Assembly (NCBI RefSeq): GCF_021172045.1
Contig: NZ_CP087164.1
Location: 3,534,001 to 3,598,000, forward strand
Length of the DNA stretch: 64,000 nt
Source of the DNA: Capillimicrobium parvum
GTDB lineage: Bacteria > Actinomycetota > Thermoleophilia > Solirubrobacterales > Solirubrobacteraceae
Direction of reading: 5' to 3'
Every line of letters begins with the position of its first letter. Position 1 is the stretch's first letter. Below, one piece after another: positions 1-64,000 of this stretch. Both the position numbers and the translations under genes were made by a program. The notes beneath the pieces are model-generated. The model made no database searches. It had not been told where the DNA came from and saw only the letters and a list, made by a program, of their open reading frames with translations.

Positions 1-35
1 GGTCGTGACCGCGCTATCCCCACGGACGGTTCTCC

Positions 36-1664
36 CTATCCGGGTGGGATGGCGCCGGGCGGGTGCGCGTGGTGGTCGCGTCCCAGGAAGGTGTTCGCCC
101 ACGCGCTCGTGTGCGCGAGCGCGTTGTCCTTGACGACCACCGGCCCGTCGAGCATCGTCGTCTCCTCGCCGTAGGCCTTCAGGCGGTCGTAGGCCAGCGC
201 CCAGATGCACGTCTTCTCGCCCACCTCGCACTTGCTGTCCTCCCGCGTCCCGCCGCACGGGCCGTTGCGCTGGTTCTTCGCGCACTGCGACTCCGGGCAC
301 AGGTAGGCGATGTCGGGCAGCGAGCAGTCGCCGCAGTCGCGGCAGCCGAACATCGGGACCTTCGCGGCCTGCTCGGCCGCGTGCAGCGCGCGCCCCACGA
401 CCTTCGGCGCCCGTTCGACGCGCTCGTAGAGCCTGCGCGCCGGCTCGTGCAGCGGCGCGTCGTCGGCGAACGCGGCGTTGTGCAGCGCGCGGCTGAGCTT
501 GTAGCGCCCCGGGGCGCCCCGCCCCCGCGGCCGGCGCGCGGCCCGCTTGCGCGACGCGACGTAGTCGCGGCTGAGCTCGGCCGACGCCAGCCCGGTCTGC
601 GCGTCGCGCTCGTAGAGGTACCACTCGCCCGGCACCTCGAACCCGATGTCGCGTGCCACGTCGCGCCACCCGCCGGCGTAGGCATCGGCGGCGTCGAGGA
701 TCGCCAGGTAGTCGGCGGCGTCGAGATGGCCCCCGAGGTACGCGCCGCGGAAGCCGAGCCCCCGGGCGATCGCGACCTGGCGCGCGGCGAGGTCGTGGAA
801 GAACGCCCGGCCGCCGTCGGCCGACGCCGCCTCGCGCGCCACGATCGCCGCCAGCTCGTCGGACACCGCCACGCCGGGCACCCGGCCGGCGTTGAACGCA
901 CGCGCCGCGCCTGGCGACAGCACGAACACGTTGGCGAGCACCGGCACGTCGAGGCCCTCGGCGCGCATCCACCGAAGCAGCTCGTGGTCCTTGCGGGCGT
1001 TGTAGCCGATCTGGTTGATGACGAACCGGGCGCCGCTGGAGACCTTCTTGCGCAGCTTGAGCAGCTGCGGAATGACCTCGTTCTCGTTGGCCTTGTGGTT
1101 CGTCACGACCGTGCCGAGGAAGAACTGCGTGCGCTGCACCTCCGCCTCGGTGCGCCCGTGCAACACCGTCCCAGCGTTCATGTCGGTGTACATCTGCAGC
1201 AGGCCGACCGAGTCGATGTCGAACACGGGCGACGCCACGCCGCGGTAGCCGCCGCTCGGCGCGTCTCCGGACAGCGCGAGGATGTTGTGGAAGCCCTCCG
1301 ACGCGAGCTTCCACGCCCGACTCTGGATCGCGTTGCGGTTCCAGTCCTTGCAGGCCAGGTGGATGATCACCTCCTGGCCGCGGGAGATCAGGTCGGTGCC
1401 GAGCGTGTCCGCGGCGAGCATCGCGTTGCCCGCCGGGTTGTCGGTCATCGACAGCACGTCGATGCGCGGGTGGCGCGCCAGCTCGCGCGCGAGCTCGAGC
1501 ACCCGCTGCGGCTTGCTCTCGGTGATCAGCCCGCGGCTGGTCACCAGCTCCACCGCGGTGATGAACCGGCCGGTCTCGGTGAGCAGCCGGCGCAGGGACG
1601 GCTCGGCGTCGGTCGGCGCCACCGGCTCCGGCTCGCGGGCCCCGGTGCGGCCGTCGCGCCTCAT
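36..1664 (-). CDS. Methylenetetrahydrofolate reductase-like protein fused to a MetV-type C-terminal cysteine domain
   Basis: 542 aa. Residues ~25-330 read as a MetF-type TIM barrel (ALSGD and VVTNHK segments, NQIGYNARKD). From ~440 there is a cysteine-rich domain with CRDCGDC, CPESQC, NGPCGG and CIWALAYDR. This pattern is typical of MetV / the MTHFR C-terminal domain, which in acetogens partners with MetF and binds metal or FeS. Known for the family: folate-linked reduction of methylene-THF. Inferred here: an auxiliary or electron-input form of MetF. The ATG at 1664 overlaps the stop of metF (ATGA), so it is translationally coupled as the third gene of a minus-strand operon. The natural fusion of barrel and MetV domain, alongside a separate MetF, is the odd point. 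Its own catalytic competence is not proven. Confidence 0.85.
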   Translation of the reverse strand: MRRDGRTGAREPEPVAPTDAEPSLRRLLTETGRFITAVELVTSRGLITESKPQRVLELARELARHPRIDVLSMTDNPAGNAMLAADTLGTDLISRGQEVIIHLACKDWNRNAIQSRAWKLASEGFHNILALSGDAPSGGYRGVASPVFDIDSVGLLQMYTDMNAGTVLHGRTEAEVQRTQFFLGTVVTNHKANENEVIPQLLKLRKKVSSGARFVINQIGYNARKDHELLRWMRAEGLDVPVLANVFVLSPGAARAFNAGRVPGVAVSDELAAIVAREAASADGGRAFFHDLAARQVAIARGLGFRGAYLGGHLDAADYLAILDAADAYAGGWRDVARDIGFEVPGEWYLYERDAQTGLASAELSRDYVASRKRAARRPRGRGAPGRYKLSRALHNAAFADDAPLHEPARRLYERVERAPKVVGRALHAAEQAAKVPMFGCRDCGDCSLPDIAYLCPESQCAKNQRNGPCGGTREDSKCEVGEKTCIWALAYDRLKAYGEETTMLDGPVVVKDNALAHTSAWANTFLGRDHHAHPPGAIPPG

Positions 1665-2566
1665 CCGGTCGCGGCGGGGCGCAGTGCGGCCGCGTCGACG
1701 ATGCGCGGCACGGCTTCGGTCTCCCAGCCCGGGGCCATGAGGTGCACGCCGGCGACCCCTGGGATGTCGCGCAGCCGCCGCACCAGCTCGGCCGCGATCG
1801 CGATGCCCTCGGTCTTCGCGGCGTCGCCCTCGAGGCCGTCCATGCGGGCGAACGTCGCGTCGTCGACCTCGACGCCGGGGATGTTGTCGTGCATGTGGCG
1901 CAGCATCCGGGTGCTGCGCGGCGGCGTGACGCCGACGAGGAACGGGGCACGCTCGGAGATCCCCGCCTCGGCGAACGGCGCGAACCAGGCGGCGAAGCGC
2001 TCGACGTCGTAGACGATGTTCGTCTGGAACAGGCCGGCGCCCGCGTCGATCTTCGCCTGTAGGCGGTCGATCGGGTCGACGAGCGGGTTGGCGGCGGCGG
2101 CGACGACGAACGACGGCGGCGACTGCAGCGGCTCGCCCGCGGCCAGGCGGCCCTCGTTCATCGCCGCGATGAGCCGGGTCAGCGCGAGGGAGTCGACGTC
2201 GCCGACGTGCGTGGCCAGCGCCTCGTACGGGCCGACCTTCAGCGGGTCGCCGCTCAGCGCCAGCACGGTCCGCACGCCCAGCGCCCACGCGCCGAGCAGC
2301 TCGCCCTGGATCGCCATCAGGTTCCGGTCGCGCGCGGTGATCTGGAGGATCGGCTCGATCCCCTCGCCCATCAGCAGCGACGCCGCCGCCAGCGCGGAGA
2401 CCTTCACGGTCGCCGCCTGGTTGTCGGTGACGTTGACCGCGTCGACCGTGCCGTGCAGCGCCCGGGCAGCGGCCCGGACGATCTCCGCGTCGGGCTCGCG
2501 CGGCGGACCGAGCTCCGCGGTGACGGCGAACCGCCCCGCGGCCAGCGCGTCCGTCAGGGCCGCCAT
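1661..2566 (-). CDS. metF: 5,10-methylenetetrahydrofolate reductase
   Basis: 301 aa, the usual length of bacterial MetF. It opens with FAVTAELGPPRE, the strand-1 segment carrying the family glutamate, and continues with AVNVTDNQAA, the LSGDP segment, a FQTNIVYD segment and GVTPPRS. The family reduces 5,10-methylene-THF to 5-methyl-THF for methionine synthesis, using FAD in the cytosol. The ATG at 2566 overlaps the TGA of the upstream methyltransferase, and its own TGA overlaps the next ATG, so the three genes are tightly coupled. No separate promoter is evident. The family assignment is firm. The electron donor (NADH, ferredoxin, F420) cannot be read from the sequence, and the adjacent MetV-like partner makes a non-NADH donor possible. 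Confidence 0.92.
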   Translation of the reverse strand: MAALTDALAAGRFAVTAELGPPREPDAEIVRAAARALHGTVDAVNVTDNQAATVKVSALAAASLLMGEGIEPILQITARDRNLMAIQGELLGAWALGVRTVLALSGDPLKVGPYEALATHVGDVDSLALTRLIAAMNEGRLAAGEPLQSPPSFVVAAAANPLVDPIDRLQAKIDAGAGLFQTNIVYDVERFAAWFAPFAEAGISERAPFLVGVTPPRSTRMLRHMHDNIPGVEVDDATFARMDGLEGDAAKTEGIAIAAELVRRLRDIPGVAGVHLMAPGWETEAVPRIVDAAALRPAATG

Positions 2567-4080
2567 CAGTGTGCCCCGACGAGCTGGCGGACGGTCTCCT
2601 CCCGCGGGCCGTTGTAGGCGTCGCGGTGGCGCGCGCTGAGCACGACGGTGTTCGACCTGTCGCGATGACCGAACGGCTCGACCGACACGTGGAAGCCGCT
2701 GCGCTCGCCGACGAGCTGGAAGATCGGGCCGTTGAGCCAGTTGACGATCGAGCCCTCCAGCTTGCCGGGACCGCGATAGGACGCGTACTGGCCCGTCTCG
2801 CGCACGAACAGGTCCTGCGCGACGAGCACGCCCTCGTGGTGCAGCAGCCGGAGGGTCTGCGCGAAGCTCTCGACCGCCACGGTCGACATGTGCACGCGCG
2901 TCCACTCGGGAAGCTCGTCGAGCAGCTCGTCGAGGTGCACGTCGGCGCTCGGCGCCACCCGCATCGAGGCCGGCGCGGGGATCTCGGCGTAGATCTCCTC
3001 GAGGTGGACGGCGTCCCACACGTCCGCCCAGAAGTGCACGCCGGCGGGCAGATCGCCGCCGAGGCTCTCGGGGCCCTCGCGCAGGACGCGCTGGACGGCG
3101 GGCACGATGTCGGCCTCGGCGATGCCGTGGCGGGCGGAGATCTCTGCCACCTCGCCCGGCGTGATGCTCGCGCGGACGAGCGGCTCGTAGGCGCGGCCGC
3201 CGACGCGCATGAGCTCGTCGGTCGGCAGGTTGTCGTAGAGGTTGCAGGTGTGGGCGAACAGCACCTTGCCGCGCAGGTGCGAGAGGCCCATCATCGGGTT
3301 GCGGAAGTCGAGTTCGAGGCTCTCGATGTCCGCGACGCGGCCGCGGAGCTCGTTCACCCGCTCGCCGGCCCGGGCGAGGACATGGGGCGAGTAGTCGGCC
3401 ATGACGTAGCGCACGCGCTCGAGATAGTCGCGGCCCTGCGTCCGGCAGGCGTCGGCGAACGCGTCGAGCCACACCTTCGCCTGCTGGCCGTCGCCGACGC
3501 CGAGCTCGAGGACGTGGATCTGCTCGGGCAGCTCCGACCACTCGTCGAGGTGGTTGAGCGCCACCATGAACGACGAGATCTGCTCAGCCCAGAAGGCCGG
3601 GTTGGTGCCGTCCGACACGCCGCCGGGCAGGGCGTCCGCGTAGTCCTTCTGGAACGTCTCGTCCCACGCGGCGAGGTGGCGCCAGTAGCTGCGGTTGAAC
3701 GACCACATCACGCTCTTGCTGGGGCGCACCCAGTCCTCGAGGTGGATGCACTCGTGGACGTCGGGGATGATGCCGAGCGCCTTCTGCAGGCGGTCGACGA
3801 TCTGGGCGACGAGCTCCTCGCGCGGCATCTCGCGGGCCCGGCGTACGTCGATCGCGACCTCGGCCAGGGGCTGGTCGTCGCTCTCCGCGCCGGCCGTGCG
3901 GCCGAACGGGCGCACCATGACGGTCGCTCGGAAGTTCTTGCGGTACTGGACCCAGTCCAGGACGGCGGCCAGCCGGGCGTGATCGACGTCGACCACCTGC
4001 GCGGCCTCCACGATCGCCGGCAGCACCGCCTGAAGGTCATCGGGCTGCGCCCGCTCGACACACCTGAGCTGGATCACCAC
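2566..4080 (-). CDS. Class I SAM-dependent methyltransferase family protein, first gene of metF operon
   Basis: 504 aa. A Rossmann SAM-binding motif VLELGVGDGQQ lies at residues ~190-200, followed by YVMADYSPHVLARAGER (acidic loop), LELDFRNP and FAHTCNLYDNLPTDEL. The length and the LPTDEL region recall MidA-like (COG1565) methyltransferases, but I do not recognise the substrate. The N-terminal ~170 residues carry a conserved-looking block (HLEDWVRPSKSVMWSFNRSYW) with no known function. A GTG start at 4080 is chosen because AGGAG sits 6 nt upstream; a second GTG follows directly. It is translationally coupled to metF and divergent from metK, the SAM synthase, so a role in the methyl cycle is inferred from context only. 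Confidence 0.75.
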   Translation of the reverse strand: MVIQLRCVERAQPDDLQAVLPAIVEAAQVVDVDHARLAAVLDWVQYRKNFRATVMVRPFGRTAGAESDDQPLAEVAIDVRRAREMPREELVAQIVDRLQKALGIIPDVHECIHLEDWVRPSKSVMWSFNRSYWRHLAAWDETFQKDYADALPGGVSDGTNPAFWAEQISSFMVALNHLDEWSELPEQIHVLELGVGDGQQAKVWLDAFADACRTQGRDYLERVRYVMADYSPHVLARAGERVNELRGRVADIESLELDFRNPMMGLSHLRGKVLFAHTCNLYDNLPTDELMRVGGRAYEPLVRASITPGEVAEISARHGIAEADIVPAVQRVLREGPESLGGDLPAGVHFWADVWDAVHLEEIYAEIPAPASMRVAPSADVHLDELLDELPEWTRVHMSTVAVESFAQTLRLLHHEGVLVAQDLFVRETGQYASYRGPGKLEGSIVNWLNGPIFQLVGERSGFHVSVEPFGHRDRSNTVVLSARHRDAYNGPREETVRQLVGAH

Positions 4081-4338
4081 TCGTCTCTCCTACCCCGTCG
4101 ATGAAGTGATCCGGATGCTCCGCCGTGGCGGACGCGAGCGCGATGATCCAATGGGGCGTATTGCCTGACCCAAAGGAGAGGCCGGCCCTCGCGGCGCCGC
4201 GGCCGCGGCCGCGGCGCGCCCCGCGCGGCACGCAGGACGCAGGGATAGGACATGGAGGGGCGCCCTTGTCCCGGGGCCCGCAAATCCCTCCCCAATGGGA
4301 GGCGCACGTTTCCTCCCCGGGTCGTAGCTTGCGTCGCC
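4081..4338. other. Divergent intergenic region between the metF and metK operons
   Basis: 258 bp separate the methyltransferase start (minus) from the GcvT-like start (plus). The region must hold promoters for both operons. I see an AGGAG ribosome-binding site for the minus operon next to 4081 and a very GC-rich alternating GC block around 4190-4230. No classical SAM-I, SAM-IV or SAH riboswitch core could be recognised by eye, although this is where one would be expected. No convincing ORF lies here. Confidence 0.6.
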
Positions 4339-4986
4339 ATGCCGACGGCTGCCGAGGAGAGGGTCACGCGGTCTCCCGCGCCGCGCCCATCGGTCGCGAC
4401 CGTGGCGGCCGAGGTCGCCGCGTGCGAGCGCGCCGCCGGCATCGCCGTGCGCGACGACTTCACCGTCGTCGAGCTGAGCGGCCGTCCGGTCGCCCTGCGC
4501 TCCGCGCTGCGCCGCGTGGCCCGCCGCCGGCCCAGCCCGTTCGGCGACGGCCGCTTCGACCTCGGCTGGTACCGCCTGGCGAGCGCCTCGCGCGCGCTCG
4601 TGATCGCGCCCCCCGCCCACCGGGCCGCGGCCGCCGAGCGCCTCGCCGCCGCCGCGCTCGACACGCCGGACATCACGGTCGTCGATGTGTCCGACCGCTT
4701 CACCGTGCTCGCGCTCATCGGCCCGCGCGCCGCGTCGCTGGCCGACTCGCTCGCCGCCTCCGGCGCCCGCCCCGCCGCGCTGCTGCACGAGGCGGGCCGG
4801 CTCGAGCTCGTCGTCGCCGGCACCGGCGAGGCGCCCGGCCTGCGCCGCGAGCTCCTGTCCTTCGGGCGCCCGTACGGCGCCCTCTCCGTGAGCGCCGAGG
4901 CGGTCGACCTGCTCTGCGCCGCACACGCCGTCCTGGGCTGCCAGCGCGGCACGCCGTCCAAACCGCAACAGAGGTCCACTGCATGA
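4339..4986 (+). CDS. GcvT / sarcosine-oxidase-gamma-like folate-binding-fold protein
   Basis: 215 aa. The central part ([49 protein letters not shown]) has the strand pattern of the aminomethyltransferase (GcvT), YgfZ and SoxG fold. These bind tetrahydrofolate in glycine cleavage or N-methyl oxidation, or act as structural subunits. It is much shorter than GcvT (~360 aa), so it is a single-lobe relative rather than an enzyme of known activity. The ATG at 4339 is preferred over upstream in-frame codons because the family-like sequence begins after it. Its TGA overlaps the metK ATG (ATGA), giving translational coupling. Inferred role: accessory to one-carbon or SAM metabolism. The assignment at fold level is moderate. 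Confidence 0.6.
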
Positions 4987-6203
4987 GCCAGTACGCAGAC
5001 AACGAGTACCTGTTCACCTCGGAGTCGGTGACCGAGGGCCATCCCGACAAGGTCTCCGACCAGATCTCCGACGGGATCCTCGACGCCATCCTGGCGACCG
5101 ATCCCTACGCGCGCGTGGCGTGCGAGACGCTGGTCAACACCGGCCTCGTCGTCGTCTCCGGCGAGATCACGACGTCGTCCTACATCGACGTGCAGGACAT
5201 CGTCCGCTCGACGATCCGCAAGATCGGCTACGTCGACGCCGATCTCGGCTTCTCCGCGGACTCGTGCGCGGTCATCAACGCGATCGACAAGCAGTCGCCC
5301 GACATCGCCCAGGGCGTCGACAAGGCGCTCGAGGTCCGTGAGGGCGACGGCGGCGAGGACGCCATCGCCGGTGCGGGCGACCAGGGCATGATGTTCGGCT
5401 ACGCGACGAACGAGACCGAGTCGCTCATGCCGCTGCCCATCCACCTGGCCCACCGCCTGGCCGAGCAGCTCACGAAGGTCCGCAAGGACGGCGTCCTGGA
5501 CTACCTGCGCCCGGACGGCAAGACGCAGGTCTCCGTGCGCTACCAGGACGGCAAGCCGGTGGAGATCGAGAAGCTGCTGATCTCCACGCAGCACGCCCCG
5601 GGCGTCGAGGACCGCATCAAGGACGACCTCTGGGAGCACGTGGTGCTGCCCGTGCTGCCGGCCGACCTGTACGACGCGGACGCGCTGCGCGGCGAGTTCC
5701 TCGTCAACCCGACGGGCCGGTTCGTCATCGGCGGCCCGGTGGGCGACTGCGGCCTGACCGGGCGCAAGATCATCGTCGACACCTACGGCGGCATGGCACG
5801 CCACGGCGGCGGGGCGTTCAGCGGCAAGGACCCGTCGAAGGTCGACCGCTCGGCGGCGTACGCCGCCCGCTACGTCGCGAAGAACATCGTCGCCGCCGGC
5901 CTGGCCGACCGCTGCGAGGTCCAGGTCGCGTACGCCATCGGCGTCGCGCACCCCGTGTCCGTCCTCGTCGAGACGTTCGGCACGGAGAAGGTGTCGCGCA
6001 GCCGCATCGCGGAGCTGGTCAACGAGACCTTCGACCTGCGCCCCGGCGCGTTCCGCGAGTACCTCGACCTGCACCGGCCGATCTACCAGAAGACCGCGGC
6101 GTACGGCCACTTCGGCCGCGACGACCCGGACTTCACCTGGGAGAGGACCGACAAGGCGGACGCCCTGCGCGAAGCCGCGCTGGGCGAGGCCGTCTCGGCC
6201 TGA
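4983..6203 (+). CDS. metK: S-adenosylmethionine synthetase
   Basis: 406 aa, typical for bacterial MAT. The enzyme makes SAM from methionine and ATP in the cytosol. The signatures are present: [13 protein letters not shown] at the N-terminus (ATP-binding histidine), [12 protein letters not shown] at ~130-141 (methionine-binding hexapeptide region) and [19 protein letters not shown] at ~275-293 (P-loop-like). The start ATG overlaps the stop of the GcvT-like gene. A strong hairpin follows the stop. The placement opposite metF and a methyltransferase makes a compact methyl-cycle cluster. I see no defects. Confidence 0.98.
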
Positions 6204-6215
6204 CCACGGCTCCTG

Positions 6216-6241
6216 CTCCCGGCGACCGCCGTCGCCGGGAG
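6216..6241 (+). terminator. GC-rich terminator hairpin after metK
   Basis: A perfect 11-bp inverted repeat (CTCCCGGCGAC / GTCGCCGGGAG) with a CGCC loop lies 13 nt after the metK stop. There is no T-tract, as is common for actinobacterial terminators. Confidence 0.6.
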
Positions 6242-6273
6242 GCCGCCGCCGTGCGTCTGCCAACGTATGACGC

Positions 6274-7110
6274 ATGGACCTGACCAAGTTCGGCATCTGG
6301 ACGACGTACCGGGCGATCGGCGAGGAGCACGCCGGCGAGGCGGCCAAGCTCGTCGAGGATCTCGGCTACGGGACGTTCTGGCTGGGCGGCTCGCCGCGGC
6401 TGCCCGCCGTGCGGCCGCTGCTGGAGGCGACGGACCGGCTGATCGCGGCCACCGGGATCGTCAACGTGTGGGCCTACGAGCCCGCGGACCTCGCCGCCGA
6501 GCACGCGGAGCTGACGCGCGACTTCCCGGGCCGGGTGCTGACCGGGATCGGGATCGGGCACCCCGAGGCGACGAGCGACTACACCCGGCCGCTGACCACG
6601 ATGCGCGAGTTCTTCGACGGGATCGACGCGGCCGCCGCGCCGATCCCGCGAGAGGAGCGCTGCGCCGCCGCGCTCGGGCCGAAGATGCTCGACCTGAGCG
6701 CCGAGCGGTCGCTGGGGACGCACCCGTACTTCACGCCGGTCGAGCACACGCGCTACGCCCGCGAGCGCCTCGGCCCGGACGCGCTGGTGGCGCCGGAGCT
6801 CGCGTGCGTCGTCGACACCGATCGCGAGCGCGGGCTGGCGACGGCGCGCAAGTACGCGGCGCTCTACCTGGGCCTGCGCAACTACACGGGGAACCTGAAG
6901 AACTTCGGGTTCACGGACGCCGACATCGCCGACGGCGGCTCCGAACGGCTCATCGACGCGGTCGTGCCGCAGGGCAGCGCCCGGCAGATCGCCGAGGTGG
7001 TGCAGGCGCACCTCGACGCGGGTGCGGACCACGTGTGCCTGCAGCCGCTCGGCGAGCGCGGGATCCCGCACCAGGGGTGGACGGAGCTGGCGGCCGCGCT
7101 GATCCGCTGA
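6274..7110 (+). CDS. LLM-class (F420-dependent type) oxidoreductase
   Basis: 278 aa, a luciferase-like TIM barrel. Seen: an FGIWTTYR start, a GIVNVWAYEP segment, the GIGIGHPEA strand typical of short actinobacterial LLM enzymes (TIGR03620-like), and a C-terminal GSARQIAEVVQAHLDAGADHVCLQPLG block. Relatives use F420 or FMN for hydride transfer or monooxygenation; the substrate is unknown. The ATG at 6274 begins just after the metK terminator, so it is probably transcribed on its own. A second LLM gene lies at 55.5 kb. Family confidence is high, function is open. Confidence 0.85.
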   Translation: MDLTKFGIWTTYRAIGEEHAGEAAKLVEDLGYGTFWLGGSPRLPAVRPLLEATDRLIAATGIVNVWAYEPADLAAEHAELTRDFPGRVLTGIGIGHPEATSDYTRPLTTMREFFDGIDAAAAPIPREERCAAALGPKMLDLSAERSLGTHPYFTPVEHTRYARERLGPDALVAPELACVVDTDRERGLATARKYAALYLGLRNYTGNLKNFGFTDADIADGGSERLIDAVVPQGSARQIAEVVQAHLDAGADHVCLQPLGERGIPHQGWTELAAALIR

Positions 7111-7142
7111 CGCGTGCTCTCGCGCAGCGGGGGGGAGTTCAA

Positions 7143-8567
7143 CTAGCGCGGGTCGATGGGCGTGCGCACGTCCGACCGCGCCTCGATGACCTCGGCGGCG
7201 TCGAACAGCGTGTCCTCGCGGAAGCGTCGACCGATGAGCTGCACGCCGATCGGCAGCCCGTCGTGGACCCGGACCGGCACGCTGAGGCCGGGGACGCCGA
7301 GGAACGGGACGGCCATGGAGGGCCACTGGGCCGACATGAGCTCGCGGGCGCGCGCAGCGCTCTCGAGGTCCTCCCCCAGCCGGTACGGCGGCTCGGCCGC
7401 CATCGGCGTCAGGAGCAGCGGCACGTCCTCCATGAGCAGGTGCAGCTCGCGCAGCAGCATGCCTCTCCGCGCGTAGCCGCCCATGTACGTGGCCAGACCG
7501 ACCTCGCCGAACTCGTCGTCGAACGCCGTGAACAGGTGGTCGACGAAGGTGCGGATGCCCGCGTCGCCGACCTCGTTGACGAGCGGCAGCAGGAACTCCT
7601 TGACCTCCGGCAGGGCCGTCCGCCACCACAGGCGAGCCGCCTCGCCGAGCTGCGGCGCCTGCACCTCGTCGACCTCGTAGCCGGCGTCGCGCAGCCAGCC
7701 GGCGGCGAGGTCCAGCGACTCGCGGACCGCCGGGTCGGGCCGCGCGGTGAAGTCGCCCGTGGCCGGGTCGGCGACGACGCCGACGCGGACCGGCCGCCCC
7801 AGTGGCGCCAGGTCGGCGGTCACCGGTGCGTACCAGGGATCACGGGGGTCCGGCGCCTCCATCGCCCGCAAGCCGATCCGCAGGTCACCCACGGTGCGCG
7901 CGAGCGGGCCCTGGACGAGGAAGATCTGCACCGACAGAAGCGGATCGAGGTCGATCGGCCCGTACCACCCGGGCACGCGGCCCACCGTCGGGCGGATGCC
8001 CGTGACGCCGCAGCAGGCCGCGGGGAAGCGGATCGACCCGCCGATGTCGTTGCCGTGCGCGAGCGCGCACATTCCGGTGGCCAGCGCCACGGCGGCACCG
8101 CCGCTCGAGCCGCCGGGCGAGCGAGTGGAGTCCCACGGGTTCCGGGTGATCCCGTAGAGCTCGTTCTCGGTGAACCAGCGAAACGAGAACGGCGGCGTGT
8201 TCGTGCGGCCGACGGAGACCGCGCCGGCGTCCAGCCAGCTCTGCACCTGCGGGTCGTTCTCGCTGGCCAGCGGCTCCTGCAGCGCCGCGACGCCGTTCGT
8301 GTTCGCGAAGCCGATCTGGTTGGTGTTGACCTTGATCGTCACGGGCACGCCATGCAGCGGCCCGAGGTCGTCGCCCCGGCGCACCGCGTCGTCGGCCGCT
8401 GCGGCAGCGGCCCGGGCGCCTTCGGCGTCGACCTCGACGATCGCGTTGAGCGCACCGTTGACCTCCTCGACGCGCGACAGGCACGACTCGACGGCTTCGG
8501 CCGACGAGACGGCCCCGGTCCGGATGCCTGCGGCGAGGTCGCGCGCCGTCCACTCCCAGAGACTCAT
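7143..8567 (-). CDS. Amidase signature family hydrolase
   Basis: 474 aa from the ATG at 8567; a GTG at 8600 is also possible, but the family usually begins near LWEWTARDL. The Ser-cisSer-Lys triad is visible: Lys79 in VTIKVN, Ser154 in SPGGSSGG and Ser178 in DIGGSIR. The family cleaves amide bonds of small or aryl amides and includes GatA; nothing here identifies a GatCAB subunit. It ends 32 bp from the convergent LLM gene. Together with the formamidase operon at 11-14 kb it suggests amide scavenging for nitrogen, but the substrate is not predictable. Confidence 0.88.
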   Translation of the reverse strand: MSLWEWTARDLAAGIRTGAVSSAEAVESCLSRVEEVNGALNAIVEVDAEGARAAAAAADDAVRRGDDLGPLHGVPVTIKVNTNQIGFANTNGVAALQEPLASENDPQVQSWLDAGAVSVGRTNTPPFSFRWFTENELYGITRNPWDSTRSPGGSSGGAAVALATGMCALAHGNDIGGSIRFPAACCGVTGIRPTVGRVPGWYGPIDLDPLLSVQIFLVQGPLARTVGDLRIGLRAMEAPDPRDPWYAPVTADLAPLGRPVRVGVVADPATGDFTARPDPAVRESLDLAAGWLRDAGYEVDEVQAPQLGEAARLWWRTALPEVKEFLLPLVNEVGDAGIRTFVDHLFTAFDDEFGEVGLATYMGGYARRGMLLRELHLLMEDVPLLLTPMAAEPPYRLGEDLESAARARELMSAQWPSMAVPFLGVPGLSVPVRVHDGLPIGVQLIGRRFREDTLFDAAEVIEARSDVRTPIDPR

Positions 8568-8712
8568 GTGGCGATGATCACGTGCCGGGGCGGTCGTCAC
8601 GCGGGCGCCCCGTCTGGGGCCTTGGTGATACCTCCATCCCCGGGTCTGGCGCGAGCGTCCTGCACGCCGTCATGGCCGCCGATGAGTTCCGTCGCCGTCG
8701 CGCGTCTAAGCA

Positions 8713-9021
8713 GTGACACCGCGTCTCACCATGGCCGCCTCCTCACCGCAGACCATCGCCTTCGCGATCTACGGGCCGATCGCTCGTGCCGACCTGCCCG
8801 GTCTGTGCGGCCGCGTCTGCTCGCTCCTGAACGCCAGCGGCGCCCGGGTCGCCCTGTGCGACGTGCAGGGCGTCGAGCCCGACGCGGTCTGCGTCGAGGC
8901 GCTCGCGCGCCTTCAGCTCGCCGCCCGCCGCACCGGCTGCGAGGTGCGGCTGCGCCGCGCCTCGCCCGACCTGCTGCGGCTCATCGGCTTCATGGGCCTC
9001 GACGCCGTCCTGCCCGAGTGA
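8713..9021 (+). CDS. STAS-domain protein (anti-sigma-factor-antagonist-like)
   Basis: 102 aa from a GTG at 8713; an ATG at 8731 is the alternative start. The fold pattern fits a STAS domain: strand IAFAIYGPI, a helix, strand RVALCDVQGV, a helix, strand EVRLRRAS and a final LIGFMGLDAVL, as in anti-anti-sigma factors. The canonical phosphorylatable Ser after the DVS strand is not clear (CDVQGVEPDAV), so phosphoswitch control is doubtful. It ends 9 bp from the convergent sigma-factor gene, an interesting neighbour, but the strands differ and no shared operon is possible. Confidence 0.6.
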   Translation: MTPRLTMAASSPQTIAFAIYGPIARADLPGLCGRVCSLLNASGARVALCDVQGVEPDAVCVEALARLQLAARRTGCEVRLRRASPDLLRLIGFMGLDAVLPE

Positions 9022-9030
9022 GCCGCCCCG

Positions 9031-10014
9031 TCAGTCGAGCCGGGGCGGCAGCCCGAACAACGGGAAGATCGTCTCCGTGCTGAGGAAGAACATGAAGTCG
9101 ACGATGCGGCCGTCCTCGATCTCGAGCACCTGCAGCGCCCACGGGTCATAGCCCGAGCCCGTCTCGCTGGGCTTGTACTGGCCGAACGCCGGGCGGCCGT
9201 TGGCCGGGACGGTGGGGATCACCTTGGAGCCCTCGCACGCCGCGCCGCGGCCGGTCCACCAGGTCAGGATGTCGTCGCGGCCGGTGAGCCAGAGCTCGTA
9301 CGGCGGCATCGCCTGCGTCGCGTCCTCGGCGATGAGCGCAGTGAGCGCCTGCATGTCGTAGCGCTCGAAGGCGTCGACGTAGCGGTCGAGCAGCTCGCGG
9401 TCGGGCTCCTCGAGCGACGGCGCGCCGTCGCTGCTGCTCAGGTCACTGGCCTCGAGCGTGGCCCGCGCGCGCTGCAGTGCGCTGTTGACCGACGCCACGC
9501 TGGTCTCGAGCAGCTCGGCGACCTCGGCCGCCTTCCACTTGAGGACCTCGCACAGGATCAGGACCGCGCGCTGGCGCGGCGGCAGGTGCTGCAGCGCGGC
9601 CATGAACGCCAGGCGGATCGTCTCGCGCGACTCCGCGACGCTCGCCGGATCGGCCTCAGGCTCCAGGACCAGCCCGTCCGGCACCGGCTCGAGCCAGGTC
9701 ACCTCCGGGAGGATCTCGCCGATCGGGCCGTTCGGGTCGCGCGACGGCCCGAGGTCCATCGGCCGGGCGCGGCGCTCGCGGCCGCTGAGCATGTCGAGGC
9801 AGACGTTCGTGGCGATCCGGTACATCCAGGAACGCAGGCCCGAACGGCCCTCGAAGCGGTCGAGGGCCTTCCAGGCGCGGATCATGGTGTCCTGGACGGC
9901 GTCCTCGGCCTCGAACGGCGACCCCAGCATCCGGTAGCAATAGGCGGTGAGCTCGCGGCGGTGCTGCTCGAGCTGGCCGAAGCCCGCTTCGGCGGTGAGC
10001 GATGACCCCTGCAT
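9031..10014 (-). CDS. ECF sigma-70 factor with C-terminal SnoaL-like domain (SigG / TIGR02960 type)
   Basis: 327 aa from the ATG at 10014. Region 2 spans ~15-85 (LTAYCYRMLGSPFEAEDAVQ, SWMYRIATNVCLD). Region 4 spans ~145-200 (LPPRQRAVLILCEVLKWKAAEVAELL, with the SVNSALQRAR recognition helix). A SnoaL/NTF2-like domain follows at ~215-327 (MPPYELWLTGRDDI, VLEIEDGRIVDFMFF). This arrangement matches the ECF group that includes mycobacterial SigG. In such factors the C-terminal domain can replace an anti-sigma. No anti-sigma gene adjoins it. It is divergent from the HTH-cupin gene. Confidence 0.9.
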   Translation of the reverse strand: MQGSSLTAEAGFGQLEQHRRELTAYCYRMLGSPFEAEDAVQDTMIRAWKALDRFEGRSGLRSWMYRIATNVCLDMLSGRERRARPMDLGPSRDPNGPIGEILPEVTWLEPVPDGLVLEPEADPASVAESRETIRLAFMAALQHLPPRQRAVLILCEVLKWKAAEVAELLETSVASVNSALQRARATLEASDLSSSDGAPSLEEPDRELLDRYVDAFERYDMQALTALIAEDATQAMPPYELWLTGRDDILTWWTGRGAACEGSKVIPTVPANGRPAFGQYKPSETGSGYDPWALQVLEIEDGRIVDFMFFLSTETIFPLFGLPPRLD

Positions 10015-10080
10015 CGGGCCATCGTAGACCGCCCGCGCCCCGCCGACAGTGGGGTTACCCGCCCTATCTCGTGAAGCGAA

Positions 10081-10110
10081 TTGACAGGGGCGCCGCGAGA
10101 GGAGTAGGAC
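10081..10110 (+). promoter_or_regulatory. Candidate sigma-70-type promoter for the HTH-cupin gene
   Basis: A perfect TTGACA at 10081-10086 is followed after 18 bp by TAGGAC at 10105-10110. It lies in the divergent gap between the sigma factor and the HTH-cupin gene. Only the -35 is strong. Confidence 0.35.
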
Positions 10111-10184
10111 TCTTGACGGCGGGTTTGTGCCAACCGTTCGAGGCGACCCTGTCCATGGACGGAGGCCGGGGCGCGGTGCCGCAC

Positions 10185-11441
10185 ATGCGGACTGCTCCGA
10201 CGATACCCAGGACACGCATCCCCGCGCCTCTGGCGCGAATGGACCGCGGCAGCCCGGATGGCCCGACCACCACCGCGTCGACCGGCGTCGCCGGGCTCGA
10301 CGCCGCCCTCCACGGCCTGTTCTGGGGCGACAACGTCGTGTGGGAGGTCGAGGAGGGTGGATCGCTGGACGCGTTCCTCGCGGCGATGCTGCGCGCCCGG
10401 GCGCAGTTCGACCGCGTCGTGTTCATCACGGTGGAGAGCGACCCGGAGCCCCTGTGCGCCGCCTGTCCCGGCGCCGAGGTCGTCGATGCCCGCCCCGGTT
10501 GCGCGATCGAGACGGCGGGCGAGCTGCTGAGCGCCGTACGGGAGCGCGTCCAGCGGGCGACCCGGACACTCGTGGTCTTCGATTCGCTCGACGCGCTCAG
10601 CGACCGCTGGGGGCACGAGGTCGCGCGGCGGTTCTTCACGCGGGCGTGCCCGATCCTGCTCGGCCTGTGGGCGGTCGCCTACTGGTCGCTCACGCCGGGA
10701 CGACACTCCGTGCAGCTGCGCCAGGCCGTCGACGCCGTGACGCAGTGCGTCCTGGTGCTCGGCCCCGACCGCCTGCGCATCGCGAAGGCCGAGGGCCGTC
10801 CCCGGGGTGTGCAGGGTGGCGTCTTCATGGTCAGGACGGACGGTCGCGTCCCATCGCTCGAGCCCGCGCCCACCGCCGCCCGGCTCGCCGCGGCCCTGCG
10901 CGCGGTCCGCATCCAGCGCCATCTCAGCCAGGGTGAGCTCGCCCGGCTGGCCGGCGTCTCCCCCAGCGCGATCTCCCAGGCCGAGCGCGGACGCCGCGGC
11001 CTCGCGCTGAGCACGCTGCTCGACCTCACGTCCCGCCTCGACATGACGATCGACGAGCTGCTTCGGGGCGAGATCGCGCTCGGGTATCGCCTGTCGCGGC
11101 GCGCCCAGAGCAGCGAGGCCGCCGCGCGCCTCGTCCCGTTGTTCGACGACCCCGGCGTCGGCCTGCGCGCGAGCCTCTCCTGTCTCGCGCCCGGACAGAC
11201 CGTGCGCGCGCCCGAGCCGCACCGCGGCGTCGAGCTCATCGCCGTCGCCTCCGGGCTCGTGCAGGTGATCCTCCCGACCGGGCGTCCCGTCCTGCGCCAG
11301 GGCGAGACGCTGCTGGTGGAGTGCACCGGCGTGACCGGGTGGGGCAACGTCGGCGATCAGAACGCGGTCGTCTTCTGGGTTCTGCGCGACGACGTCGGCC
11401 CGATCCGCTCGGCGTGGCGGCCCGAGCACGGCGGCGCCTGA
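10185..11441 (+). CDS. Regulator with KaiC/RecA-like N-domain, XRE helix-turn-helix and C-terminal cupin
   Basis: ~418 aa from the ATG at 10185; ATGs at 10155 and 10239 are alternatives. Residues ~35-220 resemble RadA/KaiC-type folds: TGVAGLDAALHGLFWGDNVV, then a Walker-B-like TLVVFDSLD. The P-loop is replaced by EVEEGGSLDAF, so ATP hydrolysis is unlikely. Residues ~243-300 are an XRE HTH (RIQRHLSQGELARLAGVSPS, SAISQAERGRRG). The last ~80 residues form a cupin (VELIAVASGLVQVILP, GETLLVECTGVTGW), as in XRE-cupin regulators that sense small ligands. It is probably a transcriptional regulator. The three-part fusion is unusual. Target genes are unknown, with amiS-fmdAB and the divergent sigma gene as neighbours. 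Confidence 0.7.
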   Translation: MRTAPTIPRTRIPAPLARMDRGSPDGPTTTASTGVAGLDAALHGLFWGDNVVWEVEEGGSLDAFLAAMLRARAQFDRVVFITVESDPEPLCAACPGAEVVDARPGCAIETAGELLSAVRERVQRATRTLVVFDSLDALSDRWGHEVARRFFTRACPILLGLWAVAYWSLTPGRHSVQLRQAVDAVTQCVLVLGPDRLRIAKAEGRPRGVQGGVFMVRTDGRVPSLEPAPTAARLAAALRAVRIQRHLSQGELARLAGVSPSAISQAERGRRGLALSTLLDLTSRLDMTIDELLRGEIALGYRLSRRAQSSEAAARLVPLFDDPGVGLRASLSCLAPGQTVRAPEPHRGVELIAVASGLVQVILPTGRPVLRQGETLLVECTGVTGWGNVGDQNAVVFWVLRDDVGPIRSAWRPEHGGA

Positions 11442-11457
11442 GCCGGGCCGCCGGCTC
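11440..11457. terminator. Bidirectional hairpin between convergent genes
   Basis: GAGCCGG / CCGGCTC with a GCCG loop sits exactly between the HTH-cupin stop and the fmdB stop. It is short, GC-rich and lacks a T-run. Confidence 0.4.
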
Positions 11458-11460
11458 GCG

Positions 11461-11751
11461 TCACGGTCGCGGCAGGCGCCGCAGCGTCGGCGTCAGGGGC
11501 AGCACCGCGGTCCGCTCGTGCCGTGGTCGCGGCGGAAGCGACGTGACCACGTCCGGCTCGCCGCGGGTCTTCTCGGCGTGGTCGATCGCCGCCGCCAACG
11601 CGGGTGGCGTGGACGACGTCATCGGCGCGGAGAAGATCCGCCGCGCCCTGCTCCCGCACGCAGGGCAGCCGATCGACCCGGGCGCCGTGCCCATGTCGCG
11701 CACCACGTCGAACGCGCCGTGGTGCTCGCAGCGGTACTCGTAGAGCGCCAT
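11461..11751 (-). CDS. fmdB: FmdB-like zinc-ribbon protein
   Basis: 96 aa. It starts MALYEYRCEHHGAFDVVRDM and continues GSIGCPACGSRARRIFSAP, the short single-ribbon layout of FmdB family proteins that accompany formamidase (proposed regulators). The first metal knuckle, normally CxxCG, reads CEHHG here, so a Cys is replaced by His. Zinc binding as CHCC is still possible. Start ATG at 11751. It lies 29 bp downstream of fmdA in the same operon. The C-terminal half is low-complexity and not recognised. Confidence 0.75.
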   Translation of the reverse strand: MALYEYRCEHHGAFDVVRDMGTAPGSIGCPACGSRARRIFSAPMTSSTPPALAAAIDHAEKTRGEPDVVTSLPPRPRHERTAVLPLTPTLRRLPRP

Positions 11752-11780
11752 GGGCGACGGCGTCCTCCTTCCTCGTGGCG

Positions 11781-13037
11781 TCAGTTCGCCGACTTCGGCA
11801 CCTGCGTCCCCTGGGTCACCTGGTGGGGCTTCCTGCTCGACGGCGCGACGTCGAAGTCGAAGATCCGCCTCGGGATGTAGACGGTCGCACACGAGTTCGG
11901 GATGTCGACCACGCCCGAGAGCCGCCCCTCGATCGGCGCCGAGCCGAGGATCATGTACGCCTGGATGTCGCTGTAGCCGAACTTCATCAGGTAGTCGATC
12001 GCGTGGTGACACGCCCGCTCGTAGGACAGCTGCGAGTCCAGGTAGTGCTGCTTGCCGGACTCCAGCTCGACCGACACCCCGGAGAAGGCGATCCACTCCG
12101 AGTACTGCGGATCGCGCAGGCCCGGCATGAAGATGGCGTTCTCGTAGACGCCGTAGGTCTCCATCCCGCCCTTGATCAGGTCGACGTGCAGGTCCATGAA
12201 CCCGCCCATCTCGATCGCGCCGCAGAACGTGATCTCCCCGTCGCCCTGCGAGAAGTGCAGGTCGCCGAACGACAGCTTCGCCCCGTCGACGAAGACGGGA
12301 TAGAAGACGCGCGTCCCGGCGGTGAAGTTCTTGATGTCCTGGTTGCCGCCGTTCTCCCGCGGCGGCGCGGTCCGCGCCGCCTCGCCCGCCACCCGGTCGA
12401 ACTCACCGCCGCTGAGCGTGCCCAGGATCGCGCTGTCGGGCAGCGGCGGCAGCGCGAGCGGCGGGACGCGCTCCGGATCGGTGGCGATCAGGTCGGTCTC
12501 GCGCTTCGTCCACTTGGCCAGCAGCTCCGCCGACGGCGCGGTGCCCATGAGGCCCGGGTGGTGGATGCCCACGTATGAGCACTCCGGGATGTGACGCGAC
12601 GTCGCGACGTCGCCCGTGAAGTCCCAGATCACCTTGTAGGCATCCGGGAACCGGTCCGTGAGGAAGCCGCCGCCGTTGGTCTTGGCGAAGACGCCCGTGT
12701 ACCCCCAGCCCATCCCCGAGAGGGGTCCCTCATCCTCCTGGTCGCACGCGTCGATCTCGAGGATGTCGACGATCAGCAGATCGCCGGGCTCGGCGCCCTC
12801 GACGTGGAACGGCCCGCTGAGGACGTGAACCCCGGGAAGCGGCGCGTTGCGGACGTCGTCGGCGGAGTCGTCGTTCTTGATCGCACCGTCGAACCACTCA
12901 CGGCAGTCCGCGCGGAACACGTCGCCCGGCTTGACGTTCACCGCCGCCGGGATGTCGGGATGCCACCGGTTGTGGCCGACGATCTTCTGGTCGGTGAACT
13001 TCTTCGTGTTGTCGAGCGGGAAGAGGTTCTTGGGCAT
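11781..13037 (-). CDS. fmdA: Formamidase / acetamidase
   Basis: 418 aa, the normal FmdA length. The enzyme hydrolyses formamide (or acetamide) to ammonia and the acid. Family stretches are seen: HNRWHPDIPA, FRADCREWFDGAIKNDDSA, VHVLSGPFHVEGAEPGD, HHPGLMGTAPS, FGDLHFSQGDGE and YMILGSAPIEGRLSGVVD. The ATG at 13037 has AGGAG 6 nt upstream and is preferred over an in-frame ATG at 13058. It lies between amiS and fmdB in a minus-strand operon, so amide uptake, hydrolysis and regulation are co-transcribed. Released ammonia is the likely benefit. Confidence 0.95.
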   Translation of the reverse strand: MPKNLFPLDNTKKFTDQKIVGHNRWHPDIPAAVNVKPGDVFRADCREWFDGAIKNDDSADDVRNAPLPGVHVLSGPFHVEGAEPGDLLIVDILEIDACDQEDEGPLSGMGWGYTGVFAKTNGGGFLTDRFPDAYKVIWDFTGDVATSRHIPECSYVGIHHPGLMGTAPSAELLAKWTKRETDLIATDPERVPPLALPPLPDSAILGTLSGGEFDRVAGEAARTAPPRENGGNQDIKNFTAGTRVFYPVFVDGAKLSFGDLHFSQGDGEITFCGAIEMGGFMDLHVDLIKGGMETYGVYENAIFMPGLRDPQYSEWIAFSGVSVELESGKQHYLDSQLSYERACHHAIDYLMKFGYSDIQAYMILGSAPIEGRLSGVVDIPNSCATVYIPRRIFDFDVAPSSRKPHQVTQGTQVPKSAN

Positions 13038-13073
13038 CTCGACTCCTGCTTTCTGCAAATCGGTGGTTGCCGG

Positions 13074-13739
13074 CTACGCGCCCGAGTAGGCCGTGCCGGG
13101 GGCGCCGGGCTCGTCGGCGACGTCCAGCCTCGGCCTCATCACGGCCATGAAGATGAGGAAGGTGACCACCGAGACGGCGGCGATGATCACGACGAACGTC
13201 GAGGTGAGCGCCTTGGGGACGTTGAGCAGGACGACCGCCGGCACGAGCCCGGTGTAGATGCCCTGCGCCGCGCACCAGGCACCGGTGAACTTCGTCAGAC
13301 CCGTCTTCCCGACCCCGAGGACGAGCCAGAACAGAAACCACAGCACCGCCCAACTCGCCCACAGGACGCCGAGCAGATCGCTCACGTCCTTGTCGTTCAC
13401 CTTCAGGGCGGCGTAGCCGGAGAAGTTCCACCACGAGTAGACAACCGCGGCGACCGCGACGAACGCGCAGAACCAGCCGAGACCGGTGCCGTCGAGATCG
13501 AACGCGTTGTTCATCGCCACGTACAGGTAGGTGAAGCCGAACAGGAAGAGGCCGGACGCACCCACGATCACCGCTTGGTCTCCGTTGGCGGTGAAGATGA
13601 GGTAGAACGGCGTGACGACCTGCAGGAGCCCGACGAACAGGTTCATCGGGATCATCGACGTCCCCTTGACCCACCCGACCAGGGCAAGCCCGTTGACGAA
13701 CAGCACTGCACCTACGTAGAGGAGCCCCACGGCGGCCAC
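13074..13739 (-). CDS. amiS: AmiS/UreI family amide or urea channel
   Basis: 221 aa, about six hydrophobic helices from residue 1 (VGLLYVGAVLFVNGLALVGW) to ~200, with a short polar C-terminus. The family forms inner-membrane channels for short-chain amides or urea. The block NAFDLDGTGLGWFCAFVA and the WWNFSGYAAL segment fit it. GTG at 13739 with GAGG upstream is chosen as the start, since the hydrophobic helix begins at once. It is the first gene of amiS-fmdA-fmdB, supporting amide rather than urea transport here. A palindrome lies 35 bp upstream. Confidence 0.88.
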   Translation of the reverse strand: MAAVGLLYVGAVLFVNGLALVGWVKGTSMIPMNLFVGLLQVVTPFYLIFTANGDQAVIVGASGLFLFGFTYLYVAMNNAFDLDGTGLGWFCAFVAVAAVVYSWWNFSGYAALKVNDKDVSDLLGVLWASWAVLWFLFWLVLGVGKTGLTKFTGAWCAAQGIYTGLVPAVVLLNVPKALTSTFVVIIAAVSVVTFLIFMAVMRPRLDVADEPGAPGTAYSGA

Positions 13740-13773
13740 GATCGACCTCGCCTCGTTCGTCGTACACGGCGCC

Positions 13774-13794
13774 GGCACGGGCCGTACCCGTGCC
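13774..13794. promoter_or_regulatory. Palindromic operator candidate upstream of amiS
   Basis: GGCACGGG-CCGTA-CCCGTGCC is a perfect 8-bp inverted repeat with a 5-nt spacer, 35 bp before the amiS GTG. This is a likely place for a repressor or activator site. The binding protein is unknown. A second, smaller hairpin (CTGAAG/CTTCAG) lies at 13839-13855. Confidence 0.4.
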
Positions 13795-14019
13795 CGACTA
13801 CGATTGAAGGCGAGGTCGTTCCGTGCTGTCAAGGCGCCCTGAAGCACCGCTTCAGCCCGTCCGGGGGCGGGCGGCGGCGCGCCGTGTCCCGACTGGAGCG
13901 GATTGCCCGGCTCGTCACGCGCGCGACGCGGGCCGGCGGCCGACAGCAGCGCTGCACACGAGGCCGACGGCCGGCGGGGACGGGCGGCCCGCGGCGCCGC
14001 CCCGGGGTAGCATCGCCGC

Positions 14020-14427
14020 GTGCCGGCAGGCCGGCTCAGCATCTCGCAGGTCCGCCTGGCCGCGATCGTCGCCGGTGGCGCCGCCGGGGCCCTGGCCCGT
14101 GCGGGCCTGGCCGAGGCGCTGCCGCATGCCGCGGGCGGATGGCCGTGGGCGACGTTCATCGCCAACCTCGCCGGCGCGCTGTTCCTGGGTTGGCTGTTGA
14201 CGCGCCTGGCGGAGCGCGTCGCCCCCACCACCCATTGGCGACCGCTGCTGGGGACCGGCCTGGCCGGCGCGCTGACGACCTTCTCGACGTTCCAGGTCGA
14301 GATCTTCACCCTGATGCACGACGGTCACGGCGGCCTGGGGATCGCCTACGCCCTGACGAGCGTCGCTGCCGGGATGGCCCTCGCCGTCGCCGGTGTGGTC
14401 GCCGCGCGCTGGGGGCGGCGTTGGTAG
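14020..14427 (+). CDS. crcB: Fluoride exporter, first CrcB/Fluc subunit
   Basis: 135 aa, four hydrophobic helices. Seen: AGALARAGLAEALP (polar TM1), WATFIANLAGALFLGWL (conserved Asn in TM2) and GLAGALTTFSTFQVE (the TTFST break that holds the central Na+ and Phe box). Fluc proteins form dual-topology dimers that export fluoride. A GTG at 14020 opens the reading frame. The 3' end overlaps the second crcB by 7 bp. Paired, diverged copies usually form an antiparallel heterodimer. No fluoride riboswitch could be recognised upstream. Confidence 0.93.
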   Translation: MPAGRLSISQVRLAAIVAGGAAGALARAGLAEALPHAAGGWPWATFIANLAGALFLGWLLTRLAERVAPTTHWRPLLGTGLAGALTTFSTFQVEIFTLMHDGHGGLGIAYALTSVAAGMALAVAGVVAARWGRRW

Positions 14428-14792
14428 GCGCGCTGACCTGGGCCGGCATCGCGGTCTTCGGGGCCCTCGGCGCGGTGGCCCGGTTTCGCGTCGACGAGGC
14501 CGTCTCTGCGCGCCGGCCCGGCGAGTTCCCGCTGGGCACGCTCGTGGTCAACCTCACCGGCACGTTCTGCCTCGGCCTGCTCGTGGGCGCCGCCGTGTCC
14601 CATCGCCTCCTGCTGGTGGCGGGCACCGGCTTTCTCGGCGGCTACACGACCTTCTCCACCTGGATGGTCGAGAGCGAGCGCCTCGGCGAGTCCGGTGACG
14701 TGCTCCTGCTCGTCGCCAACCTCTGGCTGTCGCTGATCCTGGGCGTCGGCCTCGCCGCGCTCGGATGGCACGTCGGACGCGCGCTGGCATGA
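14421..14792 (+). CDS. crcB: Fluoride exporter, second CrcB/Fluc subunit
   Basis: 123 aa. It carries AVARFRVDEAV, PLGTLVVNLTGTFCLGLLVG and GTGFLGGYTTFSTWMVES, the same Asn and TTFST signatures as its upstream neighbour. The likely start is TTG at 14421, inside the 3' end of the first crcB. Its TGA overlaps the ATG of the DUF190 gene. The pair of small, dissimilar CrcB proteins is expected to assemble as a heterodimer in the membrane. Confidence 0.92.
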   Translation: MVGALTWAGIAVFGALGAVARFRVDEAVSARRPGEFPLGTLVVNLTGTFCLGLLVGAAVSHRLLLVAGTGFLGGYTTFSTWMVESERLGESGDVLLLVANLWLSLILGVGLAALGWHVGRALA

Positions 14793-15919
14793 CGTCGGCC
14801 GGCCTCAAGCTCGACGTGTACCTGGGCGAGTCGATGCGCGTCGCCGGGGCCTTGGCCGGCGACGCGGTGATCGAGTGCTTCGCCCGTCATCGGCTGGAGG
14901 TCGCCGCGCTGTACCGCGGAATCGAGGGCTTCGGGCTCGGCCGCCGCATCCACACGGAGCGGTTCGCGGACATCTCGACGGATCTCCCGCTGCTGGCGGA
15001 GGCCATCGACACGCGCGACCGCATCGAGGGCGTCCTGGCCGACCTCGACGCGATCCTCGACCGTGGACTCGTGACGCTCGAGCCGTCCCGGCTGTCGGTC
15101 GGCGACGACGTGCACAGCGCGGACTTCCCCAGCGGGATCGGTGCCGCGGGGCGGCTGACGATCTACTGCGGGCGCGGCGCGCACAGCGGCGGCCGCGCGT
15201 CCTACCGCGCCGTCGTCGAGCTCCTGCGACGGGAGGGCGCCGGCGGCGCCACGGTGCTCCTCGGCGTCGACGGCATCCACGACGGTGCGCGGCGCCGCGC
15301 CGGGCTGCTGAGCCGCAACGTCGACGTCCCGATGGCCATCATCGCCGTGGGCGCGCCGGAGGTTCTGCGGCGCGTGCTGGCCGGGCTGCCCGCGATACTC
15401 GAACGGCCCGTGGCCAACCTTGAGCGCATCGCGATGGTCAAGCACGACGGGGCGATGCGCGAGCCGCTGCCGATGATCGAGGACGCCGACGAGCACCCGC
15501 CGTTCTGGATGGCCATCCGCGTCTACACGCGCCAGGGTGCGCACGCCGACGGGGGCGCGGTGTACACCACGCTGACGCGGCGGCTGCGCCGGGCCGGCGC
15601 CGCGGGCGTCACGACGCTGCGCGGCGAGCTCGGCTTCTCCAGCGACGAGCGGCCGCTGCGCGATCGGATCGCCACTCTGACGGGCCGTGCACCCACCTAC
15701 ACGGTCTGGGTCGACCGCCCGCGCAAGGTCGCCGAGCTGTGGCCGATCGTGGACGAGTGCACGGTCCGCCACGGCGTCGTGACCGCGGCGTTCGTCCCCG
15801 CCTACCGCGAGCGGGCAGGGGCGCGGCAGTCCGGTGCACTCACCGTCCGCGACCCGGGGGACGTCATGCGGGAGTACCGGGCGCGCGCGTTGCCGATCCC
15901 GCCGCCCGGCGTCGCCTGA
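14789..15919 (+). CDS. Triple DUF190-domain protein of the crcB operon
   Basis: 376 aa made of three DUF190-like (GlnB-fold) units at ~5-105, ~120-220 and ~235-345. The first has LKLDVYLGES and YRGIEGFG. The second has LTIYCGRGAHSGGRASYRAV and ATVLLGVDGIH. The third has MAIRVYTRQGAHADGGAVYT and GVTTLRGELGFS. DUF190 proteins usually have one unit of ~110 aa and often sit beside crcB, with unproven, probably regulatory roles. Three fused units could build a trimeric PII-like ring within one chain (inference). The ATG overlaps the crcB stop, so it is translationally coupled. Confidence 0.85.
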   Translation: MTSAGLKLDVYLGESMRVAGALAGDAVIECFARHRLEVAALYRGIEGFGLGRRIHTERFADISTDLPLLAEAIDTRDRIEGVLADLDAILDRGLVTLEPSRLSVGDDVHSADFPSGIGAAGRLTIYCGRGAHSGGRASYRAVVELLRREGAGGATVLLGVDGIHDGARRRAGLLSRNVDVPMAIIAVGAPEVLRRVLAGLPAILERPVANLERIAMVKHDGAMREPLPMIEDADEHPPFWMAIRVYTRQGAHADGGAVYTTLTRRLRRAGAAGVTTLRGELGFSSDERPLRDRIATLTGRAPTYTVWVDRPRKVAELWPIVDECTVRHGVVTAAFVPAYRERAGARQSGALTVRDPGDVMREYRARALPIPPPGVA

Positions 15920-15927
15920 CGCGGCGG

Positions 15928-16296
15928 TCAGACCGTGATCGAGACGGTCTGCGTCCAGTGCTCGACCGCCGTGCCGCCGCCCGGCAGCGCCGCCACCGCC
16001 AGCGCGACCGCGGTCGCCTGGTGGTCGCCCGAGAACGCATCGGATCCGGGCTCGAGCTCCGTGCGCACCATCCAGCGCTTCCGGAACGGCGGTCCGGTGT
16101 CCCCTTTCAGGACGTGCACGCCGGCCTTGCCGGTCGCCACCGCTCTGACCCCGGCGCCGTCCTGGAACACCCAGACGTGCAGGCTCTTCAGCTCGGCGCC
16201 GTCGTCGATCGGCCCCATCGCGCAGGGCCCCTGCGGGAAGTCCGTCGGGGGACGGTCCGCCTCCGCGTGCAACGGGTCGAAGAACCGGGAGACCAT
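15928..16296 (-). CDS. Hypothetical protein
   Basis: 122 aa from the ATG at 16296. I do not recognise it. It contains several short strands (LKSLHVWVFQDGAGVRAVATG, RKRWMVRTEL, ATAVALAVAAL, EHWTQTVSITV) and no signal peptide or membrane segment, so it looks like a small soluble beta-rich protein. It begins 6 bp after the stop of the large SARP regulator on the same strand, suggesting co-transcription with it. It is convergent with the DUF190 gene, 8 bp away. Confidence 0.6.
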   Translation of the reverse strand: MVSRFFDPLHAEADRPPTDFPQGPCAMGPIDDGAELKSLHVWVFQDGAGVRAVATGKAGVHVLKGDTGPPFRKRWMVRTELEPGSDAFSGDHQATAVALAVAALPGGGTAVEHWTQTVSITV

Positions 16297-16301
16297 GGGG
16301 C

Positions 16302-19300
16302 TCAGGGCGATGCTCGCAGACCGCGGCCTGAGAGCGCAACCCCCGCCGCGCGGGCGGCGCCGACGACGTTGCCCTTCGCCTCGTAGAGCGCCCGCGCCGA
16401 CTCGCACGCCCGCGCCGACTCCTCCCGGCGGCCTGCGGCCCCGAGGACGATCCCGAGATCCAGGTGGGCGTCGCCGCGATGGCTGAGGAAGTCGCTGGGC
16501 TCGGCCAGCGCGACCGCCTCGCGGGCCAGATCGACCGCCTCCCCGGCGTCGCCCCGTGCGGCCAGGCTTCGCGCCCGCACGCCCCGCCACACGACGTGCG
16601 TGATGAGGTCGTCGTCCGCGGTGAGCTCCGCGGCGAGCACGGCGAGCTCACCGGCCTCGTCGTCGCGGCCCTGCGCGAGCACGGCCTGGCCGAGGAACGC
16701 CGCGGTCGTGGAGAGCAGCGCGCGGTCGCCCATCTCCTCCAGCAGCCGGTAGCCGTCGCGCAGGTGGCGCTCGGCCGCGGCCGGCTCGCCGGCGAGCAGC
16801 TCGACGATCGCGGCGTGGTGCGAGACGGCCGAGCTGAGGCTCAGGCCGAGATCGGCCAGGACGGCGTCGCACTGGCGCAGGAGCGTCCGCGCGCGGTCGA
16901 AGCGGCCCTGCATCGCGTGCAGCGCGGCGAGCGGCTGCAGCGCCTCGGCGGTGATCGCGGGGTCGGCGGCCACCTGCTCGCGGATCTGCTCGCCGCGCCG
17001 GATCGCCTCCGGCGCCGGCGTCGGCCCGAAGAACAGCGACGACGCCACCCAGCCGAGGATGTCGATGCGCTCGTGCTCGGCCCCCGCGCGCCGGGCGTGC
17101 GTCGCCGCCTCGTCCCAGGCGCCAGCCGCCGCGGCGGCCTTCGCCTCGATCCAGTGCACCCACGCGCGCAGGCGCAGCGCGCGGCACAGGCCGTGCTCGT
17201 CGCCCGCGCCGCGGAAGACGGGCAGCGCCCCGTCGGCCACGGCGAGAGCGCGCGCGTTGCCGCCCGCCGCGCCGAGCTGCAGGTCCAGGAACTGCTGCTC
17301 GACCCGCGCGTGCGCCGCGGCGACCGCGTCGCCGGCCCGCGCGGCGCCGGCCGCGGCGCCGGCCAGAGCCGTGCCGGCGTCGGCCAGGCGGCCGGCCTCG
17401 AGGAGCGCCGCGCCGAGCTGTGCGAGCAGCCGGGCCCGGCGCGGATCGTCCGGGCCGCGCAGGGCGGCCGAGCGTTCGAGCAGGCCGATCGCGGCGCCGC
17501 GGTCGGCGCGGGCCAGGGCGCCGCGGGCCGCCGATCCGAGCCGGTCCGCGGCCTGCTCGGCCAGGCGTTCCGCGTCCGCACCGGCCGCACCCAGTTCCGT
17601 GAGCAGGCGACATGCCTGCTCGAGGTGGTAGCCGGCGATCTCGTCGAGCTCGGGCAGCGTCGACCCCGCCGCCTCCTGCACCCATCCCGCGAACTCCTCG
17701 TGCAGACGCGCCCGCGTCTCCTTCGGCAGCGAGCGATACGCCGCATCGCGGATGAGGGCGTGGCGGAACCGGTAGGCGTCCTCGTCCGGGAGGCTGGCCC
17801 GGTCGGGGCGGACGAGATCGCGGCGCACGAGCGAGGCGATCAGGCGGTCCGCGGCACCCGCGATCGGCGCCGGGGCCAGCGCTCGCGCGGCTCCCCCGTG
17901 GAACACCACGCCCTCGACCGAGGCGCGTACGAGGAGCGCGCGCTCGTCGTCGGGCAGCCGCTCGAGGCGCGCCGCGAGCAGCGCGTGGATCGTGGGCGGC
18001 ACGGGCAGCTGCGCCGGGAGCTCGACGTCCGTGCGCAGGAGGCCGCGGTCCGCGAGCTCGGCCAGCAGCTCCTCAGTGAACAGCGGGTTGCCCTCGGTGG
18101 CCTCGGCGATGCGCTCGGCGGCGCCCGGTTCGAGGTCCGTGCCCTGCAGCAGGTGCCCGACGAGCCGCGCGCTGTCCGCGGCGCCGAGCGGCTCGAGCAG
18201 GATCGTCGTGGAGTTGAGCTTGCCCCCGCCCCACCCCGGCCGGTCGTCCAGCAGCTCCGGCCGGGCCATGCAGAGCAGCACGATCGGCGCGGTGCGCGCC
18301 AGGTCCGCGACGTGCTCGACGAGATCGAGGAACGCCGCCTGCGCCCAGTGCAGGTCGTCGATGACCACGACGAGCGGGCGGGCGCTCGCGAGCACTTCGA
18401 GCAGCGTCCGCGCGGCCCACGCGATCTGCTCGCCCGTGGCGCCGCCGAGCCCGAGCGCCGCGGCCACGCCGCCGACGATCCGGTCCGCCCGCGGATCGTC
18501 GCCCACCGCCCGGGCGAGCACCGCCCGGGGGTCGTCCGGCGCGCCGCCGGCGAGGTCGCGGACGACCTCGGCCAGCGGCCAGTACGTGATCCCCTCGCCG
18601 TAGGACAGGCAGCGGCCGCGGAGGATCGCGACCTCGCCGCCGAGGCCGCTGACGACCTCGTGGACGAGGCGCGACTTGCCGACCCCGGCCGCGCCGAGGA
18701 CCGTGGCCAGGTGGCATGTGCGGTCCGCGGCGGCGGCGGCGAGGACGCCGGCGAGCGCGGCGAGCGGCTGCTCGCGGCCGACGAGCGGCGCGTCGAGCCG
18801 GGAGGTCCGCGCGCCGGCGCCCGGCGCGGGCGCGGGCGCGGCGAGCAGCCGGGCGGGCGCGACGGCCGCGCCCGTGCGGTCCGCCCGCTCTCCCGCCGGC
18901 TCGGTGCGTGCGGCGTCGCGCGCGAGGCGACGGGTTGCCTCGTCGAGCAGGATCTCGCCGGGCTCGGCGAGGGACTCGAGCTGCTGTGCGCACCCGACCG
19001 CCGGGCCGCTCGGATCGTGCGCCCCCCCGACGATCTCGCCGGTGCCGACCCCGGCGCGCAACACGGGACGCGCGCCGAACGCTGCGTCGAGCTCGGGGCC
19101 GAGCGCGGCGAGCTCGTCGCGGATGCCCGCGACCGCTCGCAGGGCGCGCAGCGCATCGTCCTCGTGCAGGAGGTCCAGACCGAACACGGCGAGCACCACG
19201 TCGCCCGGATAGGCCTGCACGGTGGCGCCGTGCCGGTCGAGGACCTCGACCATCCGGTCCAGGCAGCGACCCATCAGGCGGCGGCGGGCCTCGGGGTCGA

Positions 19301-20723
19301 GCGCGTCCGGGCGCGGGTCAGTGACGCTGGCGAACACGACGGTCACGGTCTTGCGGCGGTCGGGGCCGGGAGGCGGCCCGACGGTCCACCCGGCGGCGGA
19401 CGGGCGCAGGGCGAAGACCCGCTCGGGCCGGACGAGGCCGGGCAGCGCGTGCTCGCCGCGATCATCGAGCTCCACCCCGGCCGGCAGCCGGTCGCGTACG
19501 AGCTCCGCCGTCGCCTGCGACAGCACGACCTCGCCGCCGCCCGCGAGGCTGCGCAGCCGAGCGGCCCGGTTGAGCGTGGGACCGAAGTAGTCGCCGCCGC
19601 GCTCGTGCGCCTCGCCCGTGTGCACGGCGACGCGGACGCGCAGCGCGACGTCCTCGGTCCGGCCGGCGGCGTCGAGGGCCGCCTGCAGCCCGCTCGCGGC
19701 CTCGACGGCGTCCGAGGCCCGGCGGAAGACGGTGAGCGTCGAGTCGCCCTCCCCCTTGGCCTTCAGCAGGCGCCCACCCTCGGCCTCGACGACGCGGGCG
19801 ACGATCTCGTCGTGGCGCTCCAGGGCAGCCGCCATGCCGTCCGGGCTGGCCTCCCACAGGGCCGACGATCCCTCGATGTCGGTCAGCAGGAAGGTCACGA
19901 CGCCGCTCGGCAGGTCGCGGGCCTGCGGAGGCTCGGGCGGCGCGACCGCCTCCGCGGCCGGAGCCGTCGGCCGCCCCAGCGCCCGATCCTGCGCGAGGAT
20001 CGCCCGCTCCAGATCGCGCAGGCGCTCGCCGGGCTCGATGCCGAGCTCGTCGACGAGCCGGCGGCGCGCGTCCTGGTAGGCCTGCAGGGCGTCGGCCTGC
20101 CGATCGGCGCGGTAGAGCGCCAGCATGAGCTGCGCGCGCAGCCGCTCCCGGTACGGGTGCTCGGCGATGAGCGCCTCGAGCGGCGCGACGAGCTCGGCGT
20201 CCGCCCCGAGCTGCAGCCGTGCCTCCATGAGCTGTTCCAGCGCCGCGACGCGCTCGTCGTCGAGCCGGGCGATCTCGGGCCGGGCGAACGGCTCGTCGGC
20301 CAGGTCGGCGAGCGGCCGGCCGCGCCACAGGGCGAGCGCCTGCTCGAGCGTCCGCGCCGCGCCGGCCGCGTCGCCGCCCGCGAGCTGCGCGCGGCCCTGG
20401 GCGGCCAGGCGCTCGAAGCGGTGCGCGTCGATGCGGTCCGGGTCCGCGCGCAGCGCGTAGCCGCGCTCGCGCGTGACGAGCGTCGCCGCCGGACCGCCGC
20501 ACGCGAGCGCCCGGCGCAGGCGCGACACCTGCATCTGCAGCGTCTTCGCGGGCGCGGCCGGCGGCCGGTCGCCCCACAACTCGTCGATCAGCCGGTCCGT
20601 CGAGAGCGTCTCGTTGACGTGGATCAGCAGCAGGGCCAGCAGCGCCCGCTGCCGAGCACCCCCGAGCGGGACCTCCCCGCGCGCGTTGCAGGCCTCGAGA
20701 GGGCCGAGGATGCGGAAGTCCAT
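16302..20723 (-). CDS. Giant SARP/BTAD regulator with two cyclase-like domains, AAA-type ATPase and TPR region
   Basis: 1473 aa. Order: OmpR-type winged helix (~1-95) and BTAD (~100-245), as in AfsR/SARP activators. A class III nucleotidyl cyclase-like domain follows (TDIEGSS ~281, GEGDST ~325, NRAARL), then a second one (~455-620). Next come an NTPase with Walker A GAAGVGKS at ~677 and VVVIDDLHWAQ, and a long Ala-rich TPR-like C-terminus. In cyclase 2 the first metal-binding Asp position reads FASVT rather than FADVT, so that unit is probably inactive. ATG at 20723. It is likely a signal-integrating transcription factor. The target and signal are unknown; the divergent repeat protein is one candidate target. 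Confidence 0.88.
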   Translation of the reverse strand: MDFRILGPLEACNARGEVPLGGARQRALLALLLIHVNETLSTDRLIDELWGDRPPAAPAKTLQMQVSRLRRALACGGPAATLVTRERGYALRADPDRIDAHRFERLAAQGRAQLAGGDAAGAARTLEQALALWRGRPLADLADEPFARPEIARLDDERVAALEQLMEARLQLGADAELVAPLEALIAEHPYRERLRAQLMLALYRADRQADALQAYQDARRRLVDELGIEPGERLRDLERAILAQDRALGRPTAPAAEAVAPPEPPQARDLPSGVVTFLLTDIEGSSALWEASPDGMAAALERHDEIVARVVEAEGGRLLKAKGEGDSTLTVFRRASDAVEAASGLQAALDAAGRTEDVALRVRVAVHTGEAHERGGDYFGPTLNRAARLRSLAGGGEVVLSQATAELVRDRLPAGVELDDRGEHALPGLVRPERVFALRPSAAGWTVGPPPGPDRRKTVTVVFASVTDPRPDALDPEARRRLMGRCLDRMVEVLDRHGATVQAYPGDVVLAVFGLDLLHEDDALRALRAVAGIRDELAALGPELDAAFGARPVLRAGVGTGEIVGGAHDPSGPAVGCAQQLESLAEPGEILLDEATRRLARDAARTEPAGERADRTGAAVAPARLLAAPAPAPGAGARTSRLDAPLVGREQPLAALAGVLAAAAADRTCHLATVLGAAGVGKSRLVHEVVSGLGGEVAILRGRCLSYGEGITYWPLAEVVRDLAGGAPDDPRAVLARAVGDDPRADRIVGGVAAALGLGGATGEQIAWAARTLLEVLASARPLVVVIDDLHWAQAAFLDLVEHVADLARTAPIVLLCMARPELLDDRPGWGGGKLNSTTILLEPLGAADSARLVGHLLQGTDLEPGAAERIAEATEGNPLFTEELLAELADRGLLRTDVELPAQLPVPPTIHALLAARLERLPDDERALLVRASVEGVVFHGGAARALAPAPIAGAADRLIASLVRRDLVRPDRASLPDEDAYRFRHALIRDAAYRSLPKETRARLHEEFAGWVQEAAGSTLPELDEIAGYHLEQACRLLTELGAAGADAERLAEQAADRLGSAARGALARADRGAAIGLLERSAALRGPDDPRRARLLAQLGAALLEAGRLADAGTALAGAAAGAARAGDAVAAAHARVEQQFLDLQLGAAGGNARALAVADGALPVFRGAGDEHGLCRALRLRAWVHWIEAKAAAAAGAWDEAATHARRAGAEHERIDILGWVASSLFFGPTPAPEAIRRGEQIREQVAADPAITAEALQPLAALHAMQGRFDRARTLLRQCDAVLADLGLSLSSAVSHHAAIVELLAGEPAAAERHLRDGYRLLEEMGDRALLSTTAAFLGQAVLAQGRDDEAGELAVLAAELTADDDLITHVVWRGVRARSLAARGDAGEAVDLAREAVALAEPSDFLSHRGDAHLDLGIVLGAAGRREESARACESARALYEAKGNVVGAARAAGVALSGRGLRASP

Positions 20724-20873
20724 GGGCAGGCGGGGACGACGGACCGCTGAGCCGACGTTACCGGGCTGTGACCGCGCCGTGGGCGCGCGGAGACCGCCGG
20801 GCCGCAGGATCGGCGGCGATCTCAACCACCACCGGGCGGAGCATCCAGGCGCCGCCCCGGACAGGAGGCAGTC

Positions 20874-21287
20874 ATGGGTCAGTCCATTCCCCAGCAGCAT
20901 CCCGCGGTCGTGCTGCGCAGCCACTACGAGCTGGTCCGCGCGCTTCTGGCCCTTGCCGCGGTGACCGTCGTGTGCCTCGCGGTCGCCGTCGCGATCGTCG
21001 TGGCCGACGACAACGGCAGCCCCTCCACCAGCGCCGTCGGGCGCGCCCAGCCCGCCGGCGTGCAGGCGTCGCACCTCCCGGCGGCGACGGCGCTCCTGCG
21101 CAGCTCGCACGGGTTCACCCGGTTCGACGGCGGCCCCGAGGAGGGCACCCGCGGCGCCATCGCGACCGCATCGCCCACCACCCGCTTCGACGGCGGCCCC
21201 GAGGAGGGCACCCGCGGCGCCATCGCGACCGCATCGCCCTTCACCCGCTTCGACGGCGGCCCGGAGGAGGGGACCGCCGGACGCTGA
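20874..21287 (+). CDS. Small membrane protein with tandem FDGGPEEGT repeats
   Basis: 137 aa. AGGAGG lies 6 nt before the ATG. One transmembrane helix (~23-44, LLALAAVTVVCLAVAVAIVV) is followed by a Ser/Thr/Ala-rich stalk, and then by 2.6 copies of a 21-residue unit with core TRFDGGPEEGTRG. The tail probably faces outside. I do not know a function; similar DGGPEEG motifs occur in small proteins of this lineage as I recall, which is unverified. It is divergent from the SARP giant (150 bp gap) and is followed by a strong hairpin. The repeats are nearly identical at DNA level (63-bp period), indicating recent expansion. Confidence 0.75.
   Translation: MGQSIPQQHPAVVLRSHYELVRALLALAAVTVVCLAVAVAIVVADDNGSPSTSAVGRAQPAGVQASHLPAATALLRSSHGFTRFDGGPEEGTRGAIATASPTTRFDGGPEEGTRGAIATASPFTRFDGGPEEGTAGR
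21117..21281 (+). repeat. 63-bp in-frame tandem repeat
   Basis: The core TTCGACGGCGGCCC begins at 21123, 21186 and 21249, an exact 63-bp period coding for 21 residues. The first two units are almost identical; the third is shortened by the stop codon. Confidence 0.9.
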
Positions 21288-21308
21288 CGCCGCGGGAGCG
21301 CCGGGCTC

Positions 21309-21338
21309 GAGGGGGCCGTCCGCGAGGACGGCCCCCTC
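21309..21338 (+). terminator. Strong terminator hairpin after the repeat-protein gene
   Basis: A 13-bp stem (core GGGGGCCGTCC / GGACGGCCCCC) with a GCGA loop starts 22 nt after the stop. There is no T-tract. Confidence 0.65.
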
Positions 21339-21477
21339 CGCGCGCCCAGGGCCGGCCGCGCACCGGCACGACGACGTGACGATCGCCGGCATCGCCGCGG
21401 CGCGCTCGTGACCACGGACACTCGCCTCGCGGCATGGCGGCTACCATCGAAACGACACCGTCTCGTCTCGCTGCCGC

Positions 21478-23013
21478 ATGTCCGCCAACGGTTCCACCTC
21501 GCCTCCTGCTGCCGACGCCAAGATCGACCGCGGGCTCATCCTCGTCGCCTCGGTCGTCGTGCTCGGCGCGATCATGTCGATCCTCGACACGACGGTCGTC
21601 AACGTCGCGATCAACACGCTCGCGCGGGACTTCGACGCGCCACTGTCGACGATCCAGTGGGTCGCCACGGGATACACGCTCGCGCTCGCGACGGTGATCC
21701 CGGTGAGCGGCTGGGCGGCGGACCGCTTCGGCACCAAGCGCCTGTATCTCATGTCGATCGCGCTGTTCCTGGCCGGCTCGATGCTGTCGGGCGCGGCCTG
21801 GAGCGCGGAGACGCTGATCCTCTTCCGCATCCTTCAGGGGCTCGGCGGCGGCATGCTCATGCCCGCGGGCATGACCATCCTCACGCGGGCGGCCGGCCCG
21901 AGCCGCGTGGGGCGCGTCATGGCGATCATCGGCGTGCCGATGCTGCTCGGTCCCGTCCTCGGACCGATTCTCGGCGGCTGGCTCGTCGACAGCTTCTCGT
22001 GGCGGTGGATCTTCTTCATCAACCTGCCGATCGGCATCGCCGCCATCGCCATGGCCTTCCGCGTCCTGCCCACCGACGTGCCTGCGCCGCAGCACCGGTT
22101 CGACTGGCTCGGCCTCGCGCTGCTGTCCCCCGGGCTCGCCGCGCTGATCTACGGGCTGGCGGAGAGCAACTCGGCCGGCGGCTTCGGCGCCACTCGCGTG
22201 CTCGTGCCGCTGATCGCGGGCGTCGTGATGCTCGCCCTCTTCGTCGTGCACGGCCTGCGCACGCCGCACGCGCTGATCGACCTGCGCCTGTTCAAGAACC
22301 GGATCTTCTCCGCGGCCTCGGCGACGCTGTTCCTCGTCATCATCGCCGCGTTCGGCGGCATGCTCCTGATGCCGCTGTACTTCCAGTCCGTCCGCGGAGA
22401 GTCGGCGATGACCACCGGCCTGCTCCTCGCGCCGCAGGGGCTGGGCGCGATGCTCGCGATGCCGCTCGCGGGCCAGCTGGCGGACCGAACGGGCATCGGC
22501 CGCATCGTCCCGGGCGGCCTGGTGCTCATCGGGGCGTCGTTCGTCGGGCTGACCCAGCTCGGCGCCGACACGAGCTACTGGCTCATCGGCGCGCTGCTGT
22601 TCGTCATGGGCCTCGGGATGGGCTTCACGATGATGCCGACGTTCACGGGCGCCCTGCAGACGCTGCGCCACGCCGCGATCGCCCGGGCCAGCACGACGCT
22701 GAACATCGACCAGCAGGTGGGCGCGTCGGTCGGCACCGCCGTGCTCAGCGTCATCCTCGCCCACGAGCTCGCGTCGCGCTTTCCGAACGCGGCCGGCGGC
22801 GGGATCGGCGCGGTGGTCCCCGACGCCGTGCGTGAGCGCGTTGCCCCGATGATGGCCGACGCCTACGGCGCGACGTTCTGGTACGCCGTGGGGCTCGTCG
22901 TCGTCGCGTTCCTCGTCGCCGTCACGCTGCTGCCCAAGCACAAGCCCGAGCCCGTCGACGAGCCCGGTGACGCGGTGAGCGCCGAGGCCTCCGAGCCCGT
23001 ACTGATGCACTGA
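21478..23013 (+). CDS. DHA2-family (14-TM) MFS drug/H+ antiporter
   Basis: 511 aa. The pattern is that of EmrB/QacA-type exporters: SILDTTVVNVAINTL in TM1 (motif D1), GWAADRFGTKRLYL (motif A), LFRILQGLGGGMLMPAGMTI (motif B) and GPVLGPILGGWLVDSFSWRW (motif C). Fourteen hydrophobic segments are expected. It exports hydrophobic drugs or metabolites across the inner membrane; the substrate is unknown. No HlyD/EmrA partner and no adjacent TetR/MarR gene is present. The ATG at 21478 is the first of the conserved frame. Confidence 0.93.
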   Translation: MSANGSTSPPAADAKIDRGLILVASVVVLGAIMSILDTTVVNVAINTLARDFDAPLSTIQWVATGYTLALATVIPVSGWAADRFGTKRLYLMSIALFLAGSMLSGAAWSAETLILFRILQGLGGGMLMPAGMTILTRAAGPSRVGRVMAIIGVPMLLGPVLGPILGGWLVDSFSWRWIFFINLPIGIAAIAMAFRVLPTDVPAPQHRFDWLGLALLSPGLAALIYGLAESNSAGGFGATRVLVPLIAGVVMLALFVVHGLRTPHALIDLRLFKNRIFSAASATLFLVIIAAFGGMLLMPLYFQSVRGESAMTTGLLLAPQGLGAMLAMPLAGQLADRTGIGRIVPGGLVLIGASFVGLTQLGADTSYWLIGALLFVMGLGMGFTMMPTFTGALQTLRHAAIARASTTLNIDQQVGASVGTAVLSVILAHELASRFPNAAGGGIGAVVPDAVRERVAPMMADAYGATFWYAVGLVVVAFLVAVTLLPKHKPEPVDEPGDAVSAEASEPVLMH

Positions 23014-23022
23014 TCCGTCTGA

Positions 23023-23412
23023 TCAGAAGAACTCGTCGCTGTGGACGGTGCAGGCCCACACCACGAGGGCGTTGACGGCGAGCAGGATGGCCGACCAGAT
23101 CGGGTACGCGCCGATCGCGAGGAAGTTGACCAGCAGCCCGAGAAAGCCGAGGAATCCGGCGATCCACGGCCCCGCGCCCTTGCGGGTGACGACGAGCCCG
23201 GCGCCCAGAAGCTGGGCGGCGCCGATGAACAACGCGATCCACCCCCAGGTCGACAGCGTCGACCAGACGAGCTCGTTCTCGGCGAAGTTGCGCTTGTCGG
23301 CGAGCGCGCCCGCGGCCCACAGGAGGTTGAGCACCCCCGCGAGCGCGAGGTACGCCCCGACGAACGTCACCCATCCGCTTCTCGCCGCTCGCCTGCCCGA
23401 CGTGCTGGTCAT
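23023..23412 (-). CDS. Small four-helix membrane protein (DUF7144-like)
   Basis: 129 aa with four hydrophobic segments: WVTFVGAYLALAGVLNLLWA, WGWIALFIGAAQLLGAGLVV, WIAGFLGFLGLLVNFLAIG and WSAILLAVNALVVWACTV. The layout is that of the DUF7144/DoxX-like small membrane family common in actinobacteria; its function is unknown. The ATG at 23412 has GAGG upstream. It is convergent with the MFS gene (9-bp gap). No partner gene suggests a role. Confidence 0.7.
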   Translation of the reverse strand: MTSTSGRRAARSGWVTFVGAYLALAGVLNLLWAAGALADKRNFAENELVWSTLSTWGWIALFIGAAQLLGAGLVVTRKGAGPWIAGFLGFLGLLVNFLAIGAYPIWSAILLAVNALVVWACTVHSDEFF

Positions 23413-23739
23413 GGTCCTCGCTCTTTCGCCGACGTCCGTGTGTGGCTCCGATGTTCGCCGGCGCCGCGCCGTTTCCTGGCCGGACGGTCGTCTGCTCAGC
23501 CGGAGACGATCGCCAGGAGCTGCGGCCCGACGTGCTCGAGCACTGACGCATGGACCGTCTCGTCGCCGATCGGTCTGCCGTGACAGCCGGCGTGCTCGGC
23601 AGGTAGGCTCGCGCCCGTGGTCGCACCACGCAGGCTCGCTCGCCGGACCCCGCGACGGACCGTGCGCCGCACCTCGCGCGGTTGACCCGGCCGTGTCCTG
23701 GCCCGACCATCGGCCCGTGCCCGATGAGAAGGAAGCGCC
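23413..23739. other. Intergenic region with a possible C-terminal gene remnant
   Basis: No complete gene. On the minus strand, 23496-23600 reads with strong GC3 bias (HGRPIGDETVHASVLEHV, then a stop), which may be the tail of a lost gene. No start codon with a ribosome site fits it. The region otherwise contains the divergent promoters of the two flanking membrane-protein genes. Confidence 0.3.
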
Positions 23740-23787
23740 ACGCTCTTCTTCGAGCTGAGCAGCTGGGCACTCGCGCTCATCCTCTTC

Positions 23788-24540
23788 GTGGTCGTGCTCG
23801 GCGCGACCGCGGTCGGGCTGTTCGTGGGCCGCCGGCTGCGCCACCTCTCCAACAACCTCAAGGAGCCGTTCGCCGTCCTCCAGGGCGCCCTGCTCGGAGT
23901 CGTCGGGCTGCTGCTCGCGTTCGGCCTCGCTCTCGCCGTGGATCGCTACGAGACGCGCCGAGCCGCCGTCGTCGCCGAGGCGAACGCCATCGGCACGGCG
24001 TATCTGCGAGCGCAGACGCTACGGGAGCCCGGACGCACCGACTCGCTCAAGCTGCTGGTGAGCTACACCGACAGCACGCTCCTCGTGTCGAGGTCCATAC
24101 CGGGCAGCGATCGGGAGAAGGCCGCCAACGCCGCCGGCGAAGAGCTCGAGCGCATGCTGTGGCGCATCGCCGGCCGCCAGCTCGACGCGGCGCCGGTGGC
24201 CAGCGCGCAGCGCCTCTACGTCGAGTCGCTCAACGACATGATCGACGACGAGTCCGTGCGTATCGCGGTGCTCAACAACCGCGTGCCGTACGCGGTGCTG
24301 TTCCTCGAGATCGCGGGCGCCGCGCTCGCGCTCGGCCTCCTCGCCGCCTACCTGGCGATGCTCGGGCGCGCCACCCTCGCAGTGGTCCTCGCGTCGGTGC
24401 TCGTCGCCATGCTGCTGTTCGTCACGTGCGATCTCGACCGTCCCACCCGCGGACTGATCCGGGTTCCCGACACCCCGCTCGTGGCGGTGCGCGACTCGAT
24501 GGACGAGCCGCCGGCGGCGGCGGCGCCGCGCTCGCCATGA
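23788..24540 (+). CDS. DUF4239-like membrane protein, true start probably upstream
   Basis: At least 250 aa. Seen: a first helix, [37 protein letters not shown], a long soluble helical middle, and two C-terminal helices ([36 protein letters not shown]). This is the layout of DUF4239 (bestrophin-like) proteins; the function is unknown. The GTG at 23788 lies inside the first hydrophobic helix. The open frame continues upstream through LFFELSSWALALILF to a stop at 23725 with no ATG, GTG or TTG. AAGGA precedes an ACG at 23740, so a non-canonical start or a sequence error is likely. Confidence 0.65.
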
Positions 24541-24664
24541 GGACCACTGTGCGCCCCCCCAGCGTCGACCCGGCGCCGACGTCTGGACGCCGGCCCGCGC
24601 CTCTGATACTCACCCACCTGCTGCGGTCCACGACCTCAGCGCCCACGCGAACAGGGGATGGACC

Positions 24665-25546
24665 ATGGCTGAGAAGCAGATCTTCGTCGCCTACGGCATC
24701 GACGTCGATGCGGTCGCCGGGTGGCTCGGCTCCTACGGCGGCGAGGACTCGCCCGCCGACGTCTCGCGGGGGATGTTCGCCGGCGAGGTCGGCACGCCGC
24801 GGCTGCTGCGGCTGTTCGACCGCTACGACCTGCGCACGACGTGGTTCATCCCCGGCCACTCGATGGAGACGTTCCCCGAGCAGATGGCGGCCGTGGCCGA
24901 GGCCGGGCACGAGATCGCCATCCACGGCTACTCGCACGAGAACCCGATCTCGATGACCGAGGAGCAGGAGGAGGCCGTCCTGCTGAAGTCGATCGAGCTC
25001 GCGGAGCAGCTGAGCGGGCGCCGGCCCACCGGCTACGTGGCGCCGTGGTGGGAGTTCTCCAACGTCACCAACGATCTCCTGCTGCGCAACGGCATCAAGT
25101 ACGACCACAGCCTGATGCACGACGACTTCACCCCGTACTACGTGCGAACGGGCGACACGTGGACGAAGATCGACTACAGCCGCCCCGCGCACGAGTGGAT
25201 GAAGCCGCTGGTGCGCGGCACCGAGACCGACCTCGTCGAGCTCCCGGGCAGCTGGTACCTCGACGATCTGCCGCCGATGATGTTCATCAAGACGGCGCCG
25301 AACTCGCACGGGTTCGTCAACCCGCGCGACATCGAGCAGCTCTGGAAGGACCAGTTCGACTGGGTCTACCGGGAGATGGACTACGCGGTCTTCGCGCTGA
25401 CCATCCATCCGGACGTCAGCGGGCGCCCGCAGGTGCTCCTGCTGCACGAGCGCCTGATCGAGTACATCAACGGCCACGAGGGCGTGCGCTGGGCGACGTT
25501 CGACGAGATCGCCGACGACTTCCGCGCGCGCCGCCCCCGCGGTTGA
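24665..25546 (+). CDS. Polysaccharide-deacetylase (NodB) family hydrolase, PgdA/cyclic-imidase-like
   Basis: 293 aa, no signal peptide. Metal-site motifs: the first Asp in YGIDVDA, then HGYSHE (HxxxH pair), with [13 protein letters not shown] downstream and a C-terminal [13 protein letters not shown]. The cytosolic, signal-less form resembles the HpPgdA-like subgroup, which includes enzymes acting on cyclic imides or allantoin rather than on polymers. It lies upstream of a CobW-like GTPase and opposite soxBDAG, so a role in degrading N-containing rings toward sarcosine or ammonia is an inference. The ATG at 24665 follows GGGGATGGACC without a strong ribosome site. Confidence 0.82.
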
Positions 25547-25570
25547 GCGCGGTCGGATCGGCGGCTCGGC

Positions 25571-25897
25571 GTGTGCGTCCTGTGCGGATACGGCCTGAGC
25601 CCGTTCGAGTGGGCTGACGCGGGGCCGGGCGGGGAGACGATGGAGCGCGACGGCTCGGCGACGCGGGACGCGCGCCGCGCTCGCATCGGGCGGGCGGCGC
25701 TGTGCCGCGCGGTGCTCGCGCCCTACGGGCTCGACGTCCTGCCCGCCGTCGGGGCGGGCTTCGTGGTCCGCGACGGCAAGGGGCGCTCGCAGGTCGCCCA
25801 GACGCTGGCCGAGGTGTGGGGCGCGGCCGACGCGCTCGCACCGCGGCGCCCCGACCCCCTGGACCCGCGGCTGCTGGAGGCGCTGCGCGATGGGTGA
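25571..25897 (+). CDS. Small hypothetical protein with an N-terminal CxxC
   Basis: 108 aa from the GTG at 25571. I do not recognise it. It opens MCVLCGYGLSPFEWADAG, a CxxC pair that could bind metal, followed by an Arg-rich helix and GLDVLPAVGAGFVVRDGKGRSQVAQTLAEVWGAADAL, which looks globular. The start is uncertain; an ATG at 25640 would remove the Cys pair. It overlaps the CobW-like gene by 8 bp and follows the deacetylase by 24 bp, so the three are probably one operon. A link to metal delivery by the CobW partner is speculation. Confidence 0.55.
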   Translation: MCVLCGYGLSPFEWADAGPGGETMERDGSATRDARRARIGRAALCRAVLAPYGLDVLPAVGAGFVVRDGKGRSQVAQTLAEVWGAADALAPRRPDPLDPRLLEALRDG

Positions 25898-26822
25898 GCC
25901 GATCGCGGTGTCGATCGTCAGCGGGTTCCTCGGCGCCGGCAAGACGACGTTCCTGCTCGACGCCCTGCGCGGGGACGACACGGTCGTGGTGCTCAACGAG
26001 ATCAGCGACGCGATGACCGAGCTCGAGCTGTTCGGGGACCGCCCGCCGCGCCTGCTGACCGGCGGGTGCGTGTGCTGCGACCGGGCCGAGGAGCTGCGAG
26101 CGCTGCTGCGCGAGCTCGCCGGCCGCTCCCGCGAGACGCCGCTCGCGCACGTGGTCATCGAGACCACCGGGCTGGCCCATCCCGAGCGCGTCGCGGAGCT
26201 GCTGCGCGACGACCCGCTGCTGCGCCACCGGACGGCGCTGCGCGAGATCGTGGTCGTGGTCGATGTGCTGACCGTCCGCCGGACGCTGGCGGCGCACCGC
26301 GAGGCGGTGGATCAGATCGCCGCGGCCGACCGCGTCGTGCTGAGCAAGACGGACCTGTGCGAGCCGCCGGAGGTCGCCGGCGCGGTCGCGCTCGTGCGCG
26401 CGGTCAACCCGTCCGCCGAGCTCGTCGCCCCCGGCCCGCTGCCCGAGCTGCCGCCGGCCGGGCCGCCGCTCGACGTCGCCACCGAGCCGGGCGAGCACCT
26501 GTCGTCGGTGCGCACGCTCACGCTGCGCCCGGGCGCCCCCCTGTCGTGGCCGGTCTTCGGCGTGTGGCTGACGATGCTGCTGCACGCCCACGGGGCTCGG
26601 GTGCTGCGGTTCAAGGCGCGGGTGGACGCCGGCGGGACCGGCCCGGTCCTCCTGGACGCCGTCCAGGACGTGGTCCACCCACCGCGCCATCTCGCGGGCT
26701 GGGGCTCCGAGACGCCCGGCTCCGAGCTGACCTTCGTGACGCGCGACCTGGAGGTCGAGCAGCTCGAGCGGTCGCTGGCGCTGTTCCAGGACCGCCTGGC
26801 CGTGCTCGTCCCCGACCCGTAG
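25890..26822 (+). CDS. CobW/COG0523-family GTPase
   Basis: 310 aa. Walker A is GFLGAGKTTFL at ~12-22, followed by VVLNEIS, the metal-binding GGCVCCD (CxCC), VIETTGLAHPERV and the GTPase specificity motif SKTD. A C-terminal CobW_C-like domain follows (VRTLTLRPGAPLSWPVFGVWL). The family delivers metals, often Zn or Co, to client enzymes using GTP. Its overlap with the small CxxC gene and nearness to the NodB hydrolase make that metalloenzyme a plausible client. It ends 6 bp from convergent soxG. Hallmarks are complete. Confidence 0.9.
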   Translation: MGEPIAVSIVSGFLGAGKTTFLLDALRGDDTVVVLNEISDAMTELELFGDRPPRLLTGGCVCCDRAEELRALLRELAGRSRETPLAHVVIETTGLAHPERVAELLRDDPLLRHRTALREIVVVVDVLTVRRTLAAHREAVDQIAAADRVVLSKTDLCEPPEVAGAVALVRAVNPSAELVAPGPLPELPPAGPPLDVATEPGEHLSSVRTLTLRPGAPLSWPVFGVWLTMLLHAHGARVLRFKARVDAGGTGPVLLDAVQDVVHPPRHLAGWGSETPGSELTFVTRDLEVEQLERSLALFQDRLAVLVPDP

Positions 26823-26828
26823 GGGCGC

Positions 26829-27476
26829 TCAGGAGGCGAGCGTGGGCCGCTCGAGCTCGGCGATGGTCGCGAAGCGCAGGTCGAGCGGCGGGACGCCGCG
26901 ATACTCGGCGCTGGCATCCAGGAGCCACTCGGCCAGGTACTCGGCGAAGGTGGCCCGCACGAAGACGCGGTACAGCGGCTCGTCGCTGCGCTGGTGCAGA
27001 ATGACGCCAGCGCGGGCCAGCTCCGTCGACGCACAGGACCCGGCGGCGAACGCTCGCGGATGCAGGTCCAGCCGGCAGCCCTTGGCCAGCACGTCGCGCG
27101 CCGCCGCGCCCGCCAGCTCGATGACGGTGCGCTGCGCGGAGAGGTCGACGATCGAGGCGTGCGCGTCAGCGACCGCGGCGGCCAGCCGCTGCGCCACCCG
27201 ATCGCCCTCGCCGTCGCCGGCCACCACGAGCCACTCGTCGGGACCCAGCCACAGCACGTCGATCTCGGCGGACGAGTGCGCCGCGCCGGGTGCCGGCAGA
27301 CGGGTTCCCAGGACGGCGGCCGCCGCCGATGCGGCATCGCCGCCGGGCGCGAGACGCAGCGTCAGCTGCGTGAGCCACGGCACCTCCGCGAGGCGGATGG
27401 CGCCGGGCGCCTCGCGCGCCGCCTCCAGTCGCGCTCGCATCCGGTGCAGGGGCGTCCGGCGGATGGGGTCAGCCAT
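26829..27476 (-). CDS. soxG: Sarcosine oxidase gamma subunit
   Basis: 215 aa. The features match SoxG: LAEVPWLTQLTLRL near the N-terminus, VLWLGPDEWLVVAG, ASIVDLSAQRTVIELAGAAARDVLAKGC, LHPRAFAAGSCASTELARAGVILHQ and YRVFVRATFAEYLAEWLLDA. It is a structural, folate-fold subunit of the heterotetrameric enzyme. Its ATG at 27476 lies inside the end of soxA (8-bp overlap). It is the last gene of soxBDAG. Confidence 0.93.
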   Translation of the reverse strand: MADPIRRTPLHRMRARLEAAREAPGAIRLAEVPWLTQLTLRLAPGGDAASAAAAVLGTRLPAPGAAHSSAEIDVLWLGPDEWLVVAGDGEGDRVAQRLAAAVADAHASIVDLSAQRTVIELAGAAARDVLAKGCRLDLHPRAFAAGSCASTELARAGVILHQRSDEPLYRVFVRATFAEYLAEWLLDASAEYRGVPPLDLRFATIAELERPTLAS

Positions 27477-30330
27477 CTCGGCGGCTTCCCTCCGGGTCGT
27501 AGAGCACCGGCTCGGTGACCGTCACCGGGACGGCCGTGCCGCGCGCACACGCATGGAGCGTCTGGCCGATGCGCTCGCGACCCGCCTGCAGCAGCGCGAG
27601 CGCGAACGTCCGGCCCAGCGCGGCGCTGCGGTAGCTGGAGGTCACGTGGCCGAGCATGATCGCGGGGATCTGGCGGGGCTCGCCGTCGACGAGCTGCGAG
27701 CCCTCGGCCGGCAGCGCCTGCGGGTCGACGGGCAGCAGCCCCACGAGCTGCTTGCGATCGGTGCGGCTGGTGTCGGGCCGCGTGAACGAGCGCATCCCGA
27801 CGAAGTCGGCCTTCTTCTTGGACACGATCCAGTCCATCCCGAGGTCCTGCGGCGTGACCGTGCCGTCGGTCTCCTGGCCGATGATCGGGTAGCCCTTCTC
27901 GGCGCGCAGGACGTGCATGGTCTCGGTGCCGTAGGGCGTGATCCCGTCGCCCTGCCCCGCGGCCACGAGCGCCTCCCAGACGCCCGTCGCGTACCAGGCG
28001 CGCACGTTGATCTCATAGGCGAGCTCGCCCGAGAAGCTGATGCGGCAGACGCGGGCCGGCACGCCGGCGACCGTCGCCGTGCGCCAGGCCATGAACGGGA
28101 ACTCGTCGCGACCGACGGCGAGACCCGGAGCGACGCTGCCGAGCACGGCCCGCGAGCGCGGGCCGGCCAGCGCGATCGTGGCCCACTCGTCGGTGACGGA
28201 CGTGCAGTGCACGCGCAGGTCCGGCCACTCCGTCTGCAGCCATTCCTCGAACCAGTCGAGGACCGCCGCGGCGTTCCCGGTAGTGGTCGTGACGAGGTAG
28301 CGGTCCTCGGCGAGCCGGATCGCCGTCCCGTCGTCGAACACCATCCCGTCCGCCCGGCACATCACGCCGTAGCGGATCGCGCCCACCTTCAACGTGCTCA
28401 TGAGGTTCGTGTACATGCGGTCGAGGAACTCGGCGGCATCGGGCCCATGGACGTCGATCTTGCCCAGCGTCGAGGCGTCCATCAGCGCGACCCCGGTGCG
28501 GACGGCGCGGCACTCGCGCAGCACCGCCGCCTCCATGTCCTCTGCGTCACGCGGATAGTGGCGGGCCCGCTTCCACTGCCCGACGTCCTCGAACTCAGCG
28601 CCGTGGGCTTCGTGCCACTTGTGAAGCGCGGTCACCCGGATCGGATCGTGAAGCCGGCCGCGGTCGCGCCCGGCGATCGCAGCGAAGGACACGGGCGCGT
28701 ACGGCGGGCGGTGGCGGGGCGCCCCCACGTCGCCCGGCGCCACGCCGAGGGCGTCCGCCAGGACCCCCATGGCGAGCGTCCCCGACGTCTTGCCCTGGTC
28801 GTGCGCGGTCCCCAGCGTCGTGTAGCGCTTGACGTGCTCGGACGAGCACATCCCGGCCCCGGTGGCGCGGCGGACGTCGGCCACCGTGGTGTCGCGCGCC
28901 AGGTCGACGAAGTGCGTGGTCCACGGTTCGCCGTCGCCGGGCTCCGGGACGACCCACAGCGCGGCGGGCGGGCTCGCGGGCGCCTCGTCGGCGGCCGGCA
29001 CGCTCGGCAGCGGTGCGTCGAACCCGGCGGTCCGCGCGGCCCGTGCGCCCGCGTGCGCCCCGTCCAGCAGGCACGCCCCGAGGCCGGTCAGGCCTCGGGC
29101 GCCGCCCGCGACCTCCATGCCGGACGCCGCTCCCGCCGGGACGAACGCGCCGACGGCGTCGTCGAAGCGCAGCGCGCCCAGGGCATGGCTGAACAGATCC
29201 AGCGTGGGGCTCCATCCGCCCGACACCAGCAGCGTGTCGCAGGCCATGTCGCGCCCGCCGGACGTCAGCCGCCGGCCGGCGTCGAGCCGCGCGACGGTGA
29301 CGCCGTCGAGCGCATCGCCCCCATGCGTGCGGGTGACAACGTGGCCGGCCAGGACGTCGATCCCCGCGTCCCGGCAGCGGCGCGCCCACGCGTCCGGCGC
29401 GGCCGGACGAGCATCGACGACCGCCGCGGGGGCGACGCCGGCGTGCGCGAGATCCAGGGCGGCCGCGTAGCCGCCGTCATGCGTGGTGAAGACGACGGCG
29501 AGCCGGCCGGGCGCGACGGCGTAGCGGTTGACGTACGTGCGCGCGGCGCCCGCGAGCATCACCCCGGGACGATCGTTGCCGGCGAAGGCGATGGACCGCT
29601 CGTGCGCTCCGGCGGCGAGGACGATCTGCGCGGCGCGGATGTCCCAGAGGCGCTGGCCGGCCAGGTGGGCGGGCGCATCGGCGCCGAGATGGTCCGTGCG
29701 GCGCTCCAGCGCGATCACGTCGTTGGCGTCATAGCGCCCGAGCACGGTGGTCCGCGTCAACACGTCGACCTCGGGCAGGTCCCCGAGCGCGGCCGTCGCC
29801 TCGGCCACCCAGTCCGCCGCGGACGCGCCGTCGATCTCCTCGCGGCTGCCGAGCAGGCTGCCGCCAAGCTCGCTCCCGTCATCGGCCAGGATGACGCGCG
29901 CGCCGCTGCGCCCGGCGGCGAGAGCGGCGGCCATCCCGGCGGGACCGCCGCCGACGACGAGCACGTCGCAGTGGCGGTGCATCCGGTCGCCGGCCCGCCG
30001 GTCGGCGTTCGCGGCCAGCCGCCCGCGACCCGGCAGCCCGCGGGCCACCAGCCCGTCGTAGAGCTCGACCGTCGTGGCGGTGGCCATCGACTCGGGGGTG
30101 GCGCCGCCGAGTTCGACGAGGGCGTTGGGCTCCTCGATCCCCGCGGCGTACACGCCTCGCGGCCGGCCGAAGCGGATGCTGCGGCTCACCACCCGCACCC
30201 CGGCCGCCAGCAGCGCAGAGGCCAGCGTGTCGCCCCGCAAACCCTCGCAGGCGCGGTCGTCGAACGTGAAGGCCAGGCGGCGGTCGCGATCGATGCGACC
30301 CCCCTGGGCCAGGCGCCACGGCGCGCTCAT
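27469..30330 (-). CDS. soxA: Sarcosine oxidase alpha subunit
   Basis: 953 aa. The N-terminal ~90 residues have the ferredoxin-like fold of SoxA. A dinucleotide-binding domain follows (VLVVGGGPAGMAAALAAGRSG), then CSSEHVKRYTTLGTAHDQGK, and a C-terminal GcvT-like folate domain (GVALMDASTLGKIDVHGPDA, FLDRMYTNLMSTLKVG, MCRADGMVFDDGTAIRL). The heterotetramer oxidises sarcosine to glycine. It produces H2O2 and passes the methyl to THF as 5,10-methylene-THF, or releases formaldehyde. The ATG at 30330 overlaps the soxD stop. Length and domain order are normal. Confidence 0.96.
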   Translation of the reverse strand: MSAPWRLAQGGRIDRDRRLAFTFDDRACEGLRGDTLASALLAAGVRVVSRSIRFGRPRGVYAAGIEEPNALVELGGATPESMATATTVELYDGLVARGLPGRGRLAANADRRAGDRMHRHCDVLVVGGGPAGMAAALAAGRSGARVILADDGSELGGSLLGSREEIDGASAADWVAEATAALGDLPEVDVLTRTTVLGRYDANDVIALERRTDHLGADAPAHLAGQRLWDIRAAQIVLAAGAHERSIAFAGNDRPGVMLAGAARTYVNRYAVAPGRLAVVFTTHDGGYAAALDLAHAGVAPAAVVDARPAAPDAWARRCRDAGIDVLAGHVVTRTHGGDALDGVTVARLDAGRRLTSGGRDMACDTLLVSGGWSPTLDLFSHALGALRFDDAVGAFVPAGAASGMEVAGGARGLTGLGACLLDGAHAGARAARTAGFDAPLPSVPAADEAPASPPAALWVVPEPGDGEPWTTHFVDLARDTTVADVRRATGAGMCSSEHVKRYTTLGTAHDQGKTSGTLAMGVLADALGVAPGDVGAPRHRPPYAPVSFAAIAGRDRGRLHDPIRVTALHKWHEAHGAEFEDVGQWKRARHYPRDAEDMEAAVLRECRAVRTGVALMDASTLGKIDVHGPDAAEFLDRMYTNLMSTLKVGAIRYGVMCRADGMVFDDGTAIRLAEDRYLVTTTTGNAAAVLDWFEEWLQTEWPDLRVHCTSVTDEWATIALAGPRSRAVLGSVAPGLAVGRDEFPFMAWRTATVAGVPARVCRISFSGELAYEINVRAWYATGVWEALVAAGQGDGITPYGTETMHVLRAEKGYPIIGQETDGTVTPQDLGMDWIVSKKKADFVGMRSFTRPDTSRTDRKQLVGLLPVDPQALPAEGSQLVDGEPRQIPAIMLGHVTSSYRSAALGRTFALALLQAGRERIGQTLHACARGTAVPVTVTEPVLYDPEGSRRDG

Positions 30331-30569
30331 GGCCGGAACTCGTGGGTCACGGTGTCGCGCACGACGTCGAACCAGCGGCGGCACCCCACCGCGTGGTACC
30401 AGCGCTCGCGGAACGGGCCCGCGGGGTTGTCGCGCACGAACAGGTAGTCGGCCCACTCGGCATCGGTCAGCGCCTGAGGATCGGGTGGATACGGCACGCC
30501 GGCCTGCCCGCCGTAGTGAAACTCGGTCTCGTCGCGCGGCCCACACCAGGGACAGGGAATCAGCAGCAT
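30327..30569 (-). CDS. soxD: Sarcosine oxidase delta subunit
   Basis: 80 aa. The SoxD zinc site is visible: CPWCGPRDETEFHYGG at residues 6-21 and HAVGCRRWF near 59-67. Conserved YLFVRDNPAGPFRERW lies between them. SoxD is a small structural zinc subunit of the alpha-beta-gamma-delta enzyme. The ATG at 30569 starts 2 bp after the soxB stop; the TGA overlaps the soxA ATG. Confidence 0.95.
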   Translation of the reverse strand: MLLIPCPWCGPRDETEFHYGGQAGVPYPPDPQALTDAEWADYLFVRDNPAGPFRERWYHAVGCRRWFDVVRDTVTHEFRP

Positions 30570-30571
30570 GG

Positions 30572-31798
30572 TCAGTGGGCCACGGCGGCGGCGCCGTGCT
30601 CGTCGATGAGCGCGCCGGTCGAGAAGCGCTCCAGCGTGTACGCGGCGTTGAGCGGATGCGGCTCGTCGTTGGCGATCGTGTGGGCGAGCACCCAGCCGGC
30701 GCCCGGCGTCGCCTTGAAGCCGCCCGTTCCCCAGCCGCAGTTCAGGTAGAGGCGCTCCACGGGCGTGAGCCCCACGATCGGCGACGCATCGGGGCAGACG
30801 TCGACGACGCCCGCCCAGGTCCGCAGGATCCGCGCGCGGGCGAAGATCGGGAACAGCTCCAGCGCCGCGGCCATCTGCCGCTGGATCACATGGAACGCCC
30901 CCCGCTGGGCGTAGGAGTTGTACGGGTCGATCCCGGCGCCCATGACGAGCTCACCCTTGTGAGCCTGGCTGACGTACACGTGCACGGCGTTCGACATGAC
31001 GACCGTCGGATGCACCGGCTCGAGCAGCTCGGACACCAGCGCCTGCAGCGGGTGGCTCTGCACCGGCAGTCGCAGCCCGGCCATCTCGGCCAGCTGCGTG
31101 GAGCGGCCGGAGGCGCACAACGCGACGCGCTCGGCCGCGATCGGCCCCTGGGACGTCTGCACGCCGGTGACCCGGCCCGCGCGCAAGTCGATCCCGGTGA
31201 CCTCGCAGCCCTGGAGGAGGTCGACGCCCAGCGCATCCGCGGCCCGCGCATATCCCCAGGCCACACGATCGTGCTTGGCGATGCCGCCCCGCGGCTGGAA
31301 CGTGGCGCCCAGGACCGGGTAGCGCGCCTCGGCCGACACGTTGACGATCGGGCACACCTCCTTGACCTCGTCGGGGCCGAGCCACTCGCCGTCGACGCCG
31401 TTGAGCCGGTTGGCCTCGACGCGCCGCACCGAGTCGCGCACGTCCTGGAGGGTGTGGGCCAGGTTGAGGACGCCGCGCTGGCTGAACAACACGTCGTAGT
31501 CGAGCTGCTCCGCCAGCCCCTCCCACAGGCGCAGCGCGTGCTCGTAGAGGGCGGCGCTCTCGTCCCACAGGTAGTTCGAGCGGATGATCGTCGTGTTGCG
31601 CGCCATGTTGCCGCCGCCCAGCCACCCGCGCTCGACGACGGCGACATCGGTGATGCCGTGCTCCTCGGCGAGGTAGTAGGCGGTGGCCAGGCCGTGGCCG
31701 CCCGCGCCGACGATCACCACCTCGTAGGCCCGCTTCGGCTCCGGCGTGCGCCACAGCCAGGTCAGGTGCTCCGGCTCGGCCGGATCATGCGGACGCAT
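30572..31798 (-). CDS. soxB: Sarcosine oxidase beta subunit
   Basis: 408 aa. A FAD-binding motif [19 protein letters not shown] lies at ~27-45, followed by [18 protein letters not shown], which includes the His/Arg-type covalent FMN region of SoxB, and the C-terminal [21 protein letters not shown] signature. This subunit carries the FAD site where sarcosine is oxidised. The ATG at 31798 is the first gene start of soxBDAG, facing the PucR gene across a 117-bp promoter region. Confidence 0.96.
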
Positions 31799-31878
31799 CG
31801 GCACGGCCGGAAGGATGGCCGACCGGGACGCGCCGCGCCAGCTGCGTTTCGTGAACCAGCGCCCGTGCGTGGGGTTAC

Positions 31879-31889
31879 GTTGCGACAAC
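31879..31889. promoter_or_regulatory. Palindrome in the soxB-pucR divergent region
   Basis: GTTG-CGA-CAAC is a perfect 4+4 palindrome, 27 bp upstream of the pucR GTG and 81 bp upstream of soxB. It could be a PucR or other regulator half-site pair. It is short, so chance is possible. Confidence 0.3.
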
Positions 31890-31915
31890 CACCTCCGCAA
31901 TGCGATGATCGGCCG

Positions 31916-33619
31916 GTGAGCGACGTGGCGCCGGTTGCCCAGCAGGAGAACCTGTTCACGATCGCCGACGCGCTCGCGTTGCCGGTGCTCTGCGAGGGCG
32001 TGCCGGAGGTGCTCGCGGGCGCGAGTCAGCTGGGACGCCCCATCCGCTGGGTGCACTGCGGCGAGTTCCCCGACATGCCGGCGGTGCTCAAGGGCGGCGA
32101 GCTGCTCCTGACCCATGGGATGAGCGTGAGCAGCCGGGAGAGCCTTCAGCGCCGGTACGTCGCCGATCTGTCGCGGGCCGGCCTGGCGGGTCTCATCATC
32201 GAGCTGGGCCCCGGGATGCAGCACGTCGGCGGCGCCATGGTCGCGGAGGCTCACCGATGCGAGCTGCCGCTGATCGTCCTGCACCACGCGATCCCCTGGA
32301 TCGAGGTCACCGAGGCCGTCCACCGGACGATCGTCCATCACCAGGCCTCCCTGCTCGAACGCGGACAGGAGCTCCACGAGCGCTTCGCCGCGCTCGTCGC
32401 CGCCGGCGCCGGCGTCGCCGAGGTGCTGCGAGCGCTGGCCGACTCCGTCGGCAATCCCGTGCTGCTCGGCCGCGACGGCGAGCTGGTGTCCACGGGGCCG
32501 CGAGAGCACGCCCACCTGACCATCGCCTCCGCGTGGGAGGCATCGGTGCGAGCCCTCCCCCACGCACCCGACGCCCTGAGCATGCCCGTGGCCGTCGGCG
32601 AAGACCCGCACTGGGGCATCGCCTGCGTGCTGGCCCTCGAGCGGCCGCTGAACCGGCTCGACCGCATCGCGCTGGCCCAGGCGGTGCCGCTGCTGGCGCT
32701 CGCGCTCCTGCGCGCCAACGAGCTCGACACCCTGGCGGCACGTGAGCGCGGCGAGTTCCTCGAGGCGCTCGTCGACCCTGACGCGCCCTTCGACGACCAG
32801 CACGCGCACCGGCTGGCGGCGCGCATCGGCCTCGCCATGCGAACGTCGTGGCTGCTCCCGCTCGTCGCCGACCTCGCGCCCGGGTACGGCCGCCTCGACC
32901 AGCGCCGATGGGCGCTGGTCGGACGCGACGTGCGCACCGAGCTGGCCTCGCGTCAGATCCCGGCCGTGGTGGGAACGCTGGCCAACGGGCAGCTGGCGCT
33001 CATCGCCGGCGTGACGGCACCCGAGCGCCGCGACGACACGGCCCGCATGCTCGCCGATGCCGTGCAGCGGGCGATCCGCGGGACCCTCGCCGACGCCCGG
33101 TCGGTCATCTGCGTCGGCGCCTTGTCCGCGTCGTGGTCCGACATGCGACTGACGCTGCGCGAGACGATCGAAGCGGTGCCCGCCGTGCGCCACGCGCCGC
33201 CACAGCCATGGCACGACGTGAGCCGGCCCGACCTGCGCCGGCTGCTGTGGGCGCTGCGCGGCCAACGGCCCCTCGTCGACTTCGTCGAGCGGCAGCTCGC
33301 GGCGCTGCGTGCCCACGACGCCCGAGGACGCAGCGATCTGCTGCACACCCTCGAGGCCTTCTGCGCCACCGGCGGGCGCAAGACCGAGACCGCGAGGATG
33401 CTCCACATCGAGCGCCAGTCGCTCTACAAGCGCCTGGCCCGGATCGAGGCGCTGCTCGACGCCGACCTCACCCAGGAGGACACCCGCCTCGGCCTCCACC
33501 TCGCCCTGTACGCCCAGCGGCTGCTCGGCGGCCGGTGGCCCAACTGGGACGGCGTGGCCGCCCGCGACGACCGGCGGCTGCCCGGCGACGGACGGCCTGC
33601 GGTCAAGCGCCTCGACTGA
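31916..33619 (+). CDS. PucR-family transcriptional regulator
   Basis: 567 aa. The N-terminal purine-catabolism regulator domain spans ~10-135 ([33 protein letters not shown]). The C-terminal HTH_30 DNA-binding domain is seen as [21 protein letters not shown], then [19 protein letters not shown]. PucR proteins usually activate nitrogen-catabolic operons in response to purine or related ligands. It is divergent from soxBDAG and likely controls it (inference from layout). GTG at 31916 is chosen because the domain starts shortly after; no strong ribosome site is visible. Length is normal for the family. Confidence 0.93.
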
Positions 33620-33649
33620 AGGGGACGCCGAGGGCGGTCGGCCACACGG

Positions 33650-33957
33650 GCCATCCGCCGCGGCGCGCACGGAAGGTCGAAGGCCATCCTGCTGCGGTGA
33701 AACCAGGACCACGTGAGCACCGCGAGCACGATGCCGAGGAACAGCCTCCACTGCACCTCGACGCTGCCGAGCCCGACGACGCTCAGCTGCGACTGCTCGG
33801 GCAGCATCAGCGACTTGATGCCGCCGCCCAAGAACGTGTCTCGCCAGGGTCCGGCGGCCCCGTACACCAGCCAGTACAGGGCGATGAAGTTCATCAGCAG
33901 CCTCGTGACGATCTCGTTGACGCCGAGGCAGGCGCGCGCGAACGCCGGGCCCAGCAT
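33650..33957 (-). pseudogene. Remnant of an ABC transporter permease (BmpA/simple-sugar type)
   Basis: The minus-strand translation reads [20 protein letters not shown], then [17 protein letters not shown] and a helix [24 protein letters not shown]. This is the middle of permeases of nucleoside/simple-sugar ABC systems (family pattern: GVNEV, LLLNYIAL, GPWRDP, TRFGFELRAVG). Both ends are missing and no other transporter gene remains. It lies between pucR and a ureF fragment, so it is a leftover of a larger deletion. Confidence 0.7.
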
Positions 33958-33967
33958 CCAGACCGCG

Positions 33968-34444
33968 CCGCCCGACGGCGGCGGCGACGCGCTCGACGAG
34001 AGCCTGACCACCCGCAAGCTCGCGCCCGCCTCTCGCACCGCCTCCCATGCCTGCGGGCGGCAGCTCGCCGCGCTCACGCCGAAGCTCGCCGTCGACGACC
34101 CGCTCGTCGAGCAGTTCGCGCGGCACGTCCGGATGCGCGAGACGGACGGCAACCTGGCGATCGTCTCCGGCACCCTCGCGCGAGCACTGGGCATCTCCGA
34201 GCCCGACGCGGTGCTGCTCGAGGTGCGCGGCGCCGCGGTTGCCCTGCTGTCGGCCGCCGTCCGCCTGGGCGTGCTCGCGCCGACGGCGGCTCAGGTGGCG
34301 CTCGCATGGCTCGCGCCGGCACTCGCGACCGCCGCCGGCGCGGCAGGTGAACTGCCGCTCGAGGAGACCCATTCGACCGCGCCGGAGCTCGAGCTGTACG
34401 CGCTGGCGCACGCGCGTGCGGACGCGCGCCTGTTCGTCACGTGA
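33968..34444 (+). pseudogene. ureF: C-terminal fragment of urease accessory protein UreF
   Basis: About 158 codons without the N-terminal third. The family C-terminus is recognisable: [56 protein letters not shown] and the terminal [17 protein letters not shown]. UreF helps nickel loading of urease. No ureA-G genes are nearby, and the fragment begins at the junction with the ABC permease remnant. It has no own start. The urease locus has evidently been deleted here. Confidence 0.7.
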
Positions 34445-34637
34445 TGCGGGCCGCTCGACGCGTTCGGTCTTGAACGTCGCGCGTGGCAGTGAGCACCCGC
34501 GCCTGTCGGCACGTCAGCTGCGTGACAAGGCGTGCGCCATACAGGCGATCCGCCGTCTGTCGTGGAGATCGTTGCGGCGTTGGCCCTGGTCAACGCCGCT
34601 GTTCGTGGCTACCGTCGCGGGTGTGCAGCAGAACAGG

Positions 34638-35432
34638 ATGGACAACGCGGAGCACGCGCCCTTCCGCCTGGACGGCCGTGTCGCCCTGGTGACGGGCGCT
34701 GCCTCCGGGATCGGGGCGGCGACCGCACGCGCCCTGGCCCGCAACGGCGCCGACCTCGCGCTCGGCTGGTACGCGCAGGACCCCCACGAGATCGACGGGG
34801 TCGTTGCGGACGTCGAGGCCCTGGGACGTCGTGCTCTGGCGATCGAGGGCGATGTCGCCGACACCGCGGCGGTCGAGGCGACCGTCAGCCGAGCCGCTGA
34901 CGAGCTGGGCCGGCTCGACATCGTCGTCGCGAACGCCGCGATCGCGCGCGCCACTGACAGCGCCGAGCTCTCCGACGACGAGTGGTCCCGGGTCCTCGAC
35001 GTGGATCTCGCCGGGGTGTTCCGTTGCTTTCGCGCGGCGATCCCGCACATGCGGCGCGCCGGCTGGGGTCGGCTCCTGGCCACGAGCTCGGTGTCCGGCA
35101 CCTCCGTCGGCTGGAGCCGGCACGCCCACTACTCCGCCGCGAAGGCCGGGATCGCCGGAATGGTGAAGGCGCTGGCCGTGGAGCTGGCGCCCACCGGCAT
35201 CACCGTCAACGCCTTGGCGCCCGGGATCATCGTCACCGCGCAATCCCTGGATCCGGTGTCCTCCCTCGGGCCCGACGGGCTCGCGGAGATCGTGAACCGC
35301 ATCCCGGCGCGACGCAACGGCGAGCCCGAGGACATCGCCAACGTCTTCGCCTTCCTGGCCAGCGAGGAGAGCGCCTACCTCACCGGTCAGACGATCGTCG
35401 TCGACGGTGGATTCACGATCACGCTCGACTGA
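34638..35432 (+). CDS. SDR-family oxidoreductase (3-oxoacyl-ACP reductase-like)
   Basis: 264 aa, classical short-chain dehydrogenase. NAD(P) motif TGAASGIGAATA at ~18-29, VVANAAIA, catalytic Ser in ATSSVSGTS and YxxxK in HYSAAKAGIAG, and the terminal GQTIVVDGGFT. The FabG-like architecture does not define the substrate. ATG at 34638; an in-frame GTG at 34623 is possible. The preceding 190 bp carry no gene. It stands alone between the urease remnant and a gene-poor stretch. Confidence 0.9.
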   Translation: MDNAEHAPFRLDGRVALVTGAASGIGAATARALARNGADLALGWYAQDPHEIDGVVADVEALGRRALAIEGDVADTAAVEATVSRAADELGRLDIVVANAAIARATDSAELSDDEWSRVLDVDLAGVFRCFRAAIPHMRRAGWGRLLATSSVSGTSVGWSRHAHYSAAKAGIAGMVKALAVELAPTGITVNALAPGIIVTAQSLDPVSSLGPDGLAEIVNRIPARRNGEPEDIANVFAFLASEESAYLTGQTIVVDGGFTITLD

Positions 35433-35837
35433 CCTCGCGGCCATGATCGCCGAGCGGCGGTCCGTCGACTCAGCGCGGGTCACGGACGTCTGGCCGCTGA
35501 GCTGATCCTGGCGGTCGACGCGGATCCGGGAGCCCGCGCTCATTCCGCGCGCACCCTTCGGTGAGCTGAACCCGTGGCGACGCAGATCGTCCGGCACGAG
35601 CGCGCCTTCGGGACTCGAGCTCGGCCGGAAGATGCATATCCCACCCCATTGGCTTCGGGCGCCGGCGACAGGACTCTATGTGACAACCGCCGAGCTGGGT
35701 GACACACGCCGTCACGGGTCGGTCGAGTAGCCGTCGGCCTTCAGACAGCGAGCGGACATCGACGCTTTTGGCGCCAGCGTTCACCGCCGGGCGGGAGCGC
35801 AGCCGTGAACTCTGCCCGGCATCCGAATGGAGGAACC
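35433..35837. other. Intergenic region, no gene recognised
   Basis: 405 bp between the SDR and a hypothetical gene. No frame shows convincing coding bias or a ribosome site until the GGAGG just before 35838. The local GC content is lower around 35630-35700. A promoter for the downstream gene is expected but not clear. Confidence 0.5.
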
Positions 35838-36338
35838 ATGAACGTCGAGGCGATCGCCCCGATGCCGCACTCTCGCCTGGCCTGGAGGCTGACCGATCTC
35901 CGTGCGCGACGCCACCGCCGGCGCCTGGACCGCGCGCTCGCGGCCGGACAAGATCCCTGGACCAGTGGCGAGCTCGTGACGCGCGCCGCAGAGCTGACCG
36001 CCTTGCCGACACGGCGAAAGCTCGCCCACGCGATCGCCGACATGATCGTCATCGCCGACCACACCGGGCACGTTGCGTCCGCGGTCACATACAGCGACGT
36101 GTGCCGAGCGCCGATTCGCGAAGAGCGCGACAGGCTCGTCGACCTGGCGCACCTGCTCCATGGCACGGCCCCCGTCCCCGTCGCGTGCGTCGCGGCGGCC
36201 GCAGGCGTGCTCTGGCACGACGCCGATGCCTTGCGCGACCCGGCCCATGCCGCGGACGCCCTCGAACATGGACTGAACCGCTGCTTCGACGTGATCCGGC
36301 ACTCAGCGCCCACCGGACTTGACCGCTACGCGGAGTAG
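35838..36338 (+). CDS. Hypothetical actinobacterial-type protein
   Basis: 166 aa. GGAGG lies 5 nt before the ATG. I do not recognise it. The N-terminus WRLTDLRARRHRRRLDRALAAGQDPWTSGELVTRAAELT is basic and helical. Most of the rest (TRRKLAHAIADMIVIADH, LVDLAHLLHGTAPVPVACVA, LWHDADALRDPAHAADALEHGLNRCFDVI) looks like a compact helical bundle, with no signal or membrane segment. The 3' end, including the stop codon, is duplicated downstream (see repeat). No neighbour suggests a role. Confidence 0.65.
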   Translation: MNVEAIAPMPHSRLAWRLTDLRARRHRRRLDRALAAGQDPWTSGELVTRAAELTALPTRRKLAHAIADMIVIADHTGHVASAVTYSDVCRAPIREERDRLVDLAHLLHGTAPVPVACVAAAAGVLWHDADALRDPAHAADALEHGLNRCFDVIRHSAPTGLDRYAE

Positions 36339-36373
36339 TTGCGCCACCAGACTTGACCGCTACGCGGAGTAGT
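36317..36373 (+). repeat. 23-bp direct repeat over the 3' end of the hypothetical gene
   Basis: ACTTGACCGCTACGCGGAGTAGT occurs at 36317-36339 and again at 36351-36373, 34 bp apart start to start; the flanks CCACC(G)G/CCACCAG are also similar. The first copy contains the last codons and the TAG stop. It looks like a small tandem duplication. Confidence 0.85.
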
Positions 36374-36474
36374 AGCGGTGTCGATGTCCGCTTGGCGTGG
36401 ACAGCGTCGGCCCGGACCGCATTCACCGATCGGCGGGACCGCGAGGCCGCTGTCGGCTCAGGAAGCGTGCGGGC

Positions 36475-38208
36475 TCAATCGTTGAAGAAGCGCCCTTCCT
36501 GCACCTCGGCGACGTAGCCGGCGCGGATCGCGAAATCGCCGAATCGCTCACCGGGGCTGCGGTCGCGCGCGTAGTGCCCGAGCGTCTCGTCGAGCGCCTC
36601 GAGGATCGCGGGCTCGCCGACGTTCTCGAGGTACATCTTGTTCAGGCGCTCGCCGTGGAAGCCTCCGCCCAGATAGAGGTTGTACTTCCCCGGAGCGCGA
36701 CCGGTCAGGCCGATCTCGGCGATGTACGGCCGCGCGCAGCCGTTCGGGCAGCCCGTCATGCGGATCGTGATCGGGTCGTCACGCAGGCCGTGGGCGTCGA
36801 GGATGGTCTCGACCTTGGTGAGGAGGTCGGGCAGGTAGCGCTCGCTCTCGGCCATCGCCAGGCCGCAGGTCGGCAGCGCGACGCACGCCATCGAGTTCAG
36901 GCGCAGCCCGCTGCGGCCGCGTTCGGACTCGTCGAGACCGTGCGCGCGCAGCAGCTCCTCGATGGCGGGACGATCCGCCGCGGCGATGTCCGCGATGATG
37001 AGGCTCTGGTTGGGCGTGAGCCGGAACGTGCCGTCGTGAACCTGCGCGATGGCGCGCAGCCCGTCGAGCATCGGACGCTCCGGCGTGTTCACGACCCGGC
37101 CGTTCTCGATGAACAGGGTGCAGTGCTCGCGCCCGTCGTCGCCCGTCGTCCAGCCGAGCGGGTCGCCGTTCGAGGTGAACGTGTAGGGCTTCGCCGGCCC
37201 CAGCGCGCGCCCCAACCGCTCCTCGATCTCGGCGGTGATCCAGTCGAGTCCCTTGTCGTCGATGGTGTACTTGAAGCGGGCGCGCGACCGGTCGACCCGG
37301 TCGCCGTAGTCGCGCTGGACCGACATCACCGCGTCGATGGTCTCCAGGAGCTGGTCGGCGTCGATGTAGCCGATGACGCTGGCCAGACGCGGGTAGGTCT
37401 GGGGCGCCTGGTCGGTGCGTCCGAGGCCGCCGCCGATGGCCACGTTGAAGCCCTTCAGCCGGCCGCCGTCCGCGATGGCGATGAAGCCGAGGTCCTGGCT
37501 GTAGACGTCGATGTCGTTGCTGGGCGGGATCGCGAAGCCGATCTTGAACTTCCGCGGCATATACGTGCGGCCGTAGAACGGCTCCTCCGGGCCCTTGGTC
37601 TCCTTGCGCTCCTCGCCGTACCAGATCTCGCCGTAGGCGCCCGTCTTGTGGACGGCGTGGTCGCTCGCCTGCTTGGCGAGCTCGTAGACCTGACCGTGCA
37701 GGTCTGACAGGTTCGGGTTGACCGCGCACATCACACCGCGGGTGTCGTCCCCGCAGGCCGCCTTGGTGTCGAGGAGCACGTCGCGCAGGCCCTGCATGAC
37801 CGTCCGTAGGTCGTGCTTGGAGACGCGGTGCAGCTGGAAGGTCTGGCGCGTGGTCAGGCGCAGCGTCTCGCCGGCGTGCGCGCGTGCCAGCTCGTCGAGC
37901 TTCAGCCACTGGCTCGGACTGCACACCCCACCCGGCAGACGCAGGCGCGCCATGAAGGAGTACGCGGGCTCGAGCTTCTGGCGGCGGCGCTCGTCGCGCA
38001 CGTCACGGTCGTCCTGCTGGTAGAGCCCGAAGAACTTCATCAGCTTGGCATCGCTCGCCTCCACCGACGCGGTGATCTCATCGGCCAGGCTCTCCTGGAT
38101 CGTGCCGCGCAGGTAGTCGCTCTCGGCCTTCAACGTCTCGTCCGGCCCGAGCCGGTCGAGCGGCTGGGACAGGTCGTGGCTGCGGTCAGGCTGGGTCTTC
38201 GAGCTCAC
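36475..38208 (-). CDS. cysI: Assimilatory sulfite reductase, siroheme subunit (nitrite/sulfite reductase family)
   Basis: 577 aa. It reduces sulfite to sulfide with six electrons. The [4Fe-4S]-siroheme ligands are present as CVALPTC (C-x5-C) and GCPNGC (C-x3-C) in the C-terminal half. Ferrite-fold repeats are seen (LPGGVCSPSQW, TTRQTFQLH, NQSLII). The partner flavoprotein CysJ lies 10 bp upstream, so electrons come from NADPH. The ATG at 38208 follows the cysJ stop. The arrangement cysJ-cysI supports sulfite rather than nitrite as substrate. Confidence 0.95.
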   Translation of the reverse strand: MSSKTQPDRSHDLSQPLDRLGPDETLKAESDYLRGTIQESLADEITASVEASDAKLMKFFGLYQQDDRDVRDERRRQKLEPAYSFMARLRLPGGVCSPSQWLKLDELARAHAGETLRLTTRQTFQLHRVSKHDLRTVMQGLRDVLLDTKAACGDDTRGVMCAVNPNLSDLHGQVYELAKQASDHAVHKTGAYGEIWYGEERKETKGPEEPFYGRTYMPRKFKIGFAIPPSNDIDVYSQDLGFIAIADGGRLKGFNVAIGGGLGRTDQAPQTYPRLASVIGYIDADQLLETIDAVMSVQRDYGDRVDRSRARFKYTIDDKGLDWITAEIEERLGRALGPAKPYTFTSNGDPLGWTTGDDGREHCTLFIENGRVVNTPERPMLDGLRAIAQVHDGTFRLTPNQSLIIADIAAADRPAIEELLRAHGLDESERGRSGLRLNSMACVALPTCGLAMAESERYLPDLLTKVETILDAHGLRDDPITIRMTGCPNGCARPYIAEIGLTGRAPGKYNLYLGGGFHGERLNKMYLENVGEPAILEALDETLGHYARDRSPGERFGDFAIRAGYVAEVQEGRFFND

Positions 38209-38218
38209 GGTTCCGTTC

Positions 38219-40081
38219 TCAATACACGTCGAGGAGATAGCGGCGATCGCGCTTGAGCGCCGCGAGGTACGCGTTGGCCCCGTCGCGGTCGAGACCGCCG
38301 TGCTCGGCGACGATGCCGACGAGCGCGGCGTGGACGTCGGGCGCCATCCGTTCCGCGTCGCCGCAGACGTAGAGCCTCGCGCCGTCCTCCAGCCACGCGT
38401 AGACGTCGCGGCCCTGCCGAACCAGACGATCCTGGACGTAGGTCTTGGGCTGCGCGTCGCGGGAGAACGCGAGATCCAGGCGGCTCAGCACCCCGCTGCG
38501 GTGCAGGTCCTGCCATTCGACCTGGTAGATGAAGTCGCTGCGGAAGTTGCGCTCGCCGAAGAACAGCCAGGACCGGCCCGTGACGCCGCGCGCCTCGCGC
38601 TCCTGCATGAACGCGCGGTAGGGCGCGACGCCGGTCCCCGCGCCGATCATCACGATCGGCGTGTCGTCGTCGGGCAGCCGGAAGTGGTCGTTGCTCTGGA
38701 CGTAGACCGGGACCGTGGCGTCTTCGTCGGTGCGCCGGGCCAGGCAGCCGGAGGCGACGCCGGTGCGCGGTAGGTCGTGCAGCAGGTAGCGCACCGTGCT
38801 GACCGTGAGATGCGCCTCCTCCGGTGCCGCGGCAAGGCTCGAGGCGATCGAGTACAGGCGCGGCTGCAACGGCCGCAGACCTGCGACGAACACGTCTGGG
38901 TCGATGCCCCCCACGCGAAAGCGGCTGACGAGATCGAGGATGTGGTGCCCGCGCAAGAAGGCTGCTCGTTCCTTGGTGCGATCGGCCGCGCACAACGCCT
39001 GCAGTTCCGCCGCCCCGGTGAGCTGCGCCCAATGCTCGAGGAAGCGCGGCGTCGCGGCGGTGATCTCGAACGTGCCCGCCAGCGCCTCGCCCAGGGTGGT
39101 CGTCTCCTGCTTGACCGCGACCGGTGCGTCGGCCGCCAGCTCGAGCCGCTGCAGGAGCGTCTCGACGAGCGCCGGGTCGTTGCGCGGGACGACGCCCAGT
39201 GCGTCGCCCGGCTCGTAGGTCAGCCCCGAGTCCTCGAGCGACAGCTCGACGTGGCGTGTCTCCTTCGTCGAGCCGCGGCCGGTCAACACGATGTTCTCGA
39301 GGACGGCCGCCTCGAACGGGTGCTTCTTGCTGAACGCCACCGGCGCGGGCGCTCCGCCGTTGCGCGCCGAAGGGGAACCGCCGTTGCGCGCCGAAGGGGA
39401 ACCGCCGTTGCGCGCCGGCGAGCCGTCCGCCCCCGGCGACTGCCCGAGGGTGCCGACGACCGCCGCGATCCACGCCGCGGCGGCGTCCTCGTAGTCGACG
39501 TCGCAGTCCACGCGGTCGGCCAGGCGCTGCGCACCGAGCTCGGCCAGCCGCTCGTCGATCCGCTTCCCCGCGGAGCAGTAGTGCTCGTACGTCGAATCGC
39601 CGAGCGCGAGGACCGCGAAGCGCACCTCCGGCAGCTTCGGCGCCTTGCGGCCCTCGAGGAACTCGAAGAAGTCCATGGCCGTCTGCGGCGGATCGCCCTC
39701 ACCGTGCGTGCTGGTGACGACGAGCAGGTCCTGCTCATCCCTGAGCGTGCGCAGCTTGTAGTCGGCCATGTCGACGAGCCGCGGCTCGAGCCCCTGGGCC
39801 GTGGCGGCTTCGGCCAACGACGTGGCCAGCTCCTTGCCGTTCCCGGTCTCGCTGCCGAACAGGATCGTGACCAGCCGCGAATCCAGCTCGGCCTCGCCCG
39901 GCAACCACGTCCCGGCATCGTCGTCGAACCCGATCGCCGCGCGGTGCGCCATTCCCGCGAAGAAGCCGCTGGCCCAGATCGCCTGTTCGCGATCGAGCGA
40001 GGTCGCGAGCCCGTTGATCTGCTCCAGTTGATCTGCGGTGAGTATCGAATCTGACAGCTGCGACGCCATGCGTATGCTCAT
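38219..40081 (-). CDS. cysJ: Sulfite reductase flavoprotein (diflavin) subunit
   Basis: 620 aa. An FMN flavodoxin domain spans ~65-210 (ILFGSETGNGKELA, TSTHGEGDPP, LALGDSTYEHYCSAG). A repetitive linker follows at ~215-245, then an FAD domain (RLYSIASS) and an NADPH domain (MIGAGTGVAPYRAF, terminal YLLDVY). It passes electrons NADPH-FAD-FMN to CysI. Start ATG at 40081 with GGAAG upstream; ATG 40069 is the alternative. The interdomain linker contains three copies of ARNGGSPS, unlike normal CysJ linkers. The gene is otherwise intact. Confidence 0.95.
   Translation of the reverse strand: MSIRMASQLSDSILTADQLEQINGLATSLDREQAIWASGFFAGMAHRAAIGFDDDAGTWLPGEAELDSRLVTILFGSETGNGKELATSLAEAATAQGLEPRLVDMADYKLRTLRDEQDLLVVTSTHGEGDPPQTAMDFFEFLEGRKAPKLPEVRFAVLALGDSTYEHYCSAGKRIDERLAELGAQRLADRVDCDVDYEDAAAAWIAAVVGTLGQSPGADGSPARNGGSPSARNGGSPSARNGGAPAPVAFSKKHPFEAAVLENIVLTGRGSTKETRHVELSLEDSGLTYEPGDALGVVPRNDPALVETLLQRLELAADAPVAVKQETTTLGEALAGTFEITAATPRFLEHWAQLTGAAELQALCAADRTKERAAFLRGHHILDLVSRFRVGGIDPDVFVAGLRPLQPRLYSIASSLAAAPEEAHLTVSTVRYLLHDLPRTGVASGCLARRTDEDATVPVYVQSNDHFRLPDDDTPIVMIGAGTGVAPYRAFMQEREARGVTGRSWLFFGERNFRSDFIYQVEWQDLHRSGVLSRLDLAFSRDAQPKTYVQDRLVRQGRDVYAWLEDGARLYVCGDAERMAPDVHAALVGIVAEHGGLDRDGANAYLAALKRDRRYLLDVY
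39354..39416 (-). repeat. 24-bp in-frame minisatellite in the cysJ linker
   Basis: The block CCGCCGTTGCGCGCC recurs at 39354, 39378 and 39402, a strict 24-bp period encoding (ARNGGSPS)n between the FMN and FAD domains. It can expand or contract without frameshift. Confidence 0.9.
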
Positions 40082-40165
40082 CCAACTTCCGGGCCCAACG
40101 TCCGATCCCGTGTCGGCGCGGGCCCTGTTCGTCTTGCCGGGATGTCGTGGCACGATACACGCAAA

Positions 40166-40196
40166 CCCGGATCAGCAATTGCCTAAATGCTCCGGG
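40166..40196. promoter_or_regulatory. Inverted repeat in the cysJ / Usp-like divergent promoter region
   Basis: CCCGGA at 40166-40171 and TCCGGG at 40191-40196 enclose an AT-richer core with the 8-bp palindrome GCAATTGC at 40175-40182. It lies 85 bp before cysJ and 16 bp before the Usp-like GTG. It may bind a sulfur or stress regulator; the protein is unknown. Confidence 0.3.
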
Positions 40197-40211
40197 CGAG
40201 CACGAAGCCGG

Positions 40212-41063
40212 GTGAGCAGCAAGGATCTCGACCCGACCGGACTCCCGGAGTACGATGACGTGACTGAGCGCGGTGTGATCGTCGGTGACGACGGCCTGCC
40301 GAGATGGGCGGGACTTCCGTCGACCAGCGCGAGCACCAAGGAGCGCCCGTTACCTACATCGGTGCCCCGATTCGTCGTGCGCGTCCCCCTCAAGACCGAG
40401 ACCGATGCCTTTCGAGTGGCGATGGCCCTCGCGGTGGTTGGCGGTACCTCGATTCTGGTCGGCTGGCTGACCTCGCGGGCGTATGGCGTGGTTCTCTTTG
40501 CCGCCGGGGTCGTGGCCGGCGTGATCTTCGAGCTCGCGGGACGGGAGATCGACCGCGGTTCCGCGCTGCAGGAGGCCGCAAGTGGTCCCCATCCTCACGG
40601 CGCGAGCGGCGAGGAGCGCCACATCCTCGTGGTGGCGAGCGTGACGCTGGCTGGTGACGAACTCGCCGGCGAGCTGGCGGCGAGGGGCGAAGGCAGGGTC
40701 GAGCTTGACGTGCTCGCGCCAATCCTCGCCTCGCGCTCGCATTACTGGGCCTCGGATGTCGACCGCGAACGCGAGGAAGCACGCCGGCGCCTCCAGGCGT
40801 CGTTGGCATGGGCGGCCGAGCACGGCATTCCGGCGAAGGGGGAGGTCGGCGACCCCGATGCGCTTGCCGCGATCGAGGACGAGCTTCGCGACTTCGGCGC
40901 CGACGAAGTCGTCATCGCCACGCATCCTGGAGAGCGCACGAGCTGGCTCGCCGGCCACATGCTCGCGCACCTCCGACGCGAACTCGACGTCCCGGTGCGA
41001 GAGATCGTCGTGGGCGACGACCGCCAACGCTCACCGATAGCGCCGGGGTCCCCCGCGAAGTAG
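40212..41063 (+). CDS. Membrane-anchored protein with C-terminal Usp-like domain
   Basis: 283 aa from the GTG at 40212. After a polar N-terminus (GLPEYDDVTERGVIVGDDGL), two helices lie at ~70-115 (ALAVVGGTSILVGWL, VVLFAAGVVAGVIFEL). A universal-stress-protein-like alpha/beta domain follows (HILVVASVTLAGDELAGEL, LAWAAEHGIPAKGEVGDPDALAAIEDELRDF, EVVIATHPGERTSW). The Usp nucleotide loop GxxGxxxS is not evident. It is divergent from cysJI and 10 bp upstream of a cytochrome c gene, so those two are probably co-transcribed. The role is unknown, perhaps redox or osmotic stress. Confidence 0.7.
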   Translation: MSSKDLDPTGLPEYDDVTERGVIVGDDGLPRWAGLPSTSASTKERPLPTSVPRFVVRVPLKTETDAFRVAMALAVVGGTSILVGWLTSRAYGVVLFAAGVVAGVIFELAGREIDRGSALQEAASGPHPHGASGEERHILVVASVTLAGDELAGELAARGEGRVELDVLAPILASRSHYWASDVDREREEARRRLQASLAWAAEHGIPAKGEVGDPDALAAIEDELRDFGADEVVIATHPGERTSWLAGHMLAHLRRELDVPVREIVVGDDRQRSPIAPGSPAK

Positions 41064-41073
41064 GATCGGATAC

Positions 41074-41838
41074 GTGGCCAGCGAGCCCGGGCGTCTTCGT
41101 CATCGCCTGACCGTCGCGCTCATCGCGGGCGGCCTCGTCGGCTTGGGCGGCGTGATCGGGATCGCCGCGAACGTGGGCACGGAGAAGAAGGTGACGACCG
41201 TCAACGCACCCACCACGGCTGCGGCTGCGCCGGTCGATCCGCACGTCGCAGCGGGCGCGCACGACTTCGTGCAGTTTGCGTGCGCCCAGTGTCACGGCGA
41301 GCAAGGCCGCGGCGGCATCGCGCCGGGGGTGCCGCCGCTCATCTCCGTCGCGAAGACGCTGACACCGCCGGAGTTGCGGTCGATCATCGACCACGGGCTC
41401 GGCGAATCGACCAACCCGACCAAGCCCTACATGCCGGTCTGGGGAGCCGTGATGTCAGAGACGCAAGTCTCCGACCTGATCGCGTACCTGCGCGCAGGAC
41501 TGCCGCGCGTGCCGACGGCCGAGCCACCGCCGCTCCCCCAGCGCCAGGGAATCGCCGTGGAAGGGGCGGCGCTCTACGACCGCTACGGCTGCATCAACTG
41601 TCACGGCCCGAACGGACTTGGCGGCGTACCGAACCCGCAAGCGCCCGACAAGACGATCCCGCCGCTCTCCGGCGCCGATTTCCGGAAGGAGTTCAACACC
41701 GACGCGAAGATCACCGCGGTGATCCGCTCCGGCAGCGTGATCGGACGATCGCCAATCGTGAGCATGCCCCACTGGGGCGGGATCATCCGTGAGCAGCAAC
41801 TACAGGCGCTCGTCGCCTACCTGAAGACGCTCAAGTAA
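41074..41838 (+). CDS. Membrane-anchored diheme cytochrome c
   Basis: 254 aa. An N-terminal signal anchor (LTVALIAGGLVGLGGVIGIAA) is followed by an Ala/Thr linker and two class I cytochrome c domains. Haem attachment sites are CAQCH at 70-74 and CINCH at 173-177. Candidate Met ligands are in KPYMPVWG and IVSMPHWG. It faces the outside of the membrane and carries electrons. No oxidase or dehydrogenase partner is adjacent, so its redox partner is unknown. GTG at 41074, close behind the Usp-like gene. Confidence 0.92.
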   Translation: MASEPGRLRHRLTVALIAGGLVGLGGVIGIAANVGTEKKVTTVNAPTTAAAAPVDPHVAAGAHDFVQFACAQCHGEQGRGGIAPGVPPLISVAKTLTPPELRSIIDHGLGESTNPTKPYMPVWGAVMSETQVSDLIAYLRAGLPRVPTAEPPPLPQRQGIAVEGAALYDRYGCINCHGPNGLGGVPNPQAPDKTIPPLSGADFRKEFNTDAKITAVIRSGSVIGRSPIVSMPHWGGIIREQQLQALVAYLKTLK

Positions 41839-42369
41839 GCAGGGAACTCGCCCCCTGGGAACCGGCGCGGCGAGATCCGTGTTCATGGTCTTGCGCTCGC
41901 ACGACCAATTGAGGGAGAACAAGGCGTGCCTCCCTGACGAGAACCCCTCCCCGCCGCCCAGCACCCCGCCGCATCTACCCCCTTCGCCGCGGGCCGCTCG
42001 GCACAGCGTGTCGGTCAGGCCGGGAAGAGGGGCCAGCGGCGTGACGCAGCCGCCGATCCTGCCTGGCCCAGCAAGCACGTCGTCCTCGTGGTCGCGCACG
42101 CCCAGGACGACGACGCGCGCGGGGGCGGGAGGGCGGCCCGGACCCGGCGTAGCTCGTCGCCGCTGAGGTCGTCGAGCAGCAGGTCCGGATCCGTGGGACC
42201 GGTCCGCAGCGCGTCCCGCGCGGCGCGGCGCCGCCCGCGACCGCGAGCACGTTGGGTCACATCCAGCGCTCGCTGTCGAGAACACGACGATGCCGTGCGG
42301 CGCCGGCGGCATGCCGATGCCGCGATCGAAGGCGCGCCGGGGCGGGCTCTGTGCAACGCTCCGTGGCCG
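41839..42369. other. Gene-free stretch at the left edge of the accessory region
   Basis: 531 bp with no credible gene. Codon bias changes repeatedly between frames. A short minus-strand stretch around 42160-42240 (DALRTGPTDPDLLLDDLSGDEL) looks like a coding remnant but is unrecognised and surrounded by frame breaks. Confidence 0.45.
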
Positions 42370-44115
42370 GTGAGCCGCATCCTGGTCGAGCGTGATGTGC
42401 CGTGCGCCATGCGCGACGGCTGCATGCTGCGCGCAAACGTGTTTCGGCCCGACGGCGACGGCCGTCATCCGGTTCTGGTCTTCCGGACGCCGTACGACAA
42501 GAACTTCGCGCAGATCACCTTCATGACGATGGATTCGTTTCGGGCGGTGGAGGCGGGCTACGTGGTGGTTCAGCAGGACGTTCGCGGGCGGTTCGCGTCC
42601 GAGGGAGACGTTCACGCGCCCTTTGTCGACGAGTTCGCCGACGGCCATGACACGGTTGAGTGGGCGGCGAGGCAGCCTTGGTCCAACGGTGCGGTCGGCG
42701 TGTACGGCACGTCGTACCACGGCTTCACGGCGTGGGCGGCGGCAGTCGAGGCGCCGCCGGCGCTCCGTACCATCGCGCCGAGCCAGGCGCCGAACGCCAC
42801 GCACCGCGTCTTCTGGCGAGGAGGCGCCTTCCAGCTCGGCATGCACGCCAATTGGTCGGTCCGGGTGATCGGCCCGAACGCGCTGCTGCGGGCGGAGGCG
42901 AAGTCCGACCCAGGCGAGCGGATGGCGGCGTTCGCCGACCTCGTCGAGCACATGGACGACTTCGCGACGATGGCGAGCGCGCTTCCCCCGCGGTCGCTGC
43001 CGGCGGGTCGGCCCGACGATCCGTTTCTCCCGTACATCTACGACGTCTTCGAGCATCGGGCGCGCGGCGACGATTTCCACCGGCAGCGGTCGATCGAGGG
43101 CCGGCACGCGCAGATCGGCGTTCCCGCACTGATCATCGCGGGCTGGCACGACCCGTTGCTCGAGTCGGATCTCGCGCACTTCACTGCCATGCGGGCGAAC
43201 GCCGCGACCCCGCAGGCTCGAGAGCACACGCGGCTGGTGGTCGGTCCATGGGTTCACGGCGCGGGGTTGCACATGAGTGCGGCGACCGAGGTGGACTTCG
43301 GTACGCGGGCCTCGGGGCTCGCCATGGATCTGCGTGAGGACCTGACGACGCTCCACCTGCGGTGGTTCGACCGCTGGTTGAAGGGTGCGCCGGCCGAGGA
43401 CGAGGCGCCGGTGCGAATCTTCGTCATGGGGCGCAACCGTTGGCAGGACGAAACCGAGTGGCCGCCCGCGCGCGCCGTCGCGACGCGCTGGCACCTTCAC
43501 TCCGACGCCGGGCTCTCGCCGCGGGCGCCCGATTCCGGCGCCCGCGCACGTACCTACGTCCACGACCCGGCCGACCCGGTGCCGACGATCGGCGGCGCCA
43601 CGTTGCTGCCCCTTGACCACCGGCGGGGCTCCGCGTCACAGGCGGACCTGCTGACGCGCCCCGATGTGCTCGTGTTCACCTCCGAGGTCCTCGACCAGGC
43701 GCTCGAGGTGATCGGACGCGTCCGCGCCGAGCTGTGGGCCGCGACGAGCGCCCGCGACGCCGACTGGGTCATCAAGTTGTGCGACGTCCATCCGGACGGG
43801 CGCACGTTCAACGTCTGTGACGGGATAGTCCGCGCAAGCCTTCGCGACTCGTCGTGGGCCGCTCCGCGTCCGATCCAGCCATACGAACCGGTCCGCTACG
43901 AGATCGACCTGTTGTCGACCGCGATGGTGTTCGACGCGGGTCACCGTCTTTGCGTCCTCGTGATGTCGAGCGACTTCCCCCGCTATGACCGCAACCCGGG
44001 CACCGGCGAATGGTCCCTGGACGCCGACGGCCTTCTCGTCGCCGCCCAGCAGGTGTTCTGCGACGCGCAGCGTCCCTCGTTCGTCGAGCTACCGACGATC
44101 AACCGACGACGCTGA
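42370..44115 (+). CDS. CocE/NonD-family alpha/beta hydrolase (X-Pro dipeptidyl-peptidase S15 type)
   Basis: 581 aa from the GTG at 42370. Catalytic elements: nucleophile Ser in VGVYGTSYHGF, acid in AGWHDPLLES and His in VVGPWVHGAG. A C-terminal jelly-roll (XPP C-terminal) domain follows (VLVFTSEVLDQALEVIGRV, HPDGRTFNVCDGIVRASL). Relatives include cocaine esterase, glutaryl-7-ACA acylase and peptidases; the substrate is unknown. There is no signal peptide. It is intact although its neighbourhood is full of remnants, and it stands alone transcriptionally. Confidence 0.92.
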   Translation: MSRILVERDVPCAMRDGCMLRANVFRPDGDGRHPVLVFRTPYDKNFAQITFMTMDSFRAVEAGYVVVQQDVRGRFASEGDVHAPFVDEFADGHDTVEWAARQPWSNGAVGVYGTSYHGFTAWAAAVEAPPALRTIAPSQAPNATHRVFWRGGAFQLGMHANWSVRVIGPNALLRAEAKSDPGERMAAFADLVEHMDDFATMASALPPRSLPAGRPDDPFLPYIYDVFEHRARGDDFHRQRSIEGRHAQIGVPALIIAGWHDPLLESDLAHFTAMRANAATPQAREHTRLVVGPWVHGAGLHMSAATEVDFGTRASGLAMDLREDLTTLHLRWFDRWLKGAPAEDEAPVRIFVMGRNRWQDETEWPPARAVATRWHLHSDAGLSPRAPDSGARARTYVHDPADPVPTIGGATLLPLDHRRGSASQADLLTRPDVLVFTSEVLDQALEVIGRVRAELWAATSARDADWVIKLCDVHPDGRTFNVCDGIVRASLRDSSWAAPRPIQPYEPVRYEIDLLSTAMVFDAGHRLCVLVMSSDFPRYDRNPGTGEWSLDADGLLVAAQQVFCDAQRPSFVELPTINRRR

Positions 44116-44206
44116 TCGGCCCGCAGCCGGGGTTCGCGCCCGCCGACGCCGCTGTACTGCACGGATCACGCAATGGCCCCGCGGTAGGCGAGGCCGTCGC
44201 GAACCG

Positions 44207-44488
44207 CGTGAGTTCGCACTCGACGGCGGCTTCTTCCCGATCGGCGTCGCCGAGCAACTGCCCGGTCCCGAACGCGTCTTCGTCGCCGGTCGCCAATCGG
44301 CCGGCTCCAAACGCACCGACCGCCGCCTCGCCAAGTTCCGGGTCGGCATCGAGGGCCGCCTCAGCCATCTCAAGCGCCGCGACGGCCTCAAACGATCCCG
44401 ACCCAAAGGTCACCGCGGCACGCTGACCTGGGCGGCCTGGGCGATCCTCGCCTACAACCTCGACACCCTCGCCCTCCCGGCCGCCTGA
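44207..44488 (+). pseudogene. C-terminal remnant of a DDE transposase (ISNCY/IS1182-like)
   Basis: The frame reads REFALDGGFFPIGVAEQLPG, RTDRRLAKFRVGIEGRLSHL, KRRDGLKRSRPKGHRGTLTW and AAWAILAYNLDTLALPAA, then stop. The GIEGR-S-LKR-GL-RSR-KG-W-ILAYNL pattern is the end of IS1182/ISNCY-type transposases. The N-terminal part with the first catalytic Asp residues is absent. No inverted repeats were found. Confidence 0.75.
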
Positions 44489-44732
44489 CAGCATCTACCC
44501 GGCCCGCGACCACCCGCCCGGACCGTAACCCGATCCGCGCTCTTCACCCGAGGCGCGGCCGTTCTCACGTCGGCCAGTTATCCGGGCAAGTGACTATCGA
44601 CGAGCGCCTCTTCGCGCAGTTCCATGCCTACGCGTCCGTGCCTGCTCCCGGGCTGGCGACGCTTGATCGGACTCCTACTGCTGGCGCTGCTCTCGGCTGA
44701 TGCGGAAACGGGCCCTTCGGACCCCGCCGCTG

Positions 44733-45203
44733 CTACGGCGCGAACTGGAAGTGACCGGAGTACGTGAAGTCGGCGGGGCCGACCGGCTCGTACCGCGCCT
44801 GGCCGCTGAGGCCCGAGAGCCCACCGCTCGCGTGGTCGATGACGATCATGCCGCCGTTCTCGTCTCCGTGGAAGACGTACTCGAAGGTGCCGGTCCGGCC
44901 ATCGACGGTCCCGGTGAAGAACCCGCGGCCGTGGAGGTTCGTCTTTCCCGACGGATGGATGACGGCCGAGTAGATTTCAACGGCCGTGCCCGCGAAGTTC
45001 CCGGTGAACACGACGTGGGCGGTCGCCTCGATCTTGGTGTTGCGTCCCGCCTGGCTGGAGGCGTCGACGACGTTGCTCACGACGTGGATCGCTCCGGCGG
45101 CGTCGCGCCGCGGCGCCGCGGAGGCGAGCCCGGCTCCGAGGACCATGGAAAGGAGCAGCCCGCAGACCAGCAGAACGGCTGTCCAACTGCGACGATGTCG
45201 CAT
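44733..45203 (-). CDS. Secreted DUF3224-like protein
   Basis: 156 aa. A Sec signal peptide (RSWTAVLLVCGLLLSMVLGAGLASAA, cleavage after ~30) is followed by a beta-rich domain, with ATAHVVFTGNFAGTAVEIYSA, GRGFFTGTVDGRTGTFEYVF and SGLSGQARYEPVG. The layout matches DUF3224 (allene-oxide-cyclase-barrel-like) proteins; the function is unknown. ATG at 45203. The only sizeable intact gene between two decayed stretches. Confidence 0.75.
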   Translation of the reverse strand: MRHRRSWTAVLLVCGLLLSMVLGAGLASAAPRRDAAGAIHVVSNVVDASSQAGRNTKIEATAHVVFTGNFAGTAVEIYSAVIHPSGKTNLHGRGFFTGTVDGRTGTFEYVFHGDENGGMIVIDHASGGLSGLSGQARYEPVGPADFTYSGHFQFAP

Positions 45204-45242
45204 CAGCGCCTCCCAAGCGGCGAATGGCTTGGTTCGAAGGTA

Positions 45243-45372
45243 TCAAGAGTTCTGGGAGCGCTCCAGGGAGCGGTCGGACCCACGTTGGTCGTCAACGGCC
45301 AGTTCGGCGAGAACTTCACGGTTCAGGGCCTCCCGGATGATGGCGCTCCGCCGCGCGGGGCGGGAGGCGGAC
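45243..45372 (-). pseudogene. Possible ribbon-helix-helix antitoxin remnant
   Basis: The minus strand reads RPARRSAIIREALNREVLAE with coding-like third positions and a stop at 45243. RSxxIREAL is typical of CopG/RHH helix 2. No start codon fits and the N-terminal strand is missing, so this is at best a fragment. Confidence 0.25.
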
Positions 45373-45484
45373 GAGGATGAGCAGCGGCGCCGTCGACGAG
45401 CAGCCGCGCGGTCAGCGGGACCCTCGACGCCGCCGCTGCCGCGAGCTACGCTCAGACCGAGAGACCGTTGAAGGGAGGGACGTC

Positions 45485-45664
45485 GTGCTGAATGTCGCAG
45501 ACCGCGTGACCGCCGAGGCCGAGTCCGTCGATCGAGCTCCGCGGCGCGGAACAGTGCTCGCCGTACTGGGCGACGAGCAACACCCCCGGTACCGGATCAG
45601 CTGGGACGACGGCCACGAGTCGATCTACACGCCGTCGGCCGGCGCGCTGCACCCGAGCCGGTAG
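45485..45664 (+). CDS. DUF1918 small protein
   Basis: 59 aa from the GTG at 45485, with GGGAGG upstream. The sequence DRVTAEAESVDRAPRRGTVL, then ISWDDGHESIYTPSAGALH, matches DUF1918, a small SH3-like fold common in actinobacteria with unknown function; nucleic-acid binding has been suggested for related folds. It ends at 45664. No operon partner. Confidence 0.8.
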   Translation: MLNVADRVTAEAESVDRAPRRGTVLAVLGDEQHPRYRISWDDGHESIYTPSAGALHPSR

Positions 45665-45739
45665 TCCGTCGGCACCGGTACGCGAACGGGGTGAAAGGAG
45701 GTAGATCGGGAGGGATTCAGGCACTTGGGCCTGAACGGC

Positions 45740-46000
45740 TCAGACGAACAGGGTTCGCGTGCGATTGTCGGCGTTTCGGCTCGCGGCGAGCCATCCGACG
45801 ATCACAACGAGCGGCGGGTCCTCGCGGCGCATGCCGGACAGGTTGCGCTCGTCATACGGCGCCCAGTGGAGCACCACCCAGCGGTCGCACGGCAGCCACC
45901 GGGCGCCCGGCCGGCAAGCGCGTCGGAGTTCAATTCGGTCGTAGATGAGTTCGTGCAGCCAACTGCCGTAGGACGGCGGGGACAGGAAGTGAACCCGCAT
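45740..46000 (-). CDS. Small ORF with strong coding bias, unrecognised
   Basis: 86 codons from the ATG at 46000, reading FLSPPSYGSWLHELIYDRIE, LRRACRPGARWLPCDRWVVL and HWAPYDERNLSG. Nearly all third positions are G or C over the whole length, which is far above the surrounding DNA. I do not recognise the product and see no ribosome site, so it may be the body of a larger broken gene. The last ~25 residues look less coherent and may follow a frameshift. Confidence 0.4.
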   Translation of the reverse strand: MRVHFLSPPSYGSWLHELIYDRIELRRACRPGARWLPCDRWVVLHWAPYDERNLSGMRREDPPLVVIVGWLAASRNADNRTRTLFV

Positions 46001-46359
46001 GGGAAGCAGCACTCTGCAGCAGCCGGCGGCTCGCTGCCGGTGGCAGCCGAAGTGAGCAGTGCCGCTCGGCCACACAGCGGATGCTGCCGAGGCTCCGCCC
46101 GAAGCGCTTGAGGCACTCCGACACGGCCTGCCGGCGGACTCGATCCTCAACGACCGCGCCCGTGCTCTGACCGCTCGGTGACGGCCTCTCGGCCCGATCG
46201 AGGCTGTGTTGGCTCGGCTACTGCTCACGGGTGCGGCGAGGTCACCGGCAGCGACACGAGCCTTTCGACTGAGCGCGACTGCTGTCGTGCGACGGCGCTG
46301 CTCAAGCCGGACAACCCGAATGCTCGATCCGAAAGTTGGTCGCATCAGCAAATTCGGTC
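46001..46359. other. Decayed stretch upstream of the TetR gene
   Basis: No intact gene. On the plus strand, 46059-46181 reads with good codon bias (EAPPEALEALRHGLPADSIL, then NDRARALTAR and stop), apparently the tail of a lost gene. The rest shows no consistent frame. Further left, a TTCAGGC/GCCTGAA hairpin at 45718-45737 follows an orphan AGGAGG at 45698. Confidence 0.4.
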
Positions 46360-46387
46360 TTGACAATTTGGTCGGTCCGGCCATAGT
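46360..46387 (+). promoter_or_regulatory. Promoter of the tetR-acyl-CoA dehydrogenase operon
   Basis: A perfect TTGACA (46360-46365), a 16-bp spacer and CATAGT (46382-46387) lie immediately before the GTG at 46395. Transcription would begin at about the start codon, implying a leaderless mRNA. AAATT/AATTT arms at 46350-46369 overlap the -35 and could form a TetR operator. Confidence 0.5.
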
Positions 46388-46394
46388 TGGGGGG

Positions 46395-47081
46395 GTGGCA
46401 CGCAACGTACCGGTCTCTGAGGCCAGCACTCAGCGCGCCGTCGACGCGACAGACGGACAGCCGACCAAGCGCGGTCGATACGCGGCCGGCAAGGAGACAC
46501 GCCGCGCGATCCTCGTCGCGGCGAGCCGCCTGTTTTGCGAGCGAGGCATCGCCGGAGTCTCCAAGCCGGACATCGCGCACGAGGCCGGCGTGTTCCCGAG
46601 CCAACTCGGCTACTACTTCGGCACCAAGGAGGCGCTGTTCGTGGAGGCAGCGTGCCGCGACGTCCTTCATCTCGCCAGCGAGGTCGAACGGGCGGCGGCG
46701 CGAACGCGGACACCGGCCTCCTATGTCCGCTCGCTCGTACGAACCGCGCTCGACTCGGAGGCGTTGCTGTTCTTCGCCGAGGCTGTCCTGCTGGTCCGCA
46801 TGCGTCCGGAGCTGGCAGCGCGGGTCACGGACGCCTTCGAGCGCCTGCATCGTGAGGGCGAGCGCGCCGTGGTGGAGAACCTCGTGGCCCGCGGCTGGCG
46901 GCTGCGCGCCAGCGCGGAAGCGGAAGCGCGCGGCTTCTGGGCCGCGCTGCTCGGCGTCACGCTCGAGCGGGCCGCATTCGGATCCGCCTTCCGACCCGCC
47001 ACCGCCGAGGCGACGGTGCAGCTGGTCCTGAACCTCTACGACGTCCAAGCCAAGAACCCGAGATCGGAGATCGAGACATGA
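46395..47081 (+). CDS. TetR-family transcriptional regulator
   Basis: 228 aa from the GTG at 46395. The HTH is ILVAASRLFCERGIAGVSKP, then DIAHEAGVFPSQLGYYFGTKEALF, at ~38-80; the C-terminal ligand domain is helical (LLFFAEAVLLVRMRPELAARV). TetR proteins repress their own operon until a ligand, often an acyl-CoA or drug, binds. Its TGA overlaps the ATG of the acyl-CoA dehydrogenase, so the pair is translationally coupled and autoregulation is likely. An acyl-CoA or related ligand is inferred. Confidence 0.9.
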   Translation: MARNVPVSEASTQRAVDATDGQPTKRGRYAAGKETRRAILVAASRLFCERGIAGVSKPDIAHEAGVFPSQLGYYFGTKEALFVEAACRDVLHLASEVERAAARTRTPASYVRSLVRTALDSEALLFFAEAVLLVRMRPELAARVTDAFERLHREGERAVVENLVARGWRLRASAEAEARGFWAALLGVTLERAAFGSAFRPATAEATVQLVLNLYDVQAKNPRSEIET

Positions 47082-48742
47082 CGACGGGTGTCGTTGACCA
47101 CGAGCACACGCGCGACCCGTTCGCGCAGCAACGTCCCGTCCCGGACAACCTGATCTCGGACCTCAACGGCGTCAACGCCTTCTCTGCGGACATCATCGCC
47201 TCGGGCGTTATCGAGCAGCACGCGCCGTGGGCCTGGGACCGCGCCGAGCAACTCGGCGATCATGTGTGGGACCCGCGGGTGCTCAAGCTCGCCCGCGACG
47301 CCGAACGCAACCTCCCCCAGTTGCGCACCCTGGACCGGCTGGGCAACGAGGTCTACGACGTCGACTTCCACCCCGCCTACCACGAGCTGATGGCGTTGGG
47401 GTTCGGTAGCGGCGTGCACTCGCTGGCGTGGACGACCGACCAGTCGGGCGCTCACGCGGCCCGCGCGGTGCTCTCCTACCTGTGGAACCAGATCGATGGG
47501 TCCACGGCGTGTCCGATCGGCATGGCGTACGCGTCGATCCCCATCCTGCGCAGCCAGTCGGAGCTCGCGCCCTGGGCCCGGGCGCTCGAGGCCGAGGGCT
47601 ACGACCCTGCCGACATTCCGGTAGAGCGCAAGACCGCCGGCACGATCGGCTACTTCATGACCGAGAAGCACGGCGGCTCGGACCTGCGGGCGAACGTCAC
47701 CGTCGCGCGGCCGGTGGGACCGCGCGGCCCGGGCGAGGCGTACCTCGTCAACGGGCACAAATGGTTCGCGTCGGTGCCGATGTCGGACGCCTACCTGACC
47801 GTCGCGCAGACCCAGGGCGGCGTCTCCTGCCTGCTGATCCCGCGGCGCCTGCCCGACGGCAGCCTCAACCGCATCCGGATCAACCGCCTCAAGGACAAGC
47901 TCGGCAACAAGGCCAACGCGTCGTCGGAGATCGAGTACCACGACGCGCACGCCTTCCTCGTCGGCGAGGAAGGGAAGGGCGTCCGGACGATCCTCTCATC
48001 CGCCGAGTACACGCGGCTTGACTTCGCCGTCGGCTCCGCTGGCCTGATGCGCGCCGCGCTGTCCCAAGCGCTCTACTACAACGACCACCGCAGCGCGTTC
48101 GGCTCGCCGCTGTCGCAGCTGCCGATCCAAGCGCCCGTGCTCGCCGACCTCGCGCTGGAATGGGCCGCCGCGGCGCACCTCGGTTTCCGCGTCGCGCGAG
48201 CCGAGGACGCCCCGGACAACCCCGCCGAGAAGCTGCTCCGCCGCCTGCTCACACCCGTGGCGAAGTACTGGAACTGCCGGCGCGTCCCGAGCGTGACCGA
48301 GGAGGTCATCCAGTCCATCGGCGGCAACGGCTACATCGAGGAACACCCCTGCCCCCGCTACTACCGGGAGGCGCCGCTCAACGCGATCTGGGAAGGCACC
48401 TCGAACATGATGGTGATGGACGTCGGGCGCGTCCTGACCCGCCACCCCGAGGCCTTCGCACCGGTGCGCGACGTGATCCGCCCCGCTGCCGCCGAACACC
48501 CGCTGCTGGCCGACGCCCTCGCCGAGATCGAGGAGCTGGTCCTCGCGCCCGAGGACACCGCGCGGTACCTCGTCACTCGTATCGCCCTCGCCGTCCAAGC
48601 CGCGCTCCTGGTCGAGCACGCGCCGACGGTCGTGGCCGACGCGTTCATCGCCTCGCGCCTGGGCTCCGGCTGGGGCCCGGTCTACGGCACGCTCCGCGGC
48701 CTCGACTTCCAGGCGATCATCGACTTCGCCCGACTCGCCTGA
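47078..48742 (+). CDS. Acyl-CoA dehydrogenase family protein, AidB-like
   Basis: 554 aa, longer than beta-oxidation enzymes (~380 aa) and matching the AidB clade. Seen: ACPIGMAYASIPIL, GYFMTEKHGGSDLRANVT (FAD/substrate loop), KWFASVPMSDAYLTVAQTQG, EYTRLDFAVGSAGLMRAAL and the C-terminal QSIGGNGYIEEHPCPRYYRE, then APLNAIWEGTSN. The family oxidises acyl-CoAs via FAD; AidB itself protects DNA against alkylation and has weak dehydrogenase activity. ATG at 47078, coupled to tetR. No ETF or thiolase genes adjoin, so the pathway is unknown. Confidence 0.92.
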   Translation: MTTGVVDHEHTRDPFAQQRPVPDNLISDLNGVNAFSADIIASGVIEQHAPWAWDRAEQLGDHVWDPRVLKLARDAERNLPQLRTLDRLGNEVYDVDFHPAYHELMALGFGSGVHSLAWTTDQSGAHAARAVLSYLWNQIDGSTACPIGMAYASIPILRSQSELAPWARALEAEGYDPADIPVERKTAGTIGYFMTEKHGGSDLRANVTVARPVGPRGPGEAYLVNGHKWFASVPMSDAYLTVAQTQGGVSCLLIPRRLPDGSLNRIRINRLKDKLGNKANASSEIEYHDAHAFLVGEEGKGVRTILSSAEYTRLDFAVGSAGLMRAALSQALYYNDHRSAFGSPLSQLPIQAPVLADLALEWAAAAHLGFRVARAEDAPDNPAEKLLRRLLTPVAKYWNCRRVPSVTEEVIQSIGGNGYIEEHPCPRYYREAPLNAIWEGTSNMMVMDVGRVLTRHPEAFAPVRDVIRPAAAEHPLLADALAEIEELVLAPEDTARYLVTRIALAVQAALLVEHAPTVVADAFIASRLGSGWGPVYGTLRGLDFQAIIDFARLA

Positions 48743-48753
48743 CGAAGCGCGCG

Positions 48754-48884
48754 TCAGAGCGGGAGCCCGCGCGCGCCTACGACGTCCTTCATCACCAGCG
48801 TCGACGTCAGTCGCTGCTCCCGTGGAAGTGCCGCCAGCTGCTCGTCGTAGATGCGGCGGTAAGCGTCAAGATCCGACTGTCCCC
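48754..48884 (-). pseudogene. C-terminal fragment of an Lrp/AsnC regulator
   Basis: The minus strand reads SDLDAYRRIYDEQLAALPRE, then QRLTSTLVMKDVVGARGLPL and stop. This is the final strand-helix-strand of the AsnC ligand domain (family pattern: Y..LL..LP.V....T.IVM). The HTH and most of the domain are absent; upstream DNA runs into the IS3 flank. Confidence 0.55.
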
Positions 48885-49021
48885 ACCGGCGAGCGTCAGC
48901 GGTTCGTGCTGTGCGAGCGCGCCGCGCTGCCCGTCGAGCGCGCCGACGTCGGCGCGGCGCCACGGCGACGTCTCACGGTCGCATCGGCGCATGCAGCTCG
49001 AGTTCGCTGATCGCAGCGGGA

Positions 49022-49968
49022 CTGGAGTTCCCCCGCTCCTTCGCACAGTGATCTGACCCCGCTTCCGTGGAGTCGCGGTTCTAGAGTCCTGCCGGCAGTC
49101 CGGAGGACACGATGCCCCGCAGCTACCCACCCGAAGTCCGTCGCCAGGTCGTCGAGCTCGCGCGCGCCGGGACACGCGTCAAGCAGCTCGCCAAGACGTT
49201 CGGGATGACCGAGGCGACGATCTACAACTGGGTCAAGCCAGGACAAGATCGACCGTGGCGAACAGGCTGGCCTGACGACCGACCAAGCGATCGAGCTCGC
49301 CGCCGCGAAACAACGAATCCGGCAGCTCGAAACCGAGCTGGCCGTCGCTCGCAAAGTCAACGAGATCTTCCTCGATCAAGACCTGGCCCCAAAAGCCTCT
49401 ACCCGGTGATCGACGCTCTGACCGGGCAGGGCATCGACGTCCAACACGCGTGTCGGACCCTCGGCGTCTCACCGTCGGGCTACTACGCCTGGAAGGACCG
49501 TCCGACATCACCGCGGCAGCTGCGACGCATCTGGCTGGCTGGCGAGATCGCCGACGTCCACAAGGCCTCAGGCGGCACCTACGGCGCGCTGCGCGTGACA
49601 GCGGAGCTCAACCACGGGCGCGGCATTCACGTCGGCCACAACGCCGTGTCGCTGATCATGCGCGAGCTCGGCATCAAAGGCCTACCCACACGACGGCTGC
49701 CCAAGGGCGCCAAGCTCGCCACGGTCACATCGCTGGACCTCGTCGGCCGCCAGTTCCGCCGCGATCACCCCGACCAATTGTGGATGACCGACATCACCGA
49801 GCACCCCACGCGCGAAGGCAAGATCTACTGCTGCGTCGTGCTGGACGCCTTCTCGCGCTTCGTCGTCGGCTGGGCCGTCGACAGCACCCAGACCACGACA
49901 CTGGTGCTCAACGCGCTCGGCATGGCGATCCGGCGGCGCAACGGCCCGTCAAAGCGGGGGAACTCCAG
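49022..49968. repeat. 16-bp perfect inverted repeat pair bracketing the IS3 remnant
   Basis: CTGGAGTTCCCCCGCT at 49022-49037 is the exact reverse complement of AGCGGGGGAACTCCAG at 49953-49968. The pair encloses the transposase remnant, with 915 bp between the arms. The left arm also pairs locally with AGCGGG at 49015-49020. They may be ends of an outer mobile unit or the product of a rearrangement. Confidence 0.7.
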
Positions 49969-49978
49969 CCCGAGATGA
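49049..49978 (+). mobile_element. IS3-family insertion sequence, frameshifted and 3'-truncated
   Basis: The left end looks like TGATCTGACCCCGC at ~49049. OrfA starts at 49112 behind GGAGG (MPRSYPPEVRRQVVELARAG, HTH). One extra C at ~49239 moves the OrfA frame; the continuing OrfA frame reads DRGEQAGLTTDQAIELAAAK, then QRIRQLETELAVARKVNEIF. OrfB follows in the -1 frame (YPVIDALTGQG, HACRTLGVSPSGYYAW, WMTDITEHPTREGK with the first catalytic Asp, VVLDAFSRFVVGW). It stops at 49978 before the second Asp and Glu of the DDE triad, so it is inactive. The right terminal repeat is missing. Confidence 0.85.
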
Positions 49979-50102
49979 GGGCGCGCTGCGCTCCGGCGCC
50001 AAGACCGCCGCCGAGCTCAAGCGCGAGAACGAGATTTCGCTCCCCTCGCGCGCGGCGCGCGCGTGAACCTCGCTGCGGCGCGCTCGCTCGGTTAGGCCGG
50101 CC

Positions 50103-50376
50103 ATGCAGCCACTGGACGACGGCGACGCGACGCCTGAAGAAGCGGCGGTGCTCGGCTTCCCGCCGCCGTACGTGATTGTGCGCGGCGTCCGGGTCACCGG
50201 CCGACAAAGCGACGGTGCGGCTGCTGACCAACGACCGACCGATGCTCGAGCCGTACACCCGTCATCTGCAGTCGCACCAACCACCGCTGGTACCCCGAGT
50301 CGGGGCAGGGGGTATCGGGTTCAACGCGCCTCGAGACACCCGCGACAAGACGATCGCGCTCGGCTGGACGCCGTAG
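50103..50376 (+). pseudogene. Frameshifted small gene of unknown function
   Basis: The first frame gives MQPLDDGDATPEEAAVLGFP, then PPYVIVRGVRVTG. Removing one A from the AAA at ~50209-50211 joins it to RQATVRLLTNDRPMLEPYTR, continuing to a stop at 50376. Both halves are clearly coding in character, so a single-base insertion is likely. I do not recognise the protein. Confidence 0.45.
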
Positions 50377-50382
50377 CGGCGG

Positions 50383-50855
50383 TTAGGCGTACTTGCGGGG
50401 AGTGCCTGGAGGACCGAGGCGCTCGGGCCGCTCGCCGACCTCGATCAACGCCTGGCGCGATGCCGGATCGCGCGGCAGTGTCCGAGGCGCCTTCTCGGCC
50501 GCTGCGATGGCAGCGCCAATCGCTCCGCCGGGACGTTTGGCGGCGATCTCCCAATAAGAGCGCACGGCTGCGTCGCGGGCGAGACGTCCAGCTCGACGAC
50601 GCGGTCTGGCGCTTCGAGCGCGGCACGGGCCGCCCCACGCAGCGCCTGGCGGTCGAGTCCGTCCCGCTCCGCGACGCGGTCGAGCAGCTCGAGATGACCC
50701 TCTGGGTTGAGCAACTCGATGTTGGCCGACCGCCTATCCGCCAGCGCGACCTGGCAGTACGAGTCGTCGATCGGCTCGTCGGCGCCGTCCCAGTGCTCGG
50801 CCTGGACCAGATCGATCGAGAGCGCGTCGGCCTCCCTGTCGTGCTCGGCTCGCAT
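50383..50855 (-). pseudogene. DUF2283-like protein, probably frameshifted at its 3' end
   Basis: From the ATG at 50855: MRAEHDREADALSIDLVQAE, then DDSYCQVALADRRSANIELL and GLDRQALRGAARAALEAPDR. This resembles DUF2283 (family pattern YD.EADALYI.L), small proteins often near toxin-antitoxin genes. Near 50575 the coding signal switches frame to VRSYWEIAAKRPGGAIGAAI, then AAAEKAPRTLPRDPAS and a stop at 50383. Either one gene with an indel or a second overlapping small gene (50383-50565) is present. It lies downstream of the RES/Xre pair on the same strand. Confidence 0.45.
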
Positions 50856-50889
50856 CAACGACGAGCCTAGAACCCCGGTCGGCCAGCTG

Positions 50890-51408
50890 TCAGGTCGTCA
50901 TCCCGGTCGGCGGCGGTGGGACGTCGGCCACCGTCGATCGAGAGATCGGCTCCGCTCCCGCCGGCGGCCACGACTCACAGAACAGGCACGCGATGCGTCC
51001 CTCAGGTCGAGCGGCGCTCGGAGCGACCAAGCCTGCCCAGCCCTCGGCGTGCAGCTGGTCGCCGACGTCCTGATAAGCGGACCACGTGCGACGGCTCGGC
51101 CGGGGTCGTTCCAGGCCGACGCGCGCGGGACGGTCCGGCGAGCTCAGGTCGGCCAGCGTGACGTCGACGCTCCAGACGTGCAGCTCAAACGGGACACCGA
51201 AGCGCGGCGGTATCCCGCGCTCGGCGAGCAGGCGGTACCACTCGGCGACCGCCGTGTCTGGCTCGTCGGCGAGATACAGGCCGCTGGCGACGGCCGCGCG
51301 CAGCCACCGGCCATCCGTCGGCCGGGCCGGTCGGCCGAGCAGTTCGGACGGGTGCGGGCTGTGGCGAACCGCCTGCCACGCGACCGGCACGGGATCGACG
51401 TCGAGCAC
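50890..51408 (-). CDS. RES-domain toxin
   Basis: 172 aa from the GTG at 51408. RES features are seen: VAWQAVRHSPHPSELLG at the N-terminus, DGRWLRAAVASGLYLADEPD (the GRW...LY motif with the NAD-site Arg), TAVAEWYRLLAERG (conserved Glu), and EGWAGLVAPSAARPEGRIAC near the end. RES toxins (MbcT type) deplete NAD+ by phosphorolysis or hydrolysis. It starts 6 bp after the antitoxin stop, the classical antitoxin-first operon. The GRWN motif reads GRWL here. It appears intact within a decaying island. Confidence 0.8.
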   Translation of the reverse strand: MLDVDPVPVAWQAVRHSPHPSELLGRPARPTDGRWLRAAVASGLYLADEPDTAVAEWYRLLAERGIPPRFGVPFELHVWSVDVTLADLSSPDRPARVGLERPRPSRRTWSAYQDVGDQLHAEGWAGLVAPSAARPEGRIACLFCESWPPAGAEPISRSTVADVPPPPTGMTT

Positions 51409-51414
51409 CGCGGC

Positions 51415-51747
51415 TCAGGTAACGCCGTACTCGATCTCGCCGATCAGCTGCGCGACCGAGCGGTAGTCGCCCTGTGCGAGACGCTCGATCGGCTTGTCAT
51501 CGTCGAGGACCTCCAGCGGGCGCGACAGCCAGATCGGGATGTACTCCGGATCCATCACCCGCGCCAAGCGATCGGTGATCTCGACCAGCTCGATCAGCCG
51601 ATCGGCGCGCGAGCCCGTCGGAACACTGCGGCCGGCCAGCCAATCGCGCGCCGTGCTCGGCGCGGCACCGGTGGCCTCGGCAATCAATCGATCGCTGAGG
51701 TGACGGGCGTCGTGGACGCGCTGCGCTTCGGTGAGGAGGGCACTCAC
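51415..51747 (-). CDS. Xre/MbcA/ParS-type antitoxin
   Basis: 110 aa. The N-terminal Xre-like HTH is AEATGAAPSTARDWLAGRSV at ~23-42. The C-terminal MbcA/ParS toxin-binding domain carries RADRLIELVEITDRLARVMD, then IPIWLSRPLEVLDDDKPIERL and GDYRSVAQLI, ending GEIEYGV, which in this family plugs the RES active site. It should repress its own operon and neutralise the downstream toxin. Start at 51747. Located between the integrase and the toxin gene. Confidence 0.85.
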   Translation of the reverse strand: MSALLTEAQRVHDARHLSDRLIAEATGAAPSTARDWLAGRSVPTGSRADRLIELVEITDRLARVMDPEYIPIWLSRPLEVLDDDKPIERLAQGDYRSVAQLIGEIEYGVT

Positions 51748-51794
51748 AGGACAGATCCTACCTTCTCCGTCGTGATTCCCGCAGGATTCCGCGA

Positions 51795-53071
51795 CTAGCC
51801 AATCGCTCGATTCGGCTCCATGGACATTGGTTCGGTCTCTCGGCGCAGGAGCGCCGACAGCTTGTCAGCCGCGTCATACCGGGGAACGTGGTGCACGTAG
51901 ATCATCGTCGTGCTGACGTCCTCATGGCCCATGTACGCCTTCACGTCGGTCAGTGGGAACGCCTGCACGGCGAGCGTGCCGAACGTGTGCCGCAGGTCGT
52001 GGAAGACGATCGGGTCCTCCCCGGTGCGCAGCGATCCGAGCCCGGCCTCCGTCAGTGCGTCGTAGAAGCCGTTGCGGATCGTGTAGTCCTGGAGGTGCCG
52101 GCCCCACTCGTCGCAGAACACGAGGCTGTCCGGGCAACGTTGGCCTCGCGCCGACTGAGCGCGTCCAGGGCTACAAGCGCCTGGTCGACCATCGGCACCG
52201 ACCGGACCTTGCCCGACCTCGGCGCGCGCTCCTCCCCACCGGTGAAGTTGCGCCGCACGAACAGCGACCGCTTGGCGAAGTCGACGTCGCGCCACCGCAG
52301 GGCCCGCAGCTCACCCATGCGTAATCCGCTGTACGCGGCCACCACGATGATCGTCCGGAGTAACTCGCCGGCCGCCGCGGCGGCGACCGCGTCGACCTGC
52401 GCCGACGTCAGGACGTTGAACTCGCCGGAGCGCTTGAACGTGATCCGCTCGGCATCAGCGGCGGCGTTGTACTCGACCCACTTGCGCCGCTTGGCCCGTT
52501 TGAGGATCGCGTGCAGCATCACCATGTGCTTCTGCAACGTCCGTCGAGCCAGGCGCCCACCCGCGAGGACCTGCTCGCGGTACGCGTCGATGTCATCGGT
52601 CGTGATCGTGTTGACCAGTCGCTCGGCGCCGAAGTGCGGGACCAGTTGGTTGTAGGCCGTGTTGCGGTAGTCGCGCACCGTCGTCGGCGCGCGCTCGCGG
52701 TCGTACTGGACGTAGCACAGCCACTCGTCGACGGCGACCTCGAAGCTCACCGTCGGCTTGGGTGGCGGAGGCGGCGGGTTGATCACCAGGTCGGCCAGCA
52801 GCAGCTGCAGCTGGTCCTGGGCCTCGCGCGGCGTCAGCCAGTCCCCTTCAGGCTTCGGTCCGTGGGCTCCTCGCCAGCGCGGCGCTCCGCGGTCCGTCGT
52901 CCCGTACTGCTTGACCCACGCCTTCCCCAGGCGCTTCTTGTGGCGCTTGCCGGTCGCGTCGCGCCACAGCGCGACGAACCGCCGGCCTTCGCTGGTCTCG
53001 TAGACCTGGAGGTGTCCCGAGGGTCTCACGCGTGGTTCCCAAGGAGGCGATTGCGGTTCCCTGGAAGGCAT
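51795..53071 (-). pseudogene. Phage-type tyrosine integrase with a frameshift
   Basis: About 425 codons across two frames. Frame 1 (53071 to ~52135): an N-terminal arm-binding region, SAM-like core-binding domain (SFEVAVDEWLCYVQYDRERA) and the first part of the catalytic domain, with catalytic Arg in YSGLRMGELRALRW and Lys in RSGKVRSVPM. Frame 2 (from ~52140): SLVFCDEWGRHLQDYTIRNG, HDLRHTFGTLAVQ (His-x-x-Arg), YMGHEDVSTTMIYVHH (His and Tyr), stop at 51795. One indel near 52125-52140 separates them. All catalytic residues survive, so decay is recent. It lies 83 bp from the 3' end of the tRNA-CAU gene, its probable attachment site. Confidence 0.85.
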
Positions 53072-53096
53072 TTAGGGAACCGCAGTGGGGAACCGC
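53052..53096. promoter_or_regulatory. Inverted repeat cluster over the integrase start
   Basis: TGCGGTTCCCT (53052-53062) and AGGGAACCGCA (53074-53084) form a perfect 11-bp inverted repeat whose loop contains the integrase ATG (53069-53071). A third half-site GGGGAACCGCGG follows at 53085-53096. This is likely an operator or integrase arm-type site. Confidence 0.5.
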
Positions 53097-53153
53097 GGCG
53101 CCGATTTCTCGACGGATGTTCGAGAGCCTGGCCCTGGAAAGCCAAATATCTAG

Positions 53154-53227
53154 TGGGCCGGGCAGGACTCGAACCTGCGTCCGACGGATTATGAGTCCGC
53201 TGCTCTGACCAACTGAGCTACCGGCCC
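53154..53227 (-). tRNA. tRNA with CAU anticodon (probably elongator Met; Ile2 possible)
   Basis: 74 nt. Acceptor GGGCCGG pairs with CCGGCCC; D-arm TAGCTCAGTTGGTCAGAGCA; anticodon stem GCGGA/TCCGT with loop CTCATAA (CAT); T-arm GCAGG-TTCGAGT-CCTGC. CCA is not encoded. CAU tRNAs decode Met, or Ile after lysidine modification; a structural comparison would be needed to separate them. Its 3' end faces the integrase, as expected for a tRNA attachment site. Confidence 0.95.
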
Positions 53228-53273
53228 GCGGCCCGCCGAGCCTAGCGGCGGACGGGCCGGCAACCCGTCACGG

Positions 53274-54293
53274 TCAGGTGTTCTTCGACGAGGTGTCCTT
53301 GGACGACGGGTCCTTCGTGACCTTCGCCACCGCGCGCTCGAGCTCGCCGACCGAGACCGCGCCCTCGAAGCGATCCGCGATCCGCCCCTCCCGGTCGATG
53401 ACGAAGATCCACGGCTCCGTCGGGAGCCGCCAGTCGTTGACCTGCGACGTGAAGCCGTCGTCGACGCGGTTGTTGTTGTAGATCTCCTGCTGGATGAACG
53501 TCGCCTTGTCGCCGTAGTCGGACTGGACCTGCATCGCGACGTCGACGACCGGGCCGCAGATGCGGCTCTGGCACAGCTGGGGCGTCGCGAACACCAGGAC
53601 GACCGGCTTCTTGCCGAGCACGGAATGCAGGTCGGTCTGCAGCATCGGCTCGGCGGGCGGCACGCGCGTGGAGATCTTCGCCGCGTCGCCGCCGACGGAC
53701 GTGATCGTCGGGGTGTGGACGTCGATCGCCTTGTCGCCCACCTCCGGCGGCAGGCCCTTCTGGCCCTTGCGTGGGATCGTGAGCTCGAAGCCGGTGGTCG
53801 CGACGACCCGGCCGTCGAGCCGGGCGACGCCGGTGATGACCCGCTTGCCCGACCGCGGGATGGGCACCTCGGCGACGTAGATGGTCTTGGCCGCCTCGGG
53901 GTCCTGTGCCGTGTTGCGCGACTCGAACTGCGGCTTGACCTTCAGCGACTCGGTGTGGGCGAGATACGGACCCCGGACGTTGCCGCCGTCGTGGTCGGTC
54001 GTGTAGAGGGCGACGTCGGCCCCGCTCAGCAGCTTGTTCGCCCGGTCGCGCAGGGCGAACGCCACCCGGTTCTCGCCCACGTGCAGGGACGCCGCGGTGG
54101 TCGGCGCGAGGATCGGGCCCTTCGGCAGCCCCTCGCGCAGACTCATCAGGGTCTTGCCCTTCGCGGCCGGGAAGTCCTCGGCGCGAGCGGACGGTTGGGG
54201 GGTCGGCGGCGGCTCCGAGCTGTCGCCGTTCGAGCCGCAACCCACGACGAACAGCGCAGCGAGAACCACAACGAGCGGCAGGACGCGACGCAT
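53274..54293 (-). CDS. Thioredoxin-fold lipoprotein
   Basis: 339 aa. A lipoprotein signal (LPLVVVLAALFVVGCGSNG, lipobox VVGC with Cys19) is followed by a Pro-rich linker and a ~130-residue beta domain (NRVAFALRDRANKLLSGADV, resembling a periplasmic carrier or Ig-like domain). A thioredoxin-like domain follows (KPVVLVFATPQLCQSRICGP, YGDKATFIQQEIY, EPWIFVIDREGRIADRFEG). The cysteines are spaced C-x4-C instead of CxxC. It is likely anchored outside the membrane and may act in thiol or metal handling. ATG at 54293; divergent from the SDR at 54357 (63 bp). Confidence 0.8.
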   Translation of the reverse strand: MRRVLPLVVVLAALFVVGCGSNGDSSEPPPTPQPSARAEDFPAAKGKTLMSLREGLPKGPILAPTTAASLHVGENRVAFALRDRANKLLSGADVALYTTDHDGGNVRGPYLAHTESLKVKPQFESRNTAQDPEAAKTIYVAEVPIPRSGKRVITGVARLDGRVVATTGFELTIPRKGQKGLPPEVGDKAIDVHTPTITSVGGDAAKISTRVPPAEPMLQTDLHSVLGKKPVVLVFATPQLCQSRICGPVVDVAMQVQSDYGDKATFIQQEIYNNNRVDDGFTSQVNDWRLPTEPWIFVIDREGRIADRFEGAVSVGELERAVAKVTKDPSSKDTSSKNT

Positions 54294-54356
54294 GAAGCCG
54301 AGACGATAGGTGGTTTGATGCGCGAATCCGCCAGATGACCCCGAGGAGACCCTGAA

Positions 54357-55091
54357 ATGCCCGATCGCGCCGCCATCGTCACCGGAGCGTCGACCGGAAT
54401 CGGCAACGCCCTCGCCGAGATGCTCGGCTCCGAGGGCTACGCCCTGACCGTCAACAGCCGGCGCGCGGAGAAGCTCGAGCCGGCCGTCGAGGCGCTGCGC
54501 GCGAAGGGCTACGAGGTTGAGGCGGTCGCCGGGAGCGTGGCGGACGAGGAGGTCGTCAAGGAGGTCGTCGCCAGGCACCGCGAGCGCTTCGGCCGCCTCG
54601 ACGTGCTCGTCAACAACGCGGGCGTCGGCGCCGGCCAGGCGATCGGGGAGCTGTCGACGAAGATGCTCGACCTGCAGCTCGGAGCGAACTTCCGCCACAT
54701 CCCGCTCTTCTACCGCGAGACGCTCGACCTGCTCGAGGCGGCCGCCGCGGAGCACAAGAACGCGCTCGTCATCAACACGTCGTCGATCTCGGGCAAGCGC
54801 GGCGAGGCGTGGCTTTCGGTCTACTCCGCCACGAAGCACGCCGTCGTCGGCTTCACCGAGGCGATGAACAAGGAGCTCGGCGAGCGCTACATCAAGTCCA
54901 CCGCGCTGTGCCCGGCGTTCGTGGACACGCCGATGACCGACTTCCTCGCGGGCCAGGTCTCCACCGATCAGATGGTCCAGACGAGCGACATCGTCGCCCT
55001 GGTGCGCCCGCTGCTGAACCTCTCGCCCGGCTGCACGGTGCCCGAGCTGATCTTCGAGCAGACCGGCTTCAAGATCGGTCAGGCGATGTAG
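54357..55091 (+). CDS. SDR-family oxidoreductase
   Basis: 244 aa. TGASTGIGNALAEML at the N-terminus, NNAGVGAG, Ser in NTSSISGKRGE and YSATKHAVVG (YxxxK). The C-terminus (PGCTVPELIFEQTGFKIGQAM) is unlike FabG. The short-chain dehydrogenase fold is certain; the substrate is unknown. GAGGAG lies ~10 nt before the ATG. Its 3' end overlaps a convergent hypothetical gene by 13 bp. Confidence 0.9.
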   Translation: MPDRAAIVTGASTGIGNALAEMLGSEGYALTVNSRRAEKLEPAVEALRAKGYEVEAVAGSVADEEVVKEVVARHRERFGRLDVLVNNAGVGAGQAIGELSTKMLDLQLGANFRHIPLFYRETLDLLEAAAAEHKNALVINTSSISGKRGEAWLSVYSATKHAVVGFTEAMNKELGERYIKSTALCPAFVDTPMTDFLAGQVSTDQMVQTSDIVALVRPLLNLSPGCTVPELIFEQTGFKIGQAM

Positions 55092-55507
55092 TCCGGCGCC
55101 GGCGCGGTCTCCTCCGCGCCCGCCAGCCAGCCCCAACCGGTGGCCTGCGCCTCCCGCGCACGCCGCTCGCGCGCCGTGCGCTGGTGGTCCGCGATGGCGC
55201 CGTCGAAGTCCGCGTCGTCGACCATCGTCGCCTGCAGGAGACCCTCGAGGGTCCGCAGCTCGCGCCTGGTGGCGCGGCGCGGGCGGCGCGCGCGGGCGAA
55301 ACGGTCCCACGCGTGCGCGAACGCGATGAAGTCCGTGCGGCCACCCGCCCGATGCGCCGCGAGCATCGGGCAGACGCCGCCGCTCCGGTCGGTGTAGGCG
55401 CCGGAGATGATGTCGTTGGACCGGATGCCCTCGAGCATCGCGACACGCGTGTGCCGGGGCAGACACCTGACGGCCAGCCGGAGATCCTCACGGGCACTGC
55501 GGCGCAT
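55079..55507 (-). CDS. Conserved-looking hypothetical protein
   Basis: 142 aa from the ATG at 55507. I do not recognise it. The central block LEGIRSNDIISGAYTDRSGG, then VCPMLAAHRAGGRTDFIAFA and HAWDRFARARRPRRATRREL, looks like a conserved soluble domain with one Cys. A helical C-terminus carries many Arg/Ala residues. A role as a small regulatory protein is possible, but the sequence does not say. It is divergent from the LLM gene (42 bp) and overlaps the convergent SDR. Confidence 0.65.
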   Translation of the reverse strand: MRRSAREDLRLAVRCLPRHTRVAMLEGIRSNDIISGAYTDRSGGVCPMLAAHRAGGRTDFIAFAHAWDRFARARRPRRATRRELRTLEGLLQATMVDDADFDGAIADHQRTARERRAREAQATGWGWLAGAEETAPAPDYIA

Positions 55508-55549
55508 AGAGTGCCGATTCTCCTGCCTCCGCAAGGAGATGTTCAAGCG

Positions 55550-56584
55550 ATGAAGCTCGGCGTGCATATCGGCTACTGGGGCCTCGGACTGACCTCCGCG
55601 GACCAGCTCGCGATCGTCCAGGAGGCCGAGCGCCTTGGCTACGACTCGGTCTGGACCGCGGAGGCGTACGGCTCCGACGCCGCGACCGTCCTCGGCTGGC
55701 TGGCGGGGCTGACGACGACGATCAAGCTCGGCGCGGCGATCTTCCAGATGCCCGGGCGCTCGCCGGCGATGACGGCGATGACCGCGGCGACGATCGACCA
55801 GCTGTCGGGCGGGCGGATGCTGCTCGGGATCGGGTCGAGCGGGCCGCAGGTCAGCGAGGGCTGGCACGGCGTGCGCTTCGGCCGGCAGCTGCAGCGCACG
55901 CGCGAGTACGTCGCGGTGGTGCGCAAGGCGCTGGCGCGCGAACGGCTCGAGTTTCACGGCGAGACGATCGACCTGCCGCTGCCCGACGGGCCGGGCAAGG
56001 CGTTGAAGCTGACGATCGCGCCGGTGCAGGACGACATGCCGATCTACCTTGCGGCGATCGGGCCGAAGAACACGGCGCTGGCGGGCGAGATCGCCGACGG
56101 CTGGCTGCCGACCCTCGTCGCGCCCGAGCACATGAACGTCCTGCGCGAGAACCTCGAGGAGGGCGCCGCACGCGCCGGGCGCACGCTCGAGAACTTCGAC
56201 ATCGCCCCCACCGTCCAGCTGAACATCAGCGACGACGTCGAGGCCGCCCGCGACGCGCTGCGTCCGTTCATCGCGCTGTACGTCGGCGGGATGGGCTCGC
56301 GCAAGCAGAACTTCTACAACCAGATCGTGCGCCGCTACGGCTACGAGGACGCCGCGATCAGGATCCAGGACCTCTACCTCGACGGCCGCAAGGAGGAGGC
56401 GGCAGCGGCGATCCCGGGCGAGCTCATCGACCAGATCGCGCTCGTCGGGCCGCCCGAGCAGGTGCGCGAGCGGCTCGACGCCTACCGCGAGGCGGGCGTC
56501 GGCACCCTCGGCGTGTCGCCGTTCGCGTTCACCCGCGACGACCGGCTCTCGCAGCTGCGCACGCTGGCCGAGCTCGCGGGCTGA
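55550..56584 (+). CDS. LLM-class F420-dependent oxidoreductase
   Basis: 344 aa. Seen: GVHIGYWGLGLTSADQLAIV, YDSVWTAEAYGSDAATVLGW, LGAAIFQMPGRSPAMTAMTA, DQLSGGRMLLGIGSSGPQVS and ADGWLPTLVAPEHM. This full-length LLM type resembles mycobacterial F420-dependent enzymes. The specific reaction is unknown. AAGGAG lies 11 nt upstream of the ATG. A glycosyltransferase follows after 8 bp, so the two are probably co-transcribed. Confidence 0.9.
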   Translation: MKLGVHIGYWGLGLTSADQLAIVQEAERLGYDSVWTAEAYGSDAATVLGWLAGLTTTIKLGAAIFQMPGRSPAMTAMTAATIDQLSGGRMLLGIGSSGPQVSEGWHGVRFGRQLQRTREYVAVVRKALARERLEFHGETIDLPLPDGPGKALKLTIAPVQDDMPIYLAAIGPKNTALAGEIADGWLPTLVAPEHMNVLRENLEEGAARAGRTLENFDIAPTVQLNISDDVEAARDALRPFIALYVGGMGSRKQNFYNQIVRRYGYEDAAIRIQDLYLDGRKEEAAAAIPGELIDQIALVGPPEQVRERLDAYREAGVGTLGVSPFAFTRDDRLSQLRTLAELAG

Positions 56585-56592
56585 GGCCCTGC

Positions 56593-57792
56593 GTGGCGCG
56601 GCTGTTCCTCGGCGCGTTCGGCGACCCCGGGCACGCATTCCCGATGATCGCGCTCGGCCGCGAGCTCGCGGCGCGCGGCCACGACGTGACGCTGCAGACG
56701 TGGGTGAAGTGGCAGGCGCACGTCGAGCGCGAGGGCATGCGCTTCGCACCCGCGCCGGAGTACCACGTGTTCCCGACGCTCGAGCGGCCTCTGAAGCCCT
56801 ACGAAGCGGTGGTGCGCGCGACGCACGACTCGATGCCGCAACTGGAGGCCGCGCGCCCCGATGCCGTGGTGGCCGACATCCTCACGCTCGCGCCGGCGCT
56901 CGCGGGCGAGCGGCTCGGGCTGGCGGTCGCGACGCTCATCCCCCACGTCGACCCGCGCGGCGCCGACGGCTTCCCGCCGTACTCGATGGGAGCGCGTCTG
57001 CCGCGGACGGCGGCGGGGCGCGCGCTGTGGCGCGAGCTCGATCGCGTGGTGCGGCGGGGCGTCGAGCTCGGCCGCCGGGAGCTCAACGAGACGCGCCGCC
57101 GGCTCGGGCTGCCCGCGCTCGACCGGGTGCACGGCGGGATCAGCGACCGGCTGGCGCTCGTCGCGACGTTCCCGCAGCTCGAGTATCCGCGGGCATGGCC
57201 GGCGAGCACGCACGTCGTCGGCCCGCTGCAGTGGGAGCAGCCGTTCGGCGACGTCGAGCTGCCCCCGGGCGACGGCCCGCTCGTGCTCGTCGCGCCGTCC
57301 ACGGTGCAGGACCCGTCGCATCGGCTGCTGCGGGCGACGGTCGAGGGACTCGCGGACGAGCCCGTGCGGGTGCTGGCGACGACGAACCGGCGGCCGCTCG
57401 AGCAGCCGCTGGAGCTCCCGGACAACGCGCGGCTCGTGGAATGGGTGAGCTACGCGCGGACGATGCCCGCGTGCGACGTGGTCGTCTGCCACGGCGGGCA
57501 CGGCACGGTCGTGCGCGCGCTGAGCAGCGGGTGCGCGGTCGTGTGCTGCCCGGCGGGCGGCGACATGAACGAGAACGCCGCCCGGGTGGACTGGGCCGGC
57601 GCGGGCGTCCGGCTGCCGCGGCGGTTCGCGGCGGCGCAGCCTGTCCGACTGGCCGTTCGGCGGGCAATGCGCGAGCCGACGCTGCGGGCCCGCGCGCGGC
57701 AACTGCAGACGTGGGCGGCCGAGCACGACGGCGCGGCGCGGGCGGCGAGCCTCGTGGAGGCATTCGCACCCGCGCCGCGCGCGACGTCGTGA
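56593..57792 (+). CDS. GT1-type glycosyltransferase (MGT/UGT-like)
   Basis: 399 aa from the GTG at 56593. GT-B fold: FGDPGHAFPMIALGRELAARGHDVTLQTW at the N-terminus, and the donor-binding region near the C-terminus (LVEWVSYARTMPACDVVVCH, then GGHGTVVRALSSGCAVVCCP and AGGDMNENAARV). The HGGHGT and GGDMNENA elements match macrolide or sterol UDP-glycosyltransferases. It transfers a sugar to a small hydrophobic acceptor; the identity is unknown. It follows an LLM oxidoreductase by 8 bp. Its stop codon sits inside an octamer repeat. Confidence 0.88.
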   Translation: MARLFLGAFGDPGHAFPMIALGRELAARGHDVTLQTWVKWQAHVEREGMRFAPAPEYHVFPTLERPLKPYEAVVRATHDSMPQLEAARPDAVVADILTLAPALAGERLGLAVATLIPHVDPRGADGFPPYSMGARLPRTAAGRALWRELDRVVRRGVELGRRELNETRRRLGLPALDRVHGGISDRLALVATFPQLEYPRAWPASTHVVGPLQWEQPFGDVELPPGDGPLVLVAPSTVQDPSHRLLRATVEGLADEPVRVLATTNRRPLEQPLELPDNARLVEWVSYARTMPACDVVVCHGGHGTVVRALSSGCAVVCCPAGGDMNENAARVDWAGAGVRLPRRFAAAQPVRLAVRRAMREPTLRARARQLQTWAAEHDGAARAASLVEAFAPAPRATS

Positions 57793-57836
57793 CGCCGTGA
57801 CGCCGTGACGCCGTGACGCCGTGACGCCGTGACGCC
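57789..57836 (+). repeat. Six tandem copies of GTGACGCC across a stop codon
   Basis: The octamer GTGACGCC occurs six times without interruption from 57789 to 57836. The first copy contains the TGA of the glycosyltransferase (57790-57792). Copy number is expected to vary by slippage and would not alter the protein. Confidence 0.95.
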
Positions 57837-57842
57837 GGCGGT

Positions 57843-58373
57843 CTAGCTGCTGACCTGCTCCTTCGTGTAACGGACGCTCTCGGCGGCCGAGTCCTTGAGC
57901 TCGCCGGCGTGCTCGCCCGCGGACTCCTGGGCGGCGTCGCGGGCGCCCTGCACCGCGTCCTGGGCGACCTGCTTGCCGTGCTCGAGCGCCTCCTGTCCGG
58001 TGTCGCGCATCTGCTGCTTGACCTCGTCGGCCATGGGCCCGAGCTTCTCGTGCTCCATGCGCGACTCGGGGATCAGCATGCCGGCGAGGAAGCCGACCGC
58101 GACGGCGCCGACGGCGAGCCCGAGGGGGTTCTCCTGGGCGATGCCGACCGCCTTGCGAGCCTGGCCCTTGATCTGGTCGCTGTCGGGTGTGGCGCCGGAG
58201 ATGGAGTCCCCGACCCCGGTGATCTTCTCCTTCACGCTGTCGACCTTCCCCTGGACGTTCTCTTTCGCCCGAGACTTGACGTCGGCCTTGTACCCGAGCG
58301 CGTCGATGGTCTCGCCCATCTCCTGGCGGGTCTGTTCTATTTCGTCGCGGATCGTGCTCGGGTCTTGGCCCAT
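57843..58373 (-). CDS. DUF3618 membrane protein
   Basis: 176 aa. The DUF3618 start is clear: IRDEIEQTRQEMGETIDALG, then YKADVKSRAKENVQG. One helix (NPLGLAVGAVAVGFLAGMLI) follows, then a long amphipathic Ala/Gln-rich tail (QMRDTGQEALEHGKQVAQDA) resembling LEA/YtxH-type stress sequences. The function is unknown, probably envelope stress. The ATG at 58373 lies inside the upstream gene (37-bp overlap). Last gene of a three-gene minus operon. Confidence 0.85.
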   Translation of the reverse strand: MGQDPSTIRDEIEQTRQEMGETIDALGYKADVKSRAKENVQGKVDSVKEKITGVGDSISGATPDSDQIKGQARKAVGIAQENPLGLAVGAVAVGFLAGMLIPESRMEHEKLGPMADEVKQQMRDTGQEALEHGKQVAQDAVQGARDAAQESAGEHAGELKDSAAESVRYTKEQVSS

Positions 58374-58753
58374 CGCGCGTCCTCCTTCACGGTTTCGATG
58401 GTTTGCTCCGGCACTGGCGGGCCCGCCTCCTTGAAGCGGTCCCTGCCTCTGAGGGCGAGCACGCCGGCGATGGCTCCGTAGACGAGCGCCACGATCAGCG
58501 CCGCCAGCCACCCCGCCATGGCGAGGTCGAGGGCGAGGATGATCGCCGCCGTCAGTGCCCCGAGAGCGAGGAGGCCGACGACGCCGGCGCCGCCGAACAG
58601 CCCGGCACCGACACCCGCCTCCTTGCCCTTCTGGGTCGCCTCGGCCTTCGCGAGCTCGAGCTCCTGGCGCACCAGGGTCGCGGTCTCCTCGGAGAGCCGC
58701 TTGAGCAGCTCGCCGATGGACTGCTCGCGCAGGTCGTCGTGGTCGGTGGCCAT
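58337..58753 (-). CDS. Phage-holin-like (Act_holin) membrane protein
   Basis: 138 aa. LKRLSEETATLVRQELELAK, then AEATQKGKEAGVGAGLFGGA and two helices (VVGLLALGALTAAIILALDL, WLAALIVALVYGAIAGVLAL) match the actinobacterial putative holin/superfamily III family (PF07332). Despite the name it is usually a chromosomal envelope protein without phage genes, as here. ATG at 58753; starts 2 bp before the end of the gene upstream at 58756. Confidence 0.85.
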   Translation of the reverse strand: MATDHDDLREQSIGELLKRLSEETATLVRQELELAKAEATQKGKEAGVGAGLFGGAGVVGLLALGALTAAIILALDLAMAGWLAALIVALVYGAIAGVLALRGRDRFKEAGPPVPEQTIETVKEDARWAKTRARSATK

Positions 58754-58755
58754 GG

Positions 58756-59451
58756 TCAGCGGCTCCGCACCGGGTCTCTCGACGGCGTGGCCGGGTCACC
58801 GAGGCCGCCCGGGCCCTCGGGCGTCGGGGCGGTGCCGCCGCTGGTCGCCGGGGTGGCGAGCGGCGTGCTGCCGGCCGGCGGCGGGACGGCCGCCTCATCG
58901 GCACGCGACGGCGTGCTGTACGCCCCGGCGCCGGCGCCGCTGCTGCCGCCGCCGTACGGACCGGCGCCCGAGGCGCCGACCGTGCGCGGGAGCTGCGTGA
59001 GGCCCCTCGAGCTGCCGCCGCCGCTCGAGCGGTAGCGCTCGCGGCTGGACGCCTTCAGGAAGCGCGAGGCGGCGAAGCCGATCGCGATGCCGCCCACGAC
59101 GACCGCCCACGGGTTGTTGCGCGCCATGCGCTCGACGTCGTCGAGGATGCTCTGGCCGTCGCTGTCGCGCAGGTAGGAGCCGAGCCGCTCGGCGCGGTCG
59201 GCCGCCTGCTCGGCCATCTTCGCCGGCCCCTCCTTGCCCTGCTGGCGAAGCTGCTCAGCGATGGAGCGGACGTCCTGGGCCTGCTGGCCGACCTTCTCGC
59301 CGAACTCCGTCGAGCGCTCGTCGACCATGCCACGCGCCTTGTCGCGCGCCTGCCCACCGACCTCCTGCGCCTTCTCCTGCACCTGCTCCTTCGCTTCGTC
59401 CAGGCGCCCCTGATCGGTCCCCGGATGTCCCCTGCTGGCGGTGTCCGTCAT
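58756..59451 (-). CDS. YtxH/LEA-like membrane protein
   Basis: 231 aa. GGGGGAG precedes the ATG at 59451. The N-terminal ~100 residues are amphipathic (EAKEQVQEKAQEVGGQARDK, KVGQQAQDVRSIAEQLRQQG), as in YtxH/LEA-type proteins. One helix follows (NPWAVVVGGIAIGFAASRFL) and then a Gly/Ser/Pro-rich disordered tail. First gene of the operon with the holin-like and DUF3618 genes. Together they look like an envelope or desiccation stress module. No enzyme domain is present. Confidence 0.75.
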   Translation of the reverse strand: MTDTASRGHPGTDQGRLDEAKEQVQEKAQEVGGQARDKARGMVDERSTEFGEKVGQQAQDVRSIAEQLRQQGKEGPAKMAEQAADRAERLGSYLRDSDGQSILDDVERMARNNPWAVVVGGIAIGFAASRFLKASSRERYRSSGGGSSRGLTQLPRTVGASGAGPYGGGSSGAGAGAYSTPSRADEAAVPPPAGSTPLATPATSGGTAPTPEGPGGLGDPATPSRDPVRSR

Positions 59452-59500
59452 CGGCCACTCCCCCTTCGTCGTTGCGAGCCGTGGCGCCTGATTACCCAGC

Positions 59501-59520
59501 AAAAAGGCCCTCAACGGGCC
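59501..59520 (-). terminator. Intrinsic terminator with T-tract
   Basis: On the minus strand: GGCCC-GTTGA-GGGCC followed directly by TTTTT. This canonical terminator lies 143 nt downstream of tRNA-Asn and just ahead of the YtxH-like operon, insulating it. A T-tract terminator is rare in this window. Confidence 0.75.
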
Positions 59521-59633
59521 GTGTCAGATGCCGAACGACGGTTCGAGACGAAGGTTTGCGAACGGGCCGTTCTGGGTGGGTATCCCGATTTCGCGCCGGC
59601 TGGCGAAAGCGCGGTTGACCGTGCTGGACGACA

Positions 59634-59657
59634 GAGGCCGCCCCGGAGGGCGGCCTC
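59634..59657 (-). terminator. Strong hairpin downstream of tRNA-Asn
   Basis: GAGGCCGCCC-CGGA-GGGCGGCCTC is a perfect 10-bp stem 5 nt past the 3' end of the tRNA. It has no T-run and could be a terminator or a 3'-processing stem. Confidence 0.55.
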
Positions 59658-59662
59658 GTGAG

Positions 59663-59734
59663 CTCGGGGGGTGGGACTCGAACCCACAACGACTCGGTTA
59701 ACAGCCGAGCATTCTGCCATTGAATTACCCCCGA
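59663..59734 (-). tRNA. tRNA-Asn(GTT)
   Basis: 72 nt. Acceptor TCGGGGG/CCCCCGA; D-arm TAATTCAATGGCAGAAT; anticodon stem CTCGG/CCGAG with loop CTGTTAA (GTT); T-arm GTGGG-TTCGAGT-CCCAC; discriminator G73. CCA is not encoded. Confidence 0.96.
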
Positions 59735-59815
59735 CCGATCTCCCCCCATAGGGTAGTCATACCTGTGGTCGGCTGGAAGTCAGGGCGCCTTGAGCCCTGC
59801 TTCGGGCCCATGGGG

Positions 59816-61657
59816 TCAGGCGAGGGACCGCTCCATCGCGGCGTCGAGCTCGGCCCGCAGCACGATGCGGCGGCGGGCCAGCTCCTCCCGCTGACCCGTC
59901 TCAGCGCGGGCGATCTGGCGCTCGACCACGGCGAGCTCCAGCTGGACGCGCTCCACGTCGAGCGTCGCCGCCGTGACGGTCTGGGCTCCTCCTCGCGCGA
60001 CCAGCTCGCGTATCAGCGCCGCGAGCTCGTCGTCGTCCGGCGGCAGGTCGTCGAGCGGTGACGCGAGGTGGTCGCGCAGCCACAGTGCGGCGCGGCGGTT
60101 CAGCGCGTCCGTGAAGTGCTTCTCGGGGTCGATGTCCGCCAGGTGGGCGCCGCCCGTGTCCGGCAGCGCGATGCACAGGGCGAGAAACCAGCGCTCGGTC
60201 GCGGTCCGCCGGTCCACGCCGCGCGGCGAACGCCCCGCGCCCGCCCCCAGCCCCCCGCGCGGCTCCTCCGGCCCCGGGTCGCCGTCGCCGTCGCCGCCGT
60301 TGACCCCGCGGCCGGCCGGTGCGGCTACGGGCCGGCTCTCGCCGTCGCCCCCGCTCCTCGCGTACAGCAGCCGACGCGCCAGCTCCGCCGAGATGTCCAG
60401 CCGATCGGCGACCATCGCCACCAGCTCCTCCTGCAGCACGCTGGCCCCCAGGGTCGCGAACGCCGGCCGCAGCGCCTCGATCGCCCGGTCCTTGCCCTCC
60501 GCGCTCGTCAGGTCGCCCAGCGCCAGCGTCCGCTCCACCCGGAAGCGCACGAACGGCACGGACCGCGCGACCAGGGAGCGCATCGCGTCCGCGCCGTCCG
60601 TCAGCACGACGTCGGCCGGATCGCGCCCCGCCGGCAGCGGGACCACCCGGAGCTCCAGTCGCCGCCCCGCCGCGACCCGCGCCGCGCGCAGCATCGCGTC
60701 CTGCCCGGCGTCGTCGGCATCGAGCGCGAGCTGCACGGTCGGCGCCATCCGGCCCAGCTCGACGATCTGCTCCTCGGTCAGCGCGGTCCCCATCGAGGCG
60801 ACCGCGTTCGCCACCCCCGCCTGGCGCAGCGCGACGACGTCCGTGTAGCCCTCGCAGACGATCACCACGCCCGCCTTGGCCGCGGAGGCCCGCGCCAGAT
60901 GGGCCCCGTAGACGATGGAGCCCTTGTGGAACAGCCCGCGCTTCTCCGACGTGTTGAGGTACTTCGGCCGCTGCTCGGGGCTGAGCGCGCGGGCACCGAA
61001 CCCGAGCACCCGCCCGCGCACGTCGCACAGCGGGAACATCACGCGGCCGCGGAAGTAGTCGTGCAGGCGCCCGCCGTCGCGCCCGCGCGTCGCGAGGCCG
61101 GCGTCGTAGAGCTCGCGAGCCTGGAAGCCCGCCTTCTGGGACTGCAGGAACACCGTGTCCCACCGGCTCGGCGCGTAGCCGACGCGGAACTCGCGCAGCG
61201 TCGCCTCGGACAGCCCGCGGTCGGCCAGGTACTTCCGCGCGCGCACCGCCTCGCGCCCCTCCCACAGCATCCGCTCGTAGAACGTCGCGGTGCGGTCGAG
61301 CAGCTCGAGCAGCCTGTCGCGGGCGCGGCGGCGCTCGGCCGCCGCCGGATCCTCGTCCTCGACCTCGAGCTCGATCCCGTGCCGGTCGGCGAGCAACTCG
61401 AGCGCGCCCACGAAGTCGACTCCCTCGGTCAGCTCGATGAACGAGAACAGGTCGCCCTGCTCGCCGCACCCGAAGCAGTGGAAGACCTTCTTGGCGGCAT
61501 CCACCGAGAACGAGGGCGTGCGCTCGTCGTGGAAGGGGCACAGCCCCATGAACCCACTGCCGGACGTGCGCCGCAGCTCGGTCTTGGCGCTCACCAGTGA
61601 GACGAAGTCGACCGCGTCGCGGACCTTCTCCTTGGCATCGTCGCGGTAGCGCGGCAC
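59816..61657 (-). CDS. dnaG: DNA primase
   Basis: 613 aa from the GTG at 61657. The N-terminal zinc-binding domain has GLCPFHDERTPSFSV and FHCFGCGEQGD. The catalytic RNA polymerase/TOPRIM domain has VIVCEGYTDVVALRQAG, LALDADDAGQDAM and the fold around YLNTSEKRGLFHKG. The C-terminal helicase-binding domain (~450-613) is diverged and preceded by a Gly-rich linker. It synthesises RNA primers at the fork. It lies 103 bp downstream of dgt on the same strand, probably in one operon; a rpoD neighbour, common elsewhere, is absent. Confidence 0.97.
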   Translation of the reverse strand: MPRYRDDAKEKVRDAVDFVSLVSAKTELRRTSGSGFMGLCPFHDERTPSFSVDAAKKVFHCFGCGEQGDLFSFIELTEGVDFVGALELLADRHGIELEVEDEDPAAAERRRARDRLLELLDRTATFYERMLWEGREAVRARKYLADRGLSEATLREFRVGYAPSRWDTVFLQSQKAGFQARELYDAGLATRGRDGGRLHDYFRGRVMFPLCDVRGRVLGFGARALSPEQRPKYLNTSEKRGLFHKGSIVYGAHLARASAAKAGVVIVCEGYTDVVALRQAGVANAVASMGTALTEEQIVELGRMAPTVQLALDADDAGQDAMLRAARVAAGRRLELRVVPLPAGRDPADVVLTDGADAMRSLVARSVPFVRFRVERTLALGDLTSAEGKDRAIEALRPAFATLGASVLQEELVAMVADRLDISAELARRLLYARSGGDGESRPVAAPAGRGVNGGDGDGDPGPEEPRGGLGAGAGRSPRGVDRRTATERWFLALCIALPDTGGAHLADIDPEKHFTDALNRRAALWLRDHLASPLDDLPPDDDELAALIRELVARGGAQTVTAATLDVERVQLELAVVERQIARAETGQREELARRRIVLRAELDAAMERSLA

Positions 61658-61760
61658 GCGGCCAGCGTATCCCCCGGACCGCCCCTCGACGCGGCGCGGC
61701 GCGCGGTGGGCTCGTCGAGTCCGGCGGCCGGCGCACGCCGCCGCTGGGCCACGTGCTCCG

Positions 61761-62759
61761 TCAGCTGGCGAACGCGCGCGGCACCGTGAGGTCGGTGTAC
61801 ACCCGCAGGCAGTACCGGTCCGTCATCCCGGAGATCCAGTCGCAGACCCGGCGGGCGACGTCGTCGTCCGGCGACGCCGCGGGCGGCAGCTCGCCGGGAT
61901 GCTCGGCGAAGTGGTGAAACAGCTCGGTGACGACCCGCTCGATCTTGACGTGCTCGTCGCGGGCGGGCGGAGCCAGGTACACGCGCTCGAACATGAACGT
62001 GCGCAGCGCGTCCATCGCCGGTCCGGCGACCGGTCCCTGCACGACGTCGCCGGCCCGCTCGGAGTGCTCGACGAGGTCGCGCACCAGGGCGTCGATCCGC
62101 CTCGCCCCGGTCGGGCCGAGCGCCTCGATCGGCTGCACCGGCAGGTCGCGCTCGGCCAGCACCCCGGCGCGCACCGCGTCGTCGATGTCGTGGTTGATGT
62201 AGGCGATGCGGTCGACGAGCCGCACGATGCGCCCCTCGAGCGAGGCCGGCGGCTCCATCCGCGAGGAGTGGCGCAGGATGCCGTCGCGCACGGGCTCGGT
62301 GAGGTTCAGCGCCTCCAGCACGTCGACCACGCGCAGGGACTGCTCGAAGTGCCGGAACCCCGGGTGGCCGGGGAAGCGCTCGCGCAGGCAGCGGTCCAGG
62401 GCCTCCTCGCCGATGTGGCCGAACGGCGGGTGACCGAGGTCGTGCCCCAGCCCGATCGCCTCGACCAGGTCCTCGTTGAGCGCCAGCGCCCGCGCGACGG
62501 TGCGGCTGACCTGCGTGACCTCGAGCGTGTGGGTCAGCCGGGTGCGGTAGTGGTCGCCCTCGGGGGCCACGAAGACCTGGGTCTTGTGCTTCAGCCGCCG
62601 GAAGGCCTTCGAGTGCACGATGCGGTCGCGGTCGCGCTGGAACGGGGTGCGGACCGGCGAGTCGTCCTCCGCGTAGGCACGACGCGCCGGGTAGGACCGC
62701 ACCGCCCCGGGGCCGAGGAAGGCGTCCTCGAAGGCGCGCTGGCGGTCGGCGATGTTCAC
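61761..62759 (-). CDS. dgt: Deoxyguanosinetriphosphate triphosphohydrolase-like protein
   Basis: 332 aa from the GTG at 62759. HD-domain metal residues are seen: TRLTHTLEVTQVSRTVARAL and GLGHDLGHPPFGHIGEEALD, with later RLVDRIAYINHDIDD. The family splits dGTP or other dNTPs into nucleoside and triphosphate, controlling dNTP pools and replication fidelity. It lies upstream of dnaG in the same direction. A TACCC-N5-GGGTA palindrome is 24 bp before its start. Confidence 0.93.
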   Translation of the reverse strand: MNIADRQRAFEDAFLGPGAVRSYPARRAYAEDDSPVRTPFQRDRDRIVHSKAFRRLKHKTQVFVAPEGDHYRTRLTHTLEVTQVSRTVARALALNEDLVEAIGLGHDLGHPPFGHIGEEALDRCLRERFPGHPGFRHFEQSLRVVDVLEALNLTEPVRDGILRHSSRMEPPASLEGRIVRLVDRIAYINHDIDDAVRAGVLAERDLPVQPIEALGPTGARRIDALVRDLVEHSERAGDVVQGPVAGPAMDALRTFMFERVYLAPPARDEHVKIERVVTELFHHFAEHPGELPPAASPDDDVARRVCDWISGMTDRYCLRVYTDLTVPRAFAS

Positions 62760-62783
62760 GCGATGACGATACCGGTCGATGAG

Positions 62784-62798
62784 TACCCCCGTCGGGTA
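62784..62798. promoter_or_regulatory. TACCC-N5-GGGTA palindrome (CsoR/RicR-like operator)
   Basis: TACCCCCGTCGGGTA at 62784-62798 is exactly the TACCC-N5-GGGTA form described for the mycobacterial copper repressor RicR and related CsoR-family sites. It lies between ppdK and dgt, 24 bp ahead of the dgt GTG. No copper gene is present in the window, so the match may be fortuitous. Confidence 0.4.
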
Positions 62799-62848
62799 TG
62801 TTGTGACGAACGTGGAACATGCCGCCGCCGCCAGGCGCCGGCGTGGCC

Positions 62849-64000
<1,152 letters not shown>

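Follow-up and report, generated by a model that had tools for sequence, protein, structure and literature searches.

A large SARP regulator and a divergent small membrane protein with tandem repeats flank a SARP-type promoter in Capillimicrobium parvum

Among described systems, the closest to the locus presented here is the AfsR-AfsS pair, in which AfsS is a direct target of AfsR (PMC6988585). AfsS of Streptomyces coelicolor is a protein of 63 aa with three 12-aa repeats that are thought to be crucial for its activity (PMC2267785). It has been called sigma-like, and the available parts of three papers mention no membrane helix (PMC10936776, PMC6988585, PMC2267785); as an output of AfsR it is known but mechanistically obscure. 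At SARP targets, direct repeats are spaced by 11 or 22 bp, and 8 bp separate the 3' one from the -10 element, which in afsS reads CACTGT (PMC10936776).

Here we analysed a window of 64,000 nucleotides from Capillimicrobium parvum. A sequence-only reading of this window had described a small single-pass protein with a near-identical 63-bp repeat, encoded divergently from a giant SARP, and the ORF, the repeats and the helix reported below bear out all of these points.

The small gene and its repeats

The small gene (20874-21287, plus strand) encodes 137 aa from an ATG start, with an AGGAGG ending 5 nt upstream. Its features are the following.

20863-20868, plus strand: ribosome binding site AGGAGG, present in the paralogue too
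20874-21287, plus strand: small membrane protein with C-terminal tandem repeats (ORF, ribosome binding site, 53% identical paralogue, pS above pN, GC3 0.94)
20874-20939, plus strand: conserved N-terminus QHPAVVLRSHY..R, common to the paralogue and in part to a relative in genome G052; predicted to face the cytosol
20940-21005, plus strand: transmembrane helix or long signal anchor (hydropathy and AlphaFold helix 10-47)
21117-21179, plus strand: repeat unit 1, TRFDGGPEEGTRGAIATASPT
21180-21242, plus strand: repeat unit 2, a close duplicate of unit 1
21243-21284, plus strand: repeat unit 3, shortened, TRFDGGPEEGTAGR; the paralogue has the same terminal form
21309-21338, plus strand: GC-rich hairpin 3' of the stop codon, without a T run (fold and terminator scan)

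The genome of C. parvum (G000), a single contig of 5.95 Mb, holds a paralogue of the small gene at C1:402267-402644 that is 53% identical. Over 46 N-terminal codons the two genes differ with a pS of 0.43 and a pN of 0.29, and third-position GC is 0.94 in both. We conclude that the small ORF is a real coding gene, because the paralogue and a more distant relative, the ribosome binding site, the third-position GC, the excess of synonymous change and the promoter all argue for it.

Residues 1-22 of the protein are positively charged, residues 23-44 or so are hydrophobic, 45-80 form a linker and 82-137 hold the three cores; hydropathy gives a single hydrophobic stretch. A single-sequence AlphaFold model places a helix at residues 10-47, with 10-residue block means of 90-97 for residues 11-40, and the tail is disordered, mostly with pLDDT below 50. 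By the positive-inside rule, the charges make it plausible that the repeats lie outside the membrane. A sortase anchor (C-terminal LPXTG, helix and basic tail) is absent by sequence. Pfam, PHROGs and plasmid searches with the small protein gave no match, NCBIfam gave three rows, all far under the cut-off, and the PDB one row at E 0.67. Downstream of the stop codon, the hairpin has a 13-bp GC stem, and a 70-nt fold reaches -50 kcal/mol (z -2.35). The strong terminator claimed earlier is this GC hairpin, which has no T run, and the terminator scan, which requires one, listed none at this locus; a sigma-70 scan of the locus likewise listed nothing. An MFS transporter gene (21478-23013) lies on the same strand directly past the hairpin.

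Tandem Repeats Finder reports the array at 21116-21275 with a period of 63, 2.5 copies, 94% matches and a score of 285, the highest among its 14 rows for the window. Elsewhere the window holds an 8-bp unit, GACGCCGT, in 6.9 copies (97%) at 57783-57837, which would shift the frame if it lay inside a gene, a perfect 24-bp repeat in 2.7 copies at 39354-39417 and a 34-bp repeat in 2.1 copies at 36305-36377. The three TRFDGGPEEGT cores of the small gene start at 21117, 21180 and 21243. Copies 1 and 2, compared over 14 codons, are one synonymous base apart; the last of the three is shortened and ends in TAGR. The core, TRxDGGPEEGT in general form, occurs three times in the window gene and twice in the paralogue, with DGGPEEGT identical in all five copies; between copies, pN is 0-0.12 against a pS of 0.12-0.57 (11 codons compared). 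Both paralogues have a last copy ending in TAG(R/H) and a first copy that reads TRGA, and because these terminal and initial forms match, the common ancestor probably had two copies, with a 63-bp duplication following later in the window gene. The near-identity of copies 1 and 2 and the invariant core thus support the recent expansion of a conserved core that had been read from the window.

Promoter geometry here and at other SARP genes

The neighbouring regulator and the intergenic region comprise the following features.

16302-20723, minus strand: large SARP regulator of 1473 aa (Trans_reg_C, BTAD, nucleotide cyclase, AAA, weak TPR)
20757-20763, plus strand: SARP-type box GTTACCG
20768-20774, plus strand: SARP-type box GTGACCG, spaced 11 bp from GTTACCG
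20790-20796, plus strand: SARP-type box GAGACCG, spaced 22 bp from GTGACCG
20805-20810, plus strand: -10-like CAGGAT, 8 bp downstream of GAGACCG (rule in PMC10936776)

A family search of the regulator placed Trans_reg_C, BTAD and AAA_16 above the cut-off and TPR_12 just below it (28.7 of 30.1 bits), and the protein carries an additional nucleotide cyclase domain. It is divergent from the small gene, and its start, MDFRILGPLE, matches that of its own paralogue, a large SARP of 1148 aa from which the second small gene is also divergent. Over their first 245 residues the paired SARPs are 67% identical to each other and 47-48% identical to the third-closest SARP; beyond the SARP half the pair has only one shared stretch, at 30% identity. 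With a conserved SARP half and differing C-terminal sensor parts, it appears that the DNA-binding half, the promoter and the small gene stay together. There are 7 BTAD places in the genome; beyond the two pairs the third-closest SARP was inspected and showed no such small gene alongside, which counts against the proposed module.

The two intergenic regions align. All three boxes of the window share one 11-bp register, and the paralogue promoter reads GTTACCG, 22 bp, GTTACCG, 8 bp, CACGAT. The published rule thus holds here both for repeat spacing (11 or 22 bp) and for the 8 bp between the 3' repeat and the -10. The pattern GTKACCGN4GTKACCG has one match in the window where 0.01 would be expected. 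Genome-wide, CTGTTACCG occurs at two places, both in the paralogue promoter and 22 bp apart, while the backward control gave 7. The full arrangement of boxes and -10 is found in the window plus L100 only at the two small genes, and in none of 60 simulations; another 400 kb of genomic sequence yielded no more, so that only the two genes have it in 479 kb in total. Control of the small gene by the neighbouring regulator, raised earlier as a possibility, is therefore backed by a SARP-type geometry more strongly than the window alone allowed. We regard such control as well supported by the sequence, with binding and activation by the SARP at the candidate boxes as its presumed means.

We then surveyed SARP upstream regions within the family. 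Among 131 family genomes, 43 had a SARP-domain match, giving 116 rows, of which four (G112:C159, G097:C71, G119:C32 and G159:C141) were left out; the resulting 112 regions comprise 30 loci, 80 further stretches, L100 and L134. A strict site was defined as NNNACCG-(11 or 22)-NNNACCG-8-NANNNT, read in the divergent direction over a range of 230 bp. It occurs in that direction in 14 of the 112 regions, both C. parvum pairs included, and on the opposite strand in none of them; as the pattern was derived from the window and the paralogue, the count is 12 of 110 once these two are set aside. Sixty control stretches of 20 kb (G164, G032, G000) gave 2 matches in 2.4 million strand-bases (0.02 expected), and 200 shuffles of the 112 regions gave a mean of 0.06 and a maximum of 2. 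When the spacing was scanned from 7 to 26, we found 10 sites at 11, 5 at 22 and 2 at all other values, and when the -10 offset was scanned from 3 to 14, there were 14 at 8 and 1 elsewhere (3-7 and 9-14). The 14 sites are not independent, L140-L144 being one lineage with L140 and L141 alike; despite this the geometry is sharp. That 98 of the 112 regions have no strict site counts against the proposed module.

A divergent small envelope protein is present in at least 10 of the 112 regions, found by repeat, motif or site rather than by full census. The strict site is present in six of the ten, namely L139 (the window itself), L100, L170, L172, L173 and L212, and missing from the other four (L147, L152, L154 and L161). 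The small proteins of L152, L154 and L161, which are divergent from SARPs, open with a signal-like segment, carry RSPDA-type copies (two or three in each) and have a helix at the C-terminus; those of L161, L147, L173 and L212 have FDWG(D/S)A ahead of a C-terminal helix. On contig G111:C172, some 6 kb separate two SARPs (L170 and L172), and divergent from each is a small protein anchored by a hydrophobic segment near its N-terminus, with a GTGAPP stretch and a tail ending in HSYGAVP. Searching the 112 regions (213 kb) for RSPD and FDWG picks out exactly the small proteins of these two types, six in all; a seventh region listed by motif, L193, holds an isolated RSPD word distant from the SARP and was dropped. 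Neither pattern occurs in 1.28 Mb of comparison sequence from three genomes (4-8% of each, window and L100 included). Five related genomes (G034, G161, G165, G162 and G014; L140-L144) have a SARP half 66-71% identical to that of the window and promoters reading GTTACCG, 11 bp, GAAACCG, 8 bp, xANNNT, and their divergent frame reads by eye as a methyltransferase. The same box thus does not imply a small-protein output, and outputs vary. At three more of the 14 strict sites (L149, L177 and L216) the facing frames are other or doubtful.

Taken together, the coding status, the repeats, the paralogous module and the promoter geometry are established at the level of sequence, and for a case of this kind the link to the regulator is strong.

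Distribution of the motif and readings of the locus

A spread of the motif across the class is not supported: exact DGGPEEGT is found in 1 of 399 class genomes, in the two genes of C. parvum itself. A GGPEEG codon pattern matches the genome five times (5 forward, 0 reverse), always within the two paralogues, with 0 matches for the reversed control. Across genome contigs the exact DGGPEEGT pattern occurs in 39 stretches, with a single match in each, in a collection from which near relatives of C. parvum may be left out; read in frame, none of these 39 is a small membrane protein with repeats. Eight of them, from several actinomycetes (L031, L034, L036, L038, L050, L052, L056 and L058), have roughly the common context TSECV.HPRV.GAVDG..DGGPEEGT.QGG, unrelated to the present one and in a short putative frame, and since this context is common to all they represent one conserved stretch rather than eight chance hits.

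Profile searches scored some candidates per genome and covered about half of the species, so that absence from them is weak evidence. A two-row profile gave rows at E<=0.01 in 11 of 146 family genomes, strong in C. parvum only. A three-row N-terminal profile gave rows at E<=0.001 in 22 of 232 order genomes, those spanning the profile coming only from G000 (two) and G052 (E 1.5e-29); at E<=1e-5 it gave 5 of 399 genomes in the class (three rows partial) and 1 of 396 in the phylum. Among the weak rows from other genomes that were read (all but L088-L090, L092, L094, L095, L097 and L099), only L006 has both the N-terminus and repeats, and most match the hydrophobic segment alone. L006 is the G052 relative, from another family, which keeps PAVV.R..Y and the helix and ends in two copies of LDTSQ(T/S)TAAQ(I/L)GARLNHRG. 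It has no box pair within 500 bp upstream and no SARP in ten Pfam-scanned frames of the surrounding 20 kb, both of which count against the module. A TTGACC-N17-TAGTGT promoter is seen by eye ahead of the G052 gene, and the scan at its threshold listed none. A pattern search for the L006 repeat gave matches in 92 of 232 genomes, mostly single (control, 10 matches); as neighbouring copies occur only in G052, no spread of this tandem repeat is seen. Confinement of the DGGPEEGT motif to one gene, named in the sequence-only reading as an outcome that would refute it, nearly holds, with two genes of a single genome, but the paralogue, the G052 relative and the analogous small proteins make up a wider theme. 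No paper was found that names GGPEEGT/DGGPEEG, DLRSPD, RSPDAID, GFDWGDAG or HSYGAVP, and searches on SARPs with a small membrane protein and on Thermoleophilia SARP/AfsR gave nothing alike by title and start of abstract among the matches listed.

With a SARP-type site next to a large activator, the pair looks like a switch and its output. We therefore propose, with about an even chance of being right, a two-gene module in which the SARP switches on the divergent small gene in an AfsR-AfsS-like manner, with a membrane-anchored output that carries multivalent repeats. The large SARP (16302-20723, minus strand) would bind the direct repeats at 20757-20796 and, together with RNA polymerase at the CAGGAT -10, activate the divergent small gene. 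The small protein would insert N-inside and expose a disordered tail with three TRxDGGPEEGT copies (two in the paralogue), and would serve as a dedicated output of the SARP at the membrane, as AfsS does for AfsR. That the repeat copies act as a multivalent ligand of an envelope partner is a guess.

Among the alternatives the one that survives best, unlikely as we hold it, is a multi-copy precursor: the hydrophobic segment would export the protein, and a protease would cut at the TR flanks and free FDGGPEEGTR peptides that signal to other cells or to the SARP. The G052 relative, with a conserved leader and a different tandem cargo, fits this, as do the unrelated short motifs in small envelope proteins next to other SARPs. 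TR precedes all five cores and also follows the 3 internal ones, whereas the terminal copies lack a second TR, and VVA/ILA ahead of the tail would, by eye, suit signal peptidase I. Against it stand the length of the hydrophobic segment and the need of a cytosolic SARP for import of the peptide; short of a systematic search, no protease for processing, exporter or receptor came to light either.

An improbable reading makes the small protein a feedback element, whose cytosolic N-terminus would bind the SARP and hold it at the membrane while the outer repeats sense the envelope. In its favour, QHPAVVLRSHY ranks with the best conserved stretches, and both pairs share a conserved SARP half; against it, much of the N-terminus persists in the G052 relative, which has no SARP in the frames scanned around it, and the small proteins at other SARPs have different N-termini. 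We consider it very unlikely that the protein is a fast-evolving, nearly dispensable surface tail whose repeats are an ordinary low-complexity expansion under a SARP promoter. The narrow distribution in searchable genomes, the disorder of the tail and the near-identical copies 1 and 2 would agree with it; against it, the five copies in the two paralogues all have the same core, although their flanks and synonymous sites differ, and the module was retained twice with its promoter. Lastly, that the frame is not a gene and merely lies open opposite the regulator in high-GC DNA, where antisense frames are open across the region and the mechanical ORF of the SARP extends antisense through the small gene, has practically no chance left, since the paralogue and distant relative, ribosome binding site, GC3 of 0.94, pS above pN and promoter refute it as far as sequence can.

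The recurrence of such pairs leads us to a speculation of low probability, namely that many large SARPs of the family own a divergent small envelope protein with a lineage-specific, often tandem peptide (TRxDGGPEEGT, RSPDA, HSYGAVP). These peptides would be exported signals and the cyclase, AAA and TPR halves private sensors, peptide and sensor being exchangeable around a shared SARP promoter. If true, this would be a new class of peptide-signalling circuit.

Comparison with described systems

Returning to the proposed two-gene module, large SARPs outside Streptomyces repeatedly face a divergent small protein across a SARP-type promoter, which suggests that a small partner is a recurring part of large-SARP circuits; the promoter rule predicts the partner of a SARP and makes the roles of large SARPs in such lineages testable. 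The likeness to AfsR-AfsS, as far as the available parts of the sources describe that pair, has three sides. The window SARP is large and has OmpR-type HTH, BTAD, NOD/ATPase and TPR parts like AfsR, the TPR lying just below the cut-off. The boxes are 11 bp apart and 8 bp from a poor -10, CACTGT there and CAGGAT or CACGAT here. The target, putative in our case, is small and holds short units in tandem, a likeness by description.

The differences are also clear from those descriptions. Our protein has 137 aa, a membrane helix and a 21-aa unit repeated in a tail thought to lie outside, whereas AfsS has 63 aa and a 12-aa unit; here the small gene is divergent and the regulator has an extra cyclase domain. 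AfsS itself is soluble. Because of the membrane helix, and because the likeness is by description only, we do not file the small protein as an AfsS.

Multi-copy peptide precursors such as yeast alpha-factor consist of a leader and tandem copies with repeated basic flanks. The small protein may parallel this layout, with TR before all five copies and on both sides of three; it differs in its bacterial single-pass anchor, and no processing enzyme or receptor came to light. PimR-type SARPs, with a guanylate cyclase and a LAL-like half, resemble the window regulator in that a cyclase-like, ATP-binding part is joined to the SARP half, but PimR works in polyene synthesis by way of the PAS-LuxR activator PimM, and the available part of that account mentions no small repeat protein (PMC3367932).
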